From the NCBI GenBank assembly GCA_009694245.1, contig SHVO01000005.1, forward strand, positions 1 to 45,577: a stretch of DNA of 45,577 bases. Direction: 5' to 3'. Both the position numbers and the translations under genes were made by a program. This document shows, piece by piece, positions 1-45,577 of this stretch (position 1 is its first letter; every line of letters begins with the position of its first letter). The DNA comes from Rhodospirillaceae bacterium. Lineage in GTDB: Bacteria > Pseudomonadota > Alphaproteobacteria > Rhodospirillales > Rhodospirillaceae. A model generated the notes under the pieces. The model had not been told where the DNA came from, made no database searches, and saw only the letters and a program-made list of their open reading frames with translations.

Positions 1-644
1 TCGTCGAGCTGAACGGCCCGGAAGTGCCGGCCATGGACGGCAGCGCCGAGCCGTTCATATTCCTTATCGAATGCGCCGGCGTCGTCGAGCAGGACTTGCG
101 GCGCAAAGCGCTCAGAATTTTGAAAGCGCACGCCTATACCAATGGCCGAAGGGCGGTTTCGCTGTCGCCCTGGCATGACGGCTTGCGCGTCGATTTTCAA
201 ATCGATTTCCATGCCTCGGCCATTGGCCGCCAAGCCTGCTCCTTCACCGTCGATCGCGAAATCTACCGCGACGAACTCAGCCGTGCCCGCACCTTCGGGC
301 TGCTGTCGGACGTCACTGCTCTGCGCGAGGCGGGGCTTGCCCGCGGCGGCAGCTTGAGCAATGCCATTGTTGTGGACGGCGACCGCATCTTGAACGACGA
401 AGGCCTGCGCCATGATAACGAGTTCGTGCGTCACAAGGCCCTGGACGCTATCGGCGATTTATTTCTCGCCGGCCATCCGATCATCGCCCACTTTAGCGGG
501 CGCTGCTCCAGCCACGCCGATACCGCCCGTTTAATGCGCCAGGTTTACGCCGACCGCGCATGCTGGGAGATGGTCGATATCTGGCAAGATGCGCCAAGCC
601 TCACCACCTGGGCCGCTCGGCCGAGCCGACGGGCTTTCGCCTAG
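1..644 (+). CDS. lpxC: UDP-3-O-acyl-N-acetylglucosamine deacetylase (3' part)
   Basis: This is the C-terminal part (about 213 residues from base 3) of LpxC, the zinc deacetylase that commits UDP-acyl-GlcNAc to lipid A synthesis in the cytoplasm. The gene enters from the left edge, so the N-terminal HKGH-type zinc motif is not seen. What is visible is the family signature GPEVPAMDGSAEPF near the edge, the stretch GLRHDNEFVRHKALDAIGDL with the zinc histidine and the aspartate four residues later, and SSHADTARL, which holds the last conserved histidine (families usually read SGH; here SSH). The stop is TAG at 642-644. bamD, recN and ligA follow on the same strand, the usual alphaproteobacterial order downstream of ftsZ-lpxC. 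The ATG at base 24 is internal, not the start. Identity is very likely; only the full length is unknown. Confidence 0.93.
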   Translation, partial: VELNGPEVPAMDGSAEPFIFLIECAGVVEQDLRRKALRILKAHAYTNGRRAVSLSPWHDGLRVDFQIDFHASAIGRQACSFTVDREIYRDELSRARTFGLLSDVTALREAGLARGGSLSNAIVVDGDRILNDEGLRHDNEFVRHKALDAIGDLFLAGHPIIAHFSGRCSSHADTARLMRQVYADRACWEMVDIWQDAPSLTTWAARPSRRAFA

Positions 645-701
645 GTCGGCAGTTGCGCCTAAAGCTCTAATAGTCCCATGTTATCCGGGTTTCTCGGCCG
701 C

Positions 702-729
702 GTGACACCGCCGGTCGCGGTGTTATACT
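702..729 (+). promoter_or_regulatory. Predicted sigma-70 promoter of bamD with inverted repeat
   Basis: GTGACA (702-707), a 16-bp spacer and TATACT (724-729) make a good vegetative promoter in the lpxC-bamD gap, with a start expected near 736. The spacer and box edges form an inverted repeat, ACACCGC (705-711) and GCGGTGT (717-723) with a 5-nt loop, which could be an operator or the tail of an lpxC terminator. There is no T-run after the hairpin, so I prefer the promoter or operator reading. Confidence 0.5.
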
Positions 730-808
730 GCGCGCCCGTCGGCCGGTTGCCGATCGCGCTCACGGCCTCGACAGCTTCGGCTGAAACTCGGCTTCAGTTG
801 AAAAACAG

Positions 809-1738
809 ATGAATCCACGATTAGGCACTGCATTGGACACCATGGGCATTTCTTCGATTCCGATCCATTCAAATTGGCGCCGCGACTTGAGCGTTGCCGT
901 ACTCGCCGTGGCCGCCCTTGCTATGCTCGCCGGCTGCTCTAAGGACTCCGAGCTTGAATATAAGGAACAGTCGATCTACGAGATTTACAGCCAAGCAGTC
1001 GTTTACCTGGGGCAGGAACGTCACACCGAAGCCGCCAAATATTTCGACGAAGTCGAGCGCCAGCATCCCTATTCCGTCTGGGCGACGACTGCCAAGCTGA
1101 TGTCGGCCTACGCGCACTATCATTCCAGCGAATACGACGAAGCCGTCACGCGTCTTGACCGCTTCATTGCCGTGCATCCGGGCAACCGCGACATCGCTTA
1201 CGCCTATTACTTGAAGGCCTTGTGCTTCTACGAGCAGATCGCCGATGTGCGCCGCGACCAGGAGCAAACCCGCAAAGCGCTGGACGCGCTTCAGGACGTG
1301 ATCACGCGCTTCCCCAGCACCCCCTACGGCCGCGATGCGCGCCTCAAGATCGACCTAACGCGCGACCATCTCGCCGCCAAGGATATGGATATCGGGCGCT
1401 ACTATCTCAGCACTCGCCATTACCTCGCGGCCATTAACCGCTTCAAGGTCGTAGTGGAGACCTACAGCACCACGAGTCACGTGCCCGAGTCCCTTCATCG
1501 GCTGAACGAGGCCTACACCGCACTCGGTCTCCACGATGAGGCCCGTAAGGCCGCCGCCGTGCTCGGATACAACTATCCGAACAGCGACTGGTACCGCGAT
1601 TCCTTCCGCCTCGCGCGTGACGCCGGTCGCCGCGTCGTCGCGGTCACCCCAGCGAGCGTCGCCGCGCCAGGACCGAACGCCGCCGAGGACGCGGCAAGAC
1701 TCGCCCAGCCGCCGGGGCTGCCTAACAATTCCAAATAG
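809..1738 (+). CDS. bamD: Outer-membrane assembly lipoprotein BamD (ComL)
   Basis: BamD is the essential lipoprotein partner of BamA in the BAM complex, which folds beta-barrel proteins into the outer membrane from the periplasmic side. The N-terminus has a basic region (NWRRD), a hydrophobic segment and the lipobox LAGC, with the lipidated Cys at residue 43 from this start. Downstream are TPR-type helical pairs: QSIYEIYSQAVVYLGQERHTEAAKYF is cut by the usual BamD sentence (ERQHPYSVWATTAKLMSAY), then the FPSTPYGRDARLKID motif. At 309 residues it is longer than E. coli BamD (about 245), the excess being a Pro/Ala-rich tail. The in-frame ATG at 842 would give a more normal 31-residue signal peptide and has a weak GGA upstream, so the true start may be there. 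recN follows after 23 bp. Confidence 0.9.
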   Translation: MNPRLGTALDTMGISSIPIHSNWRRDLSVAVLAVAALAMLAGCSKDSELEYKEQSIYEIYSQAVVYLGQERHTEAAKYFDEVERQHPYSVWATTAKLMSAYAHYHSSEYDEAVTRLDRFIAVHPGNRDIAYAYYLKALCFYEQIADVRRDQEQTRKALDALQDVITRFPSTPYGRDARLKIDLTRDHLAAKDMDIGRYYLSTRHYLAAINRFKVVVETYSTTSHVPESLHRLNEAYTALGLHDEARKAAAVLGYNYPNSDWYRDSFRLARDAGRRVVAVTPASVAAPGPNAAEDAARLAQPPGLPNNSK

Positions 1739-1761
1739 ACAAACAACCAGTCGAGGATGGC

Positions 1762-5606
<3,845 letters not shown>

Positions 5607-5669
5607 ATCCGCTTCCCGGTGAAATGCAGCGACCGACGTATGGCGCAAACGGCGGGCGTGAAGTCTGGC

Positions 5670-6284
5670 TCAGGCTTCCGGCACGCCGGCGCCGATATCG
5701 ACCCACTGCATAAGCTTGACCCCACTCAGGAACGGGCTCTCCTGGGCAATGGTGTATTCCACCGTCCGATCCATTCTTGAAACGAAGGCGACGACGCCCA
5801 TGCGCCCACTTAGCTCCTGCCGGACCGGCAATCCGACACTTAGGGCGCTGGTTACGACCGCGCCACGGGACATTTCAAGCCGGCGAATGAAGCCGCAGGG
5901 CTTGCTGACGGCGCACCAGACAATCCGCCCCGCCTCGGCCCGCGCTTTGGGCCGAAAGTGTTGCAACATATCAGAACCGGTCAATTCTCGGCCTACGATC
6001 GTGGAGAGCCCACTGCCAAAAAGACGCAAACGAATATCGGTGGGACCATGGACGTCGTAAATTACAACTTCCGACTGAAGCCTGAAGGGTGGAGCATCGA
6101 GGAACGCTCGGGGCCCCGGAACCAGGCCCTCCTTCTGGATGGCTCGCCAATGGGCGATGAAGTCCTCGATGTCGCGCGAGGTGACCAGGGGATCTGAGGT
6201 CGGCAAAGCGATCTCCATCTCTTTGGTGGCGCGGTTACTCCGGCCCAGCGCATTATGATCGTTTGCCGGTATCCAATTCGGCAT
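5670..6284 (-). CDS. PAS_5-family domain protein
   Basis: A soluble protein of about 204 residues that resembles the PAS_5 (PF07310) family, which is abundant in Rhodospirillales and has no settled function; these are thought to be small sensory or scaffold domains. Family-like features are IEDFIAHWRAIQKEGLVPGPRAFLDAPPF, then a hydrophobic strand DVHGPTDIRLRLFGSGL and GRELTGSDMLQHF, matching the usual order of a DP-type loop, R-(L)-G-T strand and TG turn. No signal peptide, membrane segment or output domain is visible. The start is uncertain: ATG at 6284 overlaps nothing, and ATG at 6218 (MEIALPTSD) is equally possible. It converges with ligA (63 bp apart) and diverges from the GIY-YIG gene. 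Confidence 0.6.
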   Translation of the reverse strand: MPNWIPANDHNALGRSNRATKEMEIALPTSDPLVTSRDIEDFIAHWRAIQKEGLVPGPRAFLDAPPFRLQSEVVIYDVHGPTDIRLRLFGSGLSTIVGRELTGSDMLQHFRPKARAEAGRIVWCAVSKPCGFIRRLEMSRGAVVTSALSVGLPVRQELSGRMGVVAFVSRMDRTVEYTIAQESPFLSGVKLMQWVDIGAGVPEA

Positions 6285-6301
6285 CGGGACGACGGTGGCG
6301 A

Positions 6302-6610
6302 ATGATCGACGTTACAGTCGGAGCGAGCAAATTGAAAAGCATATATGAACGGCTTCCTCCCGTGACTTGCTTTGTTTACGTAATCGGCAGTTCCGGCCAG
6401 GGCCTCGCCCGCACCTACGTCGGTTGGACCACCAATCTCGGCCAGCGCTTGGCCGCGCACAATGCCGGCACCGGCGCACGCTCGACCCGCGGGCGGGACT
6501 GGGTGATGTTATACGCCGAGGCCTATCAGACCCGCGGCGAGGCCATGAGCCGCGAATGGCACCTCAAGCGCGACAAGAAGTTCAGGAAGATGCTGAGCGC
6601 GGGCGCATAA
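6302..6610 (+). CDS. GIY-YIG nuclease-superfamily protein (UPF0213/YhbQ-like)
   Basis: A small protein of about 102 residues with the single GIY-YIG fold of the UPF0213 group. The two halves of the signature are FVYVIGSS and TYVGWTTNLGQRLAAHNAG, followed by the conserved Arg in GARSTRGRDW, and later the Glu and Lys-rich helix in SREWHLKRDKKFRKML. Members of this group are standalone nuclease-like domains, with some reported DNA damage links for E. coli YhbQ, but the physiological substrate is unclear. ATG at 6302 is chosen; a GTG at 6362 lies only three residues before the conserved core and could be the start instead, and a TTG at 6263 would overlap the divergent gene. The residue set looks intact. 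Confidence 0.75.
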   Translation: MIDVTVGASKLKSIYERLPPVTCFVYVIGSSGQGLARTYVGWTTNLGQRLAAHNAGTGARSTRGRDWVMLYAEAYQTRGEAMSREWHLKRDKKFRKMLSAGA

Positions 6611-6681
6611 CTTAAACGCGAGCCGGATCCAAGCTACTGGGCGGACGTGGCGCGGCCCATATACCTCGGTGCGGCGGAATT

Positions 6682-6705
6682 GCACTTGGATTGGTTACCA
6701 AGTGC
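6682..6705. terminator. Hairpin between convergent genes
   Basis: GCACTTGG (6682-6689) and CCAAGTGC (6698-6705) form a perfect 8-bp stem with an 8-nt loop. It sits midway between the GIY-YIG gene and the oppositely oriented aminopeptidase gene, where a bidirectional terminator is expected. Neither strand has a T-run after it, so intrinsic termination would be weak. Confidence 0.4.
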
Positions 6706-6727
6706 CGACATCGGCATTGGCGAGGGA

Positions 6728-8551
6728 TTAAACCACCGCCCTCGTCGCCGTTGCCAGCCAGGCCTTGGTCTCGGCATCGACCAACGGAGCGAGCGTCTCG
6801 CGTACACGGGCGTGATAGCCGTTGAGCCAGGTCTTTTCGGCATCGGTCATCAAAGCGCCCTCAATCATGTTGAGATCGATCGGGGCGAGGGTCAGGGTCT
6901 CGAACTCCAGAAGCGCTTTTTCCGCGCCCGGTGGTTGGGGGGCTTCGCGCACGGCCACCAGGTTCTCGATGCGAATGCCGAATTCGCCGGTCTTGTAGTA
7001 GCCGGGCTCGACCGAGACCACCATGCCCGGCTCCAGGGCGACAGTGTTGCCGACTTTGCTGATGCGGTGCGGCCCTTCGTGCACGCCAAGGTAAGTGCCG
7101 ACGCCATGGCCGGTGCCGTGATCGTAGTCGAGGCCTTCCTGCCAGAGCGCGTGGCGCGCCAGTGCATCCAATTGACCGCCGGTGGTGCCCTTAACGAAAC
7201 GCGCCGAGGCCAGGGCAATATGACCCTTGAGTACCAGGGTAAAGCGATTCCTTTGCTCGGGCGTCGCTTGGCCGATAGCAACGGTACGTGTCACGTCGGT
7301 CGTTCCATCAAGATATTGCCCGCCAGAATCAAGCAGCAACACCATATCGGGCTTAATGCGCGCCGCCGTTTTGGGCGAAGCACGGTAATGCACGATGGCG
7401 CCGTTGCCGGCAGCGCCGGCGATGGTCGCGAAGCTGGCGCCACGGAAGGTATTGCTCTCGCCGCGAAATTTTTCGAGCCGTTCGGCGGCGGTGATCTCGG
7501 TGAGCTGGCCCTTCGGCCCCTCGCTCGACAGCCAGGCCAGGAACCGCGTAAGCGCCGCGCCGTCGCGGACGTGGGCGTCGCGCACGCCTTGAAGCTCGGT
7601 CGGATGCTTGCAGGCTTTGAGTGCCGTGCACGGATCGGCGGTGACCCTCACCTTGCGGCCGCCAACTCCCAAGCCGGCACTCAGTCGATCATAGGCCCAG
7701 CGCGAACCGGTATCGCGATCAAGCCCGACGATGGCAACGGATTTATCAAGCGCGTCTATTTCTTGCTCAACGCCGTCGTAGGGCGCGAGGCGCACGTCGG
7801 GGCCCAGGTGAGCGATAACTTCGGCGGAGACCTTCGCGGAATCGATGAACAGCACGGCTTTGCCATCGGCAAACAGCACCGCATAGGCATAGGTCAGCGG
7901 GCTAAATTCGACATCCCCGCCACGAATGTTGAACAGCCAGGCAATGGAATCGAGCGCCGTCAGGAAAAAGGCATTGATCCCCTCGCCCTTCAGGACCTTG
8001 GCAATCAACGCGCGCTTTTCGGCGCTTGATCGACCGGCGAACTTTTCCGGGTAAACCACGACCGGCGCCAGTGGCCGCGGCGGCTGGCCGGTCCAAACCC
8101 GGTCGATGAGATTATCGACGAGCGGAGTGAGAGCCGCGCCAATCTTGGCCGCCACCTCCTCCAGTCTTGCGAGGCCGCCCGGCGTATGCAGTCGCGGGTC
8201 AAATCCGATCTTCCTCCCGCTGCCGACATTCTGTGTAAGCCAAGCTGTGGCGGGCTCCTCGATCAAATGCCTGTACTGGTAAAGCGCCCCGTCTACTTGG
8301 TCGCGGACTTGCAAGGTGTAGCGCCCGTCGACAAAGATCGCGGCGCGATCGCCGAGGACGACGGCGAGACCCGCCGATCCGGCAAAACCCGTCAGCCACT
8401 TCAGACGCTCGGCATATGGCGCCGCATACTCACCCTGATGTTCGTCACCATGCGGGACCAGGTAGCCATCGACACCGGCGGTGACGCAAGCCGCGCGCAA
8501 CGCACTCAGGCGCTCGGCAGCAGCGATTGACGGCGGTGGGACCGTGTCCAT
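6728..8551 (-). CDS. Aminopeptidase P family protein (Xaa-Pro aminopeptidase, M24B)
   Basis: A cytoplasmic metallopeptidase that removes an N-terminal residue preceding proline. The 607-residue length fits the long eukaryote-like APP form with three domains: two creatinase-like N-terminal domains (AAERLSALRAACVTAGVDGYLVPHGDEHQGEY at the start, a second from about residue 160) and a C-terminal pita-bread catalytic domain. Metal ligands are visible: LLDSGGQYLDGTTDVTRTVAIG supplies the two aspartates, HGTGHGVGTYLGVHEGP the histidine, and EPGMVVSVEPGYY plus GIRIENLV the glutamates. No signal peptide. It is the last gene of the leftward metF-uvrD-prmA-pepP run, 60 bp after prmA. Function is well supported; natural substrates are unknown. 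Confidence 0.9.
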   Translation of the reverse strand: MDTVPPPSIAAAERLSALRAACVTAGVDGYLVPHGDEHQGEYAAPYAERLKWLTGFAGSAGLAVVLGDRAAIFVDGRYTLQVRDQVDGALYQYRHLIEEPATAWLTQNVGSGRKIGFDPRLHTPGGLARLEEVAAKIGAALTPLVDNLIDRVWTGQPPRPLAPVVVYPEKFAGRSSAEKRALIAKVLKGEGINAFFLTALDSIAWLFNIRGGDVEFSPLTYAYAVLFADGKAVLFIDSAKVSAEVIAHLGPDVRLAPYDGVEQEIDALDKSVAIVGLDRDTGSRWAYDRLSAGLGVGGRKVRVTADPCTALKACKHPTELQGVRDAHVRDGAALTRFLAWLSSEGPKGQLTEITAAERLEKFRGESNTFRGASFATIAGAAGNGAIVHYRASPKTAARIKPDMVLLLDSGGQYLDGTTDVTRTVAIGQATPEQRNRFTLVLKGHIALASARFVKGTTGGQLDALARHALWQEGLDYDHGTGHGVGTYLGVHEGPHRISKVGNTVALEPGMVVSVEPGYYKTGEFGIRIENLVAVREAPQPPGAEKALLEFETLTLAPIDLNMIEGALMTDAEKTWLNGYHARVRETLAPLVDAETKAWLATATRAVV

Positions 8552-8611
8552 GACCCCAACGTAGAGAGACAGCAGCCAGGATTCAACGCTCTCTCGGACC
8601 CGGTAAGGAAT

Positions 8612-9529
8612 TCAACGGCCTAGGACCAGCGTGGTCCAAGGGGCGATGCGGATACGCCGCCGTAGTCTGAGGCCCTGCACTCGGTACGCATTCAGCACCA
8701 TGGCTTCGTCGCGGCGGACAAAGCCCGCGACGATAAGGCACCCGCCGGGCGCAAGCAGGGCGGCGATGTCAGCCGCCATCCCGGCCAGGGGCCGGGCGAG
8801 GATATTGGCGGTAATGAACCCGTAGGGAGCATGGCGGCCAATGGCCCGGTCGCCGCAGCCATCGCTCAGGACCGGCGCGATCAGGCCCTTAAGCCCGTTT
8901 CTCCAGGCGTTATAGCGTGTTACCCGCAGGGCCTCGGGGTCGATGTCGGCACAAAGAACGGGGCGACGCAGGGTCTTGGCCGCCGCCATACCGAGAATGC
9001 CCGTCCCGCAGCCTAAGTCGAGGCCGGCGAAGTTTAGCCCCCGGTTTCGCCCTCCTGTGGCCGGCTTCCGGCGAAACAGACTGTCGAGAGCAAGCAGACA
9101 GCCCATGGTGCTGGCGTGCTGGCCCGAGCCAAAGGCCGTCGCTGCATTGATGGTCAGCCGCACGATGCTGGCGGGGAACGGGCCGCGGGCGTGATCGCCG
9201 TGAATAAAGTAACGCCCGGCGCGCAAGGGGGGGAAATGGGTGACCGTTTCGGTCAGCCAATCCTTGGCAGGAACCTGAGTGAGTACCAGTTCCGGGGCGG
9301 CGATCCCCAGCGCGCTCGCGGCCAGGGCGACCCGCGCGGTCAGCTCGGCGCGTGTCGGCGCGGCATCGAACATGCCTTCAACCGCCCAGTGCACCGGTTT
9401 TTGACTATCGTCCCATTCGTACAGGCTGATGACGCCGGCGAAGTTTTCGAATACGCGCTCGAAGGCCGACGTCTGTTCGGCCGTCACAATGACTCGCGCA
9501 CTCCAGGCGCCGCCAAACTCACCGGCCAT
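8612..9529 (-). CDS. prmA: Ribosomal protein L11 methyltransferase PrmA
   Basis: PrmA trimethylates lysines and the N-terminus of ribosomal protein L11 using S-adenosylmethionine. The 305-residue protein has the small N-terminal L11-recognition domain (through about residue 110) and a class I methyltransferase domain. Diagnostic parts are AFGSGQHASTMGCLLAL (families read AFGTGxHxTT), the SAM loop LDLGCGTGILGMAAAK, the acidic residue in CADIDPEALRVTRYNAWRNG, and TANILARPL, the PrmA form of the N-PP-type motif (NILA). It starts 12 bp after uvrD and precedes the aminopeptidase gene, so it is very likely co-transcribed with both. The threonine in AFGTG is replaced by serine, a mild change. Confidence 0.9.
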   Translation of the reverse strand: MAGEFGGAWSARVIVTAEQTSAFERVFENFAGVISLYEWDDSQKPVHWAVEGMFDAAPTRAELTARVALAASALGIAAPELVLTQVPAKDWLTETVTHFPPLRAGRYFIHGDHARGPFPASIVRLTINAATAFGSGQHASTMGCLLALDSLFRRKPATGGRNRGLNFAGLDLGCGTGILGMAAAKTLRRPVLCADIDPEALRVTRYNAWRNGLKGLIAPVLSDGCGDRAIGRHAPYGFITANILARPLAGMAADIAALLAPGGCLIVAGFVRRDEAMVLNAYRVQGLRLRRRIRIAPWTTLVLGR

Positions 9530-9541
9530 AGCTAATCGCCA

Positions 9542-11869
9542 TCAGCTCGGCTCGATAAAACTGTCGAGCACCCGCCTGCGCCCGGCTTTGTCGAAGGCGA
9601 TCGCAAGTTTCGAACCGTCGATCTCTTCGACCAAGCCGTAGCCAAATTTCTGGTGGAAGACGCGGTCGCCGATCTTAAACCCGCGTTCCGAAGCTGCGCG
9701 GGGTTTGATCTCCCACTCTTCAGCCTCGACCATGCGCAAGGGGCGGCGGTAGCCGGTGCCGGAACGCGCCGAGGCGCTTTCCGATAGGCCACCCCAGGTT
9801 CCGCCCTGCCCGCCGTATAAACCCGCATCGGCCTGGTATTCGATCATCTGCTTCGGCAACTCGTCGATAAATCGCGACGGTATGCTTGATTGCCATTGGT
9901 TGTAGACTCGTCGGTTGGCAGCGAAGGAGACATGCACGCGTTTGCGCGCCCGCGTCACCCCGACATAGGCGAGCCGCCGTTCTTCCTCCAGGGCCTTCTG
10001 GCCGTTCTCTTCCAGGGACCGTCGGCTTGGAAAGATGTCCTCCTCCCAGCCGGGAAGGAATATGCTGTCGAATTCGAGTCCCTTGGCCGCATGGAGGGTC
10101 ATAAGGGTAACGCTGTCCTGTCCGGCCTGGGCATCGTTCTCCATCACCAAGCTTACGTGGTCGAGGAAGCCGGCGAGGCTCTCCCATTCCTCGAGGCCCG
10201 AGACAAACTCCCGCAGGTTGTCGAGGCGTCCGGGCGCCTCCGGCGACTTGTCGTGCTGCCACATGGCTGTATAGCCCGCATCTTCCAAAACCTGCGCCGC
10301 GAGTTCCGATGGCGGCAGCGTATCCTTGAGGCTGCGCCAGCGTTCGATGCCCGCCGAAAGAGCCTTGAGCGCCGTGCGCGCCTGCGGGCGCAACTCGTCG
10401 GTCTCGACGATGCGCAGGCTCGCTTCGACCAACGAGATATCCCGCCCCCGCGCCAACTGGTGCACCTTTTGAATGGTGGTATCGCCCAGGCCGCGCTTAG
10501 GTTTGTTGGCGATGCGCTCGAAGGCCAGATCGTCAGCGGGCTGGTGAATGAGGCGCAGATAAGCCACGGCATCGCGGATTTCGAGGCGCTCGTAAAACCG
10601 TGGGCCACCGACGACCCGATAGGGCACGCCGGTGGTGATGAAGCGTTCCTCGAATTCGAGCATCTGAAAGCCGGCGCGCACCAGGATGGCGATTTCCGGC
10701 AGCTTGTGGCCGCCGCGTTGGAGCGATTCAATTTCCTCGACCACCCAGCGCGCCTCTTCCTGCCCGTCCCAAACCCCGCGGACTTTGACCGGCGGCCCTG
10801 GATCTACGTCGCCGTCATGGCCCGTGCGCAAAGTCTTGCCCAGGCGGTCGGCGTTGTGGGCGATGAGATGCGACGCCGCCGCGAGGATCGTCGGCGTTGA
10901 GCGATAGTTGCGCTCAAGCCTAATCACCTTTGCGTCCTTGAAATCTTTCTCGAAGCGCAGGATGTTGCCAACTTCGGCCCCGCGCCAAGAATAAATCGAT
11001 TGGTCATCGTCGCCAACGCAGCAAAGATTGCGATGGGTCTGGGTCAGCAGACGCAGCCACAGATATTGCGCGACGTTGGTATCCTGGTACTCGTCCACCA
11101 GCACATAGCGAAATTGGGCTTGATACTGCGCCAATACGTCGGGTTGCATCTGAAAAATCGTGAGGCAATGCAGGAGGAGATCGCCGAAGTCGGCGGCGTT
11201 GAGACTTTTCAGGCGCTCCTGGTAGCTGCGGTAAAGCGACAACGCATGGCCGCCGGCGAAGTCGACGCCGGGCTCCCGGCCCACTTTATCCGGTGTCAGC
11301 CCGCGGTCTTTCCAACGTTGAATCACGCCCATGAGTGCTTGAGCCGGCCACTTCTTGGAATCGAGGTTGTCGGCCTCCATCAGCTGCTTCAGCAGGCGAA
11401 CTTGGTCGTCGGCATCGAGGATCGTGAAATTGGATCGCAGACCCACGATTTCGCCATGGCGGCGAAGCATACGCACGCCAAGGGCATGAAACGTGCCCAG
11501 CCAAACCGCCTCGGCCGCTGGACCCACGAGCTTGGTTACGCGATCGCGCATTTCGCGCGCCGCGCGGTTGGTAAAAGTCACGGCTAGGATCTGCCAAGGT
11601 TTCGCCAGGTGCTGGGCAAGGATATAGACAAGCCGCGTCGTCAAAACCCGAGTCTTGCCCGTGCCGGCTCCAGACAGAACCAGAACGGGACCCTCAGTTG
11701 CTATGACGGCCTCGCGCTGCTCGGGGTTCAGATTTTCGAGCCATGACGGCGGAAGGTCGCCTTCATTTGAATCGCGGGCGCTCCCCGCGCGCGGCGGCAG
11801 GTGCGGCGCAGGCTCATTTGAGGCCGGAGCAATGGGTTTGTCGTCGTTCAGTTCGAAGGGATCGGACAC
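9542..11869 (-). CDS. uvrD: DNA helicase II (UvrD/PcrA type)
   Basis: A superfamily 1A 3'-to-5' DNA helicase acting in nucleotide excision and mismatch repair. Motifs run in order: LNPEQREAV (Q motif), Walker A GAGTGKT, motif Ia TFTNRAAREMRDR, Walker B VDEYQDTN, motif III GDDDQSIYSWRGA, motif IV LERNYRS, motif V TLHAAKGLEFDSIFLPGWEE and motif VI EERRLAYVGVTRAR. The C-terminal tail ends in the Tudor-like KIGDRVFHQKFGYGLVEEIDGSKLAIAFDKAG, typical of PcrA/UvrD proteins that bind RNA polymerase. The chosen start is GTG at 11869 (MSDPFELNDD), two bases after the metF stop, giving about 775 residues; a start at 11905 is open but overlaps metF by 34 bp. The first 50 residues are Pro/Ala-rich. Confidence 0.92.
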   Translation of the reverse strand: MSDPFELNDDKPIAPASNEPAPHLPPRAGSARDSNEGDLPPSWLENLNPEQREAVIATEGPVLVLSGAGTGKTRVLTTRLVYILAQHLAKPWQILAVTFTNRAAREMRDRVTKLVGPAAEAVWLGTFHALGVRMLRRHGEIVGLRSNFTILDADDQVRLLKQLMEADNLDSKKWPAQALMGVIQRWKDRGLTPDKVGREPGVDFAGGHALSLYRSYQERLKSLNAADFGDLLLHCLTIFQMQPDVLAQYQAQFRYVLVDEYQDTNVAQYLWLRLLTQTHRNLCCVGDDDQSIYSWRGAEVGNILRFEKDFKDAKVIRLERNYRSTPTILAAASHLIAHNADRLGKTLRTGHDGDVDPGPPVKVRGVWDGQEEARWVVEEIESLQRGGHKLPEIAILVRAGFQMLEFEERFITTGVPYRVVGGPRFYERLEIRDAVAYLRLIHQPADDLAFERIANKPKRGLGDTTIQKVHQLARGRDISLVEASLRIVETDELRPQARTALKALSAGIERWRSLKDTLPPSELAAQVLEDAGYTAMWQHDKSPEAPGRLDNLREFVSGLEEWESLAGFLDHVSLVMENDAQAGQDSVTLMTLHAAKGLEFDSIFLPGWEEDIFPSRRSLEENGQKALEEERRLAYVGVTRARKRVHVSFAANRRVYNQWQSSIPSRFIDELPKQMIEYQADAGLYGGQGGTWGGLSESASARSGTGYRRPLRMVEAEEWEIKPRAASERGFKIGDRVFHQKFGYGLVEEIDGSKLAIAFDKAGRRRVLDSFIEPS

Positions 11870-11871
11870 CG

Positions 11872-12774
11872 CTACGCTTTCGACCGTATGCCGAGGATGT
11901 GGCAAATGGCGTAGGTCAGATCGGCGCGGTTCAATGTGTAGAAGTGGAAGTCGATGACGCCATCTTTTTCAAGGGCACGCACTTGTTCCGCAACCAAAGT
12001 CGCCGCGACCAGCCTGCGGGTTTCAGGGTCGTCTTCCAGGCCCGCGAATAGATCATACATCCATGGCGGAACTGAAGTGCCGTTCATGGCCGACATTTTC
12101 TGGGTCTGGACGAAGTTGGTAACCGGTAGGATTCCCGGCACGATCGGCACGTTCACGCCGGCCGCCGTGGCGCGGTCGCGGAACCGACTAAATACATCGC
12201 GATCGAAAAAGAACGTCGTGATCGCGCGCGTGGCTCCGGCGTCAATTTTGCGTTTTAAATTGTCCATATCCGCCTCTGGGCTCTTGGCTTGCGGGTGGAC
12301 TTCGGGATAGGCAGCGACACTGATCTCGAAATCAGCGACCCGCTTTAAACCGGCGATTAGGTCAGAGGCGTAGGCATATCCGCCGGGATGGGGCGTGTAC
12401 TGGCTTTCGCCCTCGGGCGGATCGCCACGGAGCGCGACAATATGGCGGATGCCGGAGGCCCAGTAACGGGCGGCGACGGCGTCAACCTCGGCGCGGGTAG
12501 CACTGACGCAGGTCAGGTGTGCGGCCGCAGCCAGGCCTTTTTCCTTCTGGATACGAGTGACGATGTCGTGCGTGCGCTCCCGGGTGGAGCCGCCCGCGCC
12601 ATAAGTGACCGAAACGAATCGCGGCGCGAGGGGCGTAAGCCGCTCAATCGCCGCCCAGAGCTGCTCATGCATCTTTTCCGTCTTGGGCGGAAAAAACTCA
12701 AAAGAAACCTGAATCCCTGAAGGGGCAATTCCTGCTGGGGATAAACTCACGACGCTTGAACCGCTTTCACCCAA
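11872..12774 (-). CDS. metF: Methylenetetrahydrofolate reductase MetF
   Basis: MetF reduces 5,10-methylene-THF to 5-methyl-THF with FAD, supplying the methyl group for methionine synthesis. The 300-residue TIM-barrel protein shows VSFEFFPPKTEKM with the catalytic Glu near the N-terminus, VSVTYGAGGSTRERT, then HLTCVSATRAEVD, IVALRGDPPEGE (FAD contact), GGYAYASDLI, VAAYPEVHP, and the flavin/folate loop FFFDRDVFSRF. Length equals the bacterial family norm. It appears to be the first gene of a leftward operon (metF-uvrD-prmA-pepP) and diverges from mlaA across about 120 bp. I saw no SAM riboswitch in that gap. Confidence 0.93.
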   Translation of the reverse strand: MGESGSSVVSLSPAGIAPSGIQVSFEFFPPKTEKMHEQLWAAIERLTPLAPRFVSVTYGAGGSTRERTHDIVTRIQKEKGLAAAAHLTCVSATRAEVDAVAARYWASGIRHIVALRGDPPEGESQYTPHPGGYAYASDLIAGLKRVADFEISVAAYPEVHPQAKSPEADMDNLKRKIDAGATRAITTFFFDRDVFSRFRDRATAAGVNVPIVPGILPVTNFVQTQKMSAMNGTSVPPWMYDLFAGLEDDPETRRLVAATLVAEQVRALEKDGVIDFHFYTLNRADLTYAICHILGIRSKA

Positions 12775-12829
12775 GACCGCTCGAAAGGCTACTAGTCTAT
12801 TTCACTTCGATATGTTACCCACGCTCGGC

Positions 12830-12859
12830 TTGGGAGCGCGGCGTAAGGCGATTTAAAAT
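12830..12859 (+). promoter_or_regulatory. Predicted sigma-70 promoter for mlaA-mlaC
   Basis: TTGGGA (12830-12835), an 18-bp spacer and TAAAAT (12854-12859) lie in the metF/mlaA divergent gap, placing a start near 12866 and a leader of about 30 nt ahead of the GTG at 12896. The -35 region overlaps a small CGCTC/GAGCG inverted repeat. Confidence 0.4.
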
Positions 12860-12895
12860 AGAGACATTTCCAGTGCTTTGTACGGCAATCCCCCG

Positions 12896-13678
12896 GTGAA
12901 AAGAATACCTGTATTTCGGCCGCAACTTATAGCCCGCCTGGCCGCGGCCGGCATCATTGCCGCCAGCCTCGCGGCCTGCGCAACTAGGCCGCCTGCGAGC
13001 AATCCGATAGCCCTGGGCGCCTACGAGGAAGCAAATGATCCCTTGGAGCCGTTCAACCGGGCGATGTTCAACGTTGATGCCGGCCTGGATAAGGTGCTGA
13101 TTCGTCCGATCATCAAAGGCTACCGGGTGATTGTGCCGGAAAAAGCCCGGCCGCATCTGAGCAATTTTGTCGATAACTTCCGCTCGCCCATCACCTTGGC
13201 CAACGACCTCATGCAGGCTGAGTTCCGGCGCGCGGGTATCACGCTGGGCCGCTTTGTCGTCAACACGGGCATGGGCTTTTTCGGCTTCTTCGACGTTGGC
13301 GAAGAAATCGGTCTTGCGTACCACAGCGAGGACTTCGGCCAGACCCTCGCCCGCTGGGGCGTGCCCGAAGGGCCCTACATTTATGTGCCTCTCCTTGGAC
13401 CGATGTCGTTCCGTGACGGAATCGGATTCGGCGTCGATGCCTTCTTGGTCGACCCCGTGGCCTGGTATGGCCGCGCCGACGGCAGCATGGCCTGGGTTCA
13501 GTGGGCTAACTTTGGCCTGGTCTATGTGATGGCCAAAGATAATTCTATGGACCCACTAGACGAGCTAAAGAAATCCTCGCTCGACTATTATGCCGCGCTG
13601 CGATCCTCGTACCGGCAAATCCGGGCCAAGGAAATCCGTAACGGCGCGCCACCGCCCATGGAAGATTTTGACGAATAA
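12896..13678 (+). CDS. mlaA: MlaA (VacJ) outer-membrane lipoprotein
   Basis: MlaA is the outer-membrane component of the Mla system, removing phospholipids from the outer leaflet and passing them to periplasmic MlaC. With the GTG start at 12896 the protein has a basic N-terminus (MKRIPVFRPQLIARL), a hydrophobic stretch and lipobox LAAC with lipidated Cys28. The family core follows: NDPLEPFNRAMFNVDAGLDKVLIRPIIKGYRVIVPEKARPHLSNF is broken by SPITLANDLMQ, then GRFVVNTGMGFFGFFDVGEEIGL, EDFGQTLARWGVPEGPYIYVPLLGP and FRDGIG, all characteristic. About 260 residues, normal length. A TTG at 12878 would add six residues and no benefit. mlaC follows, so the pair forms a lipid transport unit; the MlaFEDB transporter genes are not in the window. 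Confidence 0.93.
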   Translation: MKRIPVFRPQLIARLAAAGIIAASLAACATRPPASNPIALGAYEEANDPLEPFNRAMFNVDAGLDKVLIRPIIKGYRVIVPEKARPHLSNFVDNFRSPITLANDLMQAEFRRAGITLGRFVVNTGMGFFGFFDVGEEIGLAYHSEDFGQTLARWGVPEGPYIYVPLLGPMSFRDGIGFGVDAFLVDPVAWYGRADGSMAWVQWANFGLVYVMAKDNSMDPLDELKKSSLDYYAALRSSYRQIRAKEIRNGAPPPMEDFDE

Positions 13679-13744
13679 CCGAACCGAGCTATTGCTTATA
13701 GAGCATTGCCCGCGGCTCGCCGCCATCGCATATTGGGTCTTGCC

Positions 13745-14377
13745 ATGATCACTCTTTCCCGTGCCCTTCGCGCCATCGCGCTCAGCCTAACCGCGCTGTT
13801 CATCGTCACGACACCAGTGCGCGCGCAGGACGTTAGATCAAACGCCACAATTTTCGTCGGCAACTTCGCGCAACAAGGCATCAATGACATCCTTGCCGCG
13901 CCGATTGCCAGTGTTGAAAAGCAGCAGCGCTTCCGCACGGTGTTCAAGAAATACTTCGACCTTCCGGGCATCGGCCGGTTCGTGCTGGCGCGCTACTGGC
14001 GGGCGGCCTCGCCCGAAGAACAGGCCAGGTTCACCACGCTGTTCGAAGACGTCGTGGTTTATACATGGTCGCGGCGATTCTCGGAATATAACGGTCAGAC
14101 GCTGCAGGTAAGCGGCACGCAGACCGACGGCCCCGAAGGCACCCTGGTGAAGTCGACAATCATCGGCAACAACAACTCGCACTTCGGCGTGGACTGGCGC
14201 CTGCGCAAGCGGCCCGAAGGTTTTAAGGTTCTGGATATCGTCGTCGAAGGCGTGAGCATGGCGATCACTTATCGCCAAGACTATGCGACCGTCATCAGCC
14301 AAACCGGCAGCTTCGCCGGCCTCCTCGACAGGATGGATAGCCAGGTCGCCGATCTCAAACGGCAGCAAGGCACCTGA
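13745..14377 (+). CDS. mlaC: MlaC-type periplasmic phospholipid-binding protein (Ttg2D)
   Basis: MlaC shuttles phospholipid across the periplasm between MlaA and the inner-membrane MlaFEDB transporter. From ATG 13745 the protein has 210 residues with a Sec signal peptide (SRALRAIALSLTALFIVTTP, cleavage probably after VRA). The mature part matches the family: NFAQQGINDILA, FRTVFKKYFDLPGIGRFVLARYWRAASPEEQARFTTLFEDVVVYTW is cut by the usual motif YWRxASPEEQxxF, then KSTIIGNNNSHFGVDWRLRK, GFKVLDIVVEGVSMAITYRQDYATVI. A TTG at 13706 in the same frame would add 13 residues that look unlike a signal start. The gene lies 66 bp after mlaA, likely in one transcript, and converges with the DenD-like gene 11 bp away. 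Confidence 0.9.
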   Translation: MITLSRALRAIALSLTALFIVTTPVRAQDVRSNATIFVGNFAQQGINDILAAPIASVEKQQRFRTVFKKYFDLPGIGRFVLARYWRAASPEEQARFTTLFEDVVVYTWSRRFSEYNGQTLQVSGTQTDGPEGTLVKSTIIGNNNSHFGVDWRLRKRPEGFKVLDIVVEGVSMAITYRQDYATVISQTGSFAGLLDRMDSQVADLKRQQGT

Positions 14378-14388
14378 CGACCTCAGTC

Positions 14389-15384
14389 CTAAAGCTCGAG
14401 ATAATCCTCGATATAAGCCCGGATGATCGCGTCGATGCCGGCCTCCGGCGGCAAACCCAAAGCCGCCGCGCGCGCCGCGCCAAGATGCGTCGGCCAACCC
14501 GCGACAATGGAAACCACGAATGGATCGACGGCGACGCTTATTTTACCCAGCTTGCGGTGGCCGGCGACGCGCTTAAGACTCGCGATCACGTCGGCCATGG
14601 TCACCGAGATATTGGGAATATTGAGCGCGCGGTCGTGTCCGAGACGGGCGCCATCGACCTCGTAAAGCGCGATCAGACCATCGATCACGGTCCGGTAGCC
14701 GACGAGCGGCATGACCGTGTCGAGCGGAATCGGCAATTCGAAGTCGATGCCGCTCAAGGGCTCGCGGATCATGCCGCTGGCAAAACCCGATGCCGCCTTG
14801 TTGGGTTTGCCCGGACGAACGATCACCGCCGCCAGGCGGCCGCTGCGGCCGTCGATGAAGCCCTTGCGGCTATAGTCGTTGATTAAGAGCTCGCCGACCG
14901 ACTTGGTCATGCCATAGGTGGTTTGCGGGGTCTGGCGCGTGGCGTCGGTCACATGCGGAGAATGCAAGCTCCCGTAAACGGCCAGCGAACTTGCGAAAAC
15001 CTGGCGCGGACATGAACTCCCCGGCGCCGAGACCCGCCTGAGGGCGTCGAGAACGTGGATATGGCCGTCAAGATTGACCCTGAGCGCGAGGTCGAAATCC
15101 TGCTCGGCCCCGGCGCTGACCACCGAGGCTAGGTGAAAGACTCCGATGTCCGGTCGATCGATGAGCCTGGACACCGCGTCGCGGTCGGCGACTTCACCGC
15201 GTACCAGCTTGGCACGCGCATCGAGTCCCGCGGGTCGCTCAGCGGGCAAAACCACGTCGAACAGCACAAGTTCATCCACCGGCTCCAATTTACCGCCGGG
15301 TCCGTGCAGCCGGCCGATTTTAAGGATCCGCTGTGCCAGCCCGAGGCCGATAAAGCCGGCGCCACCTGTAATAACGATTTTCAT
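14389..15384 (-). CDS. denD: NAD-dependent epimerase/dehydratase, DenD-like (D-erythronate dehydrogenase)
   Basis: An extended short-chain dehydrogenase of 331 residues. The NAD-binding loop GGAGFIG (residues 7-13), the serine region ASSLAVYG and the catalytic YGMTK are visible. The segment VIVRPGKPNKAASGFASGMIREPLSG is the pattern I associate with DenD, the enzyme oxidising D-erythronate to 2-keto-D-erythronate; the substrate loop after it (VGYRTVIDGLIALYEV) fits too. The partner genes of that pathway (kinase DenK/OtnK, aldolase OtnC, isomerase OtnI) are not nearby, so the substrate could differ. It stands alone between mlaC and ettA, reading leftwards, 24 bp downstream of ettA and perhaps co-transcribed with it. 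The dehydrogenase fold is certain; the substrate is moderately supported. Confidence 0.7.
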   Translation of the reverse strand: MKIVITGGAGFIGLGLAQRILKIGRLHGPGGKLEPVDELVLFDVVLPAERPAGLDARAKLVRGEVADRDAVSRLIDRPDIGVFHLASVVSAGAEQDFDLALRVNLDGHIHVLDALRRVSAPGSSCPRQVFASSLAVYGSLHSPHVTDATRQTPQTTYGMTKSVGELLINDYSRKGFIDGRSGRLAAVIVRPGKPNKAASGFASGMIREPLSGIDFELPIPLDTVMPLVGYRTVIDGLIALYEVDGARLGHDRALNIPNISVTMADVIASLKRVAGHRKLGKISVAVDPFVVSIVAGWPTHLGAARAAALGLPPEAGIDAIIRAYIEDYLEL

Positions 15385-15408
15385 CGGTGGCTTTCCTTCC
15401 TCGCAGTA

Positions 15409-17088
15409 CTACCGACTGATCGGCTTATACTTGATGCGGTGAGGCTCGACGGCATCTGCGCCGAGGCGGCGTTTCTTGTCGGCTTCGTAGGCCTCGAAGT
15501 TGCCTTCGAACCATTCGACGTGGCTGTCACCTTCGAACGAAAGGATGTGTGTGGCGATGCGGTCTAAGAACCAGCGGTCGTGGGAGATGACCACCGCGCA
15601 GCCTGCGAATTCCAAGAGCGCCAGTTCCAGGGCCCGCAAGGTATCAACGTCGAGATCGTTGGTAGGCTCGTCGAGCAGGATGACGTTGTTGTTGTTCTTG
15701 AGCATTTTCGCGAGGTGAACGCGGTTGCGCTCACCGCCCGAGAGCTGACCCACCTTCTTCTGCTGATCCGATCCCTTGAAATTGAAGCGCCCAACATAGG
15801 CGCGGCTGGGTACAGGAAATTTGCCGAGCATGATTTCGTCTTTGCCGCCCGAGATTTCCTCCCAGACCGTTGCGTCGCTGCGCAAACTGTCGCGCGACTG
15901 ATCGACACAGCCGAGCTTCACGGTTTCACCAATCTTGAGCGTGCCGCTGTCGGGTGTTTCCTGCCCGGTGATCATACGAAACAGGGTTGTCTTACCTGCG
16001 CCGTTGGGGCCGATGACGCCGACAATGCCGCCGGGAGGCAAATTGAAGCTCAGGTTCTCGATCAGCAGACGGTCGCCGTAGCCCTTGGTGAGGTTCTTGG
16101 TCTCGATCACGGTCCCGCCCAGGCGAACACTGGACGGAATGATGATCTGCATGGCTTCGGGCGATTTGTTGGCGGCTTCGGCCACCAGATTCTCGAAAGC
16201 GGCGACTCGCGCCTTGCTTTTGGTGCGCCGCGCGGCCGGAGTCTGCCTGATCCATTCCAGCTCGCGGTCGATGGTGCGGGCGCGGGATTCGTCCTCGCGC
16301 TCTTCCTGCTCGAGACGTTTTTTCTTCTGTTCAAGCCAGGAGGAGTAGTTGCCTTCGTAAGGAATGCCGCGTCCATGATCCAACTCCAGAATCCAGCCGG
16401 TGACATTGTCGAGGAAATAGCGATCGTGGGTGACGGCGACGACCGTGCCGGGGTATTCCTCAAGAAAGCGTTCCAGCCACGCGACCGATTCCGCGTCAAG
16501 GTGGTTGGTGGGCTCGTCGAGCAGCAACAGGTCGGGCCGCGACAGCAGCAGCCGGCAGAGTGCGACGCGGCGGCGTTCGCCGCCCGAAAGCGTACCGACC
16601 TCGGCGTCAGCGGGCGGACAGCGCAAGGCATCCATGGCGATCTCGCAGGTTCGCTGCAAATCCCAAGCGTTGGCGGCGTCGATCTTCTCCTGCAGCTCAG
16701 CCTGCTCGACGATCGTGGCATCCATCTCGTCGTCGGAGAGTTCTTCGGCGAACTTGGCGCTGACCACTTCAAAGCGGTCGAGCAGCGCCTTCACTGCAGC
16801 GACACCGTCCATGACGTTCGCAAGGACGTTTTTGGCCGGGTCCAGGACCGGCTCCTGGGCCAGAAATCCGACCTTAGCGCCCTCGGCCGCCCAGGCCTCG
16901 CCGGTAAAATCCTTATCGATCCCGGCCATAATCCTGAGCAGGGTCGATTTGCCGGCGCCGTTGGCGCCCAACACGCCGATCTTCGCTCCCGGCAGGAACG
17001 ACAGATAGATGTTCTTCAAGACCTCGCGCCCGCCGGGGTAGGTCCGGGTGAGGCCCTTCATGACATAGATGTATTGATAACTGGCCAT
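15409..17088 (-). CDS. ettA: Energy-dependent translational throttle protein EttA (ABC-F)
   Basis: EttA is a soluble ABC-F protein that binds the ribosomal E site and gates the first peptide bond according to the ADP/ATP ratio. The 559-residue protein holds two ABC modules: Walker [10 protein letters not shown] and signature LSGGERRR with DEPTNHLD in the first, [17 protein letters not shown] and DEPTNDLD in the second. The arm domain lies in the first module, and the P-site tRNA interaction linker ([21 protein letters not shown]) between modules. [21 protein letters not shown] and the C-terminal ending [20 protein letters not shown] is cut short here only by quotation; both match EttA rather than Uup or YheS. 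Start ATG 17088. About 180 bp separate it from the divergent GT2 gene. Confidence 0.95.
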
Positions 17089-17269
17089 AATCTTCGCGAA
17101 TTCCTATAATGATAAATGCTGGGGACGTGGCTTACCAGATGCGGGGCTTTTACCCGATGAAGTGGTTAAGGACAACGTGTAACGGGCGGCCCGCGAGCCC
17201 ATCCGGCGATTTGTTGCTGGCGGCCGGCGCCGGCTCGGGCCAAATTCCGCGCCGGAAGGCACCACCCTC

Positions 17270-18280
17270 ATGATCTCCCGCGACACCCGAGAGCCGGGCC
17301 TCATTTCGATCGTCATTCCCGTCTTTAACGAGGCGGAAAACCTTGACGCTCTAATGCCGCGCCTATTCGGGCTGCTGGAGCGCGAAGGCCTGACATCCGA
17401 GGTAATTTGCATCGACGACGGCAGCCGCGACCAAACCTGGGACCGGCTGGTGGCCTGGCGGGCGCGCTGTCCCGACCTCACCCTCGTCGGCCTCTCGCGC
17501 AATTTCGGCAAAGAGATCGCCATTGCCGCCGGCCTCGACATCGCCGAGGGCAAAGCCGTGATTCTGATGGATGGCGACCTCCAGCATCCGCCCGAGGTTA
17601 TTCCGCAGTTCCTCGCGCAGTGGCGCGCCGGCTATGACATTGCTTACGGCGTGCGCCGAAACCGCGAACACGACGGCGCCTTGCGGCGCGCGTTCTCGCG
17701 GGCCTTCTATCGCGTGTTCAATTCGATTTCCGACACGCCCATCACAGCCGACGCCGGCGATTTCCGCCTCATGGATCACAAGGTGGTAGACGCCATTCGC
17801 CGCATGCGTGAACGCGCCCGCTTTATGAAGGGGATCTACGCTTGGGTTGGATTTACAAGCGTAAGCGTCGAATTCGCCGTCACCGAACGCGCCCACGGCA
17901 AAAGTTCGTTTTCATCAAAACGCCTCTTCGGCCTTGCCTTCGACGGGATCCTTTCGTTCTCCACCGTGCCTTTGCAGATTGCCATGTACGCCGGTGCTGT
18001 CATTGCATTTGCCTCCATCGCGCTCGGCACTTATTTCTTGGTGCGCACCTTGCTATTGGGCATCGACGTTCCGGGATTCGCTTCGATTATCATCTCCACG
18101 CTAGCACTGAGCGGTTTCACCATGTTGCAAATCGGATTGATGGGGTTGTATTTGGGGCGGATCTACAACGAGGTCAAAGCACGCCCGCTCTACCTCGTGC
18201 GCGAAATCATCGGCAAGGCCGCTGCCTCCGAGGCGGTTGGGGCCAATTCAGCCCTGAACCGTATCAGGGGCCCTGTGTGA
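17270..18280 (+). CDS. Polyprenyl-phosphate glycosyltransferase, GT2 (FlmF2/ArnC/GtrB-like)
   Basis: A GT2 enzyme of 336 residues that should transfer a sugar from a nucleotide sugar to undecaprenyl phosphate on the cytoplasmic side. The GT-A domain shows ISIVIPVFNEAENL, VICIDDGSRDQTW, the metal-binding DGD (residues 101-103) in MDGDLQHPPEV, and DAGDFRLMDHKVVDA with the RFMKGIYAWVGF motif typical of dolichol-phosphate-mannose-synthase-like enzymes. Two C-terminal membrane helices follow (about residues 232-255 and 265-295). Start ATG 17270 is preceded by GGAAGG ten bases upstream. Downstream are a ChbG/HpnK deacetylase (25 bp) and a GT-C transferase, the same three parts as the FlmF2-NaxD-FlmK lipid A pathway. 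The sugar cannot be read from sequence; GtrB-type O-antigen glucosylation is an alternative. Confidence 0.8.
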   Translation: MISRDTREPGLISIVIPVFNEAENLDALMPRLFGLLEREGLTSEVICIDDGSRDQTWDRLVAWRARCPDLTLVGLSRNFGKEIAIAAGLDIAEGKAVILMDGDLQHPPEVIPQFLAQWRAGYDIAYGVRRNREHDGALRRAFSRAFYRVFNSISDTPITADAGDFRLMDHKVVDAIRRMRERARFMKGIYAWVGFTSVSVEFAVTERAHGKSSFSSKRLFGLAFDGILSFSTVPLQIAMYAGAVIAFASIALGTYFLVRTLLLGIDVPGFASIIISTLALSGFTMLQIGLMGLYLGRIYNEVKARPLYLVREIIGKAAASEAVGANSALNRIRGPV

Positions 18281-18305
18281 ACGTTTCCGTCGCGAACGAT
18301 CCAGC

Positions 18306-19139
18306 ATGAAGCAGGCCATCGTCTTGTGCGCGGACGACTACGCTCACACCGGTCCGATCAGCCGCGCAATCCTGGACCTGGCGGCAAACAAACGTATTTC
18401 CGCACTGAGCTGCATGACGGCGTCGCCGCATTGGCCCGAACACGGGCGCTGGCTCAAGGATGTCCGCGACACCGTTGATATCGGCCTGCATATTACACTG
18501 GTTGACGAGGCCCCACTGACCAGAATGCCGAAAACCGCGCCGCGCGGGCGGCTTCCGGACATCGGCGCCCTCATAATGAAATGCTATCTCGGGCAAATCG
18601 ACTTGGGTGAGATAGACGCCGAAATCCGCGCGCAAGAGGCGGCCTTCGAAGCGGTAATGGGTTTCCCGCCGCAACATATCGATGGCCATCTGCATACCCA
18701 CGTCCTGCCCGGAATTCGCGGCTTGGTGCTGACGATGGCGCACGCCCTGAACCCGCGGCCGTGGGTACGCAACGTCGCCGAACGCCTTAGCCTAATTCTC
18801 AAGCGCGGCGTCGCGGTTCCCAAAGCGTCATTCCTCGCGGCCTTAGGCACGGCCTTCGCGCGCGAGGCTGGAATGTCCAATGACATGATGAACGACGGCT
18901 TCAGCGGCATCTACGGATTTTCCCCGGCCGACGGTGACTACGGCGTCTTATTCGAGAAATTTGCCGCCGCGACGGCGCGGCGTCACGTGATTCTGTGTCA
19001 TCCCGGCACGGCGGAAGACATCGCGGCGCACGCCACGATGCGCGGGGCCGAATACGCGTTTCTGCGGGGTGGCGCCTTCCTGGACAGTCTCGCGAGCCGT
19101 AATTTGCAGGTTGCGCGGTTTTCGGAGACCGGGGCATGA
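18306..19139 (+). CDS. ChbG/HpnK (YdjC) family deacetylase, NaxD-like
   Basis: A metal-dependent carbohydrate deacetylase of the YdjC superfamily, 277 residues. Metal and catalytic residues are all present: CADDY (Asp10, Asp11), GLHIT (His62) and HIDGHLHTH (His123, Asp125, His127, His129/131), then a late LCHPG loop. The superfamily includes ChbG (chitooligosaccharides), HpnK (hopanoid side chain) and NaxD/LgmC, which deacetylates undecaprenyl-phosphate-N-acetylgalactosamine or -glucosamine before the sugar goes to lipid A. Position between a polyprenyl-phosphate GT2 and a GT-C transferase, with a four-base overlap (ATGA) into the latter, favours the NaxD role over chitin or hopanoid metabolism; no HpnI/J or other hopanoid gene is near. 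The family assignment is firm; the substrate is inferred from context. Confidence 0.8.
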   Translation: MKQAIVLCADDYAHTGPISRAILDLAANKRISALSCMTASPHWPEHGRWLKDVRDTVDIGLHITLVDEAPLTRMPKTAPRGRLPDIGALIMKCYLGQIDLGEIDAEIRAQEAAFEAVMGFPPQHIDGHLHTHVLPGIRGLVLTMAHALNPRPWVRNVAERLSLILKRGVAVPKASFLAALGTAFAREAGMSNDMMNDGFSGIYGFSPADGDYGVLFEKFAAATARRHVILCHPGTAEDIAAHATMRGAEYAFLRGGAFLDSLASRNLQVARFSETGA

Positions 19140-20821
19140 CCAGCCTCGCGTCAGCGGCCGCCTCGCTCGGGCGCCGGATCACCCCGCCCCGGGCGCTGGC
19201 CGCGGTGATTTTTACACTGTTGGCGATCATCATCCTAGCTACCTTCCGGGACTACGGTAATTCCTGGGACGAGCGGTTGCAGAATGCCTACGGCGAGAAA
19301 CTTCTCGGCTACTACACCACCGGCTTTGACGACCGCTCAGCGTTCTCCTTTCTCAACCTCTTCCTCTATGGCGGATTCTTCGACTTGTTGGCGGCACTGG
19401 CAAATCTGATTTCGCCCTTTGGAACCTTTGAAACTCGCCACCTCCTCGGCGGTTTGATCTTTCTGGCTGGGCTTCTCGGCGGATGGAAGCTCACCCTGCT
19501 CCTCGCCGGCGAACGCGCGGCATTGATCGCGCTGGCCTGTCTCGTTACGACTCCGCTGCTCTATGGACACGGATTTATCAATCCCAAGGATAGCCCGTTC
19601 GCGTGGTTGGGACTATGGACGATCTATTTCGGGTGCCGGTTGATTGACACAGCCGACGGTAGGATGCCGCCACCTATGGAATTGCGCGCGATTGCCGCGC
19701 GTGGCCGGCCGCCCTGGGGTGTCATTGCGGGGCTTGCCATTAGCTTGGGCCTGACCGTCGGAACGCGTGTGGTCGGCTTGATTTATCTCCCGATTCTCGC
19801 CGCAGTGTTCGCCGTCTCGGTACTAGCCCGCACCATGAACGGTGAATCGCCCGCTGCGATACTGCAGCGCATGAAGAATAACGCCTTCCCGTTCGCGGTA
19901 GCGGCGATCTTGGCGATCATGACGATGGCGCTGGTTTGGCCCTGGTCGGTGCAGAAGCTCACGAACATTTTCGCGGCGTTCCAGGCCTTCGAGCACTTTG
20001 CGTTTTATCCCCAGGTATTGTGGAACGGCGAACTGATCCGCGCCGATGCCATGCCCGAGAGCTATCTTCTCGGGCTTCTTGCCCTACAATTGCCGGAGCA
20101 TGTCCTGGTGGGGCTATTCGCCGCGGTGACTGCGGGTATCTTGGTCCGGCGAGAATCCATCGCCGCATTATTTTCCGAGCCGCGAGCCCAGCAATATCTG
20201 GTCCTGATTTGCTCCGCGCTGGCGCCCATCGCAGGTTACATGGGGCTAAAACCTACGATCTATAACGGACTTCGCCACTTCTTATTCGTCGTGCCGCCCT
20301 TGGTGATCCTTGGCGCCATTGGCCTTGACCACGCGTTGTCCTTTGCTTGGCGAAAAGGACGTGCCATCGGTGCCGTGATAGGCACGCTCCTGATCCTTGG
20401 TATCAGCCGACAGATCGTGATCATGAGCGGCCTACATCCCTATCAATACGTCGCCTATAACGCACTGATCGGGGGCATAGAGGGCGCCGAAAGCCGCTTT
20501 GAACTGGATTATTGGGGAATCACCCTCGCAGAGTCCGCACGCGGGCTCGGCGCCTATCTCGCCAAGAATCCAACAGGCGGCGCCACGACGGGCGGGATCA
20601 TCCATGTGTTCGCCTGCGGCGACCGTATTTCGGCCGAGCCATTCCTGCCCCCCGGTACGGCGCTCACGGAAGTGATCGCCGAGGCGGATTTTTCCGTGGG
20701 CATGACCGGCGTGCTTTGCCAAGACCACGCTGAACGTCCCGGGCGGACAATATTTGAGGTCAGACGATTGGGCGTACAGTTGGGATATGTACTCGATCTG
20801 CGCGCGCCGCCACAAAACTAG
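19136..20821 (+). CDS. GT-C fold membrane glycosyltransferase (GT39/GT83-like, ArnT/FlmK-like role)
   Basis: An integral membrane protein of 561 residues with about ten or more hydrophobic helices, beginning with one at residues 20-36. The first periplasmic loop carries DYGNSWDERLQ with Asp45-Glu46, the position of the catalytic acidic pair in GT-C enzymes that use polyprenyl-phosphate sugars. Further along, GHGFINPKDSPFAW is a motif I recognise from uncharacterised GT39-like proteins, and SWDE plus NPKD appear together in them. A periplasmic C-terminal domain of about 130 residues follows the last helix. It starts inside the deacetylase stop codon, so the two are coupled. Its stop overlaps the stop of the convergent carboxylase gene by three bases. 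Acceptor (lipid A or another glycan) is not known. Confidence 0.7.
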   Translation: MTSLASAAASLGRRITPPRALAAVIFTLLAIIILATFRDYGNSWDERLQNAYGEKLLGYYTTGFDDRSAFSFLNLFLYGGFFDLLAALANLISPFGTFETRHLLGGLIFLAGLLGGWKLTLLLAGERAALIALACLVTTPLLYGHGFINPKDSPFAWLGLWTIYFGCRLIDTADGRMPPPMELRAIAARGRPPWGVIAGLAISLGLTVGTRVVGLIYLPILAAVFAVSVLARTMNGESPAAILQRMKNNAFPFAVAAILAIMTMALVWPWSVQKLTNIFAAFQAFEHFAFYPQVLWNGELIRADAMPESYLLGLLALQLPEHVLVGLFAAVTAGILVRRESIAALFSEPRAQQYLVLICSALAPIAGYMGLKPTIYNGLRHFLFVVPPLVILGAIGLDHALSFAWRKGRAIGAVIGTLLILGISRQIVIMSGLHPYQYVAYNALIGGIEGAESRFELDYWGITLAESARGLGAYLAKNPTGGATTGGIIHVFACGDRISAEPFLPPGTALTEVIAEADFSVGMTGVLCQDHAERPGRTIFEVRRLGVQLGYVLDLRAPPQN

Positions 20822-22425
20822 AAGCGGAATATTCCGTTGCCGGGCTGGCCGAAGGGCGCATTCAACGCCGCGGAGATGGCGATTCCCAGCGCATTGCGCG
20901 TGTCAACCGGATCGAGAATACCATCGTCCCATAGCTGCGAGGTTGCGTAGTAAGCGTTTGTCTGGGAATCAAACGCGCGCATGGTATCGGCGCGCACCTT
21001 GGCCAGAACATCCGCACCGACCGGGAGACCTTCGCGCTCGAGCTGTCTTTGCCTCACTTCGGCTAGCGTATTGGCCGCCTGCTCGCCGCCCATAATTCCG
21101 ATCTGGTGATTGGGCCAGCTGAACAGGAAACGGCCGTCGTAAGCGCGGCCGCACATGCCGTAGTTGCCGGCCCCGAACGAGGCGTGGCACATCACCGTGA
21201 ATTTGGGGACGTGGCTGCCGACCAGCGCCATAATCATCTTGGCGCCATCCTTGGTGATGCCGGCGATTTCATATTCCCGGCCGACCATGTAGCCGGTGAT
21301 ATTTTGCAGGAAAACCAGGGGCGTGTTGTTCTGGTTGCAGAGCGCGATAAAGTGGGCGCCCTTCTTGCTGCTGTCGTTAAAGAGAATGCCGTTGTTGGCA
21401 ATGATGCCAACCTTGAAGCCCAATATATGAGCGTAACCACAGACCAATGTGGTACCGTACGCGGGCTTGTATTCATGGAACCGACTGCCATCGACCATGC
21501 GCGCGATCACTTCGCGCATGTCGAAGCCCTGCTTAATGTCGTCGGGGATGATCCCGTAGAGCTCGTCGGGGTCGTACAAGGGCGCTTCCGGCTCGGCCTG
21601 CTCGATCCGCGTTTTCGGTCCGCGATCAAACTGGGAGACAATTTCGCGGCCCAGCGCGATGCATTCGTCTTCGTTATCGGCGGCATAGTCAACCGTTCCG
21701 CTGAGCTGGGTGTGCAAATCAGCGCCGCCAATTTCGTCGGCCGTCATGACTTGGCCGGTCGCTGCTTTCACCAAGGGTGGGCCACCGAGGAACACGCCGC
21801 CGGTGCCGCGAACGATGACGCTGTAATCGCTCATCGCCGGAATATAGGCCCCACCGGCCGTACAGTGTCCCATGACCAGCGCTAACTGCTTGATGCCCAT
21901 CTTGCTGAGGATCGCCTGATTGCGAAAGATTCGCCCTGCCATGTATTTGTCCGGAAATAATTCGGACTGCATTTGCAGCTGACCGCCGGCCGAATCGCAG
22001 AGGTGAATCACCGGCAAGTGATTCTCGATGGCAATATCCAGGGCGCGCAGAACTTTCTTGACGGTCAACGGATACCAGGCGCCTGCCTTCACGGTCGAAT
22101 CGGCGGCGTGGATCACCACCTCGCGGCCCGACACGATACCGAGACCGCAGATACTGGCGGCGCCCGGCGCCTCGCCGCCGTAAGCCATGTTGGCGGCAAG
22201 GGTCGATAACTCGAGAAACGGCGTGGCGGGGTCGAGCAGTTTCTCCAGGCGTTTGCGTGGGGTCATCTTGCCCTGTTTGGCGAGCCGATCGAAATCACGC
22301 TGAGGGCGCTTGTGACGGGACTCGTCCTGCTTAGTTTTCAGCGCCGCCGCCAGAGCCTTATTGTGGACATAGCGTCTGCGAAAGTCCTCCGACCCGGTGG
22401 AAATTAGCGACTTGATCGCAGGCAT
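20818..22425 (-). CDS. Acyl-CoA carboxylase carboxyltransferase (beta) subunit, MCC-like
   Basis: The beta subunit of a biotin-dependent acyl-CoA carboxylase, 535 residues, moving CO2 from carboxybiotin to an acyl-CoA. The two crotonase-like halves are clear: an N-terminal acyl-CoA site with DSAGGQLQMQSELFPD and GHCTAGGAYIPAMSD, GGVFLGGPPLVKAATGQ, and a C-terminal biotin site with FLQNITGYMVGREYE and HASFGAGNYGMCGRAYD. The IFRNQ and ISTGSEDFRRRY N-terminus and length are closest to 3-methylcrotonyl-CoA carboxylase (MccB/LiuB) rather than propionyl-CoA carboxylase, though geranyl-CoA carboxylase (AtuC) belongs to the same group. It is the last gene of the tetR-BC-BCCP-CT operon (18 bp after BCCP). 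An isovaleryl-CoA-dehydrogenase-like gene is divergent, which suits leucine or branched isoprenoid degradation, but no hydratase or HMG-CoA lyase gene is seen. Confidence 0.85.
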   Translation of the reverse strand: MPAIKSLISTGSEDFRRRYVHNKALAAALKTKQDESRHKRPQRDFDRLAKQGKMTPRKRLEKLLDPATPFLELSTLAANMAYGGEAPGAASICGLGIVSGREVVIHAADSTVKAGAWYPLTVKKVLRALDIAIENHLPVIHLCDSAGGQLQMQSELFPDKYMAGRIFRNQAILSKMGIKQLALVMGHCTAGGAYIPAMSDYSVIVRGTGGVFLGGPPLVKAATGQVMTADEIGGADLHTQLSGTVDYAADNEDECIALGREIVSQFDRGPKTRIEQAEPEAPLYDPDELYGIIPDDIKQGFDMREVIARMVDGSRFHEYKPAYGTTLVCGYAHILGFKVGIIANNGILFNDSSKKGAHFIALCNQNNTPLVFLQNITGYMVGREYEIAGITKDGAKMIMALVGSHVPKFTVMCHASFGAGNYGMCGRAYDGRFLFSWPNHQIGIMGGEQAANTLAEVRQRQLEREGLPVGADVLAKVRADTMRAFDSQTNAYYATSQLWDDGILDPVDTRNALGIAISAALNAPFGQPGNGIFRF

Positions 22426-22443
22426 GGACCGCTCCCCATTTCT

Positions 22444-22971
22444 CTAACCGTTTCCCTTGGCTGACGCGTTTTCGCCTACTGCCGGCGCCAGTGACACCAG
22501 AGCCGCGCCACGGTCAAACGTGGAATTGAGTTGGGCATGAACCTTCGCGACCACGCCGTCGCGGGGCGCTACCACGCCAATCTGCAACTTCATGCTTTCG
22601 ACGGTCATCAGCTTCTGACCGAGAGCCACTGGATCGCCTTCGGCGATATGTAGCGCCACCACCGTCCCCGGCATCTCCGCCCGAATATCGTTGACGGTCT
22701 GGGCATTGCCGGCACCAGAGGCGCCGGGCCGCGCGATGTTGACGATATGGGTATTTCCGGCGATCCGAACATAGAGTTCGTCGGGCCCGGCAAAGCACCA
22801 CCCGCGGACGACGCTGCCATCAAGGGTAAATTCGATTTCACTTGGGGAAGGACGGCGAACGTCCGTGACAACATGCACAGCCTCACCGATCTTGACCGCG
22901 AGCGCAGGTCTGCGCGCGATGATTTCGGTATCGACAGAGCGGCCGTTGATCGTAGTTTTCGTGGGGGGCAT
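22444..22971 (-). CDS. Biotin carboxyl carrier protein (split from carboxylase alpha subunit)
   Basis: A 175-residue protein whose last 75 residues are a biotinyl domain. The biotin lysine is Lys128 in VESMKLQI (usual sequence EAMKM; the Ala-to-Ser and Met-to-Leu changes occur in acyl-CoA carboxylases). The PG of EMPGTVVALH upstream is also conserved. The first 90 residues resemble the BT domain that in fused alpha subunits links biotin carboxylase to the carrier and contacts the beta subunit. Start ATG 22971 lies 10 bp after the biotin carboxylase stop; an upstream in-frame extension to 23058 would overlap that gene and is rejected. Lengths of the two parts (490 + 175) add up to a normal fused alpha subunit (about 660), and the two are in different frames. 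Confidence 0.85.
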   Translation of the reverse strand: MPPTKTTINGRSVDTEIIARRPALAVKIGEAVHVVTDVRRPSPSEIEFTLDGSVVRGWCFAGPDELYVRIAGNTHIVNIARPGASGAGNAQTVNDIRAEMPGTVVALHIAEGDPVALGQKLMTVESMKLQIGVVAPRDGVVAKVHAQLNSTFDRGAALVSLAPAVGENASAKGNG

Positions 22972-22981
22972 GACCGGGGCC

Positions 22982-24454
22982 TTAGTTGCGCCAGGCGCCG
23001 ATTGAGGCGTAGGGCTCGGGCACGTCGAAGGCCGCGCGGCGGAAATCGGCATCGTCAAACAGCGCCGTCAGAACCGCCGCAGCCTCTTCCGACGGCGCCA
23101 GCGCTGGCGGAGCGAGATCGGCCGACTGTTCGCCTATAAAGCCCGTGTGCAGCTTGCCGGACTTAAAAACGCCATTGCGCGCAATTCGCGCGAGGAAATC
23201 GACATTCGTCGGCACGCCGAGAATCACGAGTTCACGCAAGGCCGCGCTGAGCCCAGCAACGGCATCAGCCCGGGTATCGCCGCAGCAAATCAGCTTCGCG
23301 AGCATTGAATCGAAGGCCGGGGTCACGACCTGGCCTTCACGGATGCCGGCGTCAAAGCGTAGTTTTCCGCCAACCGGAACACGCAGCAAACCAACACGAC
23401 CGACGGCCGGCTGAAAGTCCCTCTCCGGGCGTTCGGCGCAGACGCGCACTTCGATCGCGCTACCCTTCTGGACAATGTCCTGTTGTGCAAACGACAGGCC
23501 CAGCCCCGAGGCAATTTTTATCTGTTCGGCGACCAAGTCCACGCCCGTCACCATTTCGGTAACCGGATGTTCGACCTGGAGGCGGGTGTTCATTTCCAGG
23601 AAATAGAACGTCCCGTCGGCGCTAAGGATAAATTCGACCGTGCCGGCATTCTTATACTTAGCCGCGGACGCGAGTTTTACCGCGGCCGCGCAAATCTGGT
23701 CCCGCAACTTCCAATCCAAATTGGGCGCGGGCGATTCCTCCACGACCTTCTGATAGCGCCTCTGGATCGAGCACTCGCGTTCGAACAAGTGAATGACATT
23801 GCCCTTGCCGTCGCCGAGAACCTGCACCTCGATGTGGCGCGGCTGTTCCAGAAGCTTTTCGGCATAGACGCGGCCGTCGGCGAAATAGCGCTGGGCTTCG
23901 CCGGCGGCCATGCGGATATTTTCTTCCAAGTCCTTGGCCGCCCGGACGATCTTCATGCCCTTGCCCCCGCCGCCCGCCGATGCCTTGATCAAGAGCGGAA
24001 AGCCGATGGCGGCCGCCTGGTCGATAAAGTGCTCCAATGTTCCGGTTTGCGTGGCGCTGGGTGCGATAGGAATGCCCAGTTTCCTCGCATAGTTCCGCGA
24101 GAGTATTTTGTCGCCCATAAGCTTAATGACGTCGGCATCGGGACCGATAAACGCGATGCCTTCTTTGGCCGTTCGCGCCGCGAAGCCGGCATTTTCCGAG
24201 AGGAAGCCATAACCTGGATGCAGACCATCGGCGCCCGTGGCCTTGCAGGCCGCGATGATTTGATCCTGATCCAGATAGGCGGCGGTTGGCACATGCCCGT
24301 GCAGCAGCACGCGCTCATCGGCGAGATCCAGGTGCGGTGCGCCCCGATCCTCCAGATGATAAACGGCGACGCTCCCGATCCCCATGGCGCGAAGCGTGCG
24401 TATGACGCGGCAGGCGATCTCGCCGCGATTGGCAATGAGAACTCGCTTGAGCAT
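22982..24454 (-). CDS. Biotin carboxylase subunit of acyl-CoA carboxylase
   Basis: The ATP-dependent biotin carboxylase half of an acyl-CoA carboxylase, 490 residues from ATG 24454 (MLKRVLIANRGEIACRVIR). It shows the ATP-grasp features: LHPGYGFLSENAGFA, FIGPDADVIKLMGDK, LIKASAGGGGKGMKIV (glycine-rich lid), HIEVQVLGDGKGNVIHLFERECSIQRR is split by the usual ExxxSxQRR motif, and NTRLQVEHPVTEMVTGVDLV with catalytic Arg. The C-terminus ends abruptly at EPYASIGAWRN, where fused alpha subunits continue into the BT and biotinyl domains; that continuation is supplied by the next gene. An upstream in-frame extension to 24577 would run back over tetR and is not used. tetR ends 4 bp before this start, so all four genes form one operon. 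Confidence 0.9.
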   Translation of the reverse strand: MLKRVLIANRGEIACRVIRTLRAMGIGSVAVYHLEDRGAPHLDLADERVLLHGHVPTAAYLDQDQIIAACKATGADGLHPGYGFLSENAGFAARTAKEGIAFIGPDADVIKLMGDKILSRNYARKLGIPIAPSATQTGTLEHFIDQAAAIGFPLLIKASAGGGGKGMKIVRAAKDLEENIRMAAGEAQRYFADGRVYAEKLLEQPRHIEVQVLGDGKGNVIHLFERECSIQRRYQKVVEESPAPNLDWKLRDQICAAAVKLASAAKYKNAGTVEFILSADGTFYFLEMNTRLQVEHPVTEMVTGVDLVAEQIKIASGLGLSFAQQDIVQKGSAIEVRVCAERPERDFQPAVGRVGLLRVPVGGKLRFDAGIREGQVVTPAFDSMLAKLICCGDTRADAVAGLSAALRELVILGVPTNVDFLARIARNGVFKSGKLHTGFIGEQSADLAPPALAPSEEAAAVLTALFDDADFRRAAFDVPEPYASIGAWRN

Positions 24455-24458
24455 GCCC

Positions 24459-25244
24459 CTAGCCTTGCCCCCGGCTTTTCTCGCCTGCCCGGCGCGGTTC
24501 ACGGGATTCAGCAACGCGTTCAAGCCGTCGAGCGACACTCTCAAGCCGGCTGATGGCCTGGGCGCCAACGGCCCCATTTCCCGTGTTAGACGCCATGTCC
24601 GCGCCCATCAGCCCGCGATAGATGATGCCGACGATCTCGTCGGCCGCCGTGTCGGGCGAAAAATCGCCTTCGCCCCGCAAGAATGCCCAAGTGTAATGTT
24701 CAGCGCCGCCGTAGATCATGTCGCGGACCATGCGCAAGGGCACGTCGGCGCGAAACTCGCGTGATTTCACGGCGTCCTCGACAATCGCCAATGTCCGTTT
24801 GGTATACTGACGGTTCATGTCAAAAACCGACGTCGTGCGATAGTCGGCGCCGCCGCGCAGTTCCCCTGTCACAAGGCGGAACATGGCGGGGTCGTCGTGG
24901 ATAACCTTCAGGTGTCGCCAGATGAGAAAACGCAAGCGGTTGCGCGTGCCGCTGATCCCCTTCAGTTGCTCATCGTAGTCGGCGAGAATCCGGCGATACC
25001 AATCCTCGACCACCGCAACTAACAGATCCCGTTTGGTCGAGAAATAGCGGTAGATCGTTCCCTCGACGATGCCCAGTTGCCCAGCAATCTCGGAAATCAC
25101 CGCGTCGCTGTAGCCTTTGGCGCAAAATACCGCGCGCGCGCTATCCATGATGTCGGCGACCCGCCGCTCCCGCGACAGGCGGTAAACGCGGCGGCGCGGA
25201 TGGACCGCGACGCCTTTCACGCGAGGACTTTCAGCATGACCCAT
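24459..25244 (-). CDS. TetR/AcrR-family transcriptional regulator
   Basis: A TetR-type repressor of about 261 residues. The helix-turn-helix lies at IMDSARAVFCAKGYSDAVISEIAGQLGIVEGTIYRYFSTKRDLL, here broken across the usual three helices, with the recognition helix EGTIYRYF intact and the F-x-x-K-x-x-L ending. The C-terminal ligand domain contains a conserved MIYGGAEHYTWAFL helix like that of FadR/KstR-type regulators of acyl-CoA metabolism. The start is ATG 25244; a GTG at 25253 is an alternative that would lie only 2 nt from the predicted transcript start. The protein has a basic N-terminal arm (HPRRRVYRLSRERR). It heads the carboxylase operon and faces the acyl-CoA dehydrogenase gene, so it most likely controls both, with an acyl-CoA ligand as the natural guess. 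Confidence 0.85.
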   Translation of the reverse strand: MGHAESPRVKGVAVHPRRRVYRLSRERRVADIMDSARAVFCAKGYSDAVISEIAGQLGIVEGTIYRYFSTKRDLLVAVVEDWYRRILADYDEQLKGISGTRNRLRFLIWRHLKVIHDDPAMFRLVTGELRGGADYRTTSVFDMNRQYTKRTLAIVEDAVKSREFRADVPLRMVRDMIYGGAEHYTWAFLRGEGDFSPDTAADEIVGIIYRGLMGADMASNTGNGAVGAQAISRLESVARRLERVAESREPRRAGEKSRGQG

Positions 25245-25255
25245 TTTATGCACGA

Positions 25256-25290
25256 TAATGAATTAAACTCATTAATGGGGTCGGCGTCAA
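25256..25290 (-). promoter_or_regulatory. tetR promoter with overlapping operator repeat
   Basis: On the minus strand TTGACG (25285-25290), a 17-bp spacer and TTTAAT (25262-25267) form a good promoter, predicted start near 25255. The perfect inverted repeat TAATGA (25256-25261) and TCATTA (25269-25274), 7-bp centre, covers the -10 box and the start site. This is where an autorepressing TetR protein would bind. Leader is very short, about 10 nt to the ATG at 25244. Confidence 0.6.
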
Positions 25291-25361
25291 GCCTACCGTT
25301 GGAAACGTCACTATATTACTTTGTTTAACTACAGTTTTTGCGAGTGAGGCAGGCTCATCCT

Positions 25362-25379
25362 ATTGCAATAACGCAATAA
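25362..25379. promoter_or_regulatory. Second inverted repeat in the divergent regulatory region
   Basis: TATTGC (25362-25367) and GCAATA (25374-25379) are exact inverted copies with a 6-bp centre. The repeat sits 15 bp upstream of the acyl-CoA dehydrogenase -35 box. Its arms differ from those of the repeat on the tetR promoter, so it may be the site of another regulator, or a weaker site of the same one. Confidence 0.4.
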
Positions 25380-25394
25380 TTTATGCCATTACCA

Positions 25395-25423
25395 TAGACA
25401 TACTGAGTAAGACTTATTAATAT
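25395..25423 (+). promoter_or_regulatory. Predicted promoter of the acyl-CoA dehydrogenase gene
   Basis: TAGACA (25395-25400), an exact 17-bp spacer and TAATAT (25418-25423) precede the gene, predicting a start near 25430. A strong ribosome site AAGGA (25452-25456) lies 7 bases before the ATG at 25464. Confidence 0.5.
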
Positions 25424-25463
25424 GTCGCCGAACATCCGACCTTGACCGCCAAAGGACCAACCG

Positions 25464-26663
25464 ATGTCCACCGGCCCCTCCGTCGCACGAAATACGTCGA
25501 CTTTCGATCTGACCGGCGAACAGGTCCAGACCTTGGAGCTGGCAGACACCTGGGCGCGGCGTGAGCTATATCCGATCGCTGCGCGCATGGACCTTGAAGA
25601 GTGGTGGCCGCCTGGGCTCATGGCCAAAATCGGCGAGGCTGGTTACTGCGGGATTACGGCGCCCGAATCGCTCGGCGGCCTGGGCAGCGATCTTTTCACG
25701 AGTGGCCTCGTTCTCCAGGCCTTCGGCCGTTGGAATCATGCCGTGGCTTTGAGCTGGGTCGCCCACGAGAATCTTTGCCTCAACAATATTCTTCGCAATG
25801 CCAACGATGCCCAGAGGAAAAAATATCTGCCCGGCCTGTGCTCGGGCAAATCGGTGGGTGCGCTCGGATTGACCGAGCCCGGGGCCGGGTCCGACGCCTT
25901 GGGCTCTATGCGCACCACCGCCCGCAAGAATGGCGATCACTACATCCTCAACGGCACTAAACTTTTTATCACTAACGGTCCGATTGCCGATGTCTTGCTG
26001 GTCTACGCCAAGACCGCTCCAGAGCGTGGAACCAAGGGCATCTCGGCATTCATTATCGAGAAAGGCTTTCCTGGATTTCGGGTCGCGCAAAAGTTGACCA
26101 AGATGGGCTTCCGGGGCAGCCAGACCGGCGAGTTGGTATTCGACGACTGCAAGGTCCCGGCGGCGAACCTGGTCGGCGAGGAAAATGCGGGAGTGGCAAT
26201 TGTCATGAGCAGCCTCGACCTGGAGCGCGCCATGATTTCGGCGATCTGCGTCGGAATTGCCGAACGTGCCGTTGAAATCAGTATTGACTACGCCAAGACC
26301 CGCACGCAGTTTGGCAAGCCGATTGCCGAATTCCAGATGATCCAATCGAAGATCGCCGACATGTACGTGTGGCTCGAGACCATGCGCACGTTTAACTATC
26401 GCGTCCTGGCGGCGTCGAACGCCCTGGAGGTTGGCAGCGGTGGCCGCGGCGAGATCCACGCGCTGACGGCGGCTTCATTGATGTATACCGCCGAGACCAT
26501 GAACAAGATCCTCGACGAGACCGTGCAAATCCATGGCGGCAGCGGCTATATCTGGGACTCTGAGGCCAACCGCCTGTTTCGGGCGACCAAATTGCTGGAA
26601 ATCGGCGCCGGAACCACGGAAGTCCGTAAATTGATCATCAGCGGCGAGCTTCTCAAGAGGTAG
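25464..26663 (+). CDS. Acyl-CoA dehydrogenase, isovaleryl-CoA dehydrogenase type
   Basis: A 399-residue FAD flavoenzyme oxidising an acyl-CoA at the alpha-beta bond and passing electrons to ETF. Three ACAD domains are present: helical N-domain (to about 130), beta domain with LGLTEPGAGSDA (residues 135-145) and FITNG, and the C-terminal helical domain with RTQFGKPIAEFQMIQSKIADM and QIHGGSGY. The catalytic base appears to be Glu254 in SSLDLERAM, and the position that carries it in medium- or short-chain enzymes is Gly (LLEIGAGTTEVRKL). That combination is the mark of isovaleryl-CoA dehydrogenase and its relatives, and points to a branched acyl-CoA. The divergent carboxylase operon would process the enoyl-CoA product. 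Citronellyl-CoA-type substrates are a real alternative. Start ATG has an AAGGA site. Confidence 0.88.
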   Translation: MSTGPSVARNTSTFDLTGEQVQTLELADTWARRELYPIAARMDLEEWWPPGLMAKIGEAGYCGITAPESLGGLGSDLFTSGLVLQAFGRWNHAVALSWVAHENLCLNNILRNANDAQRKKYLPGLCSGKSVGALGLTEPGAGSDALGSMRTTARKNGDHYILNGTKLFITNGPIADVLLVYAKTAPERGTKGISAFIIEKGFPGFRVAQKLTKMGFRGSQTGELVFDDCKVPAANLVGEENAGVAIVMSSLDLERAMISAICVGIAERAVEISIDYAKTRTQFGKPIAEFQMIQSKIADMYVWLETMRTFNYRVLAASNALEVGSGGRGEIHALTAASLMYTAETMNKILDETVQIHGGSGYIWDSEANRLFRATKLLEIGAGTTEVRKLIISGELLKR

Positions 26664-26687
26664 TCCGCCGCCGATTGCGAGGACAAC

Positions 26688-27044
26688 ATGAACGCCGCCG
26701 ATCCCGCGCCCTTCTACGATTGCCACGTCTTCGTATGCACGAATGTACGCCCGGAAAACCATCCGCGCGGCTCGTGCGCCCGCAAGGGCTCAGTCGAACT
26801 GCGCGACTATATGAAGGACGCCGCCAAGAAAATGGGGTTGACCAGCGTGCGGATCAACGCCGCCGGATGCCTGGATCGCTGCGAACTGGGCGCCGACATG
26901 GTGATTTACCCCGAAGGGGTCTGGTACCACTATGAAACCAAGGCCGACATCGATGAAATCCTCGTGACCCATGTCAGGAACGGCGGCCGGGTCACCCGGC
27001 TCATGCTCAAGCCTGGGGACGGTTCGCCCAAGGTGGGCGCATGA
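26688..27044 (+). CDS. Thioredoxin-like [2Fe-2S] ferredoxin
   Basis: A 118-residue protein of the thioredoxin-fold 2Fe-2S ferredoxin group (related to NuoE and the Shethna-type ferredoxins). Cluster ligands are Cys17, Cys30, Cys61 and Cys65 (FVCTN, GSCAR, GCLDRCELG), spaced 12, 30 and 3 residues, as in this family. ADMVIYPEGVWY and a final helix complete the fold. Start ATG 26688 is 24 bp after the acyl-CoA dehydrogenase stop, so co-transcription is likely. Whether it takes part in the same electron route (normally ETF is the acceptor) is unknown; it may instead serve cobalamin, nitrogen or other redox enzymes elsewhere. No transmembrane or signal segment. Confidence 0.85.
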   Translation: MNAADPAPFYDCHVFVCTNVRPENHPRGSCARKGSVELRDYMKDAAKKMGLTSVRINAAGCLDRCELGADMVIYPEGVWYHYETKADIDEILVTHVRNGGRVTRLMLKPGDGSPKVGA

Positions 27045-27203
27045 ACCCGGCCCCGGATGGGGATTGTGGGTATCGGACCAGTTTCCCGGCAACACCCGCT
27101 AATAGCTAATGTTCCTAGTCAATTTTATGGCGTATGGTGGGCAACCGTACTGGAGCGGGGAACTTGACTGTCACGAAGGTAGCGGCGCCAGGATGAGGGC
27201 TAG

Positions 27204-28244
27204 ATGATTTTCTTTTCTCCTAAGATGTTATGGTTGCTAACTATTTTGCCCATGTTGGTGCTGTCTTACGTGCTCCTACTCCGCCGGCGGAATAAGAACG
27301 CGCTGCGCTACACCAACCTCGGGCTACTTAAAAGCGCCGTCGGGAGAGGCCAGAAAATCCGCCGGCACGTCCCCCCGGTACTATTCCTGGTGGCCCTTGG
27401 TGTGGCGATTTTCTCGCTCGGCCGCCCAGCCGCGGTCATCACCCTGCCGTCCCAGCGCGAGACCATCATCTTGGCGATGGACATCTCGGGCAGTATGCGA
27501 GCGACCGACATGGAGCCGCAGCGCATTTCGGCGGCCCAAGCGGCGGCGATCAGCTTCGTTAAGGACTTACCGTTCAGCGCCCGCATCGGCGTCGTGGCCT
27601 TCTCGACCAATGCCATGACCGTGCAGCGGCCGACGCAAGACCGCGAGGAAGTCATCGGCGCCATCTCGCGGCTGGCTCCCCAGCGCTATACCGCGATGGG
27701 AAGCGGTATCCTGACCTCGCTACGCAATATTTTCGAGGAAGGCGGGCTTGAGGAGGAAATGAGACCCCAACGCGGAGGCGGGAGCCGTGGCGCTCCCTTA
27801 GGCGAAGGCGCTCCCGAACCGGTGGAACTCATTCCCGTACCGGCGGGCTCGCTAACCTCCGCCGTCATCATCCTGTTGACCGACGGCCAGACCAACATGG
27901 GCGCCGATCCGATCCGGGCCGCCAAGGCCGCGGCAGATCGCGGCGTGCGGGTATTCACCGTCGGCTTTGGCTCCGAAAAGGGCGGAATCATCGAGTTCGA
28001 GGGCCGCCAGACGCATGTGAAACTCGATGAGTTCACCTTAAAGAAGGTCGCCGACATCACCCATGCGGCCTATTACCGCGCCGGCAACCAGCAGCAACTC
28101 AACGACGTTTATAAGACCTTGACCACGACGCTGGTCATGGAAAGCCACGAGACCGAGCTCACCGGGATCGCCGCCGGCGTGGGTGCCCTATTCGTGGTGC
28201 TCGCGGGGATTCTCTCGATGCTTTGGGTCAATCGCATCGTCTAG
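27204..28244 (+). CDS. VWA-domain membrane protein, BatA-like
   Basis: A 346-residue inner-membrane protein with a von Willebrand factor A domain. Membrane helices are at residues 8-26 and 57-77 and near the C-terminus (about 321-342), so the VWA domain faces the periplasm or cytoplasm between helices two and three. The MIDAS metal site is complete: DISGSM (Asp93, Ser95, Ser97), a Thr in QRYTAMGSG and Asp in LLTDGQTN. The N-terminal RRRNKNALRYTNLGLL stretch matches the BatA domain. Bat proteins accompany MoxR AAA ATPases in many bacteria, but no moxR, batB or DUF58 gene is adjacent; this gene stands alone 159 bp after the ferredoxin gene. A glycine/proline-rich loop (RGGGSRGAPLGEGAPEP) interrupts the domain. 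The role is unknown beyond complex assembly or metalloprotein maturation suggestions. Confidence 0.8.
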   Translation: MIFFSPKMLWLLTILPMLVLSYVLLLRRRNKNALRYTNLGLLKSAVGRGQKIRRHVPPVLFLVALGVAIFSLGRPAAVITLPSQRETIILAMDISGSMRATDMEPQRISAAQAAAISFVKDLPFSARIGVVAFSTNAMTVQRPTQDREEVIGAISRLAPQRYTAMGSGILTSLRNIFEEGGLEEEMRPQRGGGSRGAPLGEGAPEPVELIPVPAGSLTSAVIILLTDGQTNMGADPIRAAKAAADRGVRVFTVGFGSEKGGIIEFEGRQTHVKLDEFTLKKVADITHAAYYRAGNQQQLNDVYKTLTTTLVMESHETELTGIAAGVGALFVVLAGILSMLWVNRIV

Positions 28245-28247
28245 TCA

Positions 28248-29186
28248 CTACCCGCGATGCGACCGTCCCGTAAGCGCCTTCATTCGGGGCCAGAGAATAT
28301 TTAAGGCGACTCCACCGACCACAAGGGTCGCCGCCGCTAACTTCCAGGCCGGCATCGGCTCGTCGAGCCGCCAAACCGCGGACGCAAGGCCGACGATTGG
28401 GATCAGCAGCGCCAGGGGCGCAATCGTCGCCGATGGGTGCCTTGCGAGAAGCCAGCCCCAAGCCACATAGCCAAATAGCGTATTGCCTACGGTCTGCCAC
28501 AGGACGCCGGCCCAACCAGCGGTATCGGCATGGCGTAGGGCGTTTTCAATGCCATCCCAACCCTCGATCAGAAAAGACAGCGCGAACAACGGCGGCAAGC
28601 AAAACATGCTGGCCCAAACTACGTAGGACAGCATGTTGATCTTGCCGCTGAGCTTGGCGACAAAATTGCCTCCGGCCCAGCTTAATGCCGCGAACAGCGC
28701 CATCCCCAGGCCGAGCGCGGTCGTATCGCCATCGGTGTGCCAAGCGATCACGCCAATCCCGCTCCCAGCCAGAGCGATGGCCATGACCTGGACGGCCCGT
28801 AAGCGTTCGCCTTCCAGCCATACCGAGAGCAGGATCGTGAAAAGCACTTGCGACTGCATCACGACCGACGCAAGGCTTGGCGAGATCTGACCATTCATCG
28901 CCATGTAGAGGGCTCCGAATTGACCGACGCCGATCAGCAGGCCGTAGGCGGCGAGCTGCCGCCAGGGCACGTCGGGGCGCTTCAGGAAAAAGACCGCGGG
29001 AAGCAGTGCGAAGGTGAAGCGCAGAGCCGCGAACAGCAACGGCGGGAACTGCCCGAGCGAGGATTTTATGACGACGAAGTTCGACCCCCAGACGACGATG
29101 ACCGAAAATGCGAGCAGCGCATGCCGCCAGGGTAAGGACGCCCTCATGGCGTCGGTGCCGCTCGGGATTTTGTTGCCCGCCGTCAT
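28248..29186 (-). CDS. EamA/DMT family transporter
   Basis: A 312-residue inner-membrane protein of the drug/metabolite transporter superfamily with two EamA repeats and about ten hydrophobic helices. The first repeat starts [22 protein letters not shown] with the conserved WGSNF turn, and the second [16 protein letters not shown], with the matching WAGGNF turn; [18 protein letters not shown] follows, like the cysteine/O-acetylserine exporter EamA. The substrate is unknown. The start (ATG 29186) overlaps the stop of the LLM gene by four bases (ATGA), so the two are coupled. It converges with the VWA gene, ending 3 bp from it. Confidence 0.85.
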
Positions 29187-30178
29187 TCGCTATCCAGCGA
29201 CGTGCGAAGGCCGGCAAGGAGCTCGTAAGAGCGCAGGCGCGCTGCGTGGTCGTAGATCGCAGATACGACCATGAGCTCGTCGGCGGCGGTTTGCTCGATA
29301 ATGAGCGCCAGTTGGCGCCGGACGGTCTCCGGCGTGCCGATCGCCGAATAGGACAACATCCGTGAGGCCTGGGCCTTTTCGGCCGGAGACCAGAAGGCCT
29401 CAATATCGTCGATCGGCGGCGGAAGCTGGCCGCGCGTACCGCGAACAAGGCTGGCAAAGCTCTGTTGCGCCGACGTGAACAGCCTCCGCGCTTCGGCATC
29501 GGTTTCGGCGACGACGACATTCACTCCGACCATGGCCAAGGGCTGGGCCAGCCTGTCTGAGGGCTTGAAAGCGCCCCGATAGACCTTGAGCGCCGTCAGC
29601 AGCGCGTCGGGCGCAAAATGCGAAGCGAAGGCATAAGCCAGGCCCAGCATGGCCGCGAGTTGCGCTCCGAAGGTGCTGGAGCCCAGAATCCAAATGGGCA
29701 CATTGGTTCCCGCCCCCGGAACGGCCTGAACGGACTGGCCGGACCGGACCGGCCCGAGCAGGGCCTGAAGCTCAAGCACGTCCTGCGGGAAACTCTCTGC
29801 GCTGTTGGAGTCGCGGCGCAGGGCCCGCAGGGTCCGCTGATCGGTACCGGGCGCGCGTCCCAGTCCCAAATCGATTCGGCCCGGAAAAAGGGCCTCAAGG
29901 GTCCCGAACTGTTCGGCAATGACCATGGGAGAGTGATTGGGCAGCATGATACCACCGGCGCCGACGCGGATTGTTTTGGTGCCCGCCGCCACATGCCCGA
30001 TCACCACCGCCGTCGCGGCGCTGGCGATCCCGGTCATGTTGTGGTGCTCGGCCAGCCAGTAACGGCAGTATCCCCAGCGTTCGGCGTGCTGCGCCAAATC
30101 AAGCGAATTGCCGAGCGCGTCCGCCGGGGTGGCGCCCTGGATGATATGCGCGAGATCGAGGATGGAAAATGTCGGCAT
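29183..30178 (-). CDS. Luciferase-like (LLM) flavin-dependent oxidoreductase
   Basis: A TIM-barrel flavoprotein of 331 residues in the bacterial luciferase-like family, subgroup similar to E. coli YhbW (MsnO8 type). Recognised parts are [11 protein letters not shown] with the family's pseudo-strand, YWLAEHHNM (the conserved His pair), [38 protein letters not shown] and [10 protein letters not shown] near the end. These are all shared with the group of FMNH2-dependent monooxygenases that lack a known substrate. It is coupled by a four-base overlap to an EamA exporter, suggesting that the two handle one small molecule. It begins 48 bp after the cytochrome gene stop. No signal peptide. Confidence 0.85.
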
Positions 30179-30226
30179 GACCCGATACCGGCATCTATCC
30201 GAGGCGTGTTCTAACGTTCGCGAAGG

Positions 30227-30766
30227 CTACTTAATCTGGCCCGGATAGACGATGTAAAAATTGTCCCGGTTGGGCATTTTAACTTTGGGCAGACTCTTGG
30301 CGTCCAGTGCTGCCCGGCTCCCAATAATGCCATTGAGGTTTAGCACGTAGGCGGAAACAGCATAGACGTCGTTGTCTGAGAGCGTTTGCGGTTCGCCCAA
30401 GGGCATCGCCCTGCGGATATAGTCAAACAGCGTGGTCGCGTAGGGCCAATAGCTGCCCACGGTTTTCACCGGCGCTTGATCGCCCATGAGCGTGCCCTGC
30501 CCGCCGACCAATTTATCAGCCGGTGTTCCAACACCGCTTTCGCCGTGACAGCCCTGGCATTTTTGCAGGTAGACCTCTTCGCCACGTTTGACGGTGCCGC
30601 GACCGGCGGGCAGCCCGACGCCGTCCGGACCAATGGAGAGGTCCCAGGCCGCGGCCTCCTTCTCGGTGATCGGCTGGCCAAGCCCGGGGCTCTCAGTGGC
30701 CGAAGCCAGGCCGACCGTGAATCCGAGCGCAGCAGCGCTGATGACGGCAGTGTTACGCGTAAACAT
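30227..30766 (-). CDS. Monoheme c-type cytochrome, sulfite dehydrogenase partner (SoxD/SorB-like)
   Basis: A secreted class I cytochrome c, 179 residues from ATG 30766. A Sec signal peptide (MFTRNTAVISAAALGFTVGLASA) is followed by heme motif CQGCH (Cys70, Cys73, His74) and a Met ligand in RRAMPLGEP. The YWPYATTLFDYIRRAMPLG and DVYAVSAYVLNLNGII stretches are those of SoxD-like cytochromes; the C-terminus (PKVKMPNRDNFY) fits. Only one CXXCH is present, whereas the classic Paracoccus SoxD has two hemes. A GAGG ribosome site seven bases upstream supports this start over the GTG-region ATG at 30781. It overlaps the 3' end of the SoxC-like gene by 14 bp, so the two are one unit and the cytochrome should accept electrons from it. 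Confidence 0.85.
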   Translation of the reverse strand: MFTRNTAVISAAALGFTVGLASATESPGLGQPITEKEAAAWDLSIGPDGVGLPAGRGTVKRGEEVYLQKCQGCHGESGVGTPADKLVGGQGTLMGDQAPVKTVGSYWPYATTLFDYIRRAMPLGEPQTLSDNDVYAVSAYVLNLNGIIGSRAALDAKSLPKVKMPNRDNFYIVYPGQIK

Positions 30767-32042
30767 GTTTGACCTCGCCATTCGCGGCTACGCCCCAGCT
30801 GGTGATGAGATTGCAATGATAGGCGGCACGCGATCCGCGCGCAGCGATTTGTGCGTCCCGCGTCGGCTGGACATAGCCGGTTTCATCGATGGCGCGGCTT
30901 TGCAGGATCGCAGGCGCCCCATTCCAACGCCAAGGAAGCCTGAAACGCGTGATGGCTTTCGAAAGCACTGGTTCGGAGAGCGCGGCTGGCGCCCAGCTTT
31001 TGCCGCCGTCGGCCGTGATTTCCACTTTCGCGATCTTGCCGTGACCGGACCAGGCGATGCCCGAAATCTCGTAAAGGCCCGACGCGGTCATGTTGATGCC
31101 GGGAGAGGGCTTGGTGATCACCGATTTGGCATCCATGGGAAAATTGAACTGCGCGACCTTCCCGTCTTTCACCAGAAGCGAGTACTTCGAGGTCTCGTCC
31201 TTGGTCATGGCCGGCTCGCGCAGCAACTTGACGCGCCGCAACCATTTGACGTTCATGTTGCCCTGATAGCCGGGCAACAGCAGACGCATGGGGTAGCCGT
31301 TCGAGGGCCGGATGCGCTCGCCATTTTGATAAAGCGCGACCATGGCGTCGTCGAGCGCTTTACCGATCGGCACCGATCGGCTCATGGCGGCGGCATCGGC
31401 GCCCTCCGCCACCAGCCACTTGGCGGCCGGATCGACCCCGGCTTCTTCGAGCAGCATGGCCAGCGAAACGCCGGTCCATTCTGCGCATGAAACCAAACCG
31501 TGCAGCGACTGCGCCGTGCCCTCCGCGGGGGTGGCGGCGTACATGCCGCCGCTGTTGCCGGCGCACTCGACAAAGGAAATCCGCGAGGTCATGGGATAAC
31601 GCGACAGCGCCTCGACGGTAAAGGTCAAGGGGCGCTTCACCAAGCCGTGGATCAGCAGGTGGTGGCTGGCAGGATCAATATCGGGAATGCCGTTGTGGCT
31701 GCGTTCGTAGTGCAGGCCGTTGGGGGTGATCATGCCGTCGAGGAACTGCAGCGGGGTCCGAGCATTGCCCGGGCCGATGCCGTTATAAAGATTATTCGGC
31801 AGCGGCCCGCGGACGACCTTGCCTTCAAATTTTGACGGCTGGGTGTAGCCCTGAAGCCAGGCTCCCGGCGTCTTGGTCCAATCCGGGACGACCAGAGTTT
31901 CGGCGTGGACGGGCCGGGTATAGCCGGCGAGCCCAGCGGCCATGCCAACCGCGCCAATGAGGCCCCCGCCCTGGCGAAGAAAAATTCGCCGATCCAGAAG
32001 CCCATTGCCGGCAACTCGCTCGGCATCGAATTCCTCAGTCAT
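30753..32042 (-). CDS. soxC: SoxC-like sulfite (sulfane) dehydrogenase molybdenum subunit
   Basis: A periplasmic molybdopterin enzyme of the sulfite oxidase family, 429 residues. A twin-arginine signal is visible (LDRRIFLRQGGGLIGAVGM, Arg18-Arg19), so folded export with its cofactor is expected. The Mo-ligand Cys160 lies in SFVECAGNSGG; the Moco pocket continues with LHGLVSCAEWTGV and RPSNGYPMRLLLPGYQGN. A C-terminal dimer domain holds WSGHGKIAKVEITADGG. Sequence wording (NVKWLRRVKLL, PMDAKSVITKPSPG) is that of SoxC, but soxXYZAB are absent here, so it may act as a stand-alone sulfite dehydrogenase with the cytochrome encoded directly downstream. A GGGAGGGG ribosome site precedes the ATG. Confidence 0.85.
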   Translation of the reverse strand: MTEEFDAERVAGNGLLDRRIFLRQGGGLIGAVGMAAGLAGYTRPVHAETLVVPDWTKTPGAWLQGYTQPSKFEGKVVRGPLPNNLYNGIGPGNARTPLQFLDGMITPNGLHYERSHNGIPDIDPASHHLLIHGLVKRPLTFTVEALSRYPMTSRISFVECAGNSGGMYAATPAEGTAQSLHGLVSCAEWTGVSLAMLLEEAGVDPAAKWLVAEGADAAAMSRSVPIGKALDDAMVALYQNGERIRPSNGYPMRLLLPGYQGNMNVKWLRRVKLLREPAMTKDETSKYSLLVKDGKVAQFNFPMDAKSVITKPSPGINMTASGLYEISGIAWSGHGKIAKVEITADGGKSWAPAALSEPVLSKAITRFRLPWRWNGAPAILQSRAIDETGYVQPTRDAQIAARGSRAAYHCNLITSWGVAANGEVKHVYA

Positions 32043-32152
32043 GTTCCCCTCCCTAACGCATCAAGAGCCTGATGAATTCTAGCATGTAGCCACCCAACCC
32101 GAGCAGCCAATATCGCAACGCCGGCGGCAAATATTCTATAGATTGAGCACGA

Positions 32153-33307
32153 CTATCGGTTTTCGGGCGACGCGAGAATGTTGCGATCAATGGCCTGAAC
32201 GCTGGTGACGCCGGTCAGCGCCATGGCGACCTTGATTTCCGCTTGAATCAGCGCCAGCGCATGGGCGACACCGGCTTCGCCGCCTGCCGCCAGGGCAAAG
32301 GCCCATGCGCGGCCGAGGAGCACACCCTTGGCACCAAGGGCAAGCATGCGTACGACGTCCAGGCCCGAACGCACGCCGCCGTCGACCAGCACTGTCAGTT
32401 TGTCGCCAACCGCCGCGACAATCGAAGGTAGGGCGCGGACCGTGGACGAGACCCCGTCGAGCTGCCGTCCGCCATGGTTCGAGACGACGATGCCGTCCGC
32501 GCCAAGTGAGGCCGCGGAAATGGCGTCTTCAGGATCGAGGATGCCTTTGATGATCAGCGGACCATTCCAGGTCTCGCGAATGAAATCGAGGTCGCGCCAG
32601 GTTACGCTGCCGTCGAAATTGTTGCGCATCCAGGCGAAGAAGTCCTCGAGGCCGCTGTTGTTGCCCAGTACGCGCGCGACATTTCCCAGGCTGTGCGGGC
32701 GGCCGTTGATGCCGACGTCCCAGGCCCAGCGTGGCCGGCACATGCCTTGCCACGTCCGCCTCAGACTGCCCAGCATGCCCGGGGCGCCCGCCAGCCCCGA
32801 ATGGAGGTCGCGGTAACGCGTACCCGGCACGGGCATGTCGACCGTGAAAAAGAGCGCAGAGACACCCAGCTCCTTGGCTTCGGCGAGCAGCGTGCGCATG
32901 AAGCCACGGTCCTTGATCATATAGAGCTGGAACCAGATGGGTTTCTTGACGCCGGCGGCGACCTCGCGCAAACCACAAACACCGACCGTGGACAGGCAGA
33001 AATTGACGCCGGCGGCATGCGCCGCGCGTGCCGCCTGCACTTCGCCGCGCCGCACGCCTATGCCGGCGAGACCGATGGGGCCGAGCGCCACCGGCATCGA
33101 GAGCGGCTGGCCGAATAATGAGGTCGAAAGATCAAGCTTGGAGATGTCGACCAGTACGCGTTGGCGCAAGGCGACGGCTTCGAGATCGGCCGTGCTTCGC
33201 CCCAGCGTGACCTGGGCATATGAACCGCCATCGAAGTATTCGAACAGGAAATGCGGCAGCCGACGCTTGGCCAGGATGCGATAGTCAAGAACCGATGCCG
33301 CTTTCAC
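32153..33307 (-). CDS. lldD: L-lactate dehydrogenase / alpha-hydroxy-acid oxidase (FMN), LldD
   Basis: A FMN-dependent enzyme of 384 residues that oxidises L-lactate to pyruvate, donating electrons to the quinone pool. Nearly every conserved block of E. coli LldD can be read: [93 protein letters not shown] with the catalytic base His and Arg, and [16 protein letters not shown]. The start is GTG 33307, with GGAG nine bases upstream; an open frame 17 residues longer exists but lacks a ribosome site. A hairpin at 33330-33351 lies in its leader. The lld regulator and permease are not adjacent. Confidence 0.88.
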
Positions 33308-33329
33308 AACAATCCACTCCAAGGTATCT

Positions 33330-33351
33330 GGAGGCGCGCTTCCGCGCCTCC
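33330..33351. terminator. Stable hairpin in the lldD leader
   Basis: GGAGGCGCG (33330-33338) and CGCGCCTCC (33343-33351) pair perfectly around a 4-nt loop, between the unrecognised secreted-protein gene and lldD (both leftward). No T-run follows on the minus strand, so it may be a partial terminator, an mRNA stability element, or a leader structure 23 nt ahead of the lldD start. Confidence 0.5.
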
Positions 33352-33394
33352 CCCGCAAGCGCCACTATCGGGTCAATACCCCGAAGAGGCAAAT

Positions 33395-34177
33395 TCATTT
33401 CGGCGCGGAAGTTACAGTTTGATTGTTCCACGGAAAAATATCGACGCTGACCACGCGCTCGGTGCCGTCGAATAGCGGCGCAAACCGCCCGCCACCAATC
33501 TTGTAGCGGAACTCCTTCACGCGATCCGGCACTTCCACCGTGGCATTGCGCGCGATGTTAATCCCCATGTCCACCTTCGACACCTGCGTAATTTTCGGAT
33601 CGGAAGCCGATACGTAGGTGGTTTCACGCCTGGCCCGCGCCGCCGGAACGCGTTCGTATTTGACGAAGCTTTCGATCCGCTCGCCGCCGACGGCGGTGAA
33701 CTCCCAGGTCTGTTCCTCGATGATACCGGTGCCCTTGGCTGCGGTGGTCGAACGCTTCATTTGGTGCCCGGCGGCCTGGGTATAGACGCCGAAGGGCCCC
33801 GGCACATCGGCCGAATCCCCGGTAAGACCGGCGATTACCATTTGGGCGGCGCTGCCGGTGGCGGCGTTCTTAACCGGTACCGTCAGGTAAACCATCTGGC
33901 TTGCGCCGGTGCCGAGTGTTTTACCATCGGGGCCATTGACGTTGACGCGATCAATAAAAATGACGCGGACGTTGCAGTCCTTTGCCGGGCCGGTCGTCGC
34001 CATCTGAACGTCCCAGCCCGCCGGAAGAAACTTTTTAAGCGCCTGGTCTGGAACATGAAAGTCTAGCTGGAATCGGCTTTCAATGCTCTCCTCCGTGACG
34101 CTCTGAGCCCGCGTATTCACCGAACCCGATACTAGCGCCGCTGAGAGACCGAGACCCAACATGACGTTTCGATGCAT
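33395..34177 (-). CDS. Secreted protein of unknown function
   Basis: I do not recognise this 260-residue protein. A Sec signal peptide is clear (MHRNVMLGLGLSAALVSGSVNTRAQS, cleavage after RAQ or NTRA). The mature part is rich in beta-strand-like segments: ESRFQLDFHVPDQALKKFLPAGWDVQMA, VRVIFIDRVNV, MVYLTVPVKN, VIAGLTGDSADVPGPFGVY and a C-terminal FRYKIGGGRFAPLFDGTERVVSVDIF. The opening (LxLxVPDQALKKFLPxGW) is like that of the acetoacetate-decarboxylase fold, which places a substrate in a beta-barrel, but catalytic residues could not be identified. A strong GGGGGGATGAA site precedes the ATG. It lies between lldD and the NHL protein gene, all leftward. Confidence 0.7.
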   Translation of the reverse strand: MHRNVMLGLGLSAALVSGSVNTRAQSVTEESIESRFQLDFHVPDQALKKFLPAGWDVQMATTGPAKDCNVRVIFIDRVNVNGPDGKTLGTGASQMVYLTVPVKNAATGSAAQMVIAGLTGDSADVPGPFGVYTQAAGHQMKRSTTAAKGTGIIEEQTWEFTAVGGERIESFVKYERVPAARARRETTYVSASDPKITQVSKVDMGINIARNATVEVPDRVKEFRYKIGGGRFAPLFDGTERVVSVDIFPWNNQTVTSAPK

Positions 34178-34289
34178 TTCATCCCCCCCATAGACAACAG
34201 CGACGCGCTAAAAAATGAAGGCTCCGGAACCCGCCGGTCGATGTCGACTAATCGACGGCTCCGGCGCCGAGCTTTTTACTCCGAAAATT

Positions 34290-35489
34290 CTACTGCTTCA
34301 CGAACTTTTGGACCCGGCGGCTCGTGATGGTCTCGGCAACGTAAACATTACCCTTGGAGTCGACCACCATTTGGTGGGGCGTAACCAGCATGCCCGCCTG
34401 GCGGCCCGGACCGGTACCGACAGAGCCGACAATCCTGCCGGTGGCGCGGTTCAAGATTTGAACAACCGCGTTACCCAAGTCGGTCGTGTACATAAAGGTC
34501 TGCTGCGGGTCGGTCGAGAAATCGATATCGCCCGTCCGCAGGCGCGCCATTAGACCGCCTTCCGGATCGATCCCAATGGTGCGCTTAAGGGTGCCTAGCT
34601 TGTCGTATTCAAAGATCCGGCTATGGCCGCGATCGCAGGCATAGACCATGCCGTCCTTCGCAACCGCGACACAATGCGGATGTCCGCCGCCGGTCTTGAC
34701 GAATTGTCCGGGACCGTCGCCGGCTGAGCCCCACTGACGGAGGTACTTGCCCTTGCTGTCGAAAACCACGACGCGGTGGTTGCCGTAGCCGTCGGCGATG
34801 TAGATGCTGCCGCGCTCCTTGGTGACCGGATCCGGATTTGGATCTACCCAAACGTCTGCCGGATCGTTGAGTAGCGTCTTGCTGCTATTGAACGGGGCCG
34901 AATCGCCGCAAGACGGAAAGAAGTTGTTCGGACTTTGGTCGGGCTTGCCGTCGCATATCCCCTTGGTGCCGATTTGAAGCAGCATCTTGCTGCCGTCGTT
35001 GGAATACTTCTGGATGATGCCGTCCTGAACGCCCATAACCCAAATATTGTCCTCATAGTCCACGAAACAGCCGTGGAAGGCCTCGGGCATTACCTTTGTC
35101 CCGCCCTTCGGCGCAATGAACGACGCATCGCCCCAGCTGGCGGTTACGTTGCCCTCGGCGTCATACACGACCACCGGCGGCGCAGCCATCCCGGCGATAG
35201 CTTCCCAGGACAACAACCCTCCCAGCCTATCATTCTGCCAGCCGCGATTTGTGGTGATGATGCGATCCTTGGAATCGACGCAAACCCCGCCGATCTCACC
35301 GGTTACCCACCTGCGCAATTGGCCCTCGGCGTCTTTGATCTGGGGCAGCGGCTTGGGCCAATAGGGATCGACTTTGAACTGAGGCACCGCCACAGTCTGG
35401 GCCTGAGCCTTTCCACCGGTCGATGGCATAACGAAGAGCGCAAAACCAACAGCAAGAAACGTCGCAATGGACGTGATTATTCTCGTCAT
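34290..35489 (-). CDS. Secreted NHL-repeat beta-propeller protein
   Basis: A 399-residue exported protein with a Sec signal (TRIITSIATFLAVGFALFVMP...AQA) and several NHL-type repeats. Repeats are recognisable from the wording GGVCVDSKDRIITTNRG, FHGCFVDYEDNIWVMGVQDGIIQKYSNDG, DPADVWVDPNPDP...GSIYIADGYGNHRVVVFDSKGKYLRQWG, HCVAVAKDGMVYACDRGHSRIFEYDKLG and HQMVVDSKGNVYVAETITSRRVQKF, consistent with a six-bladed propeller. Cys residues in VDY...CD and ICDGKPDQSPNNFFPSCGD could form a disulfide. Propellers like this are seen in peptidyl-hydroxyglycine lyases and vitamin/alkaloid lactonases, but no catalytic site can be assigned. Start ATG follows a GGGGGAG site. Function unknown. Confidence 0.82.
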   Translation of the reverse strand: MTRIITSIATFLAVGFALFVMPSTGGKAQAQTVAVPQFKVDPYWPKPLPQIKDAEGQLRRWVTGEIGGVCVDSKDRIITTNRGWQNDRLGGLLSWEAIAGMAAPPVVVYDAEGNVTASWGDASFIAPKGGTKVMPEAFHGCFVDYEDNIWVMGVQDGIIQKYSNDGSKMLLQIGTKGICDGKPDQSPNNFFPSCGDSAPFNSSKTLLNDPADVWVDPNPDPVTKERGSIYIADGYGNHRVVVFDSKGKYLRQWGSAGDGPGQFVKTGGGHPHCVAVAKDGMVYACDRGHSRIFEYDKLGTLKRTIGIDPEGGLMARLRTGDIDFSTDPQQTFMYTTDLGNAVVQILNRATGRIVGSVGTGPGRQAGMLVTPHQMVVDSKGNVYVAETITSRRVQKFVKQ

Positions 35490-35690
35490 TTCGAATCTCC
35501 CCCGGAGCGGACCGTAGACCTAACGGCCTGGATCGATGGCAGTTTAGGATGGTTGGGGGGCTGGTGAAAGGCGCTAGGATTGTCGCCAGATTGTGAGTGA
35601 ATCAAGATACTTAGCCGACAGGTCATCGGTGGATGGCCGTCCGGCCTCGCAGCCATCGAGCGTGAAGTGAGGATGGGCATTAAGGGTCCG

Positions 35691-37082
35691 CTACGCGGTG
35701 GCGGCGGCGGTCCGTTTGGCGCGTGCCGCTTTGCCGCCAACACGAAGCAAGTCGCGCACGGCGGCCGAAGAGTCGATGGTGCCATCGACGGCGATGGCTT
35801 CTTGGTTGGTCTCGATGGTCTTCAAGTCGTAAAGGTAGTTGACCATGAAACCCTGCGCCTGCCTCATGCCACGTGGCGAAACATCGCCAAGCAAGTTGAT
35901 CCGATTGAGACGAGCCCCGTTCCCAAGATGGAAGCGCGCAACGGGATCGGGCGGCAAGCCGAATTCATCCTTCGCCCGCAGCAAATAGCGCGCGGTGGCC
36001 GCGAGGAGCACCGGTCGAATGGATTCGACGGTCGCGGCATCACTGTGCCAGTCCTCGTTGTCGATGGCAGTGAGCTGCAGGCCTTCTTCGGCTGAGATGA
36101 GCGCATCGGCCGTGCCCTTGCGCTCTTTCGCCAACCAAGCGGCAAATCCTGGGAGCGGCGAAAGCGTGACAAATGTTTGAAGCGCCGGCAATTCGCGCTG
36201 CAAGACTTCGACGACGTGCTTGACGAGAAAATTGCCGAACGGAATGCCGCGCAGACCGATATTGCAGTTCGATATCGAATAAAACACCGCGGTCCGTGCT
36301 TCGCTGCCACGGATGACTGCGCGCTTGTTCGTTAGTAAACTTTCGATCGTCGACGGAACATCCAGGGTCAGCGCAACCTCGATAAAGATAAGCGGTTCGT
36401 CCGGGATCTGAGGGTGGAAGAAGGCGAAGCAGCGCCTGTCTTCCGGATCAATCCGGCTTTGCAGATCACTCCAATCCTTAATGTCATGCACGGCTTCGTA
36501 ATGGATGATCTTCGCCAATACTTGCGCGGGCGACGACCAGTCGATCTGCTTCAGGACCAAGAACCCCCGATTGAACCAAGACCGGAAGATATGAACGAAG
36601 TCGGAGTCAAGCTGGGCGAACCTGGGAATCCTATTCCTAATCCGGATGGCGTCGGCGCGCATCTGGACGATCTTGAATGTGCCCTGCGGTGCAAAATTCA
36701 ACAGCCTGATCAGTCTCTGGCGACGCGGCTCCACCGCCGCCTGCAATTCACGGTATGCCAGATCATCCGGCGATGCCTGATAGGCCAGAACCGCGGTGTC
36801 TAACCTCGCGAGATCCGGACCGAAATTATCCGCCATAGCATTCAAGAAGCGGCAACGGCCTTCCTCAGAAAAGGATTGGTACTTGTCGAGAATTTCCGCG
36901 ACGAGTTTGACGCCGGCGTTCTCTTCTCGGCGTGCGAGCAAAATCTCGCAGAGGGAGACCAGATCTTCCTCGGGTGCCGGGAGTTGGAGAGCGGTTTCGT
37001 CCGGGCGGACGACGTCGAGAGCGGTCTTAACCTGTTCCCAGATTTTCAAGATGCCTGACGGTAGGGCTAGGCTCATGTTCAT
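35691..37082 (-). CDS. Malonyl-CoA decarboxylase
   Basis: A 463-residue enzyme that converts malonyl-CoA to acetyl-CoA and CO2. The N-terminal helical domain is followed by the catalytic GNAT-like domain: FFHPQIPDEPLIFIEVALT, YSISNCNIGLRGIPFGNFLVK with the conserved Ser, TLSPLPGF, ARFHLGNGARLNRINLLGD with the catalytic His, and RGMRQAQGFMVNYLYD; all are hallmark blocks of the MLYCD family. The length is normal for bacterial members and the tail is Lys/Ala-rich. The usual partners of bacterial matABC or rhizobial mat operons (malonyl-CoA synthetase, dicarboxylate carrier) are absent. An unassigned 92-codon ORF upstream ends in an ATGA overlap with this start. It converges with nothing; NHL follows 201 bp downstream on the same strand. 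Confidence 0.93.
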   Translation of the reverse strand: MNMSLALPSGILKIWEQVKTALDVVRPDETALQLPAPEEDLVSLCEILLARREENAGVKLVAEILDKYQSFSEEGRCRFLNAMADNFGPDLARLDTAVLAYQASPDDLAYRELQAAVEPRRQRLIRLLNFAPQGTFKIVQMRADAIRIRNRIPRFAQLDSDFVHIFRSWFNRGFLVLKQIDWSSPAQVLAKIIHYEAVHDIKDWSDLQSRIDPEDRRCFAFFHPQIPDEPLIFIEVALTLDVPSTIESLLTNKRAVIRGSEARTAVFYSISNCNIGLRGIPFGNFLVKHVVEVLQRELPALQTFVTLSPLPGFAAWLAKERKGTADALISAEEGLQLTAIDNEDWHSDAATVESIRPVLLAATARYLLRAKDEFGLPPDPVARFHLGNGARLNRINLLGDVSPRGMRQAQGFMVNYLYDLKTIETNQEAIAVDGTIDSSAAVRDLLRVGGKAARAKRTAAATA

Positions 37083-37943
37083 CTGAGACGTCCGGCGGTT
37101 AACGCTCTTTTTTGGTCGACATAGCTGGGCCGGGACCCGTTTGCTTCATTGGGCCGGAACAGGCATTGACTGACGCGGCGCCGTCTCGACAACCGGCGCG
37201 GAAGCACGCATCGCATTGGGAAGCCCGCGACCTCGCCCACGGCTGAGCCAATGGGTCCGTCAACTAACAAGTGTTTTAAAGCGCCGCCGCCTGAGAGACT
37301 AATGCTCTTGGTCCAAGCAACGAATCCGGGCGGCAGTTCGTAGAGGCGCGCTTTCACAGGCCTTATTGTACCACAACCACGCCACTACGGACGCCCTAAT
37401 CGAGCGGCAACATATCTTCCAAGCACTTCGCGGCGCAGTGTGACTTCTTCGCAACGACGCACCCAGCCCTGGCCGAACTCGGGCTCGCAATATAATTGTC
37501 ACGACTCTCCGAAGATCATGGGCTGCGAAGGGGAAATTATTTTTGGTTGAGCACGGGTGCCATACGGAATGTTGCCTACCCGGGTGACTTCGGATTCAAG
37601 GCCGACAATTGGCGCGCGGCGGACCACCGGCGGTAGGCCTTACTTGGGCGCGCCTGATCGCCCGGACACCTACGTCTTATTATTGTTTTACAATGAGTTA
37701 CGAGAGTTCCTACGCAGATTTTGGTGGGACACTATGCGGTCGGTTGATGCGGTGACCAAGAAAATTTGGCGTCGCCGATGTCGGCCGATCTGCCGACCGC
37801 AACACGTCTACCTACGACAGCGTGGGCCGCCGCTTCCGGACGGTCACGCGCTTCAAGGTGCAACATAACTGACCGGTGAGATCACCGGCAGGGGAACGCG
37901 AGTTCCGCCGCTTTCTCGCCCGCACATTGGGAAAGGCCCCGGT
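37083..37943. other. 860-bp stretch without a convincing gene
   Basis: Only short, low-complexity reading frames occur here. A 92-codon frame on the minus strand (37079-37357, GTG start) ends in an ATGA overlap with malonyl-CoA decarboxylase but resembles no family. A plus-strand segment (37756-37872) reads like a fragment of a YD/RHS-type repeat. An almost palindromic hairpin CCGGTGA-GA-TCACCGG (37873-37888) lies downstream of the MFS gene. The stretch may hold remnants of lost genes plus the promoter of the decarboxylase. Confidence 0.5.
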
Positions 37944-39239
37944 TTAGCGATTCAACAGCTTGGCGGGATTGGCAAACACCATCAGCGCTCCCGTGACCAG
38001 GGCGGCGGCTAGCACCATGACGCCTATACTCGTGCTGCCGGTCGTATCCTTGACCCACCCCAGGAGATAGGGACTGATAAATCCCGCGATACTGCCCACC
38101 GAGTTCGCGACGGCAAACCCCATGGCCGCAGCGGCGCCGCTCGTGATGGACGGCATCAAGGTATGAAACTGCGGCACGCAGGGGATGATGCCCATGGCCG
38201 CCAGCGTCAGCGCCGCCAAAGAGATCGCCGTATTGTCGGCGAACATGACGCTTACCGTAAGGCCGATCGCTCCGGTGACGGCTGAGAGCGCCAGATGCCA
38301 GCGTCGCTCCTTGTGTTTGTCTGAGCTGCGACCGACGACAATCATGGCAATCAGCGCCGCAATATACGGAAGGGCTGTAAGCATACCGACATCGAGCGGA
38401 TCGGCCACGCCGCTTGCTTGAATAATGCTCGGAAGCCAAAAACTTATCCCGTAGAGCCCCATGGTGAAGAAGAAATACGTGCTTGCCAGCAGCCACACGC
38501 GCCCATTCAAGAGGCCGTCGCGGACCGAATGCAGGGCTTTTCCGCCGGCCTCCGCGAGGAGATCGCGCTTCACTTGGTCTTTCTCAGCGCTGTTCAACCA
38601 TTTCGCCGAAGTCACGTCATTATCAAGATAAGTGAAACATATCCCGCCTAGAACGATGGCCGGCAGCGCTTCCAGAAAAAATACCCATTTCCAGCCGGCC
38701 ATCCCCATGGCGCCGTTGAAGCTGTTCATGATCCAGCCGGATACAGGGCCGCCAATGATGCCCGACAAGGGAATGCCGGCGAGGAACATCGCCGAGGCCT
38801 TGCCGCGATGCGTCGAAGGGAACCAAAGCGTAAGGTAGTAGAGGACCGCGGGAATAAAGCCTGCTTCGGCGACCCCCAGCAGAAATCTCAGCACATAAAA
38901 CGTCGGCGCAGATGCGACATATATCATCGCCGCGGAAATAACTCCCCAGACGATCATTATGATGCCGATCCAGAGGCGGGCCCCGACCCGCATTAGGACG
39001 ATATTGCTCGGAATCTCGAAGACCACGTAGCCGATAAAGAAAATTCCGGCGCCGAGACCATAAACGGTCTCGGTGAACTGCAAATCACCGAGCATCTGCA
39101 GCTTTGCGAACCCGACGTTGATGCGGTCGAGGTAGGCGATGATGTAGCACATAAGCAGGAACGGGATCAGGCGGCGCAAGATCTTTGCGTAGACCGCATC
39201 CCTCGCCGGTTCACCGGCAACGACTGAGCTTGCTTCCAT
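37944..39239 (-). CDS. MFS transporter, anion:cation symporter (ACS) family
   Basis: A 431-residue 12-helix permease of the ACS family, which imports organic acid anions such as phthalate, glucarate, tartrate and hydroxy acids with protons or sodium. Family marks include LIPFLLMCYIIAYLDRINVGFAKLQM near the first helix, the motif FLLGVAEAGFIPAVLYYLTLWFP before helix five, SAMFLAGIPLSGIIGGPVSGWIM and the inter-domain SDKHKERRW. Signal peptide absent. It follows the mutase gene by 76 bp on the same strand, with a strong GGGGAGGG site before ATG, and most likely takes up the 2-hydroxyisobutyrate (or another short hydroxy acid) used by the cluster. Substrate is inferred from context only. Confidence 0.85.
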   Translation of the reverse strand: MEASSVVAGEPARDAVYAKILRRLIPFLLMCYIIAYLDRINVGFAKLQMLGDLQFTETVYGLGAGIFFIGYVVFEIPSNIVLMRVGARLWIGIIMIVWGVISAAMIYVASAPTFYVLRFLLGVAEAGFIPAVLYYLTLWFPSTHRGKASAMFLAGIPLSGIIGGPVSGWIMNSFNGAMGMAGWKWVFFLEALPAIVLGGICFTYLDNDVTSAKWLNSAEKDQVKRDLLAEAGGKALHSVRDGLLNGRVWLLASTYFFFTMGLYGISFWLPSIIQASGVADPLDVGMLTALPYIAALIAMIVVGRSSDKHKERRWHLALSAVTGAIGLTVSVMFADNTAISLAALTLAAMGIIPCVPQFHTLMPSITSGAAAAMGFAVANSVGSIAGFISPYLLGWVKDTTGSTSIGVMVLAAALVTGALMVFANPAKLLNR

Positions 39240-39315
39240 GGCCCCCTCCCCGGGTTAGACGCCGCAGGACCATGCCAAGCGGCGCGTCAAGGGTGTTCGG
39301 AAAAATCGCAGAAAT

Positions 39316-41007
39316 TTAGAAAACCGGCGTCTCGCGATAGGTACCCCAAATGGGTTTCAGCGTCTCGACGATATCACCCATCGTCGCGCCCGCCTTCACC
39401 AATTCGATCGTGACCGGCATGATGTTTTGGTCTTTGTCGGCCGCCACCGCCTTTAGCCGGTCCAATAGTCGCGATATTACCGCCGGGTCCCGCTCGGCCC
39501 GTACCCGGCGGGTGCGTGCGATCTGCCGATCGGCCGTGCTCTTATCGTAAGGGTGCGTGTGAATTTTCGGATCGGGCGCTCCGTCAACGAAACGGTTCAC
39601 ACCGATCACCGGCTTTTCCCCGGACTGCTTGCGAAGGGCTGTTTCATAGGCGAAATCGGCGATCTGCCCCTGGAACCAGCCCTCCTCGATCAGCTTGAGC
39701 GTGCCGCCGCGGGCGTCGATATCGTCCAGGATCTCGAATATTCGTTTCTCATATTCGGTGGTCAGGCTCTCAACGAAGTAAGAGCCGCCGAGCGGATCAA
39801 TGACCTGCGTGACATTGGTTTCTTCAGCGATGACTTGCTGCGTGCGGAGCGCCATGCGCATGGCATCTTCTGTCGGAATCGCGAAGGCTTCGTCATAGCC
39901 ATTGGTGTGGAGCGATTGGCATCCGCCTAGCACGGCCGCGAGTGCCTGCATGCTGGTGCGAACCACGTTAACCATAAACTGGGGCTTTGTCAGCGTCGCC
40001 GCGGCGGTCTGACAATGGAAGCGCAGGCGCATTGATTCGGGGTTCTTCGCGCCAAACCGCTCTTTCATGATTTTGGCATAACACCGGCGCAGGGCCCGGA
40101 ATTTCGCAACCTCTTCGAAGAAGTCGGCTTGGCAGACAAAAAAGAATGCCAGCCGCGGCGCGAACGCATCGACGTCCATGCCGGTCTTCAACACCTCTTT
40201 CACGTAGACAATCGTGTTGGCGAGCGTGAACGCCGCCTCGTGAAGGGGCGACGAACCGGCCTCGGAGATATGATATCCAGAGATATTGATCGGGTTGTAG
40301 CGTTTCATGGTCTTGGCACAGTGGGTAATGCAATCGCGCACCAAGCGTACTGAAGGCTCAACCGGATAAATGAACTCTTTCTGAGCCATGTATTCCTTAA
40401 GGATGTCGGCCTGCACGGTGCCGGAAAGCTTGTTCAGGTCATACCCGCGCTTTTCCGCCAGTACGATGTACATCGCCAGCAGGATCCAGGCGGTCGGATT
40501 GATGGTCAGCGAGACCGAGATCTTTTCCAGATCGATGCCGTCAAGCAGCGCTTCCATGTCGGCCAGGGTGTCGATCGCGACGCCCTCGCGCCCCACCTCG
40601 CCTTCACTCATCGGATGGTCGGAATCGTAACCCATCAGTGTCGGCATGTCGAAGTCCGTCGAGATGCCGGTCTGGCCCTGTTCGATCAAGTATTTGAAAC
40701 GCTTATTGGTGTCTTCGCCGGTTCCAAATCCGGCGATCTGGCGCATCGTCCAATGACGGCTGCGGTACATGGTTGGATAGGGTCCGCGCGTAAAGGGATA
40801 GCGCCCCGGCAGGCCTACGTCCTCGGCCGGAGTGTCGGCCAAATCCGCGGGCGTGTAGGTGCGTTTGACCGGAATATCGCCGAGGGTGAAGAACGCCGGC
40901 TTACGCTCGGCCTGCTTTTTCACGAACTGCGCAACCTCGTTATTTTCCCAGTCCCGCTCCTCGGCGCGGATTCTGTCAATCGATGCTTGGTCCATGGTCT
41001 TGTTCAT
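39316..41007 (-). CDS. hcmA: 2-hydroxyisobutyryl-CoA mutase large subunit (HcmA type)
   Basis: Substrate-binding subunit of a B12-dependent acyl-CoA mutase, 563 residues, lacking the C-terminal B12 domain, which is a separate gene (HcmB). The TIM barrel shows YPTMYRSRHWTMRQIAGFG, GYDSDHP, GTVQADILKEYMAQ and SGYHISEAGSS (catalytic Tyr245, His246). Specificity positions are Ile91 (Tyr in methylmalonyl-, Phe in isobutyryl-CoA mutase), Asp118 in STDFDMPT (hydroxyl contact) and Gln209 (Arg in methylmalonyl mutase). They correspond to Ile90, Asp117 and Gln208 of the Aquincola tertiaricarbonis HcmA, one residue shifted. The reaction interconverts 2-hydroxyisobutyryl-CoA and (S)-3-hydroxybutyryl-CoA. 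ATG 41007 has an AGAGG site. Generic methylmalonyl-CoA mutase would be an automatic but less exact call. Confidence 0.88.
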   Translation of the reverse strand: MNKTMDQASIDRIRAEERDWENNEVAQFVKKQAERKPAFFTLGDIPVKRTYTPADLADTPAEDVGLPGRYPFTRGPYPTMYRSRHWTMRQIAGFGTGEDTNKRFKYLIEQGQTGISTDFDMPTLMGYDSDHPMSEGEVGREGVAIDTLADMEALLDGIDLEKISVSLTINPTAWILLAMYIVLAEKRGYDLNKLSGTVQADILKEYMAQKEFIYPVEPSVRLVRDCITHCAKTMKRYNPINISGYHISEAGSSPLHEAAFTLANTIVYVKEVLKTGMDVDAFAPRLAFFFVCQADFFEEVAKFRALRRCYAKIMKERFGAKNPESMRLRFHCQTAAATLTKPQFMVNVVRTSMQALAAVLGGCQSLHTNGYDEAFAIPTEDAMRMALRTQQVIAEETNVTQVIDPLGGSYFVESLTTEYEKRIFEILDDIDARGGTLKLIEEGWFQGQIADFAYETALRKQSGEKPVIGVNRFVDGAPDPKIHTHPYDKSTADRQIARTRRVRAERDPAVISRLLDRLKAVAADKDQNIMPVTIELVKAGATMGDIVETLKPIWGTYRETPVF

Positions 41008-41033
41008 CTGCGAATGCCTCTTATCGGATGGTC

Positions 41034-41996
41034 TTACTTCAGTGACGCGGTGAGTAACTCGGTTGCGAGCGAGTACGGGTCACTCTCGCGCAGGTGCAGG
41101 CGCTCGGCCAAAACCGGCCGCAACCCGCCCGCGGCCCGGGTAAACCGTTCAATCAACAGGTTTTCAGCGGTTTTCTGCAGGCGAAATGTGGCGATAGCCA
41201 AGCGCCGATTGCGGCCGATATCGGTATTTTGGCTCGCCCGCCGATGCGCTTCAATAGCCGTTAGAAATTCGTCAAAACCTTGACCGGTAAAAGAGCATAC
41301 ACCGATGACGGGCGGCTGCCACACCGGCTTGGCGCCCGTCTGAGCCCCGAGAGTGAGCATTTGCTTCAGATCCGTCAGAGTCCGGTTGGCATCGCTGCGG
41401 TCGCACTTCGAAACGAGATGAATGTCGGCGATTTCAAGCATGCCTGCCTTGATGGCCTGGACCTCATCGCCAAGGCCAGGCGCAGAGACGACGACCGTGG
41501 TATCCGACGCCTTGGCGATTTCGACCTCGTCTTGGCCCACGCCAACCGTCTCTATGATGATGGCATCAAAACCGCCGAGGTCGAGGATATCGACTGCGTC
41601 CAATGTCGCCCGGGCCATGCCGCCCATGGCGCCATGGGTCGCCATGCTGCGGATATAAACGCCGCCATCGCCCGCCAGGTCCGACATGCGAATGCGGTCG
41701 CCGAGAATGGCGCCGCCCGAATAAGGACTGGATGGATCAACTGCGACGATGCCGACCTTACTGCCCCGCGCGCGTAGGCGGGCGGCCAGCGTCGCGACCA
41801 GGGTGGATTTTCCGCTTCCGGGAACGCCGGTTATGCCTATGACATGCGCCTTGCCGCCACGGCGGTAGACTTGCGCAAGCGCCGCGCGGGCTTCGGGAAT
41901 CCCCGCCTCCGCGCGAGAAATTAGCCGGGCAATGGCGTGAACTTCGCCGCGCTCGATCCGGGGAATGAGGTCGACCGACGGCACATAGGCGCTCAC
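41034..41996 (-). CDS. MeaB-type GTPase, mutase chaperone (MeaH-like)
   Basis: A 320-residue G3E-family GTPase of the MeaB/ArgK type, which protects and reloads the B12 cofactor of an acyl-CoA mutase. Walker A is GVPGSGKST (residues 57-65), switch motifs read DPSSPYSGGAILGDRIRM and ETVGVGQ, and the guanine-specificity motif is SKCD in place of the usual NKxD (Asn replaced by Ser, an oddity). The N-terminal helical arm and C-terminal dimerisation arm (residues from about 255) are both present. GTG start overlaps the ligase stop by four bases; hcmA follows 26 bp later. Mutase-associated G proteins in HCM clusters are called MeaH, so this should serve the HcmAB pair here. Confidence 0.87.
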   Translation of the reverse strand: MSAYVPSVDLIPRIERGEVHAIARLISRAEAGIPEARAALAQVYRRGGKAHVIGITGVPGSGKSTLVATLAARLRARGSKVGIVAVDPSSPYSGGAILGDRIRMSDLAGDGGVYIRSMATHGAMGGMARATLDAVDILDLGGFDAIIIETVGVGQDEVEIAKASDTTVVVSAPGLGDEVQAIKAGMLEIADIHLVSKCDRSDANRTLTDLKQMLTLGAQTGAKPVWQPPVIGVCSFTGQGFDEFLTAIEAHRRASQNTDIGRNRRLAIATFRLQKTAENLLIERFTRAAGGLRPVLAERLHLRESDPYSLATELLTASLK

Positions 41997-43447
41997 CCTG
42001 CCCGCTCCCGTTCCAAATGCGCGTGCATCTCGCGAAAGGCTGCGCGGTCATCGACCACACGGCGCGCCTTGAAATCCGTACGCGGCAACTGGCCATGGGC
42101 GACAATTTCCGCCTGGGCGCGCAGGCCAAGAACCTTTTGCAGGCGGTGCAAAATATCTAAGCGAAACGCCTCAACGGCGCTGCCGCCGGCCCTGAAAATA
42201 CCCTCACTGGCCTCAACACGAAGCAGGAGCTCGTCCATAGCGGCTTGGCGAGAAATAATGATTTGGTGTTCACCGCCGTAGCCGGGGGTCTCGTTCAGGG
42301 CGGCCTCGATTTCGCTGGGATAGACGTTCTCGCCGCGGATCGTAAACATATCGTCGATGCGCCCAAAGATGCCGTGGGGCAGCCGCGGATAGGTGCGCCC
42401 GCAAGGGTTCGGGCCATCGACCCACTGCGTGAGGTCACCCGACGCCAGCCGAATCATGGGCTGCGATGTACGCTCGAGGTGGGTGTAAACCGGTGTGCCG
42501 CGCTGGCCGTACGGTACCCGGCGCATGCTTTTGGGGTCGCAGACCTGCGTGTAGATTATATCCTGCCAGCACAACATGCCTTCGGTCTCGGCCGAGCCGG
42601 CAACGTTCATCCACGGCGTCATTTCGGCCATGGAGCCGCAATCGAAGATCTTGGCGCCGTAAAGCTCGTCAATGCGAGCACGCACACCGGGAATCGATGC
42701 CCCAGGTTCGCCCGAAAAGAACATGTGCCGGATGCCAAATTTTCGTGGGTCGAGGCCCTCTTTTATCGCCGTCTCACCGAGATGGATGGCATAGGTGGGC
42801 GTGCCATAGAAGGCGCCCGGCCTGATAATATCGAGCCATTGAGCGCAGCGCGCCGTCATGCCGGGCGCGCCCGCGCCAAAGGGGAAGGCCTTGGCGCCGA
42901 GGCGCTCGGCGCCGGCAAGCGCGCCCCAGCTACCCATGTAAAGGCTGAAAATGGCGGCCACACAGATGGTGTCGCCGGGTCGCATGCCCATGCCCCACAT
43001 GATGCGGGCGTGGGCGTTGGCGATGGCCCGCCAGTCGCTTCGCCCAATGGCGAAAGCCGTGGGCCGGCCGGTCGTGCCGCTGGTGCCGTGAAGGTGGAAA
43101 ATCTCGCTTTCCGGGACGCACAGATAGTCGCCGAAAGGCGGGGTCTTCGCCTGGGAAGCACGTAATTCGGCCTTATTGACGACCGGCACCCGATCTTCGA
43201 AGTCTTCGAGCGACCGAAGGTGATCGGGATGGAATTCGGCTTCGTTCCATTTGCGCCGGTAGAACTCGGAATTCTCATAGGCGTATGTGCACACTAACCG
43301 CAGCCGCTCCAGGATGGCCTGTTCCCGTTCGCTGGCCGGCATGGTTTCCCGGCGCGGAAACCAGTGGCGACTTCCGGACGCTGGCAGGTAGGTGTCGTCG
43401 TAGGCCGGCGGGAATGTCCAGGATTCCATCAGCGCAGATGCGGTCAA
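41993..43447 (-). CDS. hcl: Acyl-CoA ligase, probable 2-hydroxyisobutyrate-CoA ligase (PaaK-like)
   Basis: An AMP-forming CoA ligase of 484 residues in the phenylacetate-CoA ligase group. The adenylate-binding loop HGTSGTTGRPTAF, the FSGEPGASIP segment, GQRGTPVYTHLERTSQPMIRL and hinge RIDDMFTIRGENVYPSEIEAAL are clear, with a C-terminal acyl transfer Lys in PRTDFKARRV. The gene sits between the mutase B12 subunit and the GTPase, as the 2-hydroxyisobutyryl-CoA ligase (Hcl) does in known HCM clusters, so it should activate 2-hydroxyisobutyrate with ATP and CoA. Start is TTG 43447, overlapping hcmB's stop (TTGA), with CGAGGG ahead; ATG 43429 is an alternative. Phenylacetate itself is unlikely because the paa genes are absent. 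Confidence 0.82.
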   Translation of the reverse strand: MTASALMESWTFPPAYDDTYLPASGSRHWFPRRETMPASEREQAILERLRLVCTYAYENSEFYRRKWNEAEFHPDHLRSLEDFEDRVPVVNKAELRASQAKTPPFGDYLCVPESEIFHLHGTSGTTGRPTAFAIGRSDWRAIANAHARIMWGMGMRPGDTICVAAIFSLYMGSWGALAGAERLGAKAFPFGAGAPGMTARCAQWLDIIRPGAFYGTPTYAIHLGETAIKEGLDPRKFGIRHMFFSGEPGASIPGVRARIDELYGAKIFDCGSMAEMTPWMNVAGSAETEGMLCWQDIIYTQVCDPKSMRRVPYGQRGTPVYTHLERTSQPMIRLASGDLTQWVDGPNPCGRTYPRLPHGIFGRIDDMFTIRGENVYPSEIEAALNETPGYGGEHQIIISRQAAMDELLLRVEASEGIFRAGGSAVEAFRLDILHRLQKVLGLRAQAEIVAHGQLPRTDFKARRVVDDRAAFREMHAHLERERAG

Positions 43448-43851
43448 CGCGGCCCTCGTTCCGCGACCAGACGCGTGAGCGTCTTGACGATCGCCTCGGG
43501 TGGCGTGTCTTGGAGCAACACTTCGCTTACACCCATTTTCTTGAGTTCGGCCACGTCCTCATCGGGCATAACGCCGCCGGCTACGATGATCAGGTCGTTA
43601 ATGCCCTTATCGGCCAGGAGGTTGAAGATCTTGGGAAAAACGGTGAGGTGCACGCCCGAGAGCAGGCTGACACCGAGAACGTCGACATCCTCCTGGATTG
43701 CGGCACTCACGACTTCCTCGGGCGTGCGGTGAAGGCCGGAGTAGATCACATCCATGCCAGCATCTCTTAACGTTCGCGCAACCACTTTCACGCCGCGGTC
43801 ATGCCCATCCAGGCCGACCTTGGCTAGCAATACACGGATAGGCTGACTCAA
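43444..43851 (-). CDS. hcmB: 2-hydroxyisobutyryl-CoA mutase B12-binding subunit (HcmB type)
   Basis: A 135-residue cobalamin-binding subunit. The DxHxxG motif is LDGHDRG (Asp15, His17, Gly20), His17 being the lower cobalt ligand; the remaining tail-binding parts are SLLSG and the VAGGVMPDED loop. This size and sequence match the separate small subunit of heteromeric mutases (HcmB, IcmB-small, McmA2) that pairs with the 563-residue large subunit. It is the first of the four coupled genes hcmB-hcl-meaH-hcmA. The start codon is TTG at 43851 with GGGGA seven bases ahead; no ATG is in a good place. The upstream hydrolase gene ends 49 bp away. Confidence 0.88.
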   Translation of the reverse strand: MSQPIRVLLAKVGLDGHDRGVKVVARTLRDAGMDVIYSGLHRTPEEVVSAAIQEDVDVLGVSLLSGVHLTVFPKIFNLLADKGINDLIIVAGGVMPDEDVAELKKMGVSEVLLQDTPPEAIVKTLTRLVAERGPR

Positions 43852-43900
43852 AGAACTTCCCCTAAAACTGGACTCTTACCAGCCCCAGCACTTAAGGGCT

Positions 43901-45025
43901 TCAGCTCTGCCGCTTGTTCGCCGGCCAGGTGTGGGGCTCGCCGATGAATACTTCCTTGGTGCGAATATTGATGCATACGGGCGTCCGATAAAGTGGCGCG
44001 ATGGACTGGGTCGCGGGCATTTTATCCCGCACCGCCATGAACAACGGTTCGGTGCCCATGTCCGGGAACGAGCCGGCGGTTTCGTCGTGATGGTTGGGCA
44101 GAAAAATGTCCGGCTTGAACAGTTCGACCAACGGCAGCGTGCCTTCGATTTGACGTTTTGGAACGAAGTAGCCTTGATAGGCGACGCTGGCGACATCCAC
44201 CTTGCCGATACGTTTCATGACTGCACGCTGGCCTTCGGTGACTGGTCCCGAGCTATCCAGCATCATGAACTTAAAACCGTTATCGAAGGTGATGAGGAAA
44301 GCGTAGGTGCCCTGATCAAGGACATGCGGGTCGTTGGTGCCCTTGATCACGCCCGAATTACCCGCCGCCCGCGCTTCCGGCGAACGGCCGATGCCGGTGG
44401 CTTTTTGCAACTCGGCCCAAGCCGCGCCCGCGACTTTGGTGAATTCCGGCGTGCGCGAATTGTGTTGGGACAAGATCGATTCCACCGTGAAGCCAAGGTA
44501 CTTCTGTACGTCGCCATTCTTGACTGTCATGGCCTGCTTCTCGGGCAGACCCATTTTCACTGCCACCTCGGTCGTTAATGCGGCTCCGTAAAGCGGCGCA
44601 TTGGCCTGTTTGGCGATCTGCGGGCCCTCGGACATATGATCGCCGTGGCCGTGGCCGATGTAGAGCGCCGTGACCTTCTTGATTTGGTCGGCGGTGACGC
44701 CGATGGGCCGCGCGAAGGCCTCGCGCTCATACTGGGCGTCGAACAAGATTACCGAATCGCGATAGGCCAATTCAAAATTGGCCGAGCCGACGTAGCGCAG
44801 CACCATGAGATCGGAACCCTTGGGCGCCGGGCCACCGGCACCGACCATCTGCAGAGACTGGCAGGCCGGCTCCTGCGCCCAGGCGGGCGCGTCAGCGGCG
44901 TTGACCGAAGGTCCCGTGACCATGGCGGTGGCTCCGCCGAGCACAAGAGCCAGCGCACTGACGGTTGTGCGAGCCCACGGCTTCACCGAAGCCCCTGATC
45001 CACAAAGCGTTTTAATTGAGTTCAT
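43901..45025 (-). CDS. Secreted MBL-fold metallo-hydrolase
   Basis: A 374-residue exported enzyme of the metallo-beta-lactamase superfamily. The N-terminus has a basic region (SVKPWARTT) and hydrophobic stretch ending VNAADAPAWA, a Sec signal. The zinc motif is GHGHGDH (His125, His127, Asp129, His130), followed by the His in LSQHNSR, Asp in MMLDSSG and His in NHHDE. It has the look of UlaG-like or lipoprotein-related hydrolases of the superfamily, whose substrates range from lactones to phosphate esters; the specific reaction is unknown. The gene precedes hcmB by 49 bp on the same strand and may supply the 2-hydroxy acid to the cluster by hydrolysis. A strong GGGGAGGG site precedes ATG 45025. 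Confidence 0.82.
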   Translation of the reverse strand: MNSIKTLCGSGASVKPWARTTVSALALVLGGATAMVTGPSVNAADAPAWAQEPACQSLQMVGAGGPAPKGSDLMVLRYVGSANFELAYRDSVILFDAQYEREAFARPIGVTADQIKKVTALYIGHGHGDHMSEGPQIAKQANAPLYGAALTTEVAVKMGLPEKQAMTVKNGDVQKYLGFTVESILSQHNSRTPEFTKVAGAAWAELQKATGIGRSPEARAAGNSGVIKGTNDPHVLDQGTYAFLITFDNGFKFMMLDSSGPVTEGQRAVMKRIGKVDVASVAYQGYFVPKRQIEGTLPLVELFKPDIFLPNHHDETAGSFPDMGTEPLFMAVRDKMPATQSIAPLYRTPVCINIRTKEVFIGEPHTWPANKRQS

Positions 45026-45129
45026 GTCGCCCTCCCCGGCTGAATTCAGCGCCTAAACTTCGAATCGAGAATAGCCTAAGGGAGGTATCAAGCGACATAA
45101 ATTGTGCAAATTCGCTTGCGCACGATCGG

Positions 45130-45169
45130 AAAAAGGTGAGCCGGCCACCGGGGAGAGGTGGCCGGCTCA
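45130..45169 (-). terminator. Intrinsic terminator of the DUF1552-like gene
   Basis: TGAGCCGGCCACC (45137-45149) and GGTGGCCGGCTCA (45157-45169) form a perfect 13-bp stem with a 7-nt loop. On the minus strand the stem is followed by CC and a run of five T (45130-45134 complement), the standard intrinsic terminator layout. It would end transcription coming from the right, 180 bp after the DUF1552-like stop. Confidence 0.8.
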
Positions 45170-45172
45170 GGA

Positions 45173-45208
45173 CCTGCCGCAAGAAGTAGGAGGGGGAAAA
45201 GCGGCAGG
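45173..45208. repeat. Hairpin next to the terminator
   Basis: CCTGCCGC (45173-45180) and GCGGCAGG (45201-45208) pair perfectly around a 20-nt purine-rich loop (AAGAAGTAGGAGGGGGAAAA). It lies just upstream of the terminator in the minus direction and may be an RNA processing or 3'-end stabilising element. Confidence 0.5.
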
Positions 45209-45349
45209 CCCTTTGGGTTGTAGCTACATCAATACGCTAGAGTGGATCAGGGCGCATCTGGAACTTCACCAACTGCGGCCCGGAAGCATCCTCGCCGCCC
45301 TCCTGATGCCAGACTGGCTCTGCGGGCGTGCAGACCGGCCACCGTCGGC

Positions 45350-45577
45350 CTAGGCGAGCACGTCCGTGAGCGTCTTCGAAGTCCGGTTCGACTCAGTTCC
45401 CCACGTGCCGATAGGAACGCCCAAGGCCTGCATAACGGTCAGACCGAAGCGCGATACGGTATCGCCCTTGGCCGAAACGTGGATGCCGGTCTTCAAGCGC
45501 CCATTGGCTTTGCCTATGGTCATCAAGGGGATGTTCTCGGTCGAGTGGGTGCGGGCAAAGCCACCGTCGGTCGAATA
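45350..45577 (-). CDS. DUF1552-like protein (C-terminal end, cut by window edge)
   Basis: The last 75 codons of a leftward gene entering from the right edge, stop TAG at 45350-45352. The reading GGFARTHSTENIPLMTIGKA, then GRLKTGIHVSAKGDTVSRFGLTV and QALGVPIGTWGT, follows the layout of the C-terminal end of DUF1552 (related to DUF1501) exported proteins, where a His-x-x-x-x-x-P, G-x-G-G-x-x-x-x-G-R-H and a final G-V-P-x-x-x-F-G are usual. The central glycines are partly replaced (KANGRL), so the match is imperfect. No start is inside the window. A terminator lies 180 bp downstream. Function of the family is unknown. Confidence 0.55.
   Translation of the reverse strand, partial: YSTDGGFARTHSTENIPLMTIGKANGRLKTGIHVSAKGDTVSRFGLTVMQALGVPIGTWGTESNRTSKTLTDVLA

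Follow-up and report, generated by a model that had tools for sequence, protein, structure and literature searches.

The window analysed here, a stretch of 45,577 nucleotides, spans an entire contig (C37) of genome G000, which amounts to 1.64 Mb and is 77% complete. Close to one end of the window lies a series of minus-strand genes in the order hydrolase, hcmB, hcl, meaH, hcmA and MFS transporter, followed by a gene for malonyl-CoA decarboxylase. The hydrolase gene (43901..45025), which would be the first gene of the operon, begins with ATG, has GGGGAGGG shortly 5' of this start codon, and encodes an MBL-type protein of 374 amino acids with a two-zinc motif and the features of an exported enzyme. 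A gap of 49 bp (43852..43900) that contains no terminator-like site separates it from hcmB (43444..43851), which encodes the B12-binding small mutase subunit (PF02310). The next genes are hcl (41993..43447) for 2-hydroxyisobutyrate-CoA ligase, meaH (41034..41996) for a mutase-associated G-protein of the MeaB family (PF03308), and hcmA (39316..41007) for the large subunit of 2-hydroxyisobutyryl-CoA mutase; hcmB and hcl overlap by 4 bp, as do hcl and meaH. Directly behind hcmA stands the gene of an MFS transporter (37944..39239), a candidate for organic-acid uptake, which occupies the same position in G010 and is absent from that position in G011 and G001. The hydrolase and hcm genes are probably transcribed as one unit.

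Judged by the identity of its HcmA and HCL, the cluster is a true 2-hydroxyisobutyryl-CoA mutase (HCM) cluster, with hcl and meaH both found beside hcmAB. HcmA matches structure 4r3u at 1046 bits, compared with 449 bits for the next structure, and HCL matches 6hdw at 832 bits, compared with 213. The substrate-pocket region of the window HcmA is nearly identical to that of 4r3u, and its residues I91 and D118, which are shared by 12 of 12 HcmA rows, occupy the positions of what we take to be the active-site residues Ile90 and Asp117 in HCM numbering. The order hcmB-hcl-meaH-hcmA, typical of the cluster of Aquincola tertiaricarbonis and Methylibium petroleiphilum, is the same on three plasmids, whose HcmA proteins share 82-85% identity with that of the window. 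Overall, the hydrolase-headed operon is a variant of the known HCM cluster, from which it differs in that an exported MBL hydrolase gene stands first and, in the window and G010, in that an MFS gene lies directly behind hcmA and no regulator gene was found.

The genes past malonyl-CoA decarboxylase are mostly common to the three hydrolase-bearing relatives described below. At 30227-34177, the window encodes an LldD-like lactate dehydrogenase, a SoxC-type sulfite dehydrogenase, a cytochrome c and an exported-looking protein without a Pfam match; the first three genes adjoin the hcm cluster in all four hydrolase-bearing genomes and the fourth in three of them.

Features and relatives of the hydrolase

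The N-terminus of the hydrolase resembles a signal peptide (44894..45025, minus strand; approximately residues 1-43), with a basic n-region, a subsequent hydrophobic segment and a cleavage-like VNA/AD sequence at residues 41-45, as judged by eye and hydropathy. The Kyte-Doolittle maximum of 2.15 is reached near residue 22, and values in the rest of the protein do not exceed 1.20. The zinc motif HGHGDH (44636..44653, minus strand) covers residues 125-130, and the predicted zinc ligands H125, H127, D129, H130, H188, D257 and H312 are invariant in all seven aligned family members. The open reading frame, the ligands and the gap confirm what the earlier note had described, namely an exported zinc hydrolase with a full HxHxDH set encoded 49 bp 5' of hcmB on the same strand. 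Relative to a 94%-identical orthologue, dN/dS was 0.086 for the hydrolase and 0.031-0.094 for the four hcm genes of the same pair; in more distant pairs the hydrolase gave 0.14-0.22 and the hcm genes lower values of 0.035-0.127. Since these ratios indicate purifying selection, the reading frame is not a chance one.

The named proteins nearest to the hydrolase are remote. The window hydrolase scores 20.3 bits against Pfam PF12706, below the cut-off of 27, and all seven members of its family match this model at E ≤ 0.05. The nearest solved proteins by profile, UlaG, UPF0173 and RNase J, are distant matches with E-values from 6e-5 to 1e-3, and no close relative of known substrate was present among the profile matches. 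PRK00685, the nearest NCBI model, is matched by seven of seven members (best E 1.1e-11), with the window protein at 37.8 bits against a cut-off of 144; for UlaG it reaches 16.6 bits against 306, again under the cut-off. Like the UlaG/UPF0173 (PRK00685) branch, the hydrolase carries HxHxDH and later His, Asp and His ligands; unlike that branch, it is of the exported type and scores far below the family cut-offs. The stretch between H188 and D257 is, we presume, longer than in lactonases. As to the alpha-beta/beta-alpha fold, AlphaFold models built from four-sequence alignments had mean pLDDT values of 33.2 and 35.3 for the full and mature protein, respectively, too low to be informative.

The export-type N-terminus and MBL type would also suit a periplasmic zinc beta-lactamase, and weak matches to subclass B3 (four of seven members, best E 4.6e-6) and to B1 (five of seven, best E 0.0011) point in the same direction. 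However, the window protein falls well short of the curated cut-offs, with 23.1 bits for the class B core (cut-off 100) and 18.7 for B1 (cut-off 200), and no B3 model appeared among its cut-off-scored matches. B1 and B3 enzymes carry Cys or Ser at the position equivalent to 257, and the Asp found here suits ester, lactone or phosphodiester hydrolases better than beta-lactamases. Together with the location of the gene in a catabolic operon, this makes a beta-lactamase very improbable. Literature searches returned no paper joining 2-hydroxyisobutyric acid and metallo-beta-lactamase, and the word 'lactamase' does not occur in PMC7176365 or PMC13188929.

More distant relatives are encoded on Caballeronia plasmids (WP_244796538.1 and relatives), with approximately 36% identity over 80-82% of the length and the same ligands. 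Their export-type N-termini contain a lipobox-like LSAC, and in three records the annotated neighbours, which form unrelated contexts, include no hcm genes; the fourth record is unannotated.

Distribution and origin of the hydrolase gene

Across 317 genomes of the order, hcl was found in 17 (E ≤ 1e-140) and the hydrolase in four (E ≤ 1e-12). These four, G000 (the genome of the window), G010, G011 and G001, all belong to one genus, and in each of them the hydrolase gene lies directly 5' of hcmB, with gaps of 49, 49, 28 and 23 bp; at the same threshold, the remaining 13 hcl genomes of the order gave no match. A scan of genome contigs yielded two MBL loci, L008 and L009, which correspond to G010 and G001. 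In the set of 61 genomes comprising the window's own genome and its relatives, an MBL match at E ≤ 1e-3 was obtained in five, one of which, G037, matched only weakly. The G037 match was rejected as a family member: it has 24% identity, scores well against PF12706 (98.5 bits) where the family does not, and lies on a different contig from the hcm genes of that genome. In a class sample of 385 genomes, hcl was present in eight, including G000, and the seven others gave no MBL match at E ≤ 1e-3, in a set without a genome known to match. No MBL gene occurs within 8-10 kb on either side of hcl on three of three plasmids (hcl E ≤ 1e-130). A phylum sample of 398 genomes contained no MBL match at E ≤ 1e-8 except the window's own, phage records no MBL relative at E ≤ 1e-3, and viral contigs no relatives of the MBL protein or of the TonB receptor discussed below.

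In total, the hydrolase was detected in 4 of the 24 hcl genomes found and in none of the three plasmid neighbourhoods; many of the surveyed genomes are incomplete (63-99%), and some retrieved stretches are contig ends that display only part of the neighbourhood. Since 20 of the 24 hcl genomes are without the gene and all three plasmids are without it beside hcl, the hydrolase is no general requirement for the use of 2-HIBA. It is an addition to the HCM cluster, seen in one clade only. The proposal that the hydrolase is not a standard part of HCM clusters is borne out by these counts (four of 17 hcl genomes in the order, none of seven in the class sample, none of three plasmids). Absence from all other hcm neighbourhoods, which the earlier note had named, jointly with an independent promoter of hcmB and a lack of any growth effect on hydroxy acids, as telling against its reading, was not observed, as three further genomes carry the gene there.

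To place the four carriers, HcmA sequences were compared in a tree of 22 rows, chosen from 28 sources that carry hcl or hcmA, namely the 24 hcl genomes, G012 and three plasmids. Excluded were G077, G078, G082, G092, G911 and G935, whose stretches contain no hcmA or only a fragment of it. A first tree of 24 rows included two methylmalonyl-CoA mutase outgroup rows with branches of about 8, and the 22-row tree was built without them. The four hydrolase-bearing rows formed one group with support of 98/97 in both trees, corresponding to one state change. Because the HcmA proteins of the carriers form a single supported group, a single origin of the insertion is the simplest reading.

Additional copies were observed in two carriers. 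Tandem MBL copies are present in G001 (L009:8827-11005), and in G011 a distant MBL paralogue lies beside a TonB receptor gene and RidA-like and MFS genes (L044:9486-12618).

Regulator, palindrome and probable operon membership

According to the retrieved portion of PMC7176365, a GntR regulator gene upstream of the HCM cluster is usual, although not obligatory. Two of the four clade members have such a gene. G011 shows the order GntR (minus strand), MBL, hcmB, hcl, meaH and hcmA, and G001 the order GntR (minus strand), two MBL copies (a, then b), hcmB and onward; in both genomes, GntR and the MBL gene are divergent and flank the palindrome TTGAATTCTGAATTCAA. On the Agrobacterium, Xanthobacter and Methylibium plasmids, GntR is directly divergent from hcmB. 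The GntR-hcmB spacers of Agrobacterium and Xanthobacter contain TGAATTCTGAATTCA and TGAATTCAGAATTCA, with the palindrome core TGAATTCWGAATTCA located between the two genes; the Methylibium spacer and the seven class-sample stretches did not show the palindrome. In G011 and G001, the hydrolase thus occupies the place behind the palindrome that hcmB occupies elsewhere.

When six genomes were searched for GAATTCWGAATTC, G011, G001 and G012 each had a single site, in every case adjacent to the GntR gene, and G000, G010 and G037 had none. The reversed control pattern matched in G012 only, once in forward and once in reverse orientation. No GntR match at E ≤ 1e-25 was obtained in G000 (77% complete), G010 (97%) or G037, nor was a GntR gene seen upstream of the cluster in G000 and G010. 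Regulator and palindrome therefore co-occur in these six genomes, three having both and three neither, which is consistent with binding of the GntR protein to the palindrome as its presumed operator. Because regulator and palindrome precede the gene in two carriers, and because the palindrome tracks this regulator, membership of the hydrolase in the HCM regulon is very probable. For G000 and G010, gene order is what points to co-regulation, since neither GntR nor the palindrome was found there.

These arrangements bear on the question of whether the hydrolase is merely a passenger between regulator and hcmB that serves another periplasmic process, such as cell-envelope or signal-lactone hydrolysis, with no link to 2-hydroxyisobutyrate. 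Such a role would agree with the restriction of the gene to one clade, with the G011 paralogue on another contig apart from the hcm genes, with the unrelated contexts of the Caballeronia relatives, and with the faster evolution of the hydrolase than of the hcm genes in distant pairs. Nevertheless, the gene has stayed beside hcmB in all four carriers at up to 24-29% protein divergence, even though the regulator is missing in two of them, and it lies behind the presumed operator of the operon in G011 and G001. We therefore regard a passenger as rather unlikely, and the view that the hydrolase belongs to the cluster, already put forward in the earlier note, has gained support from its adjacency to hcmB in four of four carriers and from the regulator and presumed operator before the gene in two.

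Upstream of the hydrolase in the window, a terminator-like hairpin (45137..45169, minus strand) of 13 pairs followed by CCTTTTT lies between the upstream DUF1552 gene and the hydrolase gene and is conserved in G010; the scanned stretch holds three terminator-like sites, compared with 1.5 on average in shuffles. A scan for sigma-70-like promoters upstream of the hydrolase found none. TGAATTC remnants shortly 5' of the hydrolase start in the window and G010 were considered as a residual operator and discounted, because the window has no palindrome match there within three mismatches. The DUF1552 (HXXSHH) gene is represented by its 3' part (window 45344-45577), cut by the contig end; its last 75 residues, which are readable, show a 97% match to the end of a DUF1552 protein. 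In G010, tandem DUF1552 copies stand at this place. A literature search returned no paper joining DUF1552 and DUF1592.

Near the hcm regulator, G011 (L043:880-3195) and G001 (L009:3164-8042) encode exported-looking proteins of approximately 770-790 residues that contain a single CxxCH motif and a weakly matching carboxypeptidase-regulatory-like domain; a further copy in G001 appears split into two ORFs. On plasmid pXAUT01 of Xanthobacter autotrophicus Py2, a second copy of the palindrome (L065:15439-15453) lies 37 bp 5' of Xaut_5024, an extracellular ligand-binding receptor gene. Because of this upstream copy, Xaut_5024 may be a member of the HCM regulon, and its product may bind 2-hydroxyisobutyrate. 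The palindrome provides a sequence handle for further genes of the same regulon. No paper joining 2-hydroxyisobutyryl-CoA, GntR and operator was returned by a literature search.

Proposed role and variation at the operon head

The elements read directly from sequence are the export-type N-terminus, the zinc ligands, the identity of HCM and HCL, the gene order and the shared palindrome. Building on these, we propose that a standard HCM operon acquired an MBL gene, in the simplest case a single time, in the space between its GntR-type regulator gene and hcmB, an event that would have made the hydrolase the first gene of the operon, behind the same operator. The exported, probably periplasmic two-zinc enzyme would act outside the cytoplasm on an ester or lactone, setting free 2-hydroxyisobutyrate or a close relative. 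The acid would then be taken up, with the MFS permease behind hcmA as the candidate carrier, converted to its CoA thioester by HCL, and isomerized by HcmAB to 3-hydroxybutyryl-CoA. Periplasmic cleavage of an ester or lactone is the most economical reading because it accommodates the Asp at 257, the export-type N-terminus and the operon context at once. The earlier note had suggested an ester, a lactone or a polymer as the possible source of the acid. That an exported hydrolase added to the HCM operon frees 2-hydroxyisobutyrate or a close relative in this way is a tentative proposal, to which we give close to an even chance.

A related possibility assigns the hydrolase and a TonB-dependent receptor to a common route: the receptor would bring in a natural conjugate of larger size, the hydrolase would split it in the periplasm, and one of the resulting fragments would feed the hcm genes. 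Receptors of one family, with 42-58% identity among three (start codons assigned by eye), are encoded in three of the carriers: the G001 gene lies approximately 110 bp 3' of hcmA, that of G010 8.4 kb 5' of the MBL gene, and that of G011 approximately 100 bp 3' of the MBL paralogue. In a search with the G011 receptor, one plasmid record out of 72,556 matched at E ≤ 1e-50. However, the receptor encoded at the hcm locus of G011 itself is a different one and is read from the opposite strand, the window contig ends before the stretch where the receptor would be expected, and no MBL match lies near the lone plasmid relative (L104). We consider such a joint route unlikely. Its more specific form, in which an as yet unrecognized natural 2-hydroxyisobutyrate conjugate enters by a dedicated TonB receptor, is cleaved by the periplasmic MBL enzyme and delivers the acid to the mutase pathway, appears more doubtful still; if true, it would constitute a natural 2-hydroxyisobutyrate source for HCM bacteria of unpolluted habitats. 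A function of the hydrolase and the TonB receptors in B12 uptake was considered and rejected. No Rfam match at the gathering threshold, and hence no cobalamin riboswitch, was obtained in the window, L008 (G010), L009 (G001), L043, L044 or L047. Only the G011 receptor leans to BtuB, at 94.6 bits where the cut-off is 599.7, and the receptor family accompanying the MBL genes leans to siderophore receptors, below the cut-off.

Returning to the release of 2-hydroxyisobutyrate from an ester or lactone, the origin of the substrate deserves attention. HCM was first studied in fuel-oxygenate degraders, and other strains with the mutase and HCL come mostly from pristine environments. The Rieske oxygenase encoded near the hcm genes on Methylibium plasmid RPME01, which we take to be MdpJ, was used as a query against six genomes. 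At E ≤ 1e-20, there was no match in G000 (77% complete), G010, G011, G012 or G037, and a single match of 34% identity in G001. The near absence of this oxygenase from the six genomes speaks against a route of this type by way of tert-butyl alcohol. The earlier suggestion of a source different from fuel oxygenates agrees with the little sign of such a route in the carriers, three of the four having no match to the oxygenase and the fourth only the one at 34% identity. The retrieved portion of PMC7176365 states that 2-HIBA or a related acid may have a natural source that has yet to be identified. It is this acknowledged gap (PMC7176365, retrieved portion) that makes the hydrolase variant of interest, as an exported hydrolase linked to the regulon offers a defined enzyme for tracing the natural source of 2-HIBA.

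Other genes were observed at or near the head of HCM operons. A gamma-carbonic-anhydrase-like gene stands directly 5' of hcmB in at least six of the order's 13 hcl genomes without the hydrolase (L069, L070, L071, L054, L073 and L074). The hydrolase looks like one more feeder module on a fixed HCM core. In G012, which belongs to the same genus and is listed as 100% complete, hcmB-meaH-hcmA are present, and neither hcl (E ≤ 1e-60) nor an MBL gene was found; Ptb- and Buk-like genes for a phosphotransferase and a kinase replace hcl behind the same GntR gene and palindrome (L047:5304-11839). This pair is possibly a second way to activate 2-hydroxyisobutyrate. A thiamine-diphosphate lyase-like gene stands beside the regulator or hcmB in L096, L097, L098, L099 and L101 (G1043, G793, G889, G972 and G911, respectively), L101 being an 11.4-kb contig with no hcmA or meaH behind hcl. 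The position of this gene suggests an enzyme that would join acetone and formyl-CoA to 2-hydroxyisobutyryl-CoA, or catalyze the reverse reaction.
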